Assembly (NCBI RefSeq): GCF_021134715.1
Contig: NC_060021.1
Coordinates: 4,464,001 to 4,528,000 of the forward strand
Source: Daphnia pulex
Lineage: Eukaryota; Arthropoda; Branchiopoda; Diplostraca; Daphniidae
Length of the DNA: 64,000 bases
Reading direction: 5' to 3'
Shown here: piece after piece, positions 1-64,000 of the stretch
Numbering within the stretch: the first letter of the stretch is position 1
How the letters are laid out: the number at the start of each line of letters is the position of its first letter
Position numbers and translations under genes: made by a program
The notes under the pieces: generated by a model
What the model was told of the DNA's origin: nothing
Databases searched by the model: none
The model's input: only the letters and a program-made list of their open reading frames with translations

Positions 1-450
1 ACACCGAAATACCCCATTTTTGACGGAGGTCGTTTTCGGATCGTTATCCGGAAAAGGACTCTAAAAATCCGGACTAGGTCGATATTGTTCAGAATCGCAA
101 GGCGATTCTAACGGAACAAAGTCTAGATTTTTATCTTGTTTCGTTCCCGAGATAATCGGGATTGAAAATCGTGAAATATCACAAAAACCTAAAGTCTCCC
201 CCTCCGACTACATCGCTTTTAGCCGTATATTCGGCTTCTAAAAAATTAATTATTACAAAATATAGCCCTTTCATCTTTCTTCAAGATTCCAAAAGGATTT
301 TAAATAATTCTTTAAGATGTTCGAGGTATCACGATTTTCGTGACACCCCCATTTTGACAAATTTTTCAGGCATTTTATTTGGCGTTGCCGATTGCCGTAT
401 ATGTGACCCCCACTCCTTAGCCCCCCAAAATTAGAACCAAAAGTGAAACA
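1..450. other. Noncoding, nothing recognised
   Basis: No convincing coding potential. The only open frame (162-434) is compositionally ordinary and has no motif I recognise. No RNA gene or repeat seen up to the TA that precedes the MITE. Confidence 0.6.
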
Positions 451-452
451 TA

Positions 453-1059
453 CAGTACCTACCTAAAGTTTGGGAACGCGCGCGCGCTCGAGAGAACCTT
501 ATGGAGTTTGGTTTTTTTTCTCGGCGATCATAAAAATCACCCACGCCAGGTTGTCACCCCCTCATAAGCGCGCGATTTCTCTGTTTAACAGAGAAAAAAG
601 CACGTGGGGTGGAAATGGGGGGGGGGGGCGGGAAGAAAGGGACAAACACGGGCAATAAAATAAAAACTGTTTTAAATTAATAATTGACTAGATTATATAT
701 GACGCACAAAATCTGAAAATAAAGACTTCTGTTGAGCTTGCGAAGTTCTTCATTTCAGAGTTTTCCGCGTCTTCCTAGCTCTACCCGTTCTTTAGTTATT
801 CCCCTTCAAAGTACGCTAATTTGCATGGAGCACTATAGAGTGTTCCCAAACTTAGGGATCCATTTTAAACCTACCCTCCCCTTAATAGGAAAAATATGAA
901 AAAAAATCAGCTTATTGCTACTTATAATGGCTACGGCCAAAAAAAATTTCATCGCGATCCGACGAAAATTGGATTTTTTTGATCGCCGAGAAAAAAAGCC
1001 AAACTCCATAAGGTTCTCTAGCGCGCGTGCGCGCGTTCCCAAACTTTACGTAGGTACTG
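453..1059. mobile_element. MITE with TA target duplication (Tc1/mariner-like ends)
   Basis: About 80 bases at the left end (CAGTACCTACCTAAAGTTTG onward) recur in inverted orientation at the right end, ending GTAGGTACTG. Both arms carry a CG-alternating stretch and a shared run reading TTATGGAGTTTGG. TA dinucleotides flank both ends (451-452 and 1060-1061), as expected for a Tc1/mariner-type insertion. The 607-base length and lack of a transposase frame make it nonautonomous. A further segment near 840 resembles the arm tip, so an internal duplication or nested relic is possible. Confidence 0.7.
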
Positions 1060-1061
1060 TA

Positions 1062-2412
1062 GTTTCCCACAATGTGGGTAGGTGGCTTTCAAAATAAAAT
1101 CACTGTTCGGATTTTTTTGGACCATATTGTACAATCCAGTTTGGCGGCGTCCATCTTTCGGGGCAGTTCTTTCAAAGTTTAAATATCAGATAAAAATATG
1201 CAAATTAAGGGAAGGAAGAGATCGAATCTAAACTAATTCAGTTTTTCTTTTTCCCCCTTAAACTCAACTTCCTTTTCGAAAACGCGCGAAATGGAAATCC
1301 ATGATGGCAGCTTATTGAATTACAATTTTCCATTTTCTTTCTCGAAGCTAGGGGATGGGTGAGGGAAACCGAAAAAAATAGACAAGATCAGACGGGAAAA
1401 ACTTCGAAACAAGGTCATGTTGACCTTCATTTGCATATTTTAAAGGCCAAAAAGGACAAGTGACCGATATGCAAATAAATAATCACGAAGAATGTCAACC
1501 TTGCATCAGGTCAGCTGACGATTTGAAAAAACGATTAACAACCCATGATTAGAATGGCAAGAAAGTCCTCCGAGCGATTTAAGTATACAGTAGGACACAT
1601 AATGAATGACCATAGTTTACCACTATTAAGCCCCTAACAAGGCTATGAATGATTACGTCAAGGAAAGTTCATTTACTTGTAGAGCAGTCTAGTTCGGTCT
1701 AGCTCTTAAACAGTATAAATATTCGAATTTGAGCAAGGTAGCATACTCACGGCTGCAATCTTTTCAACTGTTCTCCTTTGCAGCAGAGTTTAAGTTATGT
1801 AGCTGTGGGCACGGCTTTTAACCCCAAATAAACGAGTTGCAGTACAGTACACATCACAAATATTGGCTCACCCCTTGCCAATTGTGGTGTTTTAACCCGC
1901 GCGAGATAGGCCCTACGGTGTCTCGCACGGGAATTTTTTTTTTAAATATTTATTTTAATTGTAGAGCCATCGTTTTTTTTCATCGGAAAGATAAAGAACT
2001 CTTCTTTATTTTTCTGATTTTTATTTCTAATATTATTCACGGGTTTAAGGAGATATTTGATAGACCACAATTATTGGCTCACCTACGGGAAATCTAGCTC
2101 AGCGTGTCCCTACCCGCGGCATATCCCGAGGGTAAATGGTGACAAAAACAACTTTTTTTGTCAGCATTTCCCCTTTCTTTGTTTCCCGCCATACCCTCGG
2201 GGTATGCCAAAATCGATCGGACATCTAAAAAGAGAAGGGATTACTATCGGATGTGAAATTGAATTTAAAAGCACGTTTACCAGGCTTATTAATACCCAAA
2301 CTGAAAGCAACGGTGGCACACATAATATTAAAATAGAGTTTCAAGTAGCATTTTTAGAATATATAATAATAAACATCTTTGAATAACAAGTTATTCGCAG
2401 ACATTTCAAATT
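1062..2412. other. Noncoding stretch
   Basis: AT-rich sequence with no supported gene. It contains two short related segments with the words TATTGGCTCACC near 1860 and 2075, and the inverted repeat listed at 2118-2208. Open frames at 1837 and 2057 have no recognisable motif. Confidence 0.5.
2118..2208. repeat. Inverted repeat / hairpin
   Basis: Arms 2118-2134 (GGCATATCCCGAGGGTA) and 2192-2208 are inverted copies with one mismatch, separated by 57 bases that also show looser inverted similarity (GTGACAAAAAC versus CTTTGTTTCCCG). It could be a very short MITE or a hairpin. No target duplication identified. Confidence 0.55.
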
Positions 2413-3110
2413 TCAAAAAATTTGAAATGAATTCACATTAAGAATTACAATAATTACACAAAAAAACTTTGACTTTGCCTGACGAACTTTTCGTTTCTCT
2501 TCCTCTAGACCACCGTGATAGAAGGTGGCCGAAAACCCACACTTCACAAAAAAATCAGCAAGCTCTACACAGTTCTTTTGCGTGATACAATAAATGATAC
2601 CACATTGATTTGGATAATCCTCACTGATTAAACATTTCATCAACGCCGTGGCTTTTTCGTTGGACGTTTTGCTTATCAATGACAATTTCAAGTCATCACG
2701 GACACACTGGCCAACAGATCTAAATCAAGAAATAAAAACAACTCAAATATTGAAAATAATTAGGATTTCAATAAAAAATATTAACACGAACGGATCCATC
2801 AACTGCAGTGTCGAAATGATTTCGCGTTGTGTCCTTGCACTGGAAGTTCCGGTTAGCGCAACTATTGGCAGGGTAGGAAACACGTTACGTAACAATAAAA
2901 GATTGCCATACTCCTTTCTAATTAAAATTAAAATTAGAGCTAGCAATAATTTCAATTAAGAACCAAAACCTAAAGTCCAAGCCCCACGTAGTTATGCAAT
3001 GGGCTTCATCGATCGCTATCCGCAACAGTTCACCCTTTTGGTAGAGATCACTTTTCCCATTGTCGACAGCGAAAAGTTGTATACAGCAGTTGTATTTTCA
3101 GACAACTGGG
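2413..3110 (-). pseudogene. RecQ-family DNA helicase fragment (probable pseudogene)
   Basis: Three exon-like segments on the minus strand encode consecutive RecQ helicase motifs. About 3105-2970 carries IAIDEAHCITTWGLDFR, matching the DEAH box (motif II) and the RecQ aromatic-rich loop region. About 2917-2788 carries PIVALTGTSS, motif III. About 2719-2478 carries CGIIYCITQKNCVELADFF followed by FYHGGLEEEKR, motif IV and its downstream region. GT/AG boundaries can be placed at 2970/2918 and 2788/2720, although the last pair leaves an apparent phase mismatch. RecQ enzymes are 3'-5' ATP-dependent helicases in recombination and repair. The Walker A exon and motifs V-VI were not found beside it, so this looks like a partial or decayed copy. 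The RecQ assignment is firm; which paralogue cannot be said. Confidence 0.75.
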
Positions 3111-5900
3111 GTAGAATTCCAACCACGAATTTAAATTAAACAAAAGTTTTAAGTAAAATATGAACTAATTATGCTTTCAGTAAGACTTTCAACTTGACTT
3201 GGTAAAGCATTATCAAAATTATGTTTTACTTTAATAAGGAGGAGGTATTTTATATTGTATCAGCCAATGAGAATAACTTTGGAAGGCATGCAGGAATTTG
3301 GAATAGCAGACGACGATTTAATTTGTATTCAACTTTGCATTTGAAAAACTAAGTTTTTTCAATTGCTTTCACAAGTAGTTTTTATCATTGCAATAACAGC
3401 CATAGGACGTAAACGCCTCTGCAACATGGAAAAATAGTGAAATAAAAAATCAATAGAAAATGAGATAGAGCTCATCGCAAGAAAGGCATTAAAAGCAAAC
3501 TAGTTAGAATAAAGAGTCAAAACATTCTTGTTCGTAAATATTTCTCTAATTATTTTACTTATTGAGTGTTTTTTCTCAAGGATATTATTCTCGGCGCACA
3601 ATCAATTACAGTTATGACAAAATTAAACAGCAACACTGATATGAGATTTTCGCAATAATTAATCAACAATGCCCTAGCAAAGAACCCCGAGATAGGGAAG
3701 AAATAAAGAAAAAATTGAATAATTTTTCGTCCGAAGCTAAGAAAAATTTAAAAGAACATAAGAAGTCTCTAGAGAAACTGGTATTACATTTTTCATAATT
3801 TTATTACAATAAAAAAATTAAAGCAAACATGTTATCTAGGAAGAGAAAAGGTTCTGTGAACTAATTAACGAAATATTGTGATCATGATTAGGGGCAAAAG
3901 AAGTGCAGGTTTGCCAGGAAACAGCATATCTGAGTTAAAAAATCAATTTTAGATAAATCAAGCTAAATATGTTTGTATGGCAGTGTGAAGTAGAGACATA
4001 CGTTATTGAAAACACTCCGGATGGAATAGTTATATTTTCCAAACATCTGCCACAGTGTGAAATCCAGTACCTGTGATTTTGCGTAAGTTATAACTTTTTT
4101 TCAGCTAGGGGATTCACAATTTCAAATATTAAAATTGAACCACCAACCTTTCCTGTAAGCCATCGCGCTATCCATAACACCAATATCACCTTGACATTAT
4201 CATTTTCATTTCAGAGTAATCCGATATTGAAAACAAGGATTTACCTTTTTCTGTCGATTTTTTTTGAATTTTTTTGTAGGATTCTGTACATCTCCTTAAT
4301 GATGTGGAAAAATTGAAGTTAAAAAAAATCATAACCAGGCAGCGAGAACTCATCCGGGAATCCAATCCCGGGTTTCAAAAAGAATATTCCTTTTGAATTC
4401 TATATGGTCTATTGGCTAGGATACCTGGATTTCACCCAGCAGGTTCGGGACCGATTCTCAAAGTTCAAATTTATGAACAGCACAAAACAAAGCTGCCTCA
4501 GAGAAAAACCAGAAACCAAATCTTCTAGATACTTATGATAGGCTTATTTCCGTTGACACATAGATCATTTTATTTTATGAATATCAATGCACCTTCAAAC
4601 AGAAGTGCAAGAGAAGATCGAAAAACCTTCCTTCGTAGAACACTACCTGCTTATTCCATATAACTACTAATCTGCCACTTATTCTTGTAGATCATTTTTA
4701 TTTTGTAGATGATGCACTAGATAGATCGCAACTTAAATCCAAAATCTCTCCAACTTAATGAAAAAAAAACTTAGCTCTAAGAGAAATATTCTCAGGCCTT
4801 GAAATCGTTCACATTTGGAAAAATCTTAGACCTGTTGATTCTGAACATACTTTTCAATACGGGAACGGTTCATCATGAATCAATCAAGTTTATTCCAGTA
4901 GAGATAACGGTGAACACATTAGAAATATACAACTTTGACCCTTGTCCATTAGTGACCACCACTCCTTAGAATGTTAAATTCTTAATTTCGGCACTGTAAC
5001 AGGAAACTGTTCCAATAATATTAAACTCTGGAAACAAACTACTGCTGTGTTGTCGGAATATGCATAAAAAATGAAATGAAACCATTAAGTAACAATTCCT
5101 TGAATAATAATTTTCGGGGGATTGATTTTGTAAACTGTTGGGGAAATATTTTTTAGTCAGTTGTCAAAAGAGTAAAAAATAATGTATTTTTGTAAAGAAC
5201 GAAAAAATCTGATAAGGTACACAAAGTTATTTTATCAAGCATGCATTCAAGACATACTATACACTGAACCACTTGATTGGATTACCTTTAGAGATTTGAG
5301 GTCATCCTTAAAGTCCTCGTAAGAGAGTCCTCTTCAAAGGTTTGCTGTTTGATCACATTCATTTGAGGGTCCTGATATTGAAGATTCAAATGTACTGTGT
5401 TTCTCGTGAAGAAAACTCGAGAAAACTTTCTCAACTTCCAAATTGACCCTCTTACTCAAGGATGACTTAAATAGAACCATTTTAGATCATTTTAAAAATA
5501 TATTTTAGATACTTCTCCTCCTATTTACTTCATTTACTAGAAAGGGACTCTTTTTCCAAATCACAAGGGCGAGCCGCAATTCGTCTTATTCCCAAGTCAA
5601 ATGGTTCATTTGGGGAATCTGGATTAAATAACGGCGCGGGTTCTGGGGCATAAATAAAATTGGCGTTGTGCACGACCTGAGCCGGTAGACGGCCAGCGTA
5701 TTCTCTTCCAGGGATGGTTTTTCTATTTTCATCTCCAATTCAGGAGTTTCATTTAAGCAGAGCCAATTCTATTACGGGGAATGGTTACGATCAACGCAGA
5801 ATTCGGCAAGCTAACGAATAATAACAGTTGCACGAGAAAATGAACTTTGACAAATAAAGAACTGAAGTTAGGGACATTCTGTCACTGCACTACATTGCTT
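3111..5900. other. Noncoding stretch with a tRNA relic
   Basis: Nearly 2.8 kb of AT-rich sequence without a supported protein gene. Apart from the tRNA-Glu relic at 4398-4469 I see no structure. A 25-codon open stretch around 5575 vaguely resembles a DIRS reverse transcriptase finger but is too short to call. Confidence 0.5.
4398..4469 (+). pseudogene. tRNA-Glu(TTC)-like pseudogene
   Basis: The stretch TGGTCTATTGGCTAGGATAC matches the D-arm of eukaryotic tRNA-Glu, followed by CCTGGATTTCACCCAG (anticodon arm, TTC). The acceptor and T stems no longer pair properly and the T-loop reads GGACCGATTC, so it is probably a dead or SINE-derived relic. Confidence 0.6.
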
Positions 5901-5929
5901 TCAAAATTTTGTGTTTGACAATTTTGATT

Positions 5930-6111
5930 GATTAACCACCTAGTTGACTACCTCGTTGACGACGTTTGCCACATTGATGATGACGCTGTTGACGCTGTTG
6001 GCCACGCTGTTGATATTATTGACGACGTCTTGGTTCTCTTTGTACTGAGTGGAACATCATCATCAGCTCAATTCTTCTTCCTCCCCAGCCAGGACCAACT
6101 ATCGGAGGTTA
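5930..6111 (-). pseudogene. Gag-terminal-exon-like coding relic (R/Q-rich)
   Basis: Read on the minus strand, a pyrimidine tract ending TTTGCAG at 6112 is followed by an open frame with PPIVGPGWGGRRIEL, then FHSVQREPRRRQ, one stop, and an R/Q/G-rich stretch (YQQRGQQRQQRHHQCGKRR). The same order, a GPGWGGRR-like block, an (L/M)xxFHS block with EPR, then a Q/H/R-rich tail, recurs on the plus strand at 57466-57855 and 61845-62040. By analogy with the RG-rich final exon of the DIRS element at 25773-25839 I infer the last exon of a Gag-like protein. Parent element not identified; a nonsense codon is present. Confidence 0.45.
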
Positions 6112-6414
6112 CTGCAAAGAGGTAAGTGAATAAGAGTGTGAGAAGAAAAATACCAATACAAGTAAGTCCAAGAGTAAGAGGGAAGATAGTTAAAGAATAA
6201 GAGGGGATATAGTGAAAGAAAACTAGCCACCGTTATGAAAAGCCAAGAATTGTGCGTAACGCAGTTGCTGAATTTGTATTCAAATCCGTTTCTGAAGGTA
6301 TGATTTATATGTTTAAGACTTTTTTGAATTTCGCGATGGGCGTTCGAGGCGGCCATCGTCCTTGAACGCTATAACAAAGTGGTACCAACTGTCTTCCTTG
6401 AAACGCAAGTAAAT

Positions 6415-6487
6415 CGAGCTTGCCAGGAGTCAAACCTGGAATCTACTGATCCGTAGTCAGGCGCGTTATCCATTGCGCCACAAACCC
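6415..6487 (-). tRNA. tRNA-Arg(ACG)
   Basis: 73 nt; acceptor GGGTTTG pairs with CAAGCTC using two G:T pairs; anticodon loop CTACGGA gives ACG. The T-loop reads TTTGACT, with T in place of the usual C56, a change shared by every Arg copy in the array that is complete at this position. Functional status is uncertain for that reason. Confidence 0.8.
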
Positions 6488-6665
6488 ATATTATACGACA
6501 AACAATACTAATTGTCAAAAACAACTACTTGTTTTGGACAGAAAGTGATCAGATTTGAATCATGTCTTTACTAGTGAAGTCATGTTTTAAGCCTTTAACA
6601 TCAATTGAATTTATTATTACTGTTCATACGATCTTCACTTAATTTTTTATAGAGAGAATAATACA

Positions 6666-6738
6666 GCCCGGTTAGTTCAGACGGTAGAGCGCAGGACTTT
6701 TAATCCTGAGGTCGAGGGATCAAGTCCTTAATCGGGCG
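6666..6738 (+). pseudogene. tRNA-Lys(TTT), degenerate
   Basis: Acceptor GCCCGGT/ATCGGGC and anticodon loop CTTTTAA are intact, but the T-arm reads GAGGGATCAAGTCCTTA, with T54 changed to A and the outer stem pair broken. Differs from the other Lys copies, so it diverged separately. Confidence 0.65.
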
Positions 6739-6864
6739 TGAAACGTAGGATGTGTACTAGATATGTGGTGGTGTTTGATACGGGATAATTATCCTGTAAT
6801 TCAATGGTGCAGATAAACTGAGATAATCTGGCTTTAGATGAAAAACGTCAAGGAATGAAATGTC

Positions 6865-6946
6865 GACGAGGTGACCGAGCGGTTAAGGTGATGGAATACT
6901 AATCCAATGTGCATTGCACGCATGGGTTCGTATCCCATCCTCGTCG
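6865..6946 (+). pseudogene. tRNA-Ser-like, altered anticodon loop
   Basis: Type II tRNA with long variable arm and intact acceptor GACGAGG/CCTCGTC. The anticodon stem-loop reads TGGAATACTAATCCA, giving ACT in place of the GCT of the other copies, and the T-loop is TTCGTAT with the conserved A58 replaced. Probably nonfunctional. Confidence 0.65.
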
Positions 6947-7064
6947 AAAGGAGTAGTTAGGGATATTGGCAACTGTAACGCACTCCAATTGCTATGCAGT
7001 GGTGGGGTTCAAGGAATGTCAATGTAGAAACTTAGTCTTCAAGCCACGGTATCAAAAGTACTAA

Positions 7065-7136
7065 TGTTCAATGGTGTAATGGTTAGCACTTCAGACACTG
7101 ACTCTAACAATCTGAGTTCAAATCTCAGTAGGACCT
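7065..7136 (+). pseudogene. tRNA-Gln(CTG), degenerate
   Basis: Same overall layout as the intact Gln copies. The first acceptor bases differ (TGTTCAA) and the anticodon loop is CACTGAC, replacing the universal U33. T-arm CTGAGTTCAAATCTCAG is intact. Confidence 0.65.
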
Positions 7137-7503
7137 ATTTTACCAGATAGCGAGATAGTTGCAAGAAAGGCCAGTCAAGATTTTTTCCCACAGTGCAACC
7201 CTCTCTTTTAGAGCTTATGCATTGCGTTGCTGATGGATTAGGGTACTTGGTTCTTGTGAGTTATTCTACAACAGTACGTTATTACGCCAGGCTGTCGGAG
7301 GGTGCTGTACATGTTTGTTGCAAATCGTTATTTCTTCAAGTCACCGCCATTGCCACTTCAAAGTTTTTCTGTTTGCATCCATCCCCAAATACATCCGAGG
7401 GACACTATATCTTGCAAACAGCCTACAATTAGCAAACAACAATTTCGTAGTGGCGAGCACAACCCCATTGACGTAAAAACCATAATCGACGTAAACACCA
7501 CAA

Positions 7504-8155
7504 GGGCCATTCCATGGTATTTCAATTTTTTTTGTCGCGGTACCTCGCCGATTTTAAAAAAAAAAATACAGTGTGTTTCCTGTAATGATTATATTACAGT
7601 GTAAAAATTTCAGATTTTTTGGATCAGTGGTTGGGCGGGAATTCTCGTTCCAATTTTCAGTTTTTTTGCGGGAGCGTAGTGCGGAATTTGCACTAAAACG
7701 CTAATAAAACGGCAGAGGATTGAGCGATTGAGATCGGACAAAAACCAAAAAAAAAGAAAAAAAAAATGCTATTTTTTGGTTTTTGTCCGAGTTTAATTAG
7801 TCATTTTCAAGATTACGCAATCTTCATTAAAAAAAAAAAACTTTGATGGCAAATATCTCCGTTCTCGAACGGCGGAGCGGGACGCGACTTGCGACATTCG
7901 ATAGACCGTCTTTATTTTTATTTATACTGTAATAATTTTCGTCCTTCCGGTCTTAACATTCTAGTTATTAATTTTTAAAATTCTAGCAAAATCCCTATCC
8001 TTTAACACAGGCGGCAGCGCCCCTCAGAATCGCCGAAAAAGGGGAGCCGCGCGCGAACCGCCTCATCGTTAACAGCTCCCATGGGTCTTCTCGACCTTGT
8101 ATCTAGCTTGTTATGTATGACCAGAACTTTGCGAAAAAAAGAAGGTTCTCTTTCA
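7504..8155 (+). repeat. Left terminal inverted repeat of the Sola-like element
   Basis: About 652 bases, nearly identical (small indels in A/T runs and a few substitutions) to the inverted copy at 11049-11698. It includes an internal hairpin at about 7736-7791, CGGACAAAAACCAAAAAA opposite its complement, with an AT-rich loop. Confidence 0.9.
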
Positions 8156-8250
8156 GCGTAACTCTTTTTTTTTAAAAAAACGGCAGTTTTTGGTGAACTG
8201 AGGTGTAGTTAGGTCATGCTGTAGTGCTGTGTCAGTTTAGTTTTTGAAAA

Positions 8251-11006
8251 ATGGAGGAAAGTTGTTGTGTGGGGAAAATAGTTGAGAGCCCATGCAATTT
8301 AAAGCATTATTCGTCGATTGCTGAAAGTATCCCGCTCTGTGATTTAACATTAGATGAGCAGCGAGTGATAAAATTACGCGTTAAATCAGAAAACATTTCT
8401 TTCATTTGCCGTCATCATTTGTTTGTGTTCTTAACTTACTATGATAGGATTTGGAAGAAAAGTCTATGCTGTGATCCATATTCCAAACACGGAAATAAAA
8501 GTGTGAAAGGTGATAAGACAATCTCACTGGAGTTAAGTGATAAAATAATCTGTGCAACAAATTCAGTGATGCGGCTCATTCCAGGCGAGAAAATTTGTCC
8601 GCGTTGCAAAAAACTACTAAATGAAGTTATTGAACGTGGTTATTTAACACCAGAAAAAATTCGGCCACAGTTATCGCATGAAAATAATGATGCAGATGAA
8701 GAGCTATTCGAAAGTCCAACAACAATCGGCAACACACCGTCACGTCACTTAGTGTCCGTTCTTTCGGAAGCATCAGTTATAACTCCAGTATCCGATCTTT
8801 CAAAGTGCAACCGGAAAAGGCGTTTGCAAATATGTGAAAAGGTGCTAAACAAAGTGAGGAGGAAAATGTTGCCTGAAACCCCGGATCCGGAAATTTTTCT
8901 TGCAAGCGACTTCGAAAATTTATTGACATCAATCAGAAAAAAGGTATATTTGCTTAATTCAATCATATTAATTTTTCTAAACACAACCTATGTATCTACA
9001 GATTAAAGTTTGTAAAAAGCGGAGCGAAATTTTGCAACTATTGACCTTGGCACCGAGCAGTTGGACAATAAGCCAATCGGCATCATTCTTTGGAGTTACG
9101 GAATATACGGTTATTAAAGCGTCAGCTATAAAGAACAGCAAAGGGATATTATCGCTACCTGATCAAAGGAAAAAACGTCGGTCTTGCATCAGCGACAGTA
9201 ATGCTTTTATTTTCTTTATACATCCTTCCCGCATAACCTTATAACAAATATTTTTTAACAGGTGATAAACAGACAATCATTGACTTCTACGTGTCGGACG
9301 AATACAGCCGTCAATTACCGGGAATGCGGAACGTGAAAAGTGTGAAACTTCCCGACGGACAAAGAATAAAGATGCAAAAGCGGCTACTTCTTTGCAATAT
9401 AGCAGACTTGCATATTGAATATAAGAAGAAAATGAACTTAACTACTGGATCAAGAAAACCACTTGGATTTTCTATATTTGCGTCTCTACGCCCGTCCCAT
9501 GTCGTAACTGTCGGCGCTGGCGGAACACATTCAGTGTGTGTCTGTGTTTATCATCAAAACGTAAAGCTGATGCTCAGCGCAATCGACGTAGTGAATGAAA
9601 AGAATCTTTTTATGGATAAAATCATCTGTTCTGTCCACAACCAGGTACTGCAATATTCACTGAAATTATTTTAAATATGTTTTAATAAGAATTTTTGTGC
9701 AGGAATGTATGATGGATCGATGCGCAGCATGTCCTGGTACGGAAAACCTCAAAGCGTTTTTAGATCAGCTGACGGAAGAAGAGCCCTATGAAATAAATTA
9801 CAAGAAATGGACGCAGACCGACGGGAGTAAGCTGGAATCTATCACTGAAGACAAAGATGATTTCCTGGAATCTCTGGTAATCCTCATCTCCAACTTGACT
9901 AAACATCATTATATCGCTCGTGCTCAAAGCGCATTTTTCGTCAAGTGCAAAGAAGAAATTACCCAAGAGAGTTGCGTGTTGATAAGTGACTTCTCCGAAA
10001 ATTTTTCATTCGTCATTCAAGATTGTGTTCAAGGATATTACTGGATGAACCAACAAGCGACCGTTTTGCCATTTCTAGCTTATCTAAAAAATGAGGAAGG
10101 TGAACTTTGTTCAGCTAGTATGTGCGTCATCAGCGATCACTTAACACATGATCTGGAGCTGTAAATGCGTATCTCAAGCCCGTCCTGAACCACATAAAGT
10201 CCGTCTATCCTTTCATTAAAAATGTCAAATATTTCACTGACGGTTCGTCGGCGCAATATAAGAATAAGAAAAACTTTGCTAATCTGTGCGCACACGAACA
10301 GTCTTTCGGTCTTAAAGCTGAGTGGCACTTTTCTGCGTCTTGCCACGACAAGAGCGCTTGCGACGGGATTGGCGGCACTATTAAACGGCTTGCTCGCTTA
10401 GCTAGTCTGCAAAGACCTTTATCTGATCAAATAACTACCCCAATTCAGCTTTTTGAATGGGCAAAAGATCATGTAGACATAATGATGTTTTATGTTGAAA
10501 AACAACAAGTTGAACTTAATTCTGTTGAGATTGAACGGAGAATGGCAGATGCATTGCCAATAAAAGGTACGAGATCTTTTCACTGTTACGTGCCCCTTAA
10601 CGCTTATCAACTCAAAGTTTCCGCTTTATCTTGTGATACCGATTTTCAAGTCTTTAATGTACTCCCTGAACCACGCAACCCATTTGATTTCACTTCATGT
10701 CTAGTCCAAAATTTCATTGCATGGGTATCTCAAGATGATGGTTTATGGCACTTTGCTCAAATTATTTCAACTAACCCAGAAAATGAGGAATATCTTGTCA
10801 AGTTTCTAGCCCCAGACGGGGAATCTGGGTTTCTTAAAGGTTACAAATTTAAAAATGTCGATTCTCGTGTTGCAGTTTCTGATGTGTTGTGTAAAGTTAT
10901 GTCCCTTCACAGTACTAGTAAAAGATCCCGTATGTTAAAAGTGAACCAAGATGAATTTACAAAGATAAATGAAAAATATACTCGCCATATGGCGAATGGA
11001 GAATAA
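8251..11006 (+). pseudogene. Sola-like transposase, four exons, one frameshift
   Basis: Exon 1 8251-8943 starts MEESCCVGKI and has a cysteine-rich region (ICRHH, LCCDP, ICPRCKKLL) suggesting zinc binding. Exon 2 9002-9197 has a helix-turn-helix-like stretch (TISQSASFFGVTEYTVIKAS). Exon 3 is 9262-9644. Exon 4 from 9703 begins ECMMDRCAACPG. All three introns are short, have GT/AG borders and keep the frame. Candidate DDE residues lie in LISDFSENFSF, YFTDGSSAQYKN and KSACDGIGGTIKR. The C-terminal part, FIAWVSQDDGLWHFAQII then YLVKFLAPDG, looks like a Tudor/SH3-type barrel. Near 10155 the frame shifts by one base, with a stop at 10162-10164, between the first and second catalytic blocks; the second frame then runs cleanly to 11006. 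So it is dead, or the shift is a sequencing error. Confidence 0.8.
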
Positions 11007-11048
11007 ATAAATCTTATTTTTTTGTGTGTTAAGTTGTTAAGTTAAGTG

Positions 11049-11698
11049 AGAGAGAACCTTTTTTTTCGAGAAGTTCTGGTCATACATAGCAAGCTAGATT
11101 CAAGGTCGAGAAGACCCATGGGAGCTATTAACGATGAGGCGGTTCGCGCGCGGCTCCCCTTTTTCGACGAATTCTGAGGGGCGCTGCCGCCTGTGTTAAA
11201 GGATAGGGATTTTGCTAAAATTTTAAAAATTAATAACTAGAATGTTAAGACCGGAAGGACGAAAATTATTACAGTATAAATAAAAATAAAGACGGTCTAT
11301 CGAATGTCGCAAGTCGCGTCCCGCTCCGCCGTTCGAGAACGGAGATATTTGCCATCAAAGTTTTTTTTTTTAAATGAAGATTGCGTAATCTTGAAAATGA
11401 CTAATTAAACTCGGACAAAAACCAAAAAATAGCATTTTTTTTCTCTTTTTTTTGGTTTTTGTCCGATCTCAATCGCTCAATCCTCTGCCGTTTTATTAGC
11501 GTTTTAGTGCAAATTCCGCACTACGCTCCCGCAAAAAAACTGAAAATTGGAACGAGAATTCCCGCCCAACCACTGATCCAAAAAATCTGAAATTTTTACA
11601 CTGTAATATAATCATTACAGGCAACACACTGTTTTTTTTTTTTTTTTAAATTGGCGAGGAACCGCGACAAAAAAAATTGAAAAACCATGGAATGGCCC
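11049..11698 (-). repeat. Right terminal inverted repeat of the Sola-like element
   Basis: Inverted copy of 7504-8155, ending in CCATGGAATGGCCC. Differences are mostly length changes in homopolymers plus scattered single substitutions, so the element is fairly young. Confidence 0.9.
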
Positions 11699-11795
11699 AC
11701 AACCCTTTCTATCCTTTTCAAAACGAAGCACAGTTTAGTATTTTGCTCCGTCTAAAGTTGGACTTGAATTTTTACAAGAGGTAAAATGAAACAAA

Positions 11796-11868
11796 TTCCC
11801 CGAGTGAGGTTTGAACTCACGACCTTGAGATTATGAGACTCACGCGCTGACTACTGCACTATCGAGGG
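11796..11868 (-). pseudogene. tRNA-Met(CAT), degenerate
   Basis: Elongator Met type: loop CTCATAA and T-arm like the other array copies, but the first acceptor pair is broken (C1 opposite A72) and the D-arm and anticodon stem carry several substitutions. Last tRNA of the first cassette, separated from the rest by the Sola-like insertion. Confidence 0.6.
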
Positions 11869-11924
11869 GGCAACGGTACTTGAACGCTATAACAAAGTGG
11901 TACCACAAACAAAATAAAAGATTT

Positions 11925-12523
11925 CAAAAATCGTTATTAAATGTGTCGCCGTAGCTCAACGTATGAGGGCACATATGACAACTTCAGTATTAAACATGGT
12001 TGTATATGCCCACATGCGTATTCAGTACGATGAAACAGAAGACCGGTCAAGCGCAATAGTCGTAAGATCGAATCTTTTTGTATACTTTCCTTTTTTTTCA
12101 ATTATCTCATAAAATAAAATCCTTTAGAAACTTTAATTGCAAAGAATTAAGAAAAATGACTTGAATTTGAATTTTAAAACGAATTATCTAATTTGTTTCG
12201 ACAGTTAAGAAATAAGAAGTCCTTTTGGGTGCCGTAACTAGCATTCCAGTTGAATGATATGCAGTTTTTTTGTACAGTTTATAAGTATTAAATATGAATG
12301 TTCAATTTAACGAAAAATTCAAAGTTCTTAGCGAAAAATTTTCTGTTAAAATTGAATGAATAAAAAATAATAATATTATGACTTTAGATGCGTTATGTCA
12401 CTAATAACTAGTGACTAGTGACTAGTGACTATTGACTATGATTGTAACTCAAAATTTAAATCCTCATTCAATTTCCAATGTGACTTAAAATTTTTTGAAA
12501 ATATTTCAAATCAAAATAAAATG
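11925..12523 (+). repeat. ~600-bp tandem repeat with tRNA-like A and B boxes, unit 1
   Basis: The unit begins near ATCGTTATTAAATGTGTCGC. It contains an A-box-like GCCGTAGCTCAACGTATG (11948 onward) and, about 110 bases later, a B-box-like GATCGAATC followed by TTTTT, a possible polymerase III promoter and terminator. The rest is AT-rich and ends in a short GTGACTA repeat. Not a tRNA I can fold. It may be a tRNA-derived SINE head or a noncoding RNA gene amplified in tandem. Confidence 0.6.
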
Positions 12524-13052
12524 TTTCAAAAATCGTTATTAAATATGTTGCCGTAGCTCAACGTATGAGGGCACATATGACAACTTCAGTATTAAACATG
12601 GTTGTATGAGCCCACATGCGTATTCAGTACGATGAAACAGAAGACCGGTCAAGCGCAATAGTCAAGGGATCGAATCTTTTTGTATACTTTCCTTTTTTTC
12701 CAATTATCTCAAGAAATAAAATCCTTTAGGAACTTTTATTGCAAAGGATTAAGAAAAATGTCTTGCATTTGAATTTTAAAACGCATTATCTAATTTGTTT
12801 CGACAGTTAAGAAGTTTTGAAAGAAGAAAAGAAGTTAAGAAGAAGTTTTGGTTGCCGTAACTAGCATTCCAGTTGAATGATATGCAGTTTTTTTGTACAG
12901 TTTATAAGTATTAAATATGAATGTTCAATTTAACGAAAAATTCAAAGTTCTTAGCGAAACATTTTCTGTTAAAATTGAATAAATCAAAAATAATAATTTT
13001 ATGACTTTAGACGCGTTATGTCACTAACAACTAGTGACTAGTGACTAGTGAC
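12524..13052 (+). repeat. ~600-bp tandem repeat, unit 2 (split by copia)
   Basis: Second copy of the unit, with A-box-like sequence near 12552 and B-box-like GATCGAATC near 12669. It is cut in the GTGACTA-rich tail by the copia element; the tail resumes at 17912. Confidence 0.7.
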
Positions 13053-13415
13053 TGTTAACTATTAATCAATATGAACTAATACCAGAGGTTGCTGTGTGAT
13101 CTTGACTTCGATCTGATAGCTTCTGTATTTCACAAATAGACAGAGATAAAGCCTGTCAGAGAGAAGAGACACAATACATAAGTTAGAATGAGGTAATTCA
13201 CATCAAGATATATCAAGATCATTCTTACGAATATTGAGAGCACAGCAAAGTAACATACCTGTCAGAGAGAAGAGACACAATACATAAGAGTGGTGATTGA
13301 CACCCACTGACTTCACTTGCTTATGGACTGGCAGAGCCAACTAGTGGTCTCTCAAGGCACTCTGACAGATAGAAGGGGGAGGAAGGGAAGTTTGGTTATA
13401 GACAACAAATCAACA
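13053..13415 (-). repeat. 3' LTR of copia copy 1
   Basis: 363 bases, no difference seen against 17549-17911. It contains an internal direct repeat of CCTGTCAGAGAGAAGAGACA and following bases (at about 13156 and 13258 on the plus strand). Confidence 0.95.
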
Positions 13416-13424
13416 CACCCACTC
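13416..13424 (-). promoter_or_regulatory. Candidate polypurine tract of copia copy 1
   Basis: In element orientation GAGTGGGTG lies immediately before the 3' LTR, the expected place for the plus-strand primer. It is short and interrupted by two T residues, so this rests on position. Confidence 0.5.
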
Positions 13425-16400
13425 AAACTGAACTGAATACACCAATACTTTGAACAAGATACTGAAATCTTCCGGCTTCCAATCCTTTGGTGAAAAGGTC
13501 GGCAAGTTGATCTTTCGTGCTGATATGTGTCACGTCAATGACACCTGCTTCTTGAAGATCGCGGATATGATGGTATTTAATATCGATGTGTTTCGTACGC
13601 TGGTGATATTCCGGATTCCGCACCAGACGGACGGCACTTTGGTTATCACACCAAAGTGTTGTTGGAAAAGTTTGTTGATGTCCCACGTCCTCTAGTAGTT
13701 GACGAAACCAGGTGATGTCTTTAGCCGTGGAACTTGCCGCCACGTACTCGGCCTCCGTTGTTGACAGGGAAGTGCACTTCTGCTTTCTACTGGCCCAAGC
13801 CACAGGTCCGCCGTTTAGAGTTAACAAGGTTCCACTTAGGAGCGTCGATCGTCGGTATTTCCGGCAAAGTCAGAATCAGAATACGCCGTCAGCCTGAAGT
13901 CGTCACTGCTTCCATATGAAACACCATGGTCTTGAGTTCCTTTTAGATACCCTAGAATTCTTTTTACAGCTTCCCAGTGGCTTTCGGTGGGGCTGCTACA
14001 AAATTGTGACACTTGGCCTATAGAGAAAGCAATGTCAGGACGAGTACAGGTCATGGCATACATTATCGATCCGACGGCTTCACGAAACGGGCAGGAATAT
14101 TCTTCTTCAATCGTGCTGACTCTTTTAGAAAGCCGTGAGTGTGGATCAGCGGGAACACCTCTTGGATTGCATTCTTCCATCTGAAATTTAGTGAGCACTC
14201 GTTTGATGTACGCTTCTTGATGCAGATGAATGATCTTCTTTTCCCGGTCTCTCACAATTTGAATGCCGACGAAACAGCCTGCTGGCCCCGAGGTCATCTC
14301 GAACTGGTTACTTAGAAACTGCACAATGTTGTCCAGCTTTGAGTGATGATTGCTACACACCAACCCATCATCAACCCAGATGGCCATAATGATGATGACA
14401 CCGTCGGAATTGAGAGAATAAACACACGGATCTGCTACACTCGGCTTAAGTCCGTATTTTGTTATGAACTCGTTGAATTTCGAATTCCAGGATCGGGACG
14501 CTTGTTTTAAACCGTACAAACCGCGTTTCAGGCGACACACTAGTTTTTCTTGACCTTTGCTGAGAAAACCGGTAGGTTGAGACATAAACAGCTCTTCATT
14601 TAAATCACCATATAAAAAGGCAGTTTTTATATCCAATTGGGCGATTTCTAAATCCAGGGCTGCAGCGATGGCAAAAACTGCTCTTAAAGAATCGTAGCGA
14701 ACAACTGGGCTGTAAGTTTCTTCATAATCGATTCCGGCACGCTGAGTATAGCCTTTCGCTACTAGTCGGGCCTTGAAACGTACGACGCCTCCACTGCTGT
14801 CACGTTTTAGTTTGTACACCCACCGATTCTCGATGATGTTCCTATTTGGTGGGATTTCGGTGAGCTCCCACGCGTCATTTTTCTTCAATGATGCCAGCTC
14901 TTCATCCATAGCAGCCACCCACTCATTTGCTTGAGGGGAATCCATTGCCTCTTGATACGTCAATGGCTCTGATAATTCAGCGTCTACTGCAGCGAGGCCG
15001 GCATAGGTTGGCGTTTGAGATTCTTCGGCCCAGGAGACGGCTGGTCTTCCTTTGTTCACTCTTGCTGACACTCGAATCGGGTGGACTGGATCAGGCCTAT
15101 CAACAGGAGCGATGTCCAGTTCTTCTTCACTAATTTCTTCGGAAGGAACAAAAATGTCGTTAGGCTCTCCAGCTAATTCTTCTTCGACTGGTTCGGAAGC
15201 AGGAGTAGACGTCGATTCAAACTCGGGAATAGTATCTAAATGATCAGAGATAAATTCATCAAATAATACGTCTCTAGAAATTCTAATTTTTCTTGCAGAC
15301 GGATCCCAAAGCCGAAAGGCTTTCTGAGTTTCGCAGTAGCCGACCAAGACACATTTTCTTCCAGTGGGATCGAATTTTCCCCTTTCCTTTTTGGGCACAT
15401 GTGAATAAACTGTCGATCCAAAGATTCGAACGTGAGCCAGATTGGGTTTCTTCCCATGCCACATTTCATATGGCGTCTTCTCTTCTAGGGCAGTGCTGCT
15501 GTAGACTCGGTTAAGAATATAAACTGCTGCGTTTGATGCCTCCGCCCAGAGCTCAGTTGAAAGATTTGCTCCATGTAGCATGCTTCTGGCCATCTCTACT
15601 ATAGTCCGCATCTGCCTTTCCGCTACTCCATTCTGCTGAGGGGTTTGCGGCACACTAGTCTCGTGTCTGATGCCCATTTTCTTCATCCAGTTTTGTAGTT
15701 CATGGCTCTCGTACTCTCCTCCGTTATCTGAACGGAGTGTCTTCACCTTCTGTCCTGTCTCCGCTTCTACTCTCAAGACGAAATGTTGAAAGAGTTCTGC
15801 AACCTCCGACTTCTTCTTGATGAAACGAATGACGCAGTACCCACTGTAGTCGTCTTTAAAAGTAACAAAAAAACGTGCTCCACCAGGTGATGCCTTCGAC
15901 ATAGGGCCGCAAACGTCTGAATGAATGAGGTCGCCGACTTTAAGTGCCCGAATCCTGCCTGTTGGAAACGGTAAACGATGCAATTTTCCGAAAGCACAAC
16001 CAGAGCAAACATGGTGAACATCTGAACCGGGTGCGATTATTAAATCTTCAACCATACCCTTCTGCTCCATTTTCTTGATGGTAGAAATGCTGACATGGCC
16101 AAGACGTTGATGCCACACAGTCATCGAATGAGTCTCTGTTTTGGCCAACTGGGCTACCGATGAAATAACAACTGGTTCAGGTCTCCTTGCAGGTTGGATG
16201 TCAAGACGGTAGAGGTTGGTGGACTGGCAGATGCCCACAGCTAAAACTTTTTCTTCTCTGGCAATGGTTAGCATTTTTCCGGAAAACGTGCATACCGCCC
16301 CGAGTTTAGTGGCGCATCGAATAGAAAACAGGTTTGCCCCCAAACCTGGGACATAGACGGCATCGTGAATGACAGCGTTGAACCAGTTGCCATCGACTCG

Positions 16401-17489
16401 ACACCGAATTGGAATGTCACCGACGCCATGCACCTGTAATGGATCGTTGTCCAGACCGATGCCCTTCACTGGCCAGCTGCCAGGCTTGACTGAATTGTAG
16501 TTCTGGAACTGCCATAACTGATCACTCATATGCTGCGAAGCTCCAGAATCCGCGTACCAATCAGTTTGACTGCACTTCTTGACGTTGGACAGCAAAGAAA
16601 GAGAAGTAAAAGCGTAGCAGGGTGGCCAATCTGGATTGCTAGAGGCGATGTTGGCTCTGGTGTCTCCTTGTTGCCTTTTATCTTTCTTCTTCTTCCAGCA
16701 TCTTGACTCTTCATGATTATTGCTTCTTCGTCCAAGTCCTTCGCAGTAGTTACAAATAGAAGCCGGTCTGCTGGGTTCTTGTGTACCGGAATAAGATGCC
16801 CCTCCAGTTGGTCGATTGACTCTCCTAGCAAAGAAAGCAGCATCAGCACTGTCCACCTCACCGTATTGTTGATTCATGGCTTCCTGCTTCATAAGTCGAG
16901 CTCGCAAAAGATTGACTGTCTTTTTGCTGTCGTCCAGATTCTCCCAGGCTGCAATGACGTGTCGGTAAGAGGGAGGAAGAGTAGAAGCAATTTTGGTGAT
17001 GACCTGGTCGTCCGAAACTGGAGATCCGACATCTTGTAGTTGGCTGGCCATTAATTCAATGGCCGTGACGTGACTGGAGATATCGTGACCTTCCTTGTAC
17101 TGGTAGTTCAGGAACTGTTGAAGAAGAAACATTTTGTTTTCTGCAGCAGATTGTTCGAACTGGCTGATGACTCGTTTCCACATTTCTGTGGCTGATGTAC
17201 AGGTAATGAGGGAACGTTGTTGGTCAGAGCAGATGGTGGACGAAATCAGTAACTGTGCTGTGTTGTCCTTTTGCTTCCAACTGGTGATTGCTGCTTGATT
17301 GGTGGTGACGCCTGAAGCCACGATTGGATCTGGTTTAGCTTCTGTTCCAATTACTAGATCCATCAAGCTGTGATTGCGAAGCATCAGGCATGTCTGGAAC
17401 TTCCACACTTGGAAGTTGGTTCCGTTGAGCTTGTCAATGTGTGCAACATCCTTCGCAGTGAAAACTGACATGCTGGTCTTGGTAAGCAA
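13423..17489 (-). pseudogene. copia Gag-Pol polyprotein, single frameshift
   Basis: A 1217-codon frame (17489-13836) plus a 134-codon frame (13827-13423). Order: copia-type Gag (about residues 10-210, with LNGTNFQVWKF); a zinc knuckle of unusual spacing (CNYC, nine residues, then HEESRC); aspartic protease with WYADSGASQH near residue 310; integrase with an HHCC finger (HQRLGHVS, CSGCAFGK) and catalytic region (IHSDVCGP, LRSDNGGEYES, QQNGVAERQMR); reverse transcriptase with QLDIKTAFLYGDL and IWVDDGL (WVDD in place of YVDD); RNase H with AYSDSDFAGNTDDRRS. There the frame is lost by one base, and RNase H resumes in the next frame (TTEAEYVAAS, LWCDNQSAV, HIDIKYHHIRD). The single indel and identical LTRs suggest a very recent copy or a sequencing error. 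Confidence 0.93.
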
Positions 17490-17532
17490 CAGGAATGTTC
17501 TTGAAATAATAGATGTGCGGTAAATATTATAG

Positions 17533-17548
17533 CACTGGGCCCATAACC
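17533..17548 (-). promoter_or_regulatory. Primer-binding site (initiator tRNA-Met half-molecule)
   Basis: In element orientation GGTTATGGGCCCAGTG starts directly after the 5' LTR. It is complementary to the anticodon stem-loop of eukaryotic initiator tRNA-Met (CTGGGCCCATAACC), not to a tRNA 3' end. Copia-type elements are known to prime with such an internal tRNA half. The same site recurs at 44578-44591. Confidence 0.88.
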
Positions 17549-17911
17549 TGTTAACTATTAATCAATATGAACTAATACCAGAGGTTGCTGTGTGATCTTG
17601 ACTTCGATCTGATAGCTTCTGTATTTCACAAATAGACAGAGATAAAGCCTGTCAGAGAGAAGAGACACAATACATAAGTTAGAATGAGGTAATTCACATC
17701 AAGATATATCAAGATCATTCTTACGAATATTGAGAGCACAGCAAAGTAACATACCTGTCAGAGAGAAGAGACACAATACATAAGAGTGGTGATTGACACC
17801 CACTGACTTCACTTGCTTATGGACTGGCAGAGCCAACTAGTGGTCTCTCAAGGCACTCTGACAGATAGAAGGGGGAGGAAGGGAAGTTTGGTTATAGACA
17901 ACAAATCAACA
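17549..17911 (-). repeat. 5' LTR of copia copy 1
   Basis: 363 bases matching 13053-13415 with no visible difference. It should carry the promoter of the element. Confidence 0.95.
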
Positions 17912-18490
17912 GTGACTATTGACTATGATTGTAACTCAAAATTTAAATCCTCATTCAATTTTCAATGTGACTTAAAATTTTTGAAAATATTTCAAATCAA
18001 AATAAAAGGTTTCAAACATCGTTATTAAATGTGTCGCCGTAGCTCAACGTATGAGGGCACATATGACAACTTCAGTATTAAACATGGTTGTATGAGACCA
18101 CATGCGTATTCAGTACGATGAAACAGAAGACCGGTCGAGCGCAATAGTCGTGGGATCGAATCTTTTTGTATACTTTCTTTTTTTTTCAATTATCTCATAA
18201 AATAAAATCCTTTAGGAACTTTTATTGCAAAGAATTAAGAAAAATGACTTGCATTTGAATTTTAAAACGAATTATCTAATTTGTTTCGACAGTTAAGAAA
18301 TAAGAAGTCCTTTTGGTTGCCGTAACTAGCATTCCAGTTGAATGATATGCAATTTTTTGTGTACAGTTTATAAGTATTTAATATAAATGTTCAATTTAAC
18401 GACAAATTCAAAGATCTTAGCGAAAAATTTTCTGTTAAAATTGAATGAATCAAAAATAATAATATTATGACTTTAGACGCGTTATGTCAC
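17912..18490 (+). repeat. ~600-bp tandem repeat: tail of unit 2 and truncated unit 3
   Basis: 17912-18004 completes the unit split by copia. 18005-18490 is a third copy with A-box-like GCCGTAGCTCAACGTATG near 18036 and GATCGAATC followed by TTTTT near 18154. It ends abruptly at TCACTAAT, where it is fused to the 3' part of a tRNA-Ser. Confidence 0.75.
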
Positions 18491-18493
18491 TAA

Positions 18494-18518
18494 TATGGGT
18501 TCGAATCCCATCCTCGTC
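18494..18518 (+). pseudogene. tRNA-Ser 3' fragment
   Basis: Only the T-arm and 3' acceptor strand (ATGGGTTCGAATCCCATCC then TCGTCG) remain; the 5' part was replaced by the ~600-base repeat. It marks the recombination junction where the tRNA array resumes. Confidence 0.85.
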
Positions 18519-18639
18519 GAAAGGAGTAGTAAGGGATATTGGCAACTGTAACGCACTCCAATTGCTATGCATTTATCAGGTGTACATGGCATATAAATGT
18601 AGAAACTTAGTCTTCAAGCCACTGTAGTAAATTCATCAA

Positions 18640-18711
18640 GATTCTATGGTGTAATGGTTAGCACTTCTGACCCTGACTCTGGCAATCTGAGTTCAAATCT
18701 CAGTACGACCT
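18640..18711 (+). pseudogene. tRNA-Gln(CTG), degenerate
   Basis: Layout of the intact Gln copies, but the anticodon loop is CCCTGAC (U33 lost) and the acceptor has changes on both strands (GATTCTA and TACGACC). Confidence 0.65.
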
Positions 18712-19171
18712 TTTTTATCAGATAGCGAGATCGTTGCAAGAAAGGCCAGTCAAGACTTTTTCCCACAGTGCAACCCTCTCTTTTAGAGCTTATGCATTGC
18801 GTTGCTGATGGATTAGGGTACTTGGTTCTGGTGAGTTATTCTACAACAGTACGTTATTACGCCAGGCTGTCGGAGGGTGCTGTACATGTTCGTTGCATAT
18901 CGTTATTTCTTCAAGTCACCGTCATTTCCACTTCAAAGTAGGTCTGTTTGCATCCATCCCCAAATACATCCGAGGGACACTATATCTTGCAAACAGCCTA
19001 CAATTAGCAAAGAACACTTTCGTATTGGCGAGCACAACCCCATCGACGTAAAAACCATAATCGACGTAAACACCACAACCCTTTCTATCCTTTTCAAAAC
19101 GAAGCACACTTTAGTATTTTGCTCCGTTTAAAGTTGGACTTGAATTTTTACAAGAGGTAAAATGAAACAAA

Positions 19172-19244
19172 TGCCCCGAGTGAGGTTCGAACTCACGACC
19201 TCGAGATTATGAGACTCGCGCGCTTCCTACTGCGCTATCGAGGC
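19172..19244 (-). tRNA. tRNA-Met(CAT), elongator
   Basis: 73 nt with acceptor GCCTCGA/TCGGGGC, loop CTCATAA and T-arm GTGAGTTCGAACCTCAC all pairing. One D-loop substitution relative to the copies at 20473 and 27044. Confidence 0.88.
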
Positions 19245-19308
19245 GGCCATCGCAGTTGAACGCTATAACAATGTGGTACCAACTGTCTTCCTTGAAACGC
19301 AAGTAAAT

Positions 19309-19381
19309 CGAGCTTGCCAGGAGTCAAACCTGGAATCTACTGATCCGTAGTCAGGCGCGTTATCCATTGCGCCACAAACCC
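19309..19381 (-). tRNA. tRNA-Arg(ACG)
   Basis: Identical in form to the copy at 6415-6487, including the shared TTTGACT T-loop (C56 replaced by T). Confidence 0.8.
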
Positions 19382-19550
19382 ATATTATACGACGAACAAT
19401 ACTAATTGTAAAAAACAACTACTTGTTTTTGACAGAAAGGGATCAGGTTTGAATCATGTCTTTACTAGTGAAGTCATGTTTTAAGCCTTTAAAATCAATT
19501 GAATTTATTATTACTGTTCATACGATCTTCACTTAATTGTTGATAAGTTA

Positions 19551-19623
19551 GCTCGGTTAGCTCAGACGGTAGAGCGAAGGACTTTTAATCTTGAGGTAGA
19601 GGGTTCAAATACCTCATCGGGCG
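19551..19623 (+). pseudogene. tRNA-Lys(TTT), probably degenerate
   Basis: Anticodon loop CTTTTAA is kept. The T-stem GAGGG faces ACCTC, so the normally invariant G53:C61 pair is G:A, and the anticodon stem has an extra mismatch (AAGGA/TCTTG). Acceptor GCTCGGT pairs only with wobbles. Confidence 0.6.
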
Positions 19624-19749
19624 TGAAACGTGGGATGTGTTCTAGATATGTGTTGGTGTTTGATACGGGATAATTTTCCTGTAATTCTATGGTGCAGATA
19701 AACTGAGATAATCTGTCTTTAGATGAAAAACGTCACGAAATGAAATGTC

Positions 19750-19820
19750 GACGAGGTGACCGAGCGGTTAAGGTGATCCATTGTGCAATGCACGCATGGG
19801 TTCGAATCCTATCCTCGTCG
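19750..19820 (+). pseudogene. tRNA-Ser with anticodon arm deleted
   Basis: D-arm, variable arm and T-arm are present, but 11 bases of the anticodon arm, including GCT, are missing compared with 26311-26392. Certainly not a functional tRNA. Confidence 0.85.
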
Positions 19821-19940
19821 AAAGGAGTAGTTAGGGATATTGGCAACTGTACCGCACTCCAATTGCTATGCATTTATCAGGTGTTTATGGCATATAAATG
19901 TAGAAACTTAGTCTTCAAGCCACTGTAGTAAATATATCAA

Positions 19941-20012
19941 GGTTCTATGGTGTAATGGTTAGCACTTCAGACTCTGACTCTGGCAATCTGAGTTCAAATC
20001 TCAGTAGGACCT
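19941..20012 (+). tRNA. tRNA-Gln(CTG)
   Basis: Acceptor GGTTCTA/TAGGACC, anticodon stem TCAGA/TCTGG (one T:G pair), loop CTCTGAC, T-arm CTGAGTTCAAATCTCAG. A T-run terminator follows at once. Confidence 0.88.
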
Positions 20013-20472
20013 TTTTTATCAGATAGCGAGATCGTTGCAAGAAAGGCCAGTCAAGACTTTTTCCCACAGTGCAACCCTCTCTTTTAGAGCTTATGCATTG
20101 CGTTGCTGATGGATTAGGGTACTTGGTTCTGGTGAGTTATTCTACAACAGTACGTTATTACGCCAGGCTGTCGGAGGGTGCTGTACATGTTCGTTGCATA
20201 TCGTTATTTCTTCAAGTCACCGTCATTGCCACTTCAAAGTATGTCTGTTTGCATCCATCCCCAAATACATCCGAGGGACACTATATCTTGCAAACAGCCT
20301 ACAATTAGCAAAGAACACTTTCGTATTGGCGAGCACAACCCCATCGACGTAAAAACCATAATCGACGTAAACACCACAACCCTTTCTATCCTTTTCAAAA
20401 CGAAGCACACTTTAGTATTTTGCTCCGTTTAAAGTTGGACTTGAATTTTTACAAGAGGTAAAATGAAACAAA

Positions 20473-20545
20473 TGCCCCGAGTGAGGTTCGAACTCACGAT
20501 CTCGAGATTATGAGACTCGCGCGCTGCCTACTGCGCTATCGAGGC
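20473..20545 (-). tRNA. tRNA-Met(CAT), elongator
   Basis: Full cloverleaf with acceptor GCCTCGA/TCGGGGC and loop CTCATAA. Differs from the 27044 copy by one base in the extra-loop region. Confidence 0.88.
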
Positions 20546-20609
20546 GGCCATCGCAGTTGAACGCTATAACAATGTGGTACCAAATGTCTTCCTTGAAACG
20601 CAAGTAAAT

Positions 20610-20682
20610 CGAGCTTGCCAGGAGTCAAACCTGGAATCTACTGATCCGTAGTCAGGCGCGTTATCCATTGCGCCACAAACCC
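20610..20682 (-). tRNA. tRNA-Arg(ACG)
   Basis: Same sequence as the other Arg copies; TTTGACT T-loop. It lies 120 bases before the DIRS insertion point. Confidence 0.8.
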
Positions 20683-20818
20683 ATATTATACGACGAACAA
20701 TACTAATTGTAAAAAACAACTACTTGTTTTTGGACAGAAAGGGATCAGGTTTGAATCATGTCTTTACTAGTGAAGTCATGTTTTAAGCCTTTAACATGAA
20801 TTGTATATCGATTTTTCA

Positions 20819-20930
20819 AATCGATTTGAACTAGTGTTGACCAATTGTATTCTAGCATTTTAAAGGGGGTAGGGTAAGAAAATAACTCCCCGTCGGTACT
20901 ACATCATAACGCCCCTCTTCAGACCATTTT
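20819..20930 (+). repeat. DIRS left inverted terminal repeat
   Basis: Inverted match to 25883-25994 with few differences. It includes AAGGGGGTAGGGTAAGAAAA and CCCCGTCGGTACTACATCAT. The outer 15 bases or so (TATATCGATTTTTC) are specific to this end. Confidence 0.93.
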
Positions 20931-20998
20931 TGCTAGCGCTTAGATAAGGTTCACCCTTTTTTCAGAAAAAAAAAAGAAAAGAGAAAATCTTAGTTCAA

Positions 20999-22167
20999 AT
21001 GGCTGATAGTGGATCGAGCTCATCTAGTTCAAGCTCAGAAAGTTCTAGTTCGTCATCGTCCAGCTCTTCCTCTTCATCAAGTGACTACTCGCGTAGAGGA
21101 GACCGCCGGCGCCGTCAGGCCCGCAACCGTGATCGCGAGAACGAGCGCGTGGCTGAGGGAGGCCGAGATCGTATCCAAGCCAATCCCGTCCATCCGCCTG
21201 TTTCCATGGATCAGCCCTTGCCAGTGAATGTGGTAGAACAACCAGCAGCTCAAGAGCATGGGGGACAGCAGCAGCACGAGATTGAAGGGGGCCTAGACGG
21301 ACAGCAAGGTCCGGTTGGGGCTCAGCCTAATCGCGTGGTTCGAGAATCTAGCAGGAAGAAGGTGCGCCCGTCAAGACGAGAGGGTAAAAGGTTGGTGAAG
21401 AGGTTGAGAAAGGGTGTGAGCAACAAGCGTGTGTCGAAAGTCAAGAAGCGCTACTCGGTGTCTTTCAGTGACAAGTTAGGTTTCAAAGTGCCTTCAATCG
21501 ATTTCCCGATGTACATGCTACTACAGAAGAAGCTAGGCAGTTCCGCGTCCAAGACCAACATCAACGAGGCCGAGAAAGTGCTTTACAAGTCGCAGCAGTC
21601 CCTTTTTCCCATGTTCCCGGTCCTCGCCTATTTGGAGCATCAGAATTTGCCAGGTGCTCAAGGGAAGGCAGTGAAAGATCTGGCCAACCTGGCGGGCAGG
21701 GCATTCTACGACATGTCAGACATGAGGCGCAGGAATGTTTTGGAGATCGTCGGCCCAAACGTTGTTTCTCTGGTGGATGATAGGGACAAGTTCAAGATAG
21801 AAGAGGACAAGGAGCTTTTCGGCACATCGGTGGTGAAAAAATTGAGGAAGGATGGGCAGTTCCTTAGCGACATCAACAGCCTAGATTTGGGAAAATCAAA
21901 ATCGAGATCGGTGAAGGATCGTTTGGCCCCACCGCCATCGTCCCCTGGTGATAGCAGACGACGCCAATACAACAACTACGGCAACAACGCGACCAACCAA
22001 CTTGGCTACCATCGTTATGACCAGGGCGGCTCCGGTGGAGCTCAACAGCAAGGCGCTCCTATACAGCCCAACCAGGCCGGATCCTTCGACTTTCGTCGCA
22101 ACAACGGTGCTCCGCCGACTAATCCGAACGACGCCGGTCCATCCAACGGAGGCTGGTTCAACAGAGG
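20999..22167 (+). CDS. DIRS Gag, main exon
   Basis: ATG at 20999 follows an A-rich leader. The protein opens with a long serine tract, then an Arg/Gln-rich region and a basic stretch (residues about 120-150, RKKVRPSRREGKRLVKRLRK). Next comes a likely capsid region with KVPSIDFPMYMLLQKKLG and ELFGTSVVKKLRK, then an Asn/Gly/Gln-rich tail. The frame runs on without a stop into reverse transcriptase. At 22168 the sequence GTATGTAA is a near-ideal splice donor. Using it would end this exon in NNGWFNRG-like context (GGWFNRG) and join to 25773. Homologous Gag segments occur in the relics at 38366-38480 and 47899-48473. Gag function is inferred from position and composition. Confidence 0.8.
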
Positions 22168-24242
22168 GTATGTAAATCATTCATTATACCGTTTAGACCC
22201 GTATCGCGTTAGCCCGGTTTTTATTGGAGGACGGATCAGGCATTATTGGAGGGCCTGGAGGCTCATCTCTGCGGACCCCTGGATCCTGGGGGTCGTGCAG
22301 GAGGGTTTCAGGTTAGAATTTGAGTTCTCTCCAGTAGCATGGATTGTTCCTCGCAATGCCGGGATGAGTGAGGCCCAGTTGTCTATCGGTAGACAAGAGG
22401 TAAAGGACCTCTTTCAAAAAGGGGCGATAATTGAGCCAAGCAGAGTCGAGTTTGTTAGTCCCATGTTTATTATTCCGAAAGCCACGGGGGGATTTAGGCC
22501 TATCATTAATCTAAAGAGACTCAATAAGTTCTTAATTCTCCGCCATTTCAAGATGGAAAACATTAATTCTCTCAGGCACCTTATTGTTAAGGGGGACTGG
22601 ATGGTCAAGTTGGACCTCAAAGACGCATACCTAACGGTGCCGGTCTTTGAGGGACACCAGAAATATTTGCAGTTTCTTTGGGAGGGGAAAGTCTACCAGT
22701 TTGTTTGTCTGCCGTTCGGTTTGGCTTCCGCTCCGTGGGCGTTCACAAAATTGCTCAAACCAGTAGTTGCCTTTTTGCGCAGTCTGGGTTGTCGCCTTGT
22801 AATTTACTTGGATGACCTCATTTTATTAGACCAGTGTAAAATCAGGCTCATGCAGACACTTTCATTCGTGAAGCACCTGCTTCAAGTGTTGGGTTTTATT
22901 ATTAATGATTTGAAATCCTCCCAGTCGCCACTTCAGTTTTTAGAGTTCTTGGGTCTGTTGGTGGATTCGGTAAATTTAAAAATCTTCCTCCCCGAAGATA
23001 AGATTGAGTCAATCCGAACTAAATTTTCCGAAGCGCTGGCCAAATCTTATCTGTCGCTTCGAGACTTAGCGAGCTTACTGGGCAGATTTAACTGGGCGGA
23101 ATCAGCGGTCCCTTTAGCTAGAGCGCACTACAGGGCCGTCCAGGCCGTGTATATTGGGCATTCCAGATTATGTGGGGGGGGGGGGGATTTGCGAGCCAAG
23201 ACCCCCCTATCACGTTTGTCCAAGATGGACCTGGCCTGGTGGATGGATAGATCGGTCTATGTACCAGGGAGGAACATGTTTGAAGCCGAGCCAGCCCTAA
23301 CTATTTGCGCCGATGCATCTTTAACGGGTTGGGGCGCAGTTTGTGGCGAGACAAGTACCGGGATGACCTGGACATCCGAGGAGAGTTCCCTTCACATCAA
23401 CGTGCTTGAGCTACAGGCGGCATTCAATGCCCTACAATCGTTTGCAGGTTTCGTAAGTAATTGTACAATCAGGCTGCGTTTGGACAATTCTACTGCAGTT
23501 TCGTATATTAATAGGGTGGGGGGGCACACGGTCCCATGCATTGAACGAACTCGCCATCAAAATAGCTCGTTGGTGCGAGACCAAGAATATCTCGTTGCAG
23601 GCAGAACATTTACCGGGAGTATTTAATGTCATTGCAGACAGGGAATCCCGCAGGAGAATCGATTGGAGCGATTGGCGACTGAATCCGGAGGCTTTCAGGA
23701 GTCTGATGGAAGTATGGCCAATGAGGGTCGACCTATTTTCCAACCCTTGGAACGCGCAGCTCGAAACATTTGTCAGCTGGAATGCACAGCCGGGCGCGTG
23801 GGCGACGAATGCGTTTTCATTGAGCTGGAGATCAATGAAGGGTTACGCTTTCCCCCCCTTTTCGGTGATTCGGGATTGTTTATCCAAGATCCGGAGAGAC
23901 AGAGCGTCAATAGTGGTGGTCACCCCGCTTTGGACGAGCCAGCCATGGTTCCCGTCGCTGCTGGGCCTCTCTTGCGATGTCCCGCAAATTTTCCGCCCGT
24001 CCGAGAACCTCCTAGTATCAGCACAGGGAGAGCGGAATCCGTTATGCGAGGTGGCCAGCTTCCGCCTCGTCGCATGGATGTTATCCGGGGAAGATTCGAA
24101 GGGGAGGGATTTTCGAGCGAGGTGGTCGACTTATTCATGTCGGCGACACGAGACAACACAAACTCCGCTTACGCTTCAGCCTGGCGAATTTGGTCAGATT
24201 GGTGTGTGGGAAGGGGTGCCGATCCCCTGTGTAATGATGTAA
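22168..24242 (+). CDS. DIRS Pol: reverse transcriptase and RNase H, with a frameshift
   Basis: Continues the Gag frame. Reverse transcriptase blocks: FVSPMFIIPKATGGFRPI, VKLDLKDAYLTVPV, FVCLPFGLASAPWAFTK and the catalytic VIYLDDLIL. RNase H follows with TICADASLTGWGAVCG, HINVLELQAAFNAL and RLDNSTAVSYINR. At a G-run (about 23516-23523) the frame shifts. The second frame (from 23541) carries NELAIKIARWCE, QAEHLPGVFNVIADRESR and LNPEAFRSLMEVW, and ends at 24242. It overlaps the recombinase frame, as is usual in DIRS elements. I see no separate start codon context, so expression as a Gag-Pol fusion from unspliced RNA is inferred. The G-run shift may be a sequencing error. Confidence 0.9.
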
Positions 24243-25066
24243 CTGTGGTAACTTCCTTCCTAGCCGACCAGGCCAAGTCTAAAGCGTATAGCACGATTGG
24301 TGTATATCACTCCGCTCTGTCCCAAACGTTACCCCCCCCCCCTGAAGGGCTCCCCTATAGGTGAACACCCCATGGTCGTTTTGCTGATGAAAGGTATTCG
24401 AAATCAGAACCCCCCTAGACCTAAATATCAGTCCACTTGGGATGTTGATATGGTTCTTAACTATCTCAGAGGGCAGAAGAACGCTTCACTTTCGGTGGGA
24501 GCGTTGGCCTCAAAACTAGCCACTCTCCTGTCCCTGGCAACTCTCTACAGAGCCAGCGAACTGGCCGGAATTGACAAAAGATCGATCAGCTTCACCGCGG
24601 AAGGAGTCTCCTTTTCGCTCTCCAAATTCAGGAAGGCCCAAAGAGGAGGTGCCCTTCAATCAATTTTCCTTAAAAAACTCGCCGACGAACAACTTGACCC
24701 GGGAAGGTGTCTCAGTCGGTATTGTGAAGTGACGGAGAAATATCGCACCGACAAGAACAGCGAGAGTTTGTTCATCGGTTCAGTGGGCCAGCATGCACCC
24801 CCATGTGCACAAGTTCAACGATTTCAGCCTGGATTAAAAAGGAACTGAAAGCAGCCGGGGTTGATACGGAGCGTTTTTCGGGCCACTCCACCCGTGGGGC
24901 TGCAGCGTCCAAAGCAGCGGCTTCGGGAGTATCAGTAGAATCGATCCTGAGTGCTGGGCACTGGTCAGCAGAATCCACATTCACTAGATTCTACAGGAGA
25001 GACGCGGCCATCAACCCGAGCACATCGGTGGCAGGAGCGGTCCTTTCACTAGGCAATATCGCCTAG
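23663..25066 (+). CDS. DIRS tyrosine recombinase, two frame breaks
   Basis: Three overlapping frames make one recombinase. The N-terminal core-binding part has DNTNSAYASAWRIWSDW. It breaks at the C-run at about 24331-24341. The middle part has LATLYRASELAG, supplying the first catalytic Arg. A second break is at the C-run near 24796. The C-terminal part has FSGHSTRGAAASKAA (His-x-x-Arg), LSAGHWSAESTF (His/Trp) and RFYRRD (nucleophilic Tyr). It should resolve and integrate circular element DNA in place of an integrase. A likely start is the Met at 24044, before DVIRGRF, inside the Pol frame. Both breaks lie at cytosine runs, so the gene may be intact in reality. Confidence 0.88.
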
Positions 25067-25517
25067 TGGGTACGGTTTTTCTTTAATTTCTCACTATCAG
25101 CTTCATAGTGTTAACGGATTTTTTGTTGTCTCAGTTTTTATAAGTTCTGTCGTGCACGCAAACCCTCGTTAAATTTATGCCCTACACATTCCCTGTTATT
25201 TGCCCTTATCCTGGCCTCTAATACCTACCTTATACCTATGGTTCCAACACCATCCGCGAGTGGCGCCAAGGGAACGAGGAAATGGCAGAAACGTTTAAAG
25301 AGTATCGCCCCCCCCCCGCTTTTCATTTTGTTCTGTCTAATGTTTTTAGACAGCCAGTGGTGTAAGTTAGAAATGGGGACCTTTCGTTTTTTCCTAACGT
25401 TTATTGGTTTTTATGCATAGGCATGGTTAAGGCATTAGGCACTATACATGGTTTAAGAGCACGTAATGGGTGGAAACTTAAGTGTATGTAGGGGACTTAA
25501 GTTAATGGCTTTAAATT
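25067..25517 (+). other. Noncoding region between recombinase and internal complementary region
   Basis: About 450 bases after the recombinase stop, without a convincing frame. Inside the proposed pol-containing intron. Confidence 0.6.
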
Positions 25518-25623
25518 CACTAGTTCAAATCGATTTGAACAATCGATATACAATTGGAAATTGTCTCAGGTACTCCGCCAAGACAATTAAGATTGTATGA
25601 GATAGAGAGAATCGATTTGAACT
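25518..25623 (+). repeat. DIRS internal complementary region (circle junction template)
   Basis: The first part (CACTAGTTCAAATCGATTTG to ATACAATT) is the reverse complement of the extreme left end. The second part (GGAAATTGTCTCAGGTACTC to AATCGATTTGAACT) is the reverse complement of the extreme right end. The two meet at CAATTGG. This fits the DIRS1 model, where this region bridges both ends of the cDNA so it can be closed into a circle. Confidence 0.93.
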
Positions 25624-25772
25624 GTAATTTCCTCCCGCCCTCCCGTTACAGTCAATCGATCCAGTTGGCATTCATAATCTTTAGTGTTTTTGATCCAGTC
25701 AAATTCCACCAACTGTTTCTTTCCTATGTCAATTTCTAATGTTATGTCCTTGTTTCAATTTACCTTCTGCAG

Positions 25773-25839
25773 ATACGCTAATGGCTATTCGCGCGGTAGG
25801 GGAGGCAGAGGAGGAAGCCGTGGTCGTGGAAACTTTTGA
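25773..25839 (+). CDS. DIRS Gag, 3' exon (RGG-rich tail)
   Basis: A polypyrimidine tract and TTCTGCAG acceptor end at 25772. The exon completes the split glycine codon of 22166-22167 and reads YANGYSRGRGGRGGSRGRG then NF and a TGA at 25837-25839. RGG repeats bind RNA, a plausible Gag nucleocapsid function. It has no start of its own and makes sense only if spliced to a donor upstream in the matching phase, which 22168 provides. The intron would be 3605 bases and include all of pol and the internal complementary region. Confidence 0.72.
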
Positions 25840-25882
25840 AGTTGCAAGATAAACCCACCACCCACCCATTGTATTATTATTT

Positions 25883-25994
25883 AAAATGGTCTGAAGAGGG
25901 GCGTGATGATGTAGTACCGACGGGGAGTTATTTTCTTACCCTACCCCCTTTCAAATGCTAGAATACAATTGGTCAACACTAGTTCAAATCGATT
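25883..25994 (-). repeat. DIRS right inverted terminal repeat
   Basis: Inverted copy of 20819-20930. The outer extension from 25995 to about 26050 (CTCTCTATCTCATACAATCT onward) is specific to the right end and is matched by the internal complementary region. Confidence 0.93.
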
Positions 25995-26111
25995 CTCTCT
26001 ATCTCATACAATCTTAATTGTCTTGGCGGAGTACCTGAGACAATTTCCGATTGAATTTATTATTACTGTTCATACGATCTTCACTTAATTGTTGATAAGG
26101 ATAATAATACA

Positions 26112-26184
26112 GCCCGGTTAGCTCAGACGGTAGAGCGCGGGACTTTTAATCCTGAGGTCGAGGGTTCAAATACCTCATCGGGCG
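26112..26184 (+). tRNA. tRNA-Lys(TTT)
   Basis: Best Lys copy: acceptor GCCCGGT/ATCGGGC, anticodon stem GGGA/TCCT with loop CTTTTAA, good A box. The T-stem still has G53 facing A61 (GAGGG/ACCTC), as in most Lys copies here, so activity is doubtful. Confidence 0.7.
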
Positions 26185-26310
26185 TGAAACGTAGGATGTG
26201 TTCTAGATATGTGTTGGTGTTCGATACGGGATAATTTTCCTGTAATTCAATGGTGCAGATAAACTGAGATAATCTGTCTTTAGATGAAAAACGTCACGAA
26301 ATGAAATGTC

Positions 26311-26392
26311 GACGAGGTGACCGAGCGGTTAAGGTGATGGACTGCTAATCCATTGTGCATTGCACGCATGGGTTCGAATCCCATCCTCGTCG
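26311..26392 (+). tRNA. tRNA-Ser(GCT)
   Basis: 82 nt type II tRNA: acceptor GACGAGG/CCTCGTC, anticodon stem ATGGA/TCCAT with loop CTGCTAA, long variable arm, T-arm ATGGGTTCGAATCCCAT. The D-stem has an A10:T25 pair in place of the common G:C, so pairing is kept. Confidence 0.93.
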
Positions 26393-26511
26393 AAAGGAGT
26401 AGTTAGGGATATTGGCAACTGTAACGCACTCCAATTGCTATGCATTTATCATGTGTTCATGGCATATAAATGTAGAAACTTAGTCTTCAAGCCACTGTAG
26501 TAATATATCAA

Positions 26512-26583
26512 GGTTCTATGGTGTAATGGTTAGCACTTCAGACTCTGACTCTGACAATCTGAGTTCAAATCTCAGTAGGACCT
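26512..26583 (+). tRNA. tRNA-Gln(CTG)
   Basis: All stems pair: GGTTCTA/TAGGACC, TCAGA/TCTGA, CTGAG/CTCAG; loop CTCTGAC. A run of T follows directly as terminator. Confidence 0.93.
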
Positions 26584-27043
26584 TTTTTATCAGATAGCGA
26601 GATCGTTGCAAGAAAGGCCAGTCAAGACTTTTTCCCACAGTGCAACCCTCTCTTTTAGAGCTTATGCATTGCGTTACTGATGGATTAGGGTACTTGGTTC
26701 TCGTGAGTTATTCTACAACAGTACGTTATTACGCCAGGCTGTCGGAGGTTGCTGTACATGTTCGTTGCAAATCGTTATTTCTTCAAGTCACCGTCATAGC
26801 CACTTCAAAGTATGTCTGTTTGCATCCATCCCCAAATACATCCGAGGGACACTATATCTTGCAAACAGCCTACAATTAGCAAAGAACACTTTCGTAATGG
26901 CGAGCACAACCCCATCGACGAAAAAACCATAATCGACGTAAACACCACAACCCTTTCTATCCTTTTCAAAACGAAGCACAGTTTAGTATTTTGCTGCGTC
27001 TAAAGTTGGACTTGAATTTTTACAAGAGGTAAAATGAAACAAA

Positions 27044-27116
27044 TGCCCCGAGTGAGGTTCGAACTCACGACCTCGAGATTATGAGACTCGCGCGCTGCCT
27101 ACTGCGCTATCGAGGC
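27044..27116 (-). tRNA. tRNA-Met(CAT), elongator
   Basis: Intact cloverleaf, consensus copy of the array; loop CTCATAA, T-arm GTGAGTTCGAACCTCAC. Confidence 0.92.
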
Positions 27117-27185
27117 GGCTTGAACGCTGAACTTGAACGCTATAACAAATTATTACCAACTGTCTTCCTTGAAACGCAAGTAAAT

Positions 27186-27258
27186 CGAGCTTGCCAGGAG
27201 TCAAACCTGGAATCTACTGATCCGTAGTCAGGCGCGTTATCCATTGCGCCACAAACCC
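27186..27258 (-). tRNA. tRNA-Arg(ACG)
   Basis: Same as the other full Arg copies, with loop CTACGGA and T-loop TTTGACT. Confidence 0.8.
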
Positions 27259-27436
27259 ATACTATACGACGAACAATACTAATTGTAAAAAACAACTACT
27301 TGTTTTGGACAGAAAGGGATCAGGTTTGAATCATGTCTTTACTAGTGAAGTCATGTTTTAAGCCTTTAACATGAATTGAATTTATTATTACTGTTCATAC
27401 GATCTTCACTTAATTGTTGATAAGGATAATAATACA

Positions 27437-27509
27437 GCCCGGTTAGCGCAGACGGTAGAGCGCGGTTCTTTTAATCCTGAGGTAGAGGGTTCAAATACCT
27501 CATCGGGCG
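27437..27509 (+). pseudogene. tRNA-Lys(TTT), degenerate
   Basis: The anticodon stem is broken (CGGTT before CTTTTAA), the A box reads TTAGCGCAGACGG, and the T-stem has the shared G53:A61 mismatch. Confidence 0.7.
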
Positions 27510-27635
27510 TGAAACGTAGGATGTGTTCTAGATATGTGTTGGTGTTCGATACGGGATAATTATCCTGTAATTCAGTGGTGCAGATAAACTGAGATAATCT
27601 GTCTTTAGATGAAAAACGTCACGAAATGAAATGTC

Positions 27636-27717
27636 GACGAGGTGACCGAGCGGTTAAGGTGATGGACTGCTAATCCATTGTGCATTGCACGCATGGGTTC
27701 GAATCCCATCCTCGTCG
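27636..27717 (+). tRNA. tRNA-Ser(GCT)
   Basis: Identical in every stem to 26311-26392. Confidence 0.93.
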
Positions 27718-27837
27718 AAAGGAGTAGATAGAGATATTGGCAACTGTAACGCACTCCAATTGCTATGCATTTATCAGGTGTTCATGGCATATTAATGTAG
27801 AAACTTAGTCTTCAAGCCTCTTTAGTAACTATATCAA

Positions 27838-27909
27838 GGTTCTATGGTGTAATAGTTAGCACTTCAGACTCTGACTCTGACAATCTGAGTTCAAATCTCA
27901 GTAGGACCT
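27838..27909 (+). tRNA. tRNA-Gln(CTG)
   Basis: Like 26512-26583 except for one D-loop change (AATAGTTAG). All stems pair. Confidence 0.88.
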
Positions 27910-28369
27910 TTTTTACCAGATAGCGAGATCGTTGCAAGAAAGGCCAGTCAAGACTTTTTCCCACAGTGCAACCCTCTCTTTTAGAGCTTATGCATTGCGT
28001 TGCTGATGGATTAGGGTACTTGGTTCTGGTGAGTTATTCTAAAACAGTGCGTTATTACGCCAGGCTGTCGGAGGTTGCTGTACATGTTCGTTGCAAATCG
28101 TTATTTCTTCAAATCACCGTCATTGCCACTTCAAAGTATGTCTGTTTGCATCCATCCCCAAATACATCCGAGGGACACTATATCTTGCAAACAGCCTACA
28201 ATTAGCAAACAACACTTTCGTAATGGCGAGCACAACCCCATCGACGTAAAAACCATAATCGACGTAAACACCACAACCCTTTCTATCCTTTTCAAAACGA
28301 AGCACGGTTTAGTATTTTGCTCCGTCTAAAGTTGGACTTGAATTTTTACAAGAGGTAAAATGAAACAAA

Positions 28370-28441
28370 TGCCCGAGTGAGGTTCAAACTCACGACCTCG
28401 AGATTATGAGACTCGCGCGCTGCCTACTGCGCTATCGAGGC
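28370..28441 (-). pseudogene. tRNA-Met(CAT) with acceptor deletion
   Basis: One base missing from the 3' acceptor strand (GCCCGAG in place of GCCCCGAG on the plus strand), so the acceptor stem is 6 bp or bulged; also a T-loop change (TTTGAAC). Confidence 0.65.
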
Positions 28442-28505
28442 GGCCATCATCCTTGAACGCTATAACAAATTATTACCAACTGTCTTCCTTGAAACGCAAG
28501 TAAAT

Positions 28506-28949
28506 CGAGCTTGCCAGGAGTCAAACCTGGAATCTTCTGATCTTGTTTGCTTCGGACACACCGGAATGAAACTTCAGAGTCGCAATTAACTGGAGTCGAA
28601 TGTATTTCGGCTCAGGGAAAAACGGGAACACAAAATCGGGTTTAGGCGACGGGACGGTATTTGCCAGCTATACGTCCCCACGTTAAACACAGAGAAAAAA
28701 CAGAATTTGGAAAGCGAAACTGAAACGTAAAGTGTGGAGCGTCGGCACACGTGCGCTCTACACCAGATAAACTCTAAGTGAATAATCTTCTCGGTTTGGC
28801 TCCTTCCTTCTTGCCCGATTCCCTTACTCTCCTTACAGGCGTTGCCGGATTGATTTTCTTTGATTCGAGTGGGTCCGAAAAATTGACAGCTTTGGGAATC
28901 TTAGACTTTCCAACAGATCCGTAGTCAGGCGCGTTATCCATTGCGCCCA
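28506..28949 (-). pseudogene. tRNA-Arg(ACG) split by an LTR-like insertion
   Basis: 28506-28543 and 28916 to about 28949 are the two parts of an Arg gene, cut in the anticodon arm. The 5' end is also truncated (GCGCCCAACTG in place of GCGCCACAAACCC on the plus strand). The Lys gene that should follow is missing. Confidence 0.85.
28544..28915. mobile_element. Probable solo LTR inside tRNA-Arg
   Basis: 372 bases starting TGTTTGCTTCGG and ending CTTTCCAACA (TG...CA), flanked by GATCT (28539-28543) and GATCC (28916-28920). The uninterrupted gene has GATCC once, so a 5-bp duplication with one later change is likely. No coding sequence. The ends and duplication fit a solo LTR left by recombination between the LTRs of a retrotransposon. 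It does not match the copia LTRs in this window. Confidence 0.65.
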
Positions 28950-28988
28950 ACTGAGATAATTTGGCTTTAGATTAAAAACGTCAATGTC

Positions 28989-29070
28989 GAAAAGGTTAGC
29001 GAGCGGTTAAGGTGATGGACTGCTAATCCATTGAGCATTGCACGCATGGGTTCAAATCCCATCCTCGCCG
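28989..29070 (+). pseudogene. tRNA-Ser(GCT), degenerate
   Basis: Anticodon arm and T-arm are recognisable, but the acceptor strands (GAAAAGG and CCTCGCC) no longer pair, and the A box has changed to TTAGCGAGCGG. Confidence 0.7.
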
Positions 29071-29189
29071 AAAGGAGTAGTTAGGGATATTGGCAACTGT
29101 AACGCACTCCAATTACTAGCAATGATCAGGGGTTCATGGCATATCAATGTAGAAACTTAGTGTTCAAGCCACAGTAGGATATTTATCAA

Positions 29190-29261
29190 TTTTCTACAGT
29201 GTAATGGTTAGCACTTCAGACTCTGACTCTGACAAACTGAGTTCTAATCTCAGTAGGACCT
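29190..29261 (+). pseudogene. tRNA-Gln(CTG), degenerate
   Basis: Loop CTCTGAC kept, but the 5' acceptor reads TTTTCTA, the T-loop is TTCTAAT, and stem pairs are lost. Last tRNA of the array; similarity ends near 29345. Confidence 0.7.
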
Positions 29262-29345
29262 ATTTTACCAGATAGCGAGATCGTTGCAAGAAAGGCCAGT
29301 CAAGACTTTTTCCCACAGTGCAACCCTCTCTTTTAGATTTTATGC

Positions 29346-31899
29346 ATCGAGGCGAAGACGAGCGAAGGATTTTTAGCCAAAAACCTAAAATCATTGTAAC
29401 CTAGAAACTTAAATTCATTGCTGCAGTGTTTTAGTTTCCTATAAAAACTAAGATCTCTTATCAATCAAAAATTGAATAACAAATGAATTATTGAATGACA
29501 CTGTTGAAGAACTTTACATTTTATTTCAAACAATCCAGAAGTGAAATCAGACGTTGGGAATTCCAGCCATGATTGATCTCCTTTGGGATGTTAGGTGCCG
29601 TCCATCGAAATCTAAGTTGAAACATATATACGTAATGATACTAGAGAATCAGAAATTTAATTTTAATATAAATATAATAACTAACCCTCAAGCGTTCCCA
29701 TGTTTATTATTTGCATTACTACGCAATAAGTCTTTTCAGAAATTTGAATAAAAAATTCCTTAAATTTAATTGCACTGAAAATTGTTACATTTTCAATAGC
29801 CAACTATCGAACCATTTCTATCCCTCATCCAACTTCCTATTTCGACACCATGAGAAATAAAAAGAACATTTTCTAGTAGAATTCCATTATCTTCCAATTC
29901 TTTGTCACATTTCATCTACATAATATAAAAAATGGATAGAATAATCATTATGGGGAAACATGAAAGTATTTGGATATTCTTACAATATTTTGGACTTTTG
30001 CGTACTAGTCACCAGGACAACACATGACACAAGCAATCCATTCTCCTTTGAGGACACGGTGAAGAATATTTCGAAGATGTGCTAGTGGAGTGTGCTTCTT
30101 ATTTTCATCTTTAGCAATGTTGCAACTGGATGTCATATGGTTCATCGCTCGTCGAGAGCACTTACATTCCCAGCTACTTCCGCAACAATTCGCAATTGAA
30201 TGTTGAATTCAAAATGATTTCATATTTCCATAAACAACCAAAATTATACATTAACATTGCAAATAGTAACAGTTATGATTTATTAAAATTATTACATTCT
30301 TTCATCGTACACAAATATCTTACGCAAAAGAAAATGTCATTTGTAACAGCTAATCTCCTAGAATATTTGATATTAATCCAACGAACATAACTGGATTCAA
30401 AGTCAGGCTACGAATCGGGTAAAAAAGCCATTTTTTCCCACGTAAAGAGTTTTGGGATAAACCTACATCAAACGATCATGCCCGCTCTTGCATATCCGTC
30501 AACTCCGCACCTATTTCTAAAATTTCCAACTGCTTTGTATATTTTGTGTATGTTTTGTGTATATTTTGAGATATTCTGGTCAAAGAACACTGAGAAAACC
30601 CTTCGCAAAATGAAAAATAATTTTAAAATGTGTTTTTTTATATTACTTTCTCGACTACACCAGCACTGAAGGATGAAAGTTCAAACCAGAGACTTCCGAT
30701 GAAATATGGCTGCTTGCTCCATCAACTAAGAGCATAACTGGGATGACAATTCAAGAAAGGTCCTTTAAGAATGGATAAAATTTCTTCTGCTTTCTCAGGA
30801 AAGCAACAAAGATATCTTGAGTCATCAAATCTTTCTTCGTGTTTCCATTTTCCAATCCTTTTAAAGAGCAAGGGTGGCAAGTGTTGCCGAGTGTTGCCGA
30901 GTGTTGCCGAGTTGCCGAAAGTTTAACGTTAAAAATTTTGTATCTGACGTAATTGAGTTCTTGACTGCCGTGGGTACCCTTTCGTATGGGAAAACAAATC
31001 AGGGTGGAAAACTGACACCTACTGCACAAAATTTTCCCATTACTTTAATTTTGAAGTATTTTAATACGATTATTTATTACATATCAAATGTGTTATTTAG
31101 GCTACACTATATTCCAGTATCACTATCAATATATAGAAAAGTCTGCTTTTTATCAACTTCTAATAACATTACATTGATGCATTCCAATGTAACCAGGAGC
31201 ACATTCAACAACTCCTTTACCATGGAATTAAAAAAAAACACTCTGTTAGGGAAAGCACAGGGAAAGAATCCATACTAGGGAATTTCCGTGGGATAGGATT
31301 AGTCCTGACTTAGAAATGGAAAACCCCCCATACAGGTTGATTGTTTTAAGAAAATGAAACCTTTTAAGGCATTTTGATTCGTTTACTATTCCGTATCTGT
31401 AATGAACAGACAAAAAGTTAATAATTTGGTTTATGGTGATTCACCATTACAGTAAATGTTTCGTTATTATACCTAGTAGCTTCTATTGAAAAATGATTAC
31501 CAGCTGGTTAACAATTTTCAACAATTCAAAAATTCCTTAAGTGATTGGGATGGATCATCCATATTGCTATGACAAATAATAATTGATAGAGGCGTTGGAA
31601 AGACCAGTATGGTATTTGTTCCCAATTGGTGTCATGTATTGTTTCACGGTGTGTTTTGAAACGTCATATCTGACTAGCTTCGAGTAACAATGAATAATCC
31701 AATCGTTATAAGCCTGTTACATTCTGGTACAACAGTTTCGTGAGAAAATTTGATCAAAGTTTATTTATTGTAGTTTTCAGAACCTGGTAATTCAGGGAAG
31801 GTTGTTGAGTATAATATTAGCCACAAAATTATTTAACACAACTGGACTGCTTATTAGGTAGTTTTTTTCTTCGGAAACCATTTTTTTATTTAGTTACAC
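29346..31899. other. Noncoding stretch
   Basis: No supported gene. It holds a 10-bp tandem repeat at 30881-30918. A segment at about 31140-31275 (TATCAACTTCTAA... AACCAGGAGCACATTC...) is similar to about 59920-60035, an unnamed dispersed repeat. The 134-codon frame at 30874 reads through both and is probably accidental. Confidence 0.5.
30881..30918. repeat. 10-bp tandem repeat, about 3.8 copies
   Basis: GTGTTGCCGA repeated three times followed by GTTGCCGA. Confidence 0.9.
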
Positions 31900-32723
31900 T
31901 TGAGGGCCATTCCATGGTATTTCAATTTTCTGTCGCGGTACCTCACCGATTTTTCTGAAAAAATACTGTGGGTTGTAAGTCATGGTTACATAACACTGTG
32001 AAATTTTCAAATTTTTTGGATCAGTGGTGCCCCGCAGCTGCCCCGCCCTCTTCATGATTGCCATCGCCGAGTCATATCGGGAAGGTAAGCCATATCCAAG
32101 TTTCAAATATCCCACGGTTAGCCCTCTAAACTTATGTCACCAACCGCTAGTGGCACTGCTTGACATGATGCCCGTTTTTATCAATTTATAATAGGGTCCT
32201 TGCATGAATAAGGGATTCCTTTTAAATAAATATCATTAGAATCAGTTTTTCACGCTGATTCTCATCTTGAATTCAAGCTTGCTGTTAGTGCTCTTCCAGC
32301 AGATCTACCTCGAGGAATGTCTATATCCAGCTAAAACTTTCTGCTGCTAACCCTTCTCGGTTAAGTGCTTACGTCAGTCATCCCGGCTGTTGCTCCTGTG
32401 CCCGCAAATTTTTTTACTTAAAAATCCGTCGGGTCACCGGCAACAGCCTGTAGGCATCGTAGTTGGTGTCCGCTGGTCTCTTGTTTCCTTCTTACAGACT
32501 GGTGCTGTCAATGAAGAAAGTCTGGTGTCCAGCCCCCACCAGGTTTTTTCGATATCGTGGCTACCAGGAATGCAGCAGAAGCTTTTAAAACATATTTTTC
32601 ACTACCCTCCTGTTCATGTTTTTATTTATTTATTTTTTATTTTTCTTCCATAGATGTACCTTCTCCCACTTTAGCGCCACACCATATGCCACATTCTCTT
32701 CATTTAGCAAAACCAGCATCATG

Positions 32724-32963
32724 CCCACACTCCTCATCTCTGAACGGTGGCGCTGGGTGTGGGTGTTGAAGTGGCTCGGACTCCAGGTTTTCGCTTATGA
32801 AAGGGGTGGAACCTGGGTCTGCCTGTAAACCGCAAAAAAGGTCAGCCAGAGCACACATCTATGAACGGTGGCGTCAGGCTCTGGTGCTCAGCGACGGAAG
32901 AGTGGGGATCCTTGCAGTCCCCTCACTCTGGTCAATGCAGCACGTCACTATGGCTGATGATCT
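32724..32963. repeat. Cluster of hairpins with similar loops and different stems
   Basis: Three successive inverted repeats about 60 bases apart. Stems CCCACAC/GTGTGGG (32724-32763), CCAGGTT/AACCTGG (about 32782-32817) and CCAGAGC/GCTCTGG (32846-32884). The loops share TGAACGGTGGCG, or TGAAAGGGGTGG in the middle one. A fourth, AGAGTGGGGA/TCCCCTCACTCT, follows near 32910 with an unrelated loop. Frames with repeated YERW/SERW words cross the region, so it might be a degenerate protein repeat. Confidence 0.55.
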
Positions 32964-33349
32964 ACTATCTTTCCTCTCCCACCTCTCCTAGTCGTTCGTT
33001 TTTTATTCCCTATTAAGTTTTAACTATTGACACACATACTCATTTCCTTGTCTTTCCTTCTTTTTATGGCCTGTCTCACTGAATCTCTCATGTTCATGCA
33101 ATACACTGGGCTAAAATCGGTTTCCGAGATCCCGCCCTTTAAAACTAAAAAAAAAAACAATTCTCATGGTATTTTATTTTTAATTTTTAAAATAATAATT
33201 CCCCCCCCCCCGTAATCTCACTTCAAAGTTGAGATTAGCTTCCCCACTTTAAAATGGACCCCACCCGATATTTGGTGGGCGGTCCTTAAAATGTGGTGAA
33301 TTTTGCTCTTTTCCCCCCTTTTCACCCTTTTTCGTGCTGCCTATTTTAA

Positions 33350-33495
33350 TGTGGTATCGAACAACTTAACTTCGATTAAATGAGCTATACCCCAGACAGA
33401 GTCTGGGGGCTCATACCAATACAACAAAAAATAATTCATTTAACCTTTTGGCAAAAGTGTATGCAATGTGTGAAGTTAAGTTGTACGATACCACA
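33350..33495. repeat. MITE-like inverted repeat
   Basis: TGTGGTATCGAACAACTTAA at the left is inverted at the right (arms about 24 bp, one mismatch). The centre contains a small perfect hairpin CCCCAGACAGAGTCTGGGG. Target duplication not clear. Confidence 0.65.
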
Positions 33496-33554
33496 TCAAA
33501 CTTACAGGCAATAACATACCAATAATAGTGTGATGTGGTTAAATTGACCCACTA

Positions 33555-34138
33555 CAACCGACAACAATAACAGCACCTTCTCTCGCCGATAAAACCATTG
33601 GAGACCTAAAGTCCCAAGCCCCCTTCCCCACAAAACAAAACAAAGGCCAAATCATACTAAAAAACACGCCTAAAAATCAACAGAAAACAAAGACTAAACA
33701 AAACAAACAAACAAACTCACCTCCTTATCCTCCCCTCACAATACAAATATCCACGAGAAAAAGCTACACTGAAACGCCAAGACCACCCACTCGCAGAACC
33801 AGAGCTGTCCAAACCTGCACCACACCTACAAGATTTCAAAAAAACAAACATTAGTACATCAGAAAAATGAACTAAAAGAGGAGAACGGCACCCACAACAA
33901 CCAACAACAATAACAGCACCTTCTCTCACCGAGCAATCCATTGGAGACCTCTAGTCCCGAGCCCCCTTCCCGCACAAAACAAAACAAAAGCCAAATCATA
34001 CTAAAAAATCACACCCAAAAATCAACAATCATTACAAACAAAGACTAAACAAAACAAACAAACAAACTCACCTCCTTATCCTCCTTATCCATCACAACAC
34101 AAACACAAATACCCACGAGAAGAAGCTGCACTGATATG
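33555..34138. repeat. Tandem duplication, period 343 bp
   Basis: 33555-33897 is repeated from 33898 to about 34138. Shared words include AACAATAACAGCACCTTCTC and a (CAAA)n-like tract. Copies differ by scattered substitutions and small indels. Confidence 0.85.
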
Positions 34139-36326
34139 CCTAAACCACTGTCTCCAATCCGTCATTGAACACGCGCCACCGACGCAGTTCACTGGATCCA
34201 AGAGTCCGTGCCTTCCACCACCGAAAATAGACCAAGCCAAAAAGACACATTACCCCGCCTAACAGTTTGCCGGTGCTGAAGGTCTTCGATGTAGAAGACC
34301 ATTTTCTGTTCGAAAGTGGCCAGCAATGCACCTTTTTCTAAATAAATAAATAAATAAAATTTAGGCTTTGCTTTTTGCAAAGCCAAGGGTGGAGTGGCAC
34401 CCATCAAGTTGCAGAAATCGATTGGAAAGAACAGTTCCAGTAAACACTAGCCCTGTCGTTTTCCGTTGAGAATGTTAACTTTTCTGTCGTCTTCTACGAG
34501 CTTGGTGGCGATGGCCCGGATGTTGGCAATCGACTCGTTCAAATCGATGCGCACAAACCTTTGGTCTTTTCTTCTCGTGAGTTTTGACACTTCAAAGACA
34601 AAGGAAAGAGATTAGTTTTCGTTAACTATAGGTCCGTATTAACCTGTTCGTTGGACCGTTACACGGCTTCCACTTAGGTTAATAACCAGTTTAATTTTTT
34701 TTTAAAGTTGCTCTATGTAGTACAAAATTCGATGGAATTTCACATTTTGGTACAAATGTTACAGGAAATTTTTCGATTCAATCACAGTGGAATTTAAAAT
34801 AGATTTTGAGGGAAATTATTAGGGGTTGACAAGACGGCGATTCCCTAGAATCGATTTCTTTCTTGAAGATGGCTGGGAAATCGAACGCTATGGGGGGGGG
34901 GCGGAGAAAATCGCCGAATAAACGAGGGAATAGGAAATTTTTGCTATGTTACTGCAAGGACCACTGCCAACTAGAGAAAATTCCACATCGAACTTCTTCA
35001 TGCAGGTTCACAACAACACACAATTTTCCTCCTCAGTGCCTGAATCCTTGTACACCGAAATTAATACTGGTTGATTTTTGTTGACAACGTTTGAGTCCAA
35101 ATCCTCCTCTTAGCTGACAGTTTCTGGGTCGGACGGCATAGAACGCTTTTGTGTACGTGCTACCAGACACACCAGTAGACACCACCGGCTCCCTAGTGAC
35201 TTGCTTTCACTGCAAATGAGAAACATGTAAATGTTTATAATGTTGAAAAGGTTGAAAGTTGTTCAAAAATCCAACTGCATATTTGACACGAAACTCTTAA
35301 AACATCCCTCTGAAAACTATCAATAACTTACGATAGCAAATAAGGTGAAAATAAAGGCTTACAGGGGGAAAGAAAAAGAAACAAATCAACTGCGACAATG
35401 CTAAAATCCTGTGAAGTTTCAAATTTGGTTATTCAAATGACTGACAACGTCTAGTCTAACATAATTGTCAGCACAACACAAAATTCACAACACAGCTGTC
35501 CAAACTTCGTATCATATGTAAGTGCGACTTACCAAAGTCATTCTTCGTTCTTTAATGAAGGGATTTGTTTTTGCATCCAAGACGTTCGAGTGATAGCAAA
35601 AAAACGATTAGCAAGCACAGGAAAATTCTCCTGACGCCACCAGAAAGTGTTGGAACACTCTTTACAGGAAAGTATGTGTAATAGGGTGTAGAATGTTCGT
35701 TAACATCAAAATCGCTTGATTTTCCACCATAATCCTTGCATCCAGTTAGCAACAGGCTTTCTTCTAAGTTCGCTCGAATCATTTTATAATTGTAGAAATG
35801 AACTTCAATCTCATGCCCCAACCAGCTGCACTGAATCTCTGATATCGGCATTAGATCCAAAAATTTAATTAGCCGAAAGATCAGCCGTGAGATGTCTTTC
35901 TTCTTCTTGGCTGTACCATGTTGATTGAGATCCTACAATTTCAACAAGTGTTTTCCAGCAAATTCAAGGCAGTGAAACAAGTGGTAAAATGTTGATTCAG
36001 CACACTGAAGTTGGCTCGTTAACTCAATTTCAATCCATTTCAAATATACGGAATATCCGTTATCCAGAAATATCCGGAGGCTTTCTAACAGTCATTCGGC
36101 TAGCGTCACGTCAGGTGTAGAACATGATTCTGCACAGTAAGGTTCCTTACCAATTGTTTGAAATTGATGGTTTCAAAGAGTTGTATAAGGTAAATTGCAT
36201 ACGCGAAGGCGCAGAAGCCATGCACTCGGATGATGTCACAGTCTTGAAGAGTAAACTGATCAAAAAAATTTGAAAATTTAGGTACCGCGACAAAAAAAAA
36301 TTGAAATACCATGGAATGGCCCTTGA

Positions 36327-38365
36327 ATGAATACACCCTTTTTTCTGCTTTATTCTTCTCTCCTCCTCCCTTATTTCTTCTATTTTCCGTTGTGTATCCA
36401 GATTACCAATTTTGTTTTTTTATTCCTAAAAATGAAATATAACATACGAAGATTGTACCACTATGAGCTATAATAATAGTATAATATATATAATACCATC
36501 TTAAAATAAACCACAGAACATTTTGGATGATTGTCTAATTAGACACAATTCTTGCTTGTAACATTTTTTCAGCTAAAATATAAACTTTTTTATTTCTTTT
36601 TCTGTTTCACTTTTTCTGTTTGTTGTATTAAAACATCCTGCTATTACATATGATCAGTGCTCTTTTCAACAGTATTATGGATTTTTGATAACTACACGGA
36701 AAAGTGAACTACATATAGTTATCGCGCGACAATGACTCGTATAAATTCAAATTTTATACTACTGCAAGAACTCACATCATTCTAATTTCATAATTGTCAT
36801 TGCGTTGAAGTCCTTGGGGGATGAATGCTTTGATGGCTGAGAAGGAGGATGAAGAGGAACTACAGAAGTTAAGAGAGTCTTCTGCGTTCAACACGTGTAT
36901 AAGAAATATGTTGAATATTCATTTTATATGTATCTTCAAGTGATTTAGATGTTTTGCGGGTACGAAAAGTTTAGCTAAATAATAGCTATTATGTAGCCGC
37001 GTTAAGTACTGATAAGCTACATTTATTGTAGTATTGTAACTAAAAAAAAGGATCTTCATAACTGTCGCTCATAGCTGTAGTCTACAACAGCTATTGTAAT
37101 AGTGACTTGTTCTTGCAATTATTTTAAAACCTTTTCTTATGCATCTACTAAATTCTTAGCAGTTATTCATCAACATTTTGTTATGATTTCCCAAAACTGC
37201 TATTACATATCTTGTTCTTACGCAGTAACAATAATGCAAAGAAAAGTTGGCTACATTTTTACCGTTACTATTATACATTTCACTATATTTAAGAAGATAC
37301 AATAATTAATATTGAATAGACGAGATACATAAATGACATTAGATATACCATGTGTACAACATGTGGGACACAAACATATTTCTTGATTTAAAATGAATTA
37401 TACAAGCCGTGGCGGCCAAAATCAATGTCGACGTTTTTTTCTATTAGCCTTACTTACTGCTAATCACGAGTACCAATATAATCAGAAAATGTTCCCCAGA
37501 ATCAGTTGATCTTAGAGTTTGTTGAAAGTATGACGTAGGAGCTTAGCTGAAATGGTGGATCTCACCTTTTGGTAAATCTTAGCTTTGTGTGGATTTCTAA
37601 AAAGAAAATAGAAAAATCTGAAAATAGGATTTTCATTTGATACAACATTTTCAAACATGAATAAGTAAGTAAATTAAAAATTACTTTTAAAATCTTGCAC
37701 ATCGGGAGGCAAAGACAGTTTTTTTTTAAAATTGCCACTGTATTTTTAAAGACATCTAATACATGAGATGCATTTAAAAGACTATATTTTTTTGATATTT
37801 CAACTAAATTCCGCAGGGATATCCAGGGGGCATAATAGCAACGATGAATGGGGGTGGTCTTCACGCCTCGAATCACTCCTTTTCAGCTTTCAGCAGGGAC
37901 AGTCATAGAATGTATTTCTCTGACGCGCCGTGTTTTGATTTTAAGTTTTATCTTTCCTACAGTGTCCTTGTCTTTTCCCTCTTAATAGAAGGTGGAGTGA
38001 CATTCTTGTTCATTGCATTTCGGAGGTTCCCCTTTCGTTCTTTTTACTTTCGTTTAATCGTATTCTCTATTTCATTCGCCCCTTTGAAAAATATTTCTAC
38101 AATTGCGGAAAAGGGGGGGGGGCTATGATTCGAAAATTTCAGTGAAGGTATAGGTCGAATCCAGTGGAATGGAAGCGAGAGTTCGACGACTAAAAAAACT
38201 CCCATTCGATCTATTTGTGGACATAGACGAAGATCACGGGTCCACTGATAAAGATGGCGAACCAATGGTAAAATGCAAGGTTGGACGGGCCGATTAAATT
38301 CAACATTTCAAAGAAACTTGGGGTCCAGTTATAAGATAAGATAAATAAGTTATAATATTATATTT
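36327..38365. other. Noncoding stretch
   Basis: Two kb, AT-rich, no supported gene. A short clean frame at 38169-38297 (MEARVRRLKKLPFDLFVDID then a hydrophilic tail) lies just upstream of the DIRS relic and could be a Gag N-terminus or an exon, but nothing confirms it. Confidence 0.45.
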
Positions 38366-38480
38366 TTGTGTAATAGGGTCGAGAAGAAGAAGGCAAAAGA
38401 GATGGGGGGGGCTATCCTGTGTTTCACAAAAGTTTTGTCACAAAAGTTGGTTGATCCAACTGTAAACGACGCCATTTACC
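38366..38480 (+). pseudogene. DIRS relic 2, left Gag fragment
   Basis: Encodes a lysine-rich stretch and KLVDPTVNDAIY, resembling the basic region and VPSIDFPMYMLL of the intact DIRS Gag (at about 21488-21524). The reading continues across the P-like insertion at 47891 onward, where the next Gag segment (EKDLYKIRQKVLD) is found. The insertion therefore split one gag gene. Confidence 0.6.
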
Positions 38481-39945
38481 ATGGAATGCTCAATATTAAG
38501 GACGGGACTCTTTGCTATGTCGCCATGTTAAAGCTAGTCGGGTCGGGTTTGTTCAGGAGATAATTAATGGGAAATATAAAAAAATACAGTTTTTTTCGCT
38601 GATTCCAACTTTGTTTATAAATTTCAGTAAAAAAAAGTAATTAATAAAGAATTCTTATTTTACTTTCAGGAGTAGGGGTAAAAAGACAACACCGGTGCCA
38701 TCTACCAATGGTAATTGGTAAACTGTTGCCGGGAATGACAGAAGCAAGTCATACTGGATCAAAAACAAAACAAACGTTTAGTTAATTACAAAGTTAATTT
38801 GGACGTGTGTGTGGTATTCGGTATTGTGTCTGTGACAGGTGAATTGAAAATGGTTGTGAAGACTCGTTAAACACGAAAATAGACGATTTTTACAAGAAAA
38901 AGCAGTGTACGTTTCCGTTCCTGCGTAAAAGGGTAATATGATGTTGATGTCTAATTGTTACTCTCACATTGTTAATTCAAGTTTGTTGTTTTATGCCCAG
39001 AACATGTATAGCTGCAGCAGAAATGGATGTCATCAGTAACAGATAATGTTCTAAGCTATTTTGGTAACAATAACTAATAGGTTACAATAACTAATAACAC
39101 TAGTCGTTATCCTCTGATGAGAGTGATTTCTTTTCAGAGGTGCTTTTCTTTGAACACATATATTTGTCAACCCATTACGAGGCAACTTGCATCGAGCATC
39201 TACTTTCTGTATTACTGTTTCTACTTTGACGAGTATGCAACAGCCATGGAACAGAACAATGTGTAGTTTAGTATGACTTGAGGTTGAAGACGTACATATT
39301 TTCATTTGGAATTTGTATTATACTTGCGATTCACATGTTTATTTTTTCCAACAACAGGTGATTTTGTCTGCAAGTCAGTTTGCGTGGCTGCATAACCATT
39401 CAGCATTGGACTGATAAACTTTCATAGAGTGACTATCACAAGACTTTCGTTGTGTTGGTTTTCAGCTGGCAGTTTCTTTCCACGAGTGCAACAAAAGGTA
39501 CAGCAGGCAGCCATGTGGGGGCAAGGAAAGTTATGAGGTCCTCATGAATTTTTATTCTATCGTTCAGTTTTTTCATCGCAGAGTCAACAAATTTGTGGAT
39601 TGTCCACATCCTCTCCACAAATTCCTTAGAAGGAATATTCAGTCCTCCACGGTCTAGTATAGTGCGGATTTCGTTAGGTTATCTGTATGTACACCTAATC
39701 ATTTTTTATTTCTATTTACCTAGGCAATTGTTCAAGGTGTTCAGAGCATTTGCTTGGGAGTCGTGAAAATCATTGTGTCTCAGGCTTTCCAAGCACTCAA
39801 CGCAAATCTCCCGTTCACCGATAGCTAACAGAAGAAACCCTGAGGTCACAGCCGTTGCTAACTTGTTATCACCTTCATTCCCAAACCCGTAAGCTATGCA
39901 AAAAAAATTGCATTGATCGTATAAATAATTACTTTTGTATTTATA

Positions 39946-40163
39946 TATTAAATTGTAACACATTTGACTCATAATACCTTTAATTTCACTTGAAAGAATA
40001 TCGAAAAAGAGAACTAGTACAGACAGTACAGACTTCAAACGAAACTTACTGGGGCAAGAGAGTGACATAGGGGGAGAGAGGGAGAGAAGCTAAACAGCAT
40101 CCTTTTTGGGCAGGATGGTTCAGCAACCATAGATTGCTGAACCGTTGCAATTTAGTCTCAACA
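39946..40163 (-). repeat. 3' LTR of copia copy 2
   Basis: 218 bases, aligned without gaps to 44592-44809; about seven substitutions. Adjoined at 40164-40172 by AAGGAGGTG in element orientation, a good polypurine tract. Confidence 0.93.
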
Positions 40164-40199
40164 CACCTCCTTAAATTGCATTGTGGTGAAATGAAGACT

Positions 40200-43100
40200 T
40201 TAGAATCGCGATCCTGTGATTGGCCCCTCGACGACTCCAAGTTGAGATCTAAGGATACAAAAACGGTTGCCACTCAGCGGCTTTGTGAATATGTCGGCTA
40301 GTTGAGATTTTGAGGAGACGTGAGAGATATTAATTGTTCCGTTCGACTGTTGATCCCTGAGAAAATGATATTTAACATCGATTTGTTTTGACCGTGAATG
40401 ATGTTCCGGATTGTGAGTTATCGCGATGGCGCTTTTGTTGTCACAATAGAGATTAGTGGGGTATTTTTGAACTGCTCCAATTTGTGCTGTTAAACGACGT
40501 AGCCAAACGGCTTCTCTTGAACTGTCACTGGCCGCAATATATTCCGATTCCATTGTAGATAATGCCACGCAGTTTTGGCGTCGACTGGACCAAGTAATAG
40601 CTCCCTGGTTGAACATGAATACGAATCCTGAAGTGGAGCGTCTTGTATCCGTATCTCCGGCGTAGTCTGCGTCTGAGAAGGCAGAGAGTGTGTCGATGTC
40701 TATATCTGCACCAGTAAATTGAAGCCCGAATCGGCGCGTTGATGCTAGATACTTGAGTACTTTCTTGGCTGCACTCCAGTGAGACTCGCCTGGATTTTCG
40801 CAGAATCTGGCCAACTGATTCACCGCGTTGGTGATGTCAGGACGAAAAGTGATGGCAGCGTACATCAGGCTCCCTATGACTTGTCGGTAAGGAATATCTC
40901 TCATTTTTGCTGTTGTCTCGACATCTGCAGGCTCCATGTCCCGGGATAGGTGAAGGCTGGGTTTAGCGGGAATGCGGACCGGATTACATTCTGTCATGTT
41001 GAACTTGGCCAGCACTTTTTCGATGTATGAAGGCGATGATAGGTGGAGCGTCTTATTCGGTCTGTCTCGATTTATGTTTAAGCCGACGAAATGTTCTGAC
41101 GGGCCTGCCTTCATCTTGTATTCTTCTCGTAGATGGTCGATAACTGATTGGCCTGCTGATTTGTCACTGAAGGCGAATAGCCCATCGTCAACCCATATGG
41201 CCAGGATCATGATGTCACCTCCTGACAGGCGAATGTACACGCAAGGGTCTGCTTCACTTTGAGTGAACAGCAAGTTGACTAGAGATCGATGGATTTTCTT
41301 ATTCCATAGTCTTGAAGCTTGCTTAAGGCCATAAAGGCCTTTGTTCAGGCGACACACGTAGTTTTCAGAATCTTCTGTGACGTATCCTTCCGGCTGATGG
41401 ATGAATAGTTCTTGGTCGATTTCGCCATACAAAAAGGCGGTTTGGACGTCTATCTGCAGAAGGTGTAGGTCACGTGAAGCTGCTAGTGCTAGGATGGATC
41501 ACAGGGAGTCGTATCTAACGACAGGTGCAAACGTTTCAGTGTAGTCGATCCCATGTTGTTGTTTAAAGCCTTTCGCTACAAAGCGAGCTTTGTAAAAGCT
41601 TTGAAATAACAACATTCCCTTCTTTGTCTCTTTTTACTTTGTACTGCCATCTGCATGGAATGACTGCGCTGTTGCGGGGAGCAGTTACCAGCGTCCAGGT
41701 GTTGTTTTCTTTTAACGAGGCGATTTCTTTGTCCATGCCATTTCTCCATTGTTCAGCATGAGGGGACGCGATGGCTTCTTTGTAGCTTTGAGGCTCTTTG
41801 TAGAGAAGATCAAGAGCTTGCATTGCCTGGGAGTGATAAGTCTTGATTTGGATTTCACCTCCTGTGCTGTCTGAGGGTCATTGTTTCTTCGGGATGAGTC
41901 CTCGTTTCGATTTTCGTAGTTCCGGTTGAGAAAGAGCCTGAGAGGATTGTTCTGTGCTGTTGTGTTGATCAATTTTCTTGTGTTCAGTCAGTAGTGGTTG
42001 GTAGATGTTTGTCACATGTGTGACTTCTTCCATGAATTTAACGTCTCGACTTGTGATCACTTTGCGGTCTTTTGCAACGTATACAAGATACGCTTTGACT
42101 GTTTCACTGTACCCGACGAACAAAACTTCCACGGCCTTAGGGTCGAGTTTGCGTTGGTCTGCATCGGGGACATGTACGAATGCTCTAGTACCAAAAGCAC
42201 GGAGATGCGATACATTAGGTTTCTTGCCGTACCAAAACTCATACGGTGTTGATTTGAATCCGTCGCGGTGGATGCGGTTTTGAGTGTAGATTACTGCTGC
42301 TGGCCACAGGTGAAGAGGAATCTGCTTTGCATGTAGTGCTGTTCGGACTGCTTCAACGGTTGTTCTATTATCCCTTTCGGCAACACCGTTTTGTTGTGGG
42401 GTATGAGCGGCGCTGGTTTGGTGCAAGATCCCCTGTGATGACAGCCATTTTTCGAAAGAGTTGCTTTTAAACTCTCCTCCACCGTCTGACCGAAAGATAC
42501 GAGGCCTCTTGCGAGTATCTGTATGCATTCGTTCGGCAAATGCTTTGAAGCAGTCTGGTGTCTCCGACTTGTGTTTCATGGTGTTTGCAGCTTTAAATCC
42601 GGAGAAATCATCCTTGAAGATGCAATAAAATCGTTTTCCCGTGGATGATGGGACGTTCATCTCAACAAGATCGGAGTGGATAATTCCACAAACTTCTTCT
42701 GCTCTTTCTCTTCCTTTTGAAAATGGCATTCGATGCATTTTTCCTTTAATACAGGGGTCACATGGTGCAGCAGATGATTCTCCAATTATATTCAGTCAAA
42801 CGACGGAGTTATTGTGATAATCTTTCTTATCGTGTCATGATTGACATGAGCTAGGCGTTCATGCCAGACATCGAACGAAGCGCCACTGCTGATCGCGGCT
42901 TTGGCATTTACTTTCTCTTGAGTCAATAAATCCAGTTGATAGAGAGATTGGCCTACACGCCTTCCAACCATGAAGAGAGATTCGCCATGAACAATTTCGA
43001 CGTCGGAACCAGAGAATGTGACTTTGTACCCGAGTTCAGTGATGACAGGAATGGAGATTAGGTTTATACCTATGTTTGGTATAAAGAGTACATCTTTGAT

Positions 43101-44423
43101 GGTTCCTGATCTAAGTTGGCCGTTGATCTTGGTCTTTATTGGTATGTCTCCTCTACCATGGGCATAAATAACCTTCTTGCCAATTCCGGTTATGGTCAGC
43201 TTTCCGGGTGTAATCGAGGTGAAGTTGGTGAACAGGTGTCTCTGATCGGAAATGTGTTGAGTTGCCCCGGAATCGGCAAACCAGTTCATTGTTGACGATG
43301 ATGCAAGACCAAAAATAGATACGAAGGAAAAATTCTTTGCCTTCGGTTCGGGTACATTTGATTTGTTTCTCTTGTTCTGTGAGCCACCTTGTTCTTCATC
43401 TGTGTCTCTGTCGCGTTTGCTTGGTCGATGGTCTCTGGTCCAATGATTTATACGGTGACATACAGAACAATAGCGGTTTGGCCTGTACTGGTGGTTTTCA
43501 GATCGGTTGAACGGAGCTTTGTTGCTTGGGTGGCCGTTGGGTGCATCTCGTCGTGGAGGGTGATAGTTTGCTTTTAAAGCTTCTCGTTCTTCGTGCCGAG
43601 GTGCGTTGCTTTCAGACTGCCTTCGTTTTATTTTTCGTTCCTCTTGTATAAGCCTGGCTCTCAGATTGTCAAGTGTCTTGTCATCGACTGGCATACTGTC
43701 CCATGCAGTTTCTGTATGCTCAAATGATTTTGGCAAGGTGTACAAGATCTTGGCCACGATTTCGTCGTCGCTCACGTTAACATCTAATTCCTTCAGTTGA
43801 GACGCCATTGTTTCAATATCAGTGACGTGCGTCATGATATCTGTGCCTTCTTGATAGTTGAGTGAGAGGAATTCTCTGTGTAGTAGATGTTTATTATTGG
43901 CTGCTCTCTGGAGGTACTGAGTGGACATTCTAGTCCACATTTCATTAGCCGTTCTACATATCATGAGGCCTAAAGTTTTACACGAAGAATTAGTTTCTTG
44001 TCTCAGTTATTGCTTGTCAAAGATTGATACCTTTTTGACGTTCTTTATCATTAGTTTGGTAAATCATAATTCGAGCTAAGCAGTCTCTTTGTCTCCATTG
44101 TCTGATTGCATCAATGTTGATTGGAATCGGGTGATTGTTTTCATCCTCAAAATTTGCATCATCAGGGTGTCTATCGTAGCCCTGGGGAGATTTGACAAAG
44201 GTACATTGTTCGATTAATTTATCATGAACAGCATTTGATCGTAATCAAGTGGTTAAAGTTTAAATTGAGAATCTCCTTTGTTGAAGGACAGCACATTTAC
44301 CTCGACTAAGTCTTGGAGTCCACTGAGTTCGAGTTGCATGGTAAGTCCATGCTTCCATTGTTGAAAGTTGGTTCCATCAAACTTCTCAATATGTTTAACA
44401 TCAATACGTGGTATTGGATCCAT
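40200..44423 (-). pseudogene. copia Gag-Pol, several frame breaks
   Basis: Start ATG at 44423 (MDPIPRIDVKHIEKFDGTNF). The main frames are 43964-42792 (rest of Gag; zinc knuckle CSVCHRINHWTRDH, in which the last Cys is His; protease WFADSGATQH; start of integrase HERLAHVN), 42738-41878 (integrase catalytic region: IHSDLVEMN, FRSDGGGEFKS, QQNGVAERDNR), 41823-41563 and 41432-40200 (reverse transcriptase with IWVDDGL; RNase H with AFSDADYAGDTDTRRS, MESEYIAAS, LYCDNKSAI). Frames are separated by indels and at least one stop (TGA near 41499). It is related to, but clearly distinct from, copy 1. Confidence 0.92.
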
Positions 44424-44577
44424 GCTGTCACTTCTTCAGCAGTTGTACTGCTGGATGATCTGTGAATAAAAAAAGGAGAGAGGTTTCCTACATTGTCTCA
44501 ACAAGTGTTCGCAAAATTATCCCCCTTTTTTTTAGTTATCAGATCAGTTTTTAAGTAACATTCAGCTAAAAAGAAGC

Positions 44578-44591
44578 CTGGGCCCATAACC
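44578..44591 (-). promoter_or_regulatory. Primer-binding site (initiator tRNA-Met half-molecule)
   Basis: GGTTATGGGCCCAG in element orientation begins directly after the 5' LTR, the same site as in copy 1, complementary to the initiator tRNA-Met anticodon arm. Confidence 0.85.
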
Positions 44592-44809
44592 TATTAAATT
44601 GTAACATATTTGACTCATAATACCTTTTATTTCACTTGGAAGAATATCGAAAAAGAGAACTAGTACAGACAGTACAGACTTCAAACGAAACTTCCTGGGG
44701 CAAGAGAGTGACAGAGGGGGAGAGAGGGAGAGAAGCTAAACAGCATCCTTTTTGGGCAGGATGGTTCAGCAACACTAGATTGCTGAACCGTTGCAATTTA
44801 GTCTCAACA
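44592..44809 (-). repeat. 5' LTR of copia copy 2
   Basis: 218 bases, partner of 39946-40163. Confidence 0.93.
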
Positions 44810-47800
44810 TTATAGGTTTAAAATAAATTCGTACCTGGTGGTTGTTTCAATTCGTCCAATACTGCCAGCTCTTCTACGTTAAGTTACTTGAGGACGTCGA
44901 GAGCTCTTTTCTTCGGAACTTTCACGCGAGTAACTCGTAATGACCTTTAATTTCCTCTTTTCTGTTTTTCTCGTGAAAGCGGCACGTTAAAGTTGATTGC
45001 GCTGTAGGTAATTCCCGTTCTTAGTAGTTTTTCCATTCCGTAAATTGCAGCTTTGGCGTCCATATTGTAGTTCCCGTCGTTTGCTTGTCGTAAAGCACTG
45101 GACTTTCGTTCAAGATTGTCGCTATTGAACTTCCGCGTCAGTACAAACTGAAAGCCGGCTGCATCCAGTAAAAACTTAATTTTAGCTATGGTAGATTTCG
45201 TGGTGATAGTAATTGCCTCATAAGTCTCCGATGTTAGGAAATTATCCTTTTCCGCGACCAAATTTTTCCAATCCTTTAGCCATTGCAAAAAATCTTCCAG
45301 CCACTGAAGCCTTTCGTCGGAAGTGGAAGTGAAAGGAGTTTTATTTTTAAGATGCTTGAATGTGGCTTGCGTTCGATTGCTTATATCATGGATTTCAAAC
45401 CATTTGATGAACTTGAGCATGGACGCAATATCTTCTTCAGACCCCATGAATCCTGATACTCGTCTACGACGCAGAGCTTCAAGAGCTGCCACCGTTTGCC
45501 TGCTAAAAATATCGATAGCCCTCTGGACGTTCTGCCGCTCTATTGTATTAGGCTCCAGGTGTGTTTTTGTCAGCTTCTTCACCAGTTTCAGGAATACTTT
45601 TTTCTGCTTTTCGTGGATCTTCTTTATAAAAGCAAACAGTATGGGCTTTCCTTTTCTCTTCAAAGGGCGGTCAATAAATTGGTTCCTCACATTCTTGATT
45701 ATGTGAGACGAATCAAAGCTGATGAAAAGCTTCCTTGTTGGATCATTGGGGTGTGTGATTTCATGTGCGAGAATGCCTTCTGGATTAATTAACTTAAACA
45801 TTTTTGTATTTGTAGAAAAGTTGTAAGCAACGGCACCAACGACAGTAAATCCGATCTTCTCTACTACTTCAAGGATGTGTAGGGTAGGTTTGCTCAGCTC
45901 TTCGGCTGTCATTTTGTTGACGAGGAAATAGCCAACGACGATGCAGAAAGAATTAGCCAGGCCGTTTATAGCGAAAGTTAGCATTTTGTTTCCAATTTGG
46001 CTCCATTTGCTGGTTCAACTATTCCGGCCATGTCGACGTGACCAACTAATTTATCGACGTTTTTCATATAGGATTCATCTGGTTTTATTGCAACCTCGTC
46101 GAGCGCGAGATTTACATGAATCCCGCGGCCACCTCCAAGTTCTTCAATTTTAGCAAGTAACACTTGTTTAATGGCATCAGTGAATCCGACTTCCATAGTT
46201 GAAGTGCCAACATAGCTCCGCAGCGTTTTCTACGATGAGTTGAGATGAGTTTACCATTCCCGCTCTCCTTAAGTACTCGTAGGCCCCTGGACTTCTAGCA
46301 TGAAGTATAATGCAGGTTCGAATAACTCCTGATTCCATCTGCATCCTTTTTTGCTTTTCTGTAATCTGTTTTTCATCTGGTCGGTCATGAAGCAGTTCCA
46401 CGGATCCCCTTCTGTACATCCTGCCTTCATTTCTTTTATTAGATTTAGTTCGGGATAAATAATTCCAGTAAAAGATTTTTCTAATTCCTGGACTCTTTTT
46501 TGTATCTTGTCTTTGGCTTTATTGAGCCTAAGGATTTTTTGCTGTAACCGCAGTATGTGCTGTTGTTTTTCTATTTCTTTTTTTGTAGGGTTAGCTGTTC
46601 GGAAAAGCTCTTCTTCATTGTCGGTATAAGGGTTTCCAGAATCTTCGATCTTGGATTCCGACTCGCAGTCATCAGACGACCCTACGTCGTAATCGGAATC
46701 TGAAGCTCGATCCTCCCACGTACTGGTTTCGGAATCGGAATGGCAATCGCAATCCGAAGAGCGAACTGTATCATCCAAATCGTCACAAGCACACGAAGTA
46801 ACACGGCAGTCAGATGAGCAACTACGTACTACGTTATCTGCGGGATCTGTGACGACCGTGTCATTCACAGCGACACTAACGGAAGCGGCCTCAACGTTCA
46901 GCGTATGCGGTAAGTCAACTGTTATACCACAATCTCTTTTAGTTACATCATAAGGGTCTATATAGTTATATGCGTTAAAATGGCAAACCTTGATGTTGTG
47001 AATCGGCATTGGGTTCGTGAGTAACAACATAAGAAACTCGCCTTTTCTTATTTTGCGGCTGTTGACAATTAGATTTTCCAGCTGCAGGAATTTGAATTTG
47101 AGTAGGCACTTGAACAGAACCAAAAAAAAATTGAGGGAACCGCATTAGGTAGAAATTTTTTTTCTCCGAGAGCAATCCAGCTTTGAAACTGTCGGCACTG
47201 AAATGTTTGCCGCACACTGCCAAGTTTTCTATTCGCGAGTGTTTGTTTTGAGGTCTCAAGCCATTCCACTCCTGTATCGCACTAATCCACAGTTATTTTT
47301 TTTTACTATCAAATGGCAATTTGTGAAAAGTATTTTTCCCTAAAAATATTCCCTTTTCCGTAAACAGAGTCACAGCCATCAACTATGCACCTTTGAGGCA
47401 TGATTGCAACTGAGAACGGATCCCATTCTTTTAATTTCAATAGCAAAAATTAGCGCATTAGACATCAAATGTTATGTCAATCTTTGTATTTGCGACGGCG
47501 TAGGGGGTGGGTTTACAAAGGGTAAAAAACAAGAAAGAAAGAAACAAACTACTTTGACCTTCCCTATCGTTTGAATCGTTTATTTGAGAACCGGCGAAAG
47601 TTATGGTAATGAGTAGTAAGGGAAGGTGACTTTGGTGACTTGCCGCTTGCAGACCAAAACTCTAAGAGCTTAGGGTACCTGGTTCATAGATGGCACCGGT
47701 GTTTTGTTTTTTTTCAAATTTTCCGTAAAGTAATTTGCAATATCTCTATAACCGTACATATTAGGTATAGGGACATTAGGTAAAACAATACATATTTTTT

Positions 47801-47898
47801 AATTTCGATTCCGATTCTCCCGGAAAAATTTTTACATGGCCGACATAGGAAAGGCCGAAGAGTCCCGTCCTTAATATTGAGTAGTCCATGCATTTACC

Positions 47899-49740
47899 AA
47901 CTTTTAGTGGCGGTAAAAATTCAACGGCTAGCAAAGGGTCAATTGATTCGCACGAGAAGGATCTTTACAAGATTCGACAAAAGGTGCTCGATGCAGTGAA
48001 GCCCATTATATTTTTGGCCAACGAGAAACTGGTGGACGATGCCCACCACGAGGCAGTGAAGACCGCACTATCCCTCCTAGGTTGAGCCTCGAAAATTCTT
48101 TAGCGGATGCACGTCACCACACCGTCCTTGCGATGATTGCAGCGATGATTCGAATTTCAATTCCGACGAAGCGGAGGATCTCTTCGGAAAATCCTTTGTC
48201 AAGAAGTTGGTTAAATCAGCCGAAACTGTGAAGAAACTGGCGAGTTTGGGCCAACCTGATCGCGCTGGCAGTAGTAATCGCTCGACGGAACAAATTGGCC
48301 AAAGGGCTGGAACACCCAGATCAAATTTATACCGAGAAGCTCCTGGTTCCGGTTATGGAGATCAAAACAATTTTTATGGCGCTGGCTCGCAGAAAAAGTC
48401 GCGGTGGATTCAGCTGTGGTCAATCCAACTCCTATCAGGGCCGCGCCAGTTACAATTTAAAAGGCCGCGGTGGGTATGTACAATTATTTGAATCCCTTAT
48501 CCCCGATTCACCTATGACATCTGAGACTTCCTCATTCGTAACAAACAAGATAGCCGACAAGCTTCGTTTTTTCCGCTCCGACTGGTCCAAAATTTAAAGC
48601 GACACATGGGTTTTAAGCAGGTATCGGAGAACCTTCAGCTTGAGTTTACCAACACCCCATTCCAATTAGAACCGGCCTCTAATATGCACATGTCAAACCC
48701 AAAAAAGAAAATTTGCAACCAGGAAGTTTTGGAAATGGTCGGCAAAGGTGCGGTGGCGGAGATGAGATCTCAGCGCTTCGTCCGCGGTTTTTTTCTCGTT
48801 CCCAAAAGCGACGGATCCTGGAGGCCTTTTATTAATCTTAAGGGGTTGAATAGTTTTCTTGTGTATCGCCAGTTTAAATGGAGGGCCTTAACAACGCTAC
48901 CCATCTGGTGAAGCCCAGGTGTTTGAATGGCAGAAATCAACTTGAGGGATGGCTATTTTACGGTTCCCCTCCATCAGGTCGATCGACACCTGTTACAGTT
49001 TAGGTGGGGGAGGGGGGGGGGGGGTTCGAAAGGCAAGTCTCTATTTCAACGATGTCCAGCGTTAGTTATTTGCTCTGACGTCTCTCTGTCCGACTGGGGA
49101 GTGGTTTGTGGGGGGGGGGGGGGTTTGACTGCGGGACCATGCAAATCGACCGATATTGCTAAGCACATGAATTGGAATTGCTTGGCGCCTTTAACGCTTT
49201 GCGCTCATTCGCCAACGACCTACGCAGCTCTTCAGTTTTGTAAAATTAAATAACTATACGGCGTCTCTTATATTAATAAATGGGGGGGAGATCGGAACCG
49301 TGACTGTGTGATTTAGCCTCGGCTATTTACAAATGGTTCGAATCCCGCAATATCAACTCACTTGCCGGGTTATCTAAAGGGAATTGAAGATGCGCAATCG
49401 AGGTGGTAACCGGATTCGACTGACTAATGGTTAGAACCGGAAGCTTTCCGACTGATCACCAGAAGATGGACGGTGTCGCTGGATCTGTTTTCATCGTCAT
49501 GGAACTGGGTGTTCTGCCGCGATTTGTGAGCTAGCTACCACAGCCGGGCACTTGGGGGATCCATCCATCCTGTTTTTCAAGGCAATTGTCTACCGTCTGA
49601 TCACATGGAAGTTATCCGGGATCGCTTCAGAAGCGGAGGCCTTCCGGAGAACTCTATCCGACTCATCATGGCGGGAAGACGCGCTACAACCCACTCCTCC
49701 TACCAGGCGGCATGGAAAATTTGGAGCGGCTAGTGTAATA
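47899..49740 (+). pseudogene. DIRS relic 2, right part: Gag, RT, RNase H, recombinase start
   Basis: Follows the P-element duplication. Gag: EKDLYKIRQKVLDAVKPII and, after a break, EDLFGKSFVKKLVKSAETVK (compare ELFGTSVVKKLRK in the intact copy). Then NLKGRGGYVQL with GTATGT at 48474 in the same codon phase as the donor at 22168. RT: FFLVPKSDGSWRPFINLK and INLRDGYFTVPLHQVDRHLL. It then jumps through a G-run (about 49008-49024) straight to RNase H (VICSDVSLSDWGVVCG), so the YLDD core is deleted. Further pieces: VSYINKWGG, then VIRDRFRSGGLPENS and YQAAWKIWSG, matching the start of the recombinase. The relic stops near 49740. Many stops and shifts. Confidence 0.85.
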
Positions 49741-51920
49741 AATGAGAATAAATGAGTGAAGACTTGACAGTCCCACCCACCCAACCCTATTTGAAACAAA
49801 ATCTTATAGCTCAGATTCTACGTTGGTATTACGAATAAGTTCGGGCGTGTTTTTCTAAATTGTGTCATCCTTTAAAATTTAAACAGTTCCAACGGCAACC
49901 TGGTGGGTACTCTATGCACAAAAGTCTAAAAACAACAGTCGAGATAAACAAAAAAATCAGAACGGTTTGGTTTTAGCCGCCGCAACAAAGAAATATAGCT
50001 GTTCTATTCTGAAGTTTCCGCTACTTTTTTCGCCCATCTTCAGGTTAAGCATTAGTGCTTGTTAAAATAATTGTATTTCTTTTAAATCTCTGATGTGATA
50101 TTATGTTCACAAACACAAACCAGATTTATCGATAATGTAACACCATTTTGTTTTCTTAACAGATCACAGGAATATCACAAAATCCTCCTACATGAAAAGC
50201 ATTTTACGTAGAAAGTTGTATTGATGTTCCAATCTTGACAAAAACAATTATGATATAACTGTGATGATGCAAGTGAGAAATGTTTTGCTTAGTTTTTTAT
50301 ACTTCTTCTTATTTCTTAGGCTGCTTTTGAATGCTGCGTTTTTTAAAACTTCTTATTGAGTATTTTTCTCAAGCTCTTACATTTATTCCTGCAAAACTAT
50401 TGAAAATAATAAAATTGGTTATCACGTTTCATTAAAACAAATTTATTTTTCAAATACATACTCATCTGGTTGAATGCATTCCTGAAGCATTCTTAACAGA
50501 CTGGTGGTCTAGATCTGCTACCTAAGGTGCAATGTAACTTTTTCCTGTACAGCAGTGCATCTAGTGGTGAGATTTATAATTATATTATTTTGCCAAGCTT
50601 TAACATGCGACAAGGACTTGAGACTGATCTTTCTGCTACATAAGGACTTTTTAATTCTAAAAAGAGTGAATTAGGATAAATAATGGCCAATAATAATGAT
50701 TTTTTCAACCTGGTAATTAATCGGCTAGTGCACCTCAATATTTTAACAGTTAATTACAAGGAAACTATGTAGGCTTGATCCCCTGGCACTATGAATTACC
50801 TTTCTTGTTCATTCAATACATTATTTGATTGTTTTCTAATTGTATCAATCGGTCAACGGGAAAATCCTTCACTTTCTTCTGAGAGTGTAACATTTGTTTG
50901 TCGTTAAATGCTTGTATCACCAGGAGATACAAGATTTTCTCCGTGAAAGTATACCCGAGTATATGACCGTTCTGGAGTACAGGATGAACAATATTGTAAC
51001 TCGTCATCCTTGGTTCTTTATCTTGGTAAGTACTTAAGTCTTAAACCTTTAAATAATAAATAACACGACTTCCCTTCACTGGAAATGCCCATCGCTGCGT
51101 CGAGTCTCATTAATGACTAATGGAGGGGAGATCGATCGCGATCGAGTTCCGGCCGGCCACGATCGTCCCCCGCCAATCCAAGTACAACCAACCCCCGGTT
51201 TTAAATTATTTGAATTTATAATTAATTTTCTGAAATTTGAAAATCTCAGCTTCTTTTTGGAAGAAAACACCAATCACCCATTCCTTTCCAAATGGGTAAG
51301 TAAATTTACAGACATCTATAAAAGCTCTGTTTTAATAACCTAAATTATCCTATAGGAAAATCCTTTTACAGTTGGCAGGTGAAGGCCCGTCTGATGTTTA
51401 TTAAGATATCAATCAAACATCTAAAATATAGTAAATGAAAGTAGAAGGCGAACAAATAAAAAGGAACAAACCAAGCTAGAACAAACGAACAAGAAAAAAG
51501 ATCATGGAGGATAACCAAGGAAAAAATAGGGTAATAGAATTTGATTGATTGATTGAATATGGATTGAGAAATCACTACCATTAAATGTAGCCTCCCATCT
51601 AGTGTCCGTTGAATGGTGACACCCTTTCTGAGGATGGCTCCATTGGTGGTTATTGCAGTAGTCAAACTGTCATCAGTTAGGAAAATCTGTCAAAAAATAG
51701 TATTTTCCTTCAGCTTTGTTATCTTTTTCTTAAATAATTGCTATTATGTTTTTTTGAATTTGGGAAGGTTATTCTTCCTGCAATCTAAATAATAAGAAAT
51801 GTTTGAATACAATTTATAAGAAGCGGAGAATTTATAGGAAAATGAAATGGTGCTCCGCCCTATAGATATCCCAGTTCGTCTCAAAATGTAAGGGACTCGC
51901 TTTCAACTCCTCGGTGGGAA
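49741..51920. other. Noncoding stretch
   Basis: 2.2 kb with no supported gene, RNA or repeat. Open frames (50813, 51113, 51366) show no motif. Confidence 0.5.
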
Positions 51921-52017
51921 CCATTGTTACCATTGGGATGTGCGACATATCGACATACAAGAAAATTTATATCAAATAAAATTAGGGGCCACATTATAAT
52001 TTTTTTTCTTGCAAATG

Positions 52018-52233
52018 CCTCGGAAACGACGTTCACAAAGTGGGGACGATGGGGAGTGACCCATCAAGAGAAATCTGGCTGTAGCATCACCCCAAGATGC
52101 AGCACCCACACCCAAAATTCCTCCTACTAATGGTGCTATTGCCAACGTTTGTTCTCCTGCTCCGCTACTGGAGGTAACTCCGCTTAGAGACAGGCGGAAC
52201 AGTGCTCCGGCCGATTTTCCTGTCAATTGGAGT
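52018..52233 (+). pseudogene. Possible coding exon with one in-frame TGA, unknown
   Basis: From an ATG at 52018 the frame reads MPRKRRSQSGDDGE, a TGA, then a Pro/Ala-rich sequence (PQDAAPTPKIPPTNGAIANV, LLEVTPLRDRRNSAPADF) through to about 52233. The amino-acid composition looks protein-like and the start is a basic, nuclear-localisation-like patch. No family recognised. It could be the first exon of a decayed gene or of a transposon Gag. Confidence 0.3.
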
Positions 52234-52365
52234 AAGCTTAAATTTAATTTCGTGTTTTTTTTTTACTTTTGTTGTAATATATTTTTTTAGTCCCCCCCCC
52301 GTTCCCGTTCTCAGGCCCATGTGCGACTATTGCCACATCATGTCCATGCCACCGTGTTTGCACTA

Positions 52366-52515
52366 ATTGTATGTGTGTCTGACACAGCCCATGAGCCTAG
52401 TTTCCGGACAGAATGCAGCTAAATGAATAATAAATCCATTATTGCATGTGTGTCTGCCACAGCCCATGGGACTAGTTTCCGGACAGAATGCAGTAAATTA
52501 ATGATAAATCTATCT
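52366..52515. repeat. 75-bp tandem duplication
   Basis: Two copies at 52366-52440 and 52441-52515 of a unit containing CTAGTTTCCGGACAGAATGC. They differ at a few positions. Confidence 0.85.
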
Positions 52516-53051
52516 TTTAATCATTTAAGGATAAATATAAGAAGATGAACAGAAACAATTAAGTAATATTGATTTAAAAATAAAATAATTTAATAACACC
52601 AACAATTTTGTGTTAGAATTGTGTTAACCAAGTGGCAAGTTGTGTTGTAGGTGCTGACTCAGCTGACAAGTTCATGTTTAAAAAAATAAAACATTAATAA
52701 AATACTTGCGTAGTTTAGATGCAGTTTGATTACCAAGATTATTCGGTGGTACTGATTCATCAACAAGGAATAGTTCATCAATCTCATGTTAGCTAGCGAA
52801 CTGAAACAAACCTGAAAATCAAAAAAAAAGGATCACCTTTATTACTACAAAACAAGAACTTAATAACATCAATACTTACTTTTTGGGAAGCTGCAGAGAA
52901 GAAACACCTTTTCTTTGGAACACAACAACAATAAATACACCATTTTACTATAAATTATAGTTGACAATACATCTTGTTCGTCAACTTTGACTTTATTACT
53001 ATCTTCAATTGTAACCGAATCTATTTTTTTTTATTCTTACACAATTCAGAA

Positions 53052-53264
53052 ATGAGAAACCAATACATTAATATAATTCATCCTGACCCATGCGTGGCAA
53101 GAAAAAAGTGCTTAGAAACGCTAACGAAGACTTATTATGAGACTTGTCTTTGCAGATTGGAGACTGAGTCTTGTCATGAAGGAAATGAAGATGGAAGTAT
53201 TAGAAAAAAAATTTACAGTCATAGAAGACATTATGACCAGTGCTGCTACGTTCGGAGAAGCTGA
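53052..53264 (+). CDS. Small Cys-rich open frame, unknown
   Basis: 70 codons from ATG 53052, just after an acceptor-like TTCAG. Nine cysteines (DPCVARKKC, ETCLCRLETESC, DQCCYVRRS) and basic patches. No signal peptide and no family recognised. Precedes the RPA-like exons by about 750 bases on the same strand, but a link is not shown. It may be chance. Confidence 0.25.
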   Translation: MRNQYINIIHPDPCVARKKCLETLTKTYYETCLCRLETESCHEGNEDGSIRKKIYSHRRHYDQCCYVRRS

Positions 53265-54005
53265 AACCCAGTACTCCCCCCCCCCTGGGCGTTGCCAGTT
53301 AAGGAGATAAAGAAATTAGCAAGTGTTTTTTTTTTTCACTTGAGACACAGATACACGGTATTCTTATAGTTTTTAGGTGATTTTTTGTGGTCTTTATCTG
53401 AGCTTAAGAGGTTAAGATAAAGTTCAGCCATTTTCCAAATTGTAGATTAATCAATTATAACTTTGTTTGAGCACAAATATTTTATTTTCTTGCACAGTAA
53501 ACGAACGGAAATACGAAAAATAGGTAGCCAGGAAGAATTGTTCTTATTATTATTTTAATTTAAATTACTTTTTTTATCTTTTGGTCTTTTTTGTAGTGTG
53601 TGCTTTGCTGCCAAATATTTTACCATGTTCCATAGGAATTTAAATAAACTTCTATAAGGACATTAACTCATTAATGTAGACAGCTATGAAATAATAATGC
53701 CAATGCTGTAATCAATATTCTGAAAGATCATTTAGATTTATTTTTTATTCCTTTAGAATAAATGCACAAATTATTATTATTCATTCCAAAAAATATTCCT
53801 TTTCGTATGATTGAATTAAATTTACTTCTATAATGCGAGAGTTTTTCTTAGCTCAAATTTTTATTTTAGTTACTTAACATTTTGACTGAAAAAAATTTTA
53901 GTTATATTACGAGGGAACATAGCATCCACTCCCATTCCTTCAACTACAGTAAGTTTCTTTAAACCAACACTTTGTGAAATACATCAATAATTAGACAATC
54001 TGCAG

Positions 54006-54611
54006 GTCAGTATAGAGAATGCTGAAGGCAACGATGAGTTTCCTGACTTGACTTACAAGTACATGTCTGTCAGCAGCATTGAGGACATTCCTGATCGAGA
54101 AATAATTGGTAGGAAATTTAAAAAAAAAACTTACTTCAATGAATAAAATGTTTTTGTATAGATGTGATAGGGATCTTCTATAAAAAACGAAGAAGGTGAT
54201 ATCGCTGTAGTCCTATACCAAAGTTAAACATAGTATTAAAATTTTGGACGACAAAGGCAAGAAGGTGAGAAGTATGAACGACAACTTTAAAATTCTTGAT
54301 AACACCTTTACTTCAATTTCAGATGGAAGTGGGTTGCTCAACAATTGAACAGTTCCTGCAAAAAATGAAAATAGAAGAGTTTAAGACCCTTATAGGACTC
54401 AAAGGAGTGCGACTGGTTAGGAAGGGAGAAAAACTAGCCTGTGTCGCATATTCCGACACAATTGTAGAAGTAAAAGAATTTTTTTTTACAACACCTCTCA
54501 CTTACTTATACTTTATCGTAGATCAATCCAGTAACCAAGCAGGCTGGAGAATTGAAAAAATGGATGGCGGCTGAAAGTTCAGATGGAGAAACTGTAGAAG
54601 CCACCAAATAA
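54006..54611 (+). pseudogene. Replication protein A large-subunit-like OB-fold fragment
   Basis: Four exon-like segments with GT/AG borders. A 54006-54108: PDLTYKYMSVSSIEDIPDRE. B 54162-54264: DVIGIF at the start, ILDDKGKK at the end. C 54323-54469: FKTLIGLKGVRLVRKGEKL, then SDTIVE. D 54522-54611: INPVTKQAGELKKWMAAES, ending EATK and TAA. This is the order of an RPA1 DNA-binding OB fold (the DVIG strand, the LVDDSG-like strand, the LALKGVRVSDF-like strand, then STI..NPD..E...L..W). RPA binds single-stranded DNA in replication and repair. Exon B has an in-frame TGA and needs a one-base shift to join up, and no N-terminal exons are visible, so this is a partial, decayed copy or a TE-captured fragment. 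Confidence 0.65.
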
Positions 54612-56130
54612 TTAAGGTTTTCCATTGTAAATGACTCGGCAACTTTCTTAACATTGAAACGTTCTTTAAAGACTAATAAATGTTGAAGACCTTTCTAATT
54701 ACTTGGTTAGTCTGTTGTAGCATTCCCTCTCTAGTCGGGAACGGAAAAAATCTATAGTGACAAACTTAACAAAGTCGACTACATTTTTTTTTGAATTTAC
54801 TAGTGGTGTTGTTTTTTGTTCAATCTAGTTAAGGGCAAGAACATTCTTTTGATTCGGGAGGAGAATCTAAGACAAATAGATCCTAAGAATTGGTTGTGGT
54901 CTATTGACACTTGACAGTTGGTAAAATTATTGCACGAATAACGACACTCTAGTATGGCAATCCGTTTCACAATTTTTCTGTTTTTTGACACCTCGCCATC
55001 TAGCGCTCGATCTGCAAGTTCAGCTGAAAACAAAAACAGTCTGACAGAGCAGAAGTAAAAAGCAAATCTATGATCTGTTAGTTTGTTTATTTTACGTGAT
55101 TACAAAAATTTCATGTAGATGTTTTTTTTCGTTAGGATCCACTCCCCGGCGTATAAAAAATGCCCAAAGGACATAACCGAAGGAATCTTGTTGATGGAAG
55201 TGAAAGGAGATCTGAATCTATAGAAATTGAAGTAATTACATTCCGGTGTTGTGTGCGATAATTTTTGTTGTCAGAATTAAGTGGACATAATAGCATAATT
55301 ACCAAAAATAAATTGCTCGCGAGGTCGTCCCTATCGTGGCGATAAATCAAGGTTTTTCTCCACATTCGCCGCATTCGGATTGGCCTCAACGGATACTAAC
55401 TCCAGAAAAGCCAGTACCGTGTTGATCCCCGAAGGAAGACGCCTCGGTCAAAGCAAACATCCATTGCGCACTCGAAACCATCGGGTCCAGGGAAAACATG
55501 ATGATTCTACCAGGATTCCATAGGTTGCATCTTAAGTTCTCGTCTACCTCAAAAATGACGTTTCCTACGATAAATTTGGGTAGTTGCGGTTCCCATTTTT
55601 TTCTCTCTGCCAGCGATTGAAGGTAAAACCCTTCCTTTTAGTCCCAAAAGAGATAAAGCCCTCTTTTTAGTTATCGAAAATTGCAGAAAGGCAAGCATCT
55701 TCGAAGCTACCGACTGGTGGTGTGCCGGTAACTTCTCTTGAAGACATGGTTTCTATTCCATGAGTGCGCGAAAACCCACTCTCTTTCCTGCGGGCTAGAG
55801 CTGCTTAGTAGGGGGAAGGGTTGCTTCGTTTACTTCAGCATGGCTCTGTTTCCGTTGGTTTTGAATATCGTTTCTTGCGGTCTTGAAATTGAATTCGTGA
55901 CTATACCTATGCAACTGCCCCCCCTCTCTCAAAAAAGTGACAGGCTACTTGCAACTCAAGATTATCGAAACCAAGATCAGCGCTTTTTTGGGGAAATGAG
56001 TGATTGAAGAAACTCAAGAAATATGGTTTATCAGTAGCAATTTTACAATCCTTAAAAAAACAAGTTTTTTCCCTGTGTCGTGTATAACCATTTTAAAACG
56101 GAAGGCTTGCCAACAGCTAAAAGTATTATT
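54612..56130. other. Mostly noncoding, possible start of a DIRS relic
   Basis: No supported gene. Near 55625-55660 a short stretch (PFLLVPKEIKPSF in a broken frame) may be the reverse transcriptase finger of the relic that follows. The 89-codon frame at 55738 has no motif. Confidence 0.4.
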
Positions 56131-57204
56131 TAGGCGAACGATTGGTTAGCTAAACTAGACCTCTCCGATTCGAACTTAACAGTGCCGATGCATCAGTCTC
56201 ACTGACGTTTTTTTGCAATTTGCACGGAAGGGGAGGATCTATAAGTTCACCTTTTTACCATATGGGTTATCCTCGGAACCGCGAATATTCACTAAATTTT
56301 TAAAACCCGTAGTTGTTTTCTTTACGAAGAAAGGGATCTGGTTTAGGTGATTTATGTGGATTATATTCTTCCTTATCATGAATTCATGTTGCAATGATTT
56401 GACCAGAGATGATCGCAGTAGTGAAATCGACTCTAGAAGAGGTGGGGTTTATAATCAATATATCCTAAAAAAATCGGAAACTGTTCCCACTTAAAGTACA
56501 GATTTTCAGTGGCTGATTTTGGACACAGTTCATTTTACTCTGGACCTGACTACAGAAAAAAAGAACCATTGATGCAGGCATGTTAAAACTTCTGTCCGAC
56601 CGAGAGGTGGCTCTCTGGGATTTTTCCTCATTATTGAGCAACTTCAATTAGGCAATGACGGTGGTTCCGTTCGCCCAAGCTAATTTACGGAATATTCAAA
56701 ATTTGTATATTAGTTACTCAAGGACAGCAGGTGGGAATTTTGGATAAAAAACCCTGAAGGAGGAAGCCAGGGCAGACTTTAACTGTATTTAGATCTCAGT
56801 CAATCGAGGAATTTGTTTTAACCACAGACCCAGATTTAGTGCTATTCTCGAAAGGCGTCCATGACCAGTGAAGGGAGGGCGACTGAAAACTACTGCAGTA
56901 AAGGAGGTAAATAGTCCAACCAAGATGCCGCTATATAATGAACTTAAATTACTAGCAGCCTTATTAGCGCTGCAATATTTCGCAAGCGCTTCTCAGACTT
57001 AATGTTGACAATGCAACAGTTGTAGCACACATCAATAAAAGTGGAGGCACAAGATCGCCTCTATTTTTCGACATATGATAATAAATAAAGGAAACTTTAT
57101 AATGTTGTTTTAATTTTTTTAATTTTTGCAGTTACCATCAGACAAGAGGACGTGGACGCATAAGCAGCTACCCACAAGGCAACCACGAACAGAAAAAATA
57201 TTAA
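56130..57204 (+). pseudogene. DIRS relic 3: RT, RNase H traces and a 3' Gag exon
   Basis: NDWLAKLDLSDSNLTVPMHQ (from 56138) aligns with GDWMVKLDLKDAYLTVPV of the intact DIRS. In a shifted frame KGRIYKFTFLPYGLSSEPRI and FTKFLKPVVVF follow, then remnants of the catalytic region (IYVDYIL, mutated from YLDD-like) and RNase H (LLRLNVDNATVVAHINKSGG at about 56991). The recombinase is missing. At 57122-57131 a TTTTTTGCAG-type acceptor precedes YHQTRGRGRISSYPQG and a stop at 57202-57204, an RG-rich exon that would need the same phase as the exon at 25773. Confidence 0.8.
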
Positions 57205-57465
57205 AAATACCAAATGTTATAAATATATTTTTTGTTTGCAAAAGGACTGAAGCTTATGGGGGCAGAAGGCCTTGGCAAGGGTTTTGTGGCTTTTAATAGC
57301 TAATAAAGTGTAGGTAAAATAAGGCCCTAAAAGCCTCAAAAAAATCAAACACTTGTTTCCACCGAGATTGAATAAAAATTCAATATTTATCAAGTCTATA
57401 TTTATTCAGTCTCTAATCATTTTTACCTACTCTTTCATCAATAATTTTTTTACTTACCTTCGCAG

Positions 57466-57855
57466 TTACCACCAATAGATGGTCATGGCTTGGGTGGTAG
57501 AAGAGTGGAATAATGACAATGTATCATTCACTGCCAAAAGAACCAAGGGCTCGCAGACCTACAAGTTCACGTCTAATTCAGAACCATCAAAAACCACACC
57601 AGGCACAGCAACATTACCAAAAACCACGTGGCTGACCGTTACAACAAAAACAACATAACCAGGCACTTGCAATTACAAAATCCACGAATGCAGCGACCTC
57701 GATTGATGTTGTTATTTCATTCACTGTGCGAAGAACCAAGGACTCACCACCATCGAAATCAAGTCGCAAAAACTCTTTATAACCTGGATAACTCACACCA
57801 GGCCCATCACCAACAAAACCAGGCCCAGCAACTACACCTCAGAAACATGCAATAG
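57466..57855 (+). pseudogene. Duplicated Gag-terminal-exon-like relics
   Basis: After an acceptor TACCTTCGCAG (ending 57465) come PPIDGHGLGGRRVE and, one frame over, MYHSLPKEPRARRP with a Q/H-rich tail (QKPHQAQQHYQKPRG) to a stop. A second copy follows directly in the frame 57628-57855: RPRLMLLFHSLCEEPRTHHH and SHQAHHQQNQAQQLH. The order of motifs matches 5930-6111 (minus) and 61845-62040. Inferred to be the last exon of a DIRS-like or other retrotransposon Gag. Confidence 0.5.
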
Positions 57856-60800
57856 CCACGTCGCCGTCCTATACAACAACAACCACAAAACCAGGCACAT
57901 CAAATGCAACACCCATGCATGCACTAACGAAAACATGTTCAACAAGAACCACATCCAATCAATCATCAACCGCAACGTAATCAACAAGAGCAACACAGAG
58001 GAGGGCGTGGTGGTGCAAGGAATTAAATCATACGTCAACTGTAAAAAACGCGTAGGGTGGGACTTTTCTGAAATGTGCTCTTTCACAAACGAGATAGTAA
58101 GGGAACTGACTGACACTGACAGACTCTGACCCTTTGTCCACGACAGTATTCTGCTCCGACTACTACGTGCCGAGGGAGAGTATTGTCAATGTGGCTAGGT
58201 AAGCCCATTTTTGCAGTTTCGGAGCATCAATAATCTTGATAGAAATTTCCAGCACGATATTCAAGGTAACACAAGATAAATCCAAATTTTTTCACTGCCA
58301 GTCAAGAAGTTCAGCAGCACACCACAGCGAAAAAAATTAATTTCTAATTTGAATAAAATATAAAAAATTCACGTGTAAGCATCGTAGTATAGATTTTGTC
58401 ACAAGCCCAAGTGATGCAACAGGTTTAATCAATCTAAAGATTGAAAACGTTAGTCATGAATGAGAAAATGACCCATCGAGCTCTATAGAGAAAAAATTCT
58501 GCCTTTAGGACAGTAACTCCAGAAGTAAGTTTAGCTAATATCTCCTGCATCTCCTTTTCATATTCTGAAGTTTTTTGGGCTATTGGATCCTTGGTTTTTT
58601 GTATCGTGCTAGGCAATATCTTCTTTGTAGCCTTTACTTCCAACAACAACATCTTTAGTCACACTCACTTCAACCCCTCCAATGAGGTCCGCGTCAGCCA
58701 GTCAGCCACTAACAACAAAACTCTTTGCAAAAATTCTTGGTAAGCAACGTATTCAAAAAATTACTGTGGAGAAAAAAAAAGAATAACATCTGGTTACATG
58801 TGTCAGAACTAAAATATATAACCAATTCATTAAAACTTACAAAAAAAATTCTTTAGATGCCGGTGCGAGCTGGATTGGGCCTCTTCTTTGACTTTAAGCA
58901 GCCCTCTACCGTACATATCTACGAAAAACTTAACACAAACAATATAAGCACACAAATCAGAGTTGCTGTGAGGAAGAAGAGTTGAGGAAACATTTTGTGG
59001 AGCGGATTTAAGGGGATTTTTTTTTTGTGTTACACGCAAAATGTTTTAGTATTCCCTATCAGTTGTCCGTGTGAAACATGTTTTTTTCTGACGTAAATAC
59101 CAATAAGAGCACGCTACGATAAGTCACTCTAGTCACGCTTGAAAAAGGTAAAACAGTCACAGGCTATCACCCTTCTTGCTTTTTTATGTCAAAGAGGAGT
59201 TGCTTCAAAGGGGAACGGAAAGTTGTAAATCGCCAGCATTTCAAAAAGAAATATAATCCAGGATTGGTCAGGCATAAGCTGTAATTTCAGAAGAGGCCGG
59301 CCCCGGTCCCTCAACGTCCACAAATTGTAATCAAGTTCTGATTTCCGCCATTTTCGATATCAATATAAAAATAGATTTCTTTTTGAATTTGTCAGGGGTA
59401 TAGTTTGAACTTATGACACATTAAAATTGCTGAGTTTTGATAGATAAGAACTCCATACAATAAGAATGAGTTGATGAAGCAAACTTTTGGTGAGAATGCG
59501 CTTTCCAAATACCCCACTGACCGTTCCCATTCTGATTTTAGAAAACAAGCAAAATGAAAAAATCACAGCTTTTATTGTAATTTAATGCTAAACAGCAGAA
59601 AATCAAGACCCATTTTTACAGTTAAGCAATTTCAATAAAGCCTTTTTTTAACCCCGCGTGAATATATTGTTTTACTGTAAGATGACAAGTAAATATTGCT
59701 TATTCACAACCACAAGCTCTCATACACTTTTTTAGCATTATGAATTTGTATTCTCTTTCTTTACTTGACTGTTGAGATTTTTTAAATAGGATTTTCTGTT
59801 TCTTTTGTAATGTTACCTAAAATTATTTGTTTGGTTACAGCAGATCTTTCTTTTTCAATTTGAGTAACATGAATAAATAAGTTAAGTAATAATAATTACA
59901 CGAACAAATTATTTTTTTTTATCAACTTCTAAGAACAAGTTGGTGGATTTCGATATGTAACCAGGAACGCATTCGACATTTTTTTACCATAACAATTTAC
60001 AAGTAAATAATCCATTAGAGAAAGCACAAGAGGGGAATAACCCCTCAATTTGGTTTCAGATGAATGTCTTACGGCATGTTTTGTTTTAATAAGCTATCCA
60101 TCACTCAAGCGCACCGCGACCCCCTGTTTTTTCTTGTCCATTCCGCTATGGGACCTAAACATCTGAAAAATACGGAAATATCAAGTTTTTTACTCCAGAT
60201 TACTGTTTCTTCAGAATTCGGGAGATCTTTTTTTTTAGTTTGAGTTTTTTTCAAATTTTGTCAAGGAGGGCTTTGGTATAGCTTCTTGGGAAAAAACGAC
60301 CATTTAGAAACAAGACATTCTTTCAAAAGTTTGTTTGGTCACCCCTCAATGCAAATCAAAAGGGGAATTGGTTCCTTGGATTTGTTGGCAGGTTTTTATG
60401 ATCTTTTCATTTTTAATTTTCCAGACTAAAACAATGTCTGCTATTAAAAAATATAATTGAAATAGTGCTAACTTGTTGGCCGTTAATACAAAAATTGATA
60501 GAATAAAAGAAAAAAACATTTGTTAATCCAATAAACTCTCATCGAGTTTACCAAATCCTTTTTAGACATTAAGTCATTTTCATTGCTTCAACCTTCCTGT
60601 TAGCGCTGTGGAAACCCCTATCACCCGATTTACTGAGTATGGTGAGCTGAGAATAGATTCGATTTTGAAAAGGTGACGATACTTTTCTGATTGCGCAATT
60701 CTCCCTTACTTTCAACCTGAATTCAAAAAGTTTTCCGCAACATTATTTTAAAAAGAAAAGAGGGTCATCTTGACGAAAGATGGTCTCTTGGTTGACCACA

Positions 60801-61500
60801 CACAAATTTAAGTAATAATAGACTTCGCCAGTACAGCCCGAGCTAGTCTGGAGCAAATGAATGGAGCAAATGAATGGAATTATCTTTGTTCTATTTTTGA
60901 TAAAGGGAAATCCAAATGGAAGCCCGAAGTCGGAAAAAAGTAAGACCAACTGAGGAAGCTATCGAAAACAAATCAAAACTTCTTTAAACTAGGCAAGGCA
61001 CTGCGGTCCAAAACTGAGTCTTATCCCAACACCAGCAAACTGGCTCCCTGAACCAGCTCTTAATACGCTTCAAGATTTAATTTTTTGATCGGTCTTGCGG
61101 CAGAAATAAAAAAAAATTGATTTTAAATTGACGATAACTCAAGAAATATTCATTTAACAAATCTAAAATCAAAAAGGTGATTTTTCCCTGTCTTCTTTAA
61201 CCCAGTGTTCAAATTGCATCCCAATCAGAATTTTTGTCACGAAAACGATTGGCTGATTTCGAGTAGAATATCCCACAACGGCTTTACACAAGCATTTCTA
61301 AATCTTAGAAAGAAAATCGATTTTCATTAATCAACGTATTTTCTACGAGATTTGCATCGTGATGTGACGTTTCCCCGTTTCTTTGCAAGCATGGCCTGCA
61401 AGCCGGCTTAATGCTTAATACAGCGGAGGCGCGTACAGGAGAGCATTCTGCTAGCGCTACTGGCGTGTTCGTTTGAATCTGAGAGAAAGACGCTCAATCC
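57856..61500. other. Noncoding stretch
   Basis: AT-rich, no supported gene. About 59920-60035 matches 31140-31275 (dispersed repeat). Words near 61450 (CTGCTAGCGCTACTGGC) partly recur near 63645, suggesting another old repeat. Confidence 0.45.
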
Positions 61501-61844
61501 ACCCACCTTAAAGCCCGAAAGCCGTGATTATCAGATTTTTAAAGAGTGGTAATAATTGTGCAAGATCTTACTGCAGATCGAAACTTTACTGGGAATGGAT
61601 ATCCTATCAAGAAAATATTCGTCTTTACATGAATTATCTAAACGGAAATTCATTCTTTCTGGAAAAATGTAATATACGTCCAGAAGTCGCTGAAAGCCTT
61701 GGATCTAAATTTTCATTCTGGGTTCCTTTACCGGTCCAATAAAGCCATTGTGCACAATGCCTAGTCTTTTGCAGGGGTAATTATTCTCTTACATACCATA
61801 CCTAAATATTATTTTTTTACTTTCCTTTATACATTTCCCTTTAT

Positions 61845-62040
61845 AAGAGTATTTCCTGGCTGGGGGGTAGGAGAGTAGCTTTGACATTACTCTTTCATGC
61901 GCTACCAAAAGCACCGAGACAGGCACTAATTACCAACCCACCTGAAAGACAGGTTGCGCAGCATCCTGGCCATCAGCATCCACCAGATCATGCTCGTCAT
62001 CAACATATAATCAATATATCAACGTGAATACCAATGTCAA
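61845..62040 (+). pseudogene. Gag-terminal-exon-like relic
   Basis: FPGWG then, one base shifted, RRVALTLLFHALPKAPRQAL, and a His/Pro/Gln-rich stretch (AQHPGHQHPPDHARHQH). Same motif order as 57466-57855 and 5930-6111 (minus). No clear acceptor. Confidence 0.4.
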
Positions 62041-62642
62041 CAACATCAACAAGGACAGCAGCGAGGAATGACGAGGAATGACCATTAGGCCACCGTTGAC
62101 ATGGTAGTCAATGGAAAACATTGGAGTTTCTGGTATGGCCCAGGTACACCCAATTCACTCACCCATCTTCCATGGGTGTGTGCAGTCTCCTCCAACTTGA
62201 CTCCCTTTCTGAGCGGCTTGGGCTGCGCGTCAATCACGTAAAAAAACAAGTAACTTTGTTTCGGGCACTACCGCTCATTTTCACCCCCTAAACCCAGTGT
62301 TTGAAATTATCAGCGCGACGAGATCTACAACCCTGTATTTATCATTTAACGATATAAGAAAATCTGTTTTGCAAGGGAACTGACGATTTACCAAACAAAA
62401 GAACTTTTGTAATCCAATTTTTATTTTGTTTTTGAATTGATGGTCGTTGGATTTTTTTTTGGTGGAGAGGGAATGTGAATTTCTTTTATACCTGGTGGTG
62501 GGAGGGTATCGTCGGAGTTAGGAAAATGGTGTGTTTTTTTTTCGCTGGTCGGTCGGTTCGGTTTATATTATTGAATTTTCGTTGGCTTTGGTGGATATAT
62601 ATTCGTCTACGCTGTGACGTTACATTGAATATTTGTGAGTAG

Positions 62643-62897
62643 AAAACCTTTATCGCGGAGCTGTTTGGCCCTGGCATACCTGCCAACAGTTTATACTTCT
62701 TCTGTCACTGTTTCCACAACACCAACAATAAGTGGCTGAAGTACGATACGATTGTTTCACCCGCCGATTTGCTGGCCGCCATCAGGGAAAACTTGCCACT
62801 CTACGGTGTGCGCCCGCCGGCTGTTGCCTACCTTCACGTGGCGGTCAACGATGAGAGGATGTCTCCAATGGACTGTCTTCGGACACACCTGTTGTAG
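62643..62897 (+). pseudogene. Exon-like open frame, unknown
   Basis: 84 codons without a stop, lacking an ATG at the start but preceded by an acceptor-like GTGAGTAG. It reads TFIAELFGPGIPANSLYFF, then KWLKYDTIVSPADLLAAI and VAYLHVAVNDERMSPMDCLR to TAG at 62895. Composition is clearly protein-like compared with its surroundings. Not recognised; a retrotransposon ORF1/Gag exon is possible given the PHD-like relic that follows. Confidence 0.35.
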
Positions 62898-63074
62898 CAG
62901 GTGCCGTCGGGCGACTTTGGGTTGATGGCATTTATTTTTTCCCTTTTGGAATTTTATTTTTTCATTTAATTTCAATTCCCCTTTTTGTCTTTTATTACTT
63001 TGGCTTTACCACAAACTCCAACTCCGCTAGACAGACGGCAGAGAACAAAATGTTAATTGCAAAAATGTGAGATG

Positions 63075-63290
63075 CCGCAATTTGCAACAGCGTTCTCGCC
63101 CATCTCTTTTCCATCAAGTGTGGCGACTTCAGCAGATGGTTTCACGACAAATGGGTCGACGTGTCACGTAACCTTGCTCCTATGCTGAACGAAAAATGTT
63201 AGCAGTGGTTTTGCGACGTTTGCATGGAGGACTCTGTGGCGAGAGTACACCTCACCACTTTTGATTTACGCCCACCATCGATTTGTACAT
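63075..63290 (+). pseudogene. Degenerate PHD-finger-like relic
   Basis: The frame from about 63119 reads CGDFSRWFHDKWVDVSRNLA, PMLNEKC, stop, QWFCDVCMED. The spacing of Cys/His, the WFH and the final FCDVC resemble a PHD zinc finger in which two metal ligands and one codon have mutated. PHD fingers occur in chromatin proteins and in ORF1 of some LINEs. Confidence 0.35.
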
Positions 63291-63419
63291 TGCCAACAAC
63301 AATTCCGCCAATCACGAGCAAATCTGCAAATTGGGTAGGAATACTCAATAATGTCATTCTAGTGATTTTTTTCCCTTTGCTTTCTTCAATTTTAATTCTT
63401 TTAAGTCTTTTTTAATAAA

Positions 63420-64000
63420 TTATAAATATTTCAATTCTTTTTCTATAAAGTGGTTGTATTTCTTCAGTTTGTTTTTCAACGGCTTTCTGGTTACGTTTAT
63501 TTTTGGTGAAATATCAACAGGCCAGTGTCTCGATAAGTGAAATGAGGCCACCGACTGATTTTTCCGGCTGGTAGCTAACGGCGCTGAAACTTGGAGGTCG
63601 GGCTACTTTTTAAACTTGTTTTCGGGTGATTACAGGAGAAGATACTGCTAGCGCCATTAGCCTGCACGCAATATGATAGACAGACGCTAAATCCACGCGC
63701 TTTTAGTGCCCACGTGCAAATTCTTACCATCATCACCTAAAACATTTCATTAATTCTCATCTCTGGCTCTCTGATTTAATTCACAATCTTGTATTGATGT
63801 ACGTCACGATGAGAATTAAATTTGGTTATTCTTCTAGAGCGATATACGCCATGTATTTGCTAGAAAAAAGAGTAGTGATGTTACGTTAGTTTATTTTTAA
63901 AACTTTAGCGTTATCCAATACGTTAACGGAGATTCACTTTTTACGTTAGATTAACCGTCCGTTAACGTTGTTTTTTTAATTTTCACGTCATTTTTTGTGA
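63420..64000. other. Noncoding stretch
   Basis: No gene or repeat supported, apart from weak similarity of 63645-63700 to the segment near 61450. Confidence 0.5.

Follow-up and report, generated by a model that had tools for sequence, protein, structure and literature searches.

A predicted two-exon gag with pol and the internal complementary region inside its intron in DIRS1-like elements of Daphnia pulex

DIRS elements are described as lacking a retropepsin (cited from part of PMC12440569), and because they are without a protease, free Gag needs a route other than cleavage of a fused Gag-Pol. How these elements free Gag and separate messenger from genome finds no explanation in the portions of the DIRS literature examined here. 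An element in a 64,000-nucleotide stretch of Daphnia pulex DNA (the window, to which all positions refer) raises this question in a concrete form, since the original prediction for it read the entire pol region as one intron of gag. Our comparison of sequence letters, reading frames and related copies supports that reading: the DIRS1-like elements of D. pulex very probably possess a two-exon gag, with one intron of about 3.6 kb, extending from the start of the reverse transcriptase (RT) to just past the internal complementary region (ICR), that may be either kept or removed.

A DIRS1-like element with gag and RT in one frame

The full-length element occupies 20800–26052 on the forward strand, which is also the strand of all features described below, and is delimited by its termini, ICR, repeats and comparison with an empty host unit. 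Its inverted terminal repeats (ITRs), found by repeat comparison at 20800–20930 (left) and 25883–26052 (right), pair with 98% identity over 20819–20930 and 25883–25994. The ICR (25518–25623, with arms 25518–25555 and 25548–25623) is the complement of both element ends with a common 3-bp junction: the left end 20799–20836 pairs with the arm 25518–25555, ATT stands at both termini and AAT forms the junction inside the ICR. Comparison of the element ends with an empty tandem host unit (27360–27400) revealed ends of the ATT or NTT type and no target-site duplication, the exact element/host join being ambiguous by a few bases common to the element and the insertion site. Of 12 additional loci, 11 contain an ICR and, on its 3' side, a complementary arm, and a C-rich stretch directly beyond the ICR (25631–25650) is common to all 15 lineages compared.

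A single stop-free open frame of 875 amino acids (20999–23626) leads from gag into RT. Its gag part, the predicted exon 1 (20999–22167; 1169 nt, i.e., 389 codons and two bases), has a Ser-rich start and a Gly/Asn/Arg-rich end, and the RT with the start of RNase H follows in the gag frame (22166–23626; Pfam RVT_1, E 1.5e-18), with profile matches to the solved structures 4ol8_A (RT/RNase H, 4.8e-22) and 7q5b_A (Ty3-G Gag-Pol, 6.4e-21). Downstream of RT the window copy is not intact: the gag-pol frame stops early, at 23626 inside RNase H, and the RNase H continuation with its IAD motif and the following region lie in another frame (23541–24242). The tyrosine recombinase is represented by two overlapping open frames (24297–25066) with Phage_integrase matches below the Pfam cut-off (E 1.1e-4 at 24803–25066 and 0.052 at 24297–24848), and the corresponding match in the related locus L047 is above it (E 3e-7). 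Neither a retroviral-type integrase nor a protease family appeared among the Pfam matches of the window pieces and the relatives scanned; for the Dam-like methyltransferase domain of DIRS1-like elements, placed after RNase H, a candidate match (PF05869, Dam) below cut-off appeared in L021 (E 0.0063), with none listed for L017 or the window pieces. The window element shares with the DIRS1-like elements reviewed by Piednoel et al., 2011 (PMC3266345), gag, RT-RNase H, a pol-overlapping recombinase, ITRs, an ICR with a 3-bp junction and ATT ends, but gag is a separate ORF in that description, whereas here it is fused to pol.

Predicted splice sites and a predicted second exon across lineages

In the window copy, exon 1 ends with ...AACAGAGG at 22167, followed by GTATGTAA, in which a predicted phase-2 donor, G/GTATGT (the slash marking the exon end), occupies 22168–22173. 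A pyrimidine-rich tract and acceptor (TTCTGCAG, 25750–25772) lie beyond RT, RNase H, recombinase and ICR, the acceptor proper, TTGTTTCAATTTACCTTCTGCAG, having its last base at 25772. The predicted single intron is therefore 3605 nt long (22168–25772). Joining the two sites restores a Gly codon (GG+A) and opens the coding part of a predicted exon 2 (25773–25839), which continues with YANGYSRGRGGRGGSRGRGNF, an RGG-rich stretch of 21 residues, and ends in TGA at 25837–25839. The original prediction had claimed a gag open into RT with a donor at 22168, a polypyrimidine tract with an acceptor at 25772, and a frame-preserving join; letters and frames confirm all of it to the base.

The host assembly contains 123 RT match rows, a part of which was used for comparison: 17 lineages for the donor and 15 with a readable 3' end for acceptor and tail. 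The RTs of ten of these elements, when aligned, are 45–64% identical to that of the window element. These lineage counts include kinship and are thus not independent (L042 and L055 are closely related). L030, L035 and L037 were merged into their families; the donor count leaves out L032, L034, L040 and most of the 123 rows, as well as two rows judged by eye, L068 as belonging to a more distant clade of RTs and L069 as Gypsy-like. No tail row was available for L033 (no ICR found), L066 (3' piece belonging to another element) and L016 (of the L014 family, with a rearranged 3' part). In copies whose right ITR showed no recognisable inner edge, the gap was extended up to the ICR-complementary arm.

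At the Gag/RT boundary, 15 of the 17 lineages carry GTAYG in phase 2, and the other two carry GTCGGA (L033) and GTCAGT (L039), also in phase 2. A competing explanation is that no splicing occurs: gag-pol would be translated as one polyprotein, the donor-like letters would encode an Arg-Tyr pair conserved where Gag meets RT, and the tail would be an open frame arisen by chance. This would agree with the fusion of Gag and RT in one open frame at all 12 loci compared, with the short host introns measured (57–80 nt for nine picked and 62–200 nt for four of one gene, in four genes in total, far below 3605 nt), and with the fact that splice-site use is deduced here from sequence. In favour of a donor, however, the Tyr codon beneath it is present in 15 of 16 rows, although the linker that follows the donor varies in sequence and length. 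Arg or Gly precedes this Tyr in 14 lineages, and in every one of them the codon for that residue ends in GG, far above codon-usage expectation (in these frames generally, GG ends 26% of the codons for Arg and 17% of those for Gly). Moreover, the phase-2 donor lies at 28 to 70 nt from the RT motif among the 14 measurable lineages, unlike a fixed protein motif; in the remaining three of the 17 rows (L015, L021, L061) the RT motif sought was not found, and their donors were located separately. A polyprotein-only strategy would also leave the fused protein with no DIRS protease to cut it.

A chance origin of the tail is countered by its phase. When the best-scoring acceptor within the first 220 nt beyond the ICR was picked by composition alone, it opened a short G/R/N/S-rich tail in the donor's phase 2 in 13 of 15 lineages, vs. 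1 and 1 of 15 in the other phases, the richness threshold having been fixed after the tails had been looked at. The same procedure yielded a mean of 0.33 and a maximum of 3 of 15 in 400 dinucleotide shuffles, 0, 2 and 2 by phase in reverse complements, and, for stretches drawn at random from these elements, a mean of 0.50 with a maximum of 3. When, more strictly, the phase with the richest tail was sought, it was phase 2 in 12 of 15 (in L018, phase 0 is as rich). Addition of one lineage by eye brings acceptor and in-phase tail to 14 of 15, the remaining copy being off frame. In sister copies of 76–78% identity, the tail frame is kept with a 3-nt indel, and the flanks carry other indels. Taken with these observations, an explanation by polyprotein and coincidence appears quite improbable. 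The donor, acceptor and open tail that the original prediction expected in related copies were thus found in most of those compared, a part of the host's DIRS copies.

A real RG-rich frame could also supply the final exon of a different product, the recombinase for example, or encode a small protein of its own. Such an assignment draws on the position of the frame 3' of the recombinase and on the unexplained expression of the recombinase itself, which overlaps pol in another frame. A recombinase tail was rejected for want of a suitable donor: in 14 of 15 elements the final 300 nt of the assumed recombinase frame contain no G/GTRNG, the exception being L057, with two GTGCG sites in phase 1. In addition, the window tail is devoid of Met and in composition carries on the Gag C terminus. 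We regard either product as a most improbable source of the tail, which is better read as the end of Gag.

Copies that depart from the pattern

The acceptor lost in the blind choice belongs to the recently spread L021 family, whose in-phase tail follows AAAAAACGCGTAG with almost no pyrimidine tract. In L055/L056 the donor and acceptor are present and the tail is off frame. The donor is gone from two decayed close relatives, through a 10-nt deletion in L002 and through changes in L003, and L011 has lost the acceptor AG. Copies in which a site is missing or the tail is off frame are decayed or partial; the exception is L033, whose gag-pol frame is open, whose donor GTCGGA is weak and in which no ICR was found.

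A search of the host genome for spliced retrocopies, with 28–30 nt junction probes for the window element and for the L021 and L036 families, returned no matches at up to 3 mismatches, and the unspliced donor probe of the L021 family matched 10 places there, all without mismatch. This absence of spliced genomic copies fits the splicing model, and equally no splicing. Elsewhere, a scan of genome contigs found one distant relative (L070, RT 36%) in a contig labelled as from an Armatimonadetes MAG, probably a eukaryotic contamination; it is too short to reach an ICR, and a GTAAGT close to its Gag/RT border, by our count in phase 1, was taken neither for nor against. Scans of viral contigs found no relatives.

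A proposed splicing choice between two RNAs

What the comparison directly establishes is that both sites, in a common phase, and an in-frame tail are conserved among lineages with RTs 45–64% identical to that of the window element; from these we infer splicing itself, partial usage of the sites, control of Gag:Pol by splicing and the role of the unspliced RNA as genome. Removal of the intron would yield a short mRNA encoding free Gag, which would end in an Arg/Gly/Asn tail of RNA-binding-like character, and retention of the intron would yield a Gag-RT-RNase H polyprotein together with an ICR-bearing RNA able to replicate, so that partial splice-site usage would set the Gag:Pol ratio. As the predicted intron contains the ICR, the spliced RNA should not finish DIRS replication, and this placement would keep Gag mRNA out of replication. 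Overall, we consider it probable that a single splicing choice sorts each DIRS transcript into either an ICR-less Gag message, barred from circularisation and copying, or a Gag-Pol message and replicable genome, in place of the missing protease, an arrangement conserved down to approximately 45% RT identity.

In a variant of this scheme, removal of the intron would be constitutive, with Gag-Pol made from the few RNAs that escape splicing; alternatively, Gag would be joined to the recombinase through a second acceptor, e.g., at the IAD codons of RNase H. Of 17 loci searched, 9 matched the IAD motif; in 8 of these its Ala codon is GCA, giving ...GCAG, and a join there is in frame with the recombinase in L015, L017 and L039. 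Against this, GCA may be an ordinary codon choice, and the recombinase frames of L021 and L036 open only at 3189 and 3195 of their loci, downstream of the motif position in others (the motif being unmatched in both). We judge these variants unlikely and treat the second acceptor as a lead only; partial removal of one intron is the preferred scheme.

A spliced subgenomic RNA for Gag and an unspliced RNA for Gag-Pol are described, in the portions of the sources used here, for Drosophila copia (Copia-gag), Arabidopsis EVADE (shGAG) and barley BARE1 (PMC3735527, PMC8892269, PMC11835246). The same strategy is predicted here from sequence alone, with the same layout: gag and pol are fused in one frame, a donor follows gag, and an acceptor downstream leads to an early in-frame stop. 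The EVADE intron likewise exceeds host introns in length. The window element works like this Ty1/copia strategy and is not a Ty1/copia member: those elements have LTRs, integrase and protease, whereas the DIRS element has inverted repeats, a tyrosine recombinase and no protease, and its predicted intron also removes the ICR. Furthermore, the short EVADE RNA ends early via premature polyadenylation, in contrast to a DIRS exon 2 at the 3' end of the element, and Copia-gag retains the protease region (PMC11835246), whereas the DIRS tail is a short RG-rich stretch.

For DIRS elements, we found no report of a spliced-Gag strategy in the open literature searched. The words "intron" and "splic" do not occur in the consulted text of Piednoel et al., 2011, and the window element differs from the elements described there by a conserved coding exon between the ICR and the right ITR. 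DIRS gag is known in spliced transcripts from the LAP2alpha exons of TMPO and ZNF451, domesticated from DIRS1-like gag (PMC4495291); there, however, splicing involves host exons after co-option, with an acceptor in the colonising sequence as the authors infer, and the consulted portion of that paper describes no intron spanning pol.

A conserved gag intron holding both pol and the ICR offers a concrete answer to how free Gag is made and how messenger and genome are kept apart. If true, it would represent a convergent copia strategy in a separate retrotransposon order, in which the architecture of the element itself separates messenger from genome at the RNA level, and the annotation of DIRS gag would change because its last exon would lie beyond the ICR.

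The window element and its predicted splice sites

The DIRS1-like element (20800-26052; ATT ends, inverted terminal repeats (ITRs) and an internal complementary region (ICR) complementary to both ends) is located in a 133-Mb, 13-contig assembly, in which the window corresponds to C5:4464001-4528000. It is inserted in one ~1.3-kb unit of a tandem array with tRNA genes, and comparison with the adjoining empty host unit, visible at 27360-27400, revealed no target duplication, apart from a few bases of ambiguous assignment. Clusters of tRNA genes (19 ARAGORN matches) extend over 6414-29071, with the ~1.3-kb tandem units present from ~19 kb onward. Pfam analysis yielded a clear reverse transcriptase (RT) match, as well as recombinase matches that are under the cut-off in the window element and over it in one relative.

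Re-reading of letters and frames bore out the original prediction with respect to splice-site bases, phase and tail, and confirmed that gag runs open into RT. The predicted donor (22168, GTATGT) interrupts a codon after its second base (phase 2); the predicted acceptor ends at 25772, between the ICR and the right ITR; the joined frame completes a Gly codon and continues for 21 residues to a TGA. Pol of this copy is interrupted, the gag frame stopping at 23626. Homopolymer runs are observed at 23174-23186 (13 G, upstream of the point where the pol frame is lost), 24332-24342 (11 C) and 25308-25317 (10 C); either decay or sequencing slips could account for them. A second, decayed DIRS-like RT fragment (48621-49007) has 38% identity to the first and two stops.

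Donor conservation among relatives

A protein search of the same genome with the window RT gave 123 match rows, some copies having several, from which a subset was chosen mostly for long open frames. The two resulting batches of loci (L numbers) represent 17 lineages, including the window element, with RT identities to the latter of 45-64% (ten lineages aligned). In all 12 loci of the first batch, the reading frame stays open across the boundary from Gag into RT. A GTAYG donor in phase 2 is present in 15 of the 17 lineages, and the remaining two donors, GTCGGA (L033) and GTCAGT (L039), are also in phase 2; a single out-of-phase GTRNG (L039) occurs within 105 nt before the RT motif among the 14 lineages anchored by script. 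The peptide past the donor is free to vary except for a Tyr, present in 15 of 16 rows, whose codon overlaps the donor, and the Arg or Gly codon preceding this Tyr ends in GG in 14/14 such lineages, the usage of such codons in these frames being 26% (Arg) and 17% (Gly). L002 and L003, two closely related but decayed copies, have lost the donor.

An unspliced probe spanning the L021 donor, blind to copies with more than three changed bases, matched 10 places, every one without mismatch. L021-L030 are a DIRS family that has spread recently: nine of the RT matches have the same score and an open frame of 1213 aa, and L030 has one of 1236 aa. In comparison with the window element, one partial copy (L005, 731-1500) carries an insertion of ~0.75 kb shortly after the donor place. 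L070, a DIRS-like contig from a record labelled as an Armatimonadetes MAG and probably a eukaryotic contamination, has a gag frame that continues into RT and carries GTAAGT close to the border.

Acceptor and tail across lineages

Acceptor and tail counts refer to the 15 lineages in which the ICR and its 3'-end complementary arm could both be placed; the AG with the best composition-only score was selected within 220 nt downstream of each ICR, and all three phases were read. This AG is the proposed acceptor in 14 of 15 lineages (the exception being L021), and the proposed acceptor is downstream of the ICR in all 15. The richest tail is in phase 2 in 12 lineages; in L018 phase 2 loses by 0.73 vs. 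0.74, and in L055 and L021 phase 1 is the richest. By a criterion of 6-40 residues with ≥58% G/R/N/S/Q/K, the threshold being fixed after the tails had been seen, 13 of 15 tails pass in phase 2 vs. one in phase 0 (L018, passing in both) and one in phase 1 (L055). Dinucleotide shuffles (400 runs) gave a mean of 0.33 passing tails (maximum 3), random stretches 0.50 (maximum 3), and reverse complements 0, 2 and 2 by phase. Because the threshold was set after seeing the tails and the lineages are related, we give the phase contrast more weight than the shuffle figure.

Example tails are SSGNSNAFRGRGRGYRGRGD (L014), FRGRRGGSRGGR (L039), GRSGSFSNGGRRGS (L061) and ANSRGSNYRNGSNHFNNRN (L017). A phase-2 tail of L021, NQTFRGRKAGGYSRSKNN, follows CGCGTAG with a poor pyrimidine tract; it was spotted by eye and then translated. 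In sister copies of the window element (L010, L011 and L012; 76-78% identity over the tail stretch), a 3-nt indel leaves the tail frame intact, and the acceptor AG is lost in L011. Between ICR and acceptor, all 15 lineages have a stretch in which 12-14 of 20 nt are C (e.g., CCCACCCACC; 25631-25650 in the window, same place in the 14 others, L043-L064); it may serve to prime replication or to bind a splicing regulator.

Proposed Gag expression by partial splicing

Spliced-Gag strategies are already described for Ty1/copia elements in reports on BARE (PMC3735527), EVADE (PMC8892269) and Drosophila copia (PMC11835246). No mention of Gag splicing in DIRS was found in the open-access papers searched, and an earlier mention in subscription papers or Repbase is possible. 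The terms intron/splic have 0 occurrences in PMC3266345, PMC3783388, PMC9210276, PMC2685390 and PMC12440569; the sole mention in PMC6681497 is of host trans-splicing, both occurrences in PMC4157794 are unrelated, and the passages retrieved from PMC5633606 and PMC4495291 concern a marker-gene intron and host exons, respectively.

The recombinase frame overlaps pol in a different frame. An acceptor-like ...GCAG is observed at the RNase H IAD codons (L015 2918, L017 2912, L039 2915 and the window RNase H), the Ala codon being GCA in 8 of 9 loci matched; judged from the reading frames, a splice at this site would join Gag in frame to the recombinase in some lineages.

Under the proposed mechanism, splicing out the intron would produce the message for Gag, and keeping it would provide Gag-Pol and the RNA genome. 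Beyond conservation, three points argue for this mechanism. The ICR is needed for replication in the DIRS replication model and, with the proposed acceptor downstream of the ICR in each of the 15 lineages, the spliced RNA would thus lose what replication requires. The tail prolongs the Gly/Arg/Asn-rich end of Gag, and in Gag-Pol RT stands in its place. DIRS elements are described in PMC12440569 as lacking retropepsin, so that a fused Gag-Pol would be unable to free its own Gag. Junction probes found no spliced copies in the element's own genome, which is consistent with the mechanism and no proof of it.

Introns of the TCP-1-like host genes are numerous and short: nine chosen by eye measure 57-80 nt, and four of another gene 62-200 nt. 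One such gene (L078, on C12) has a nearly identical stretch (GGCAAGGAAAAATTCTAGGAGTCTCC...) in two introns, resembling a small intron-dwelling repeat. The predicted intron is much longer than the host introns measured, which could make its splicing partial; a similar length contrast for Ty1/copia is remarked on by the EVADE authors (PMC8892269). Overall, as read from sequence, these DIRS elements most likely obtain Gag mRNA through intron removal, and Gag-Pol together with the genome through intron retention.
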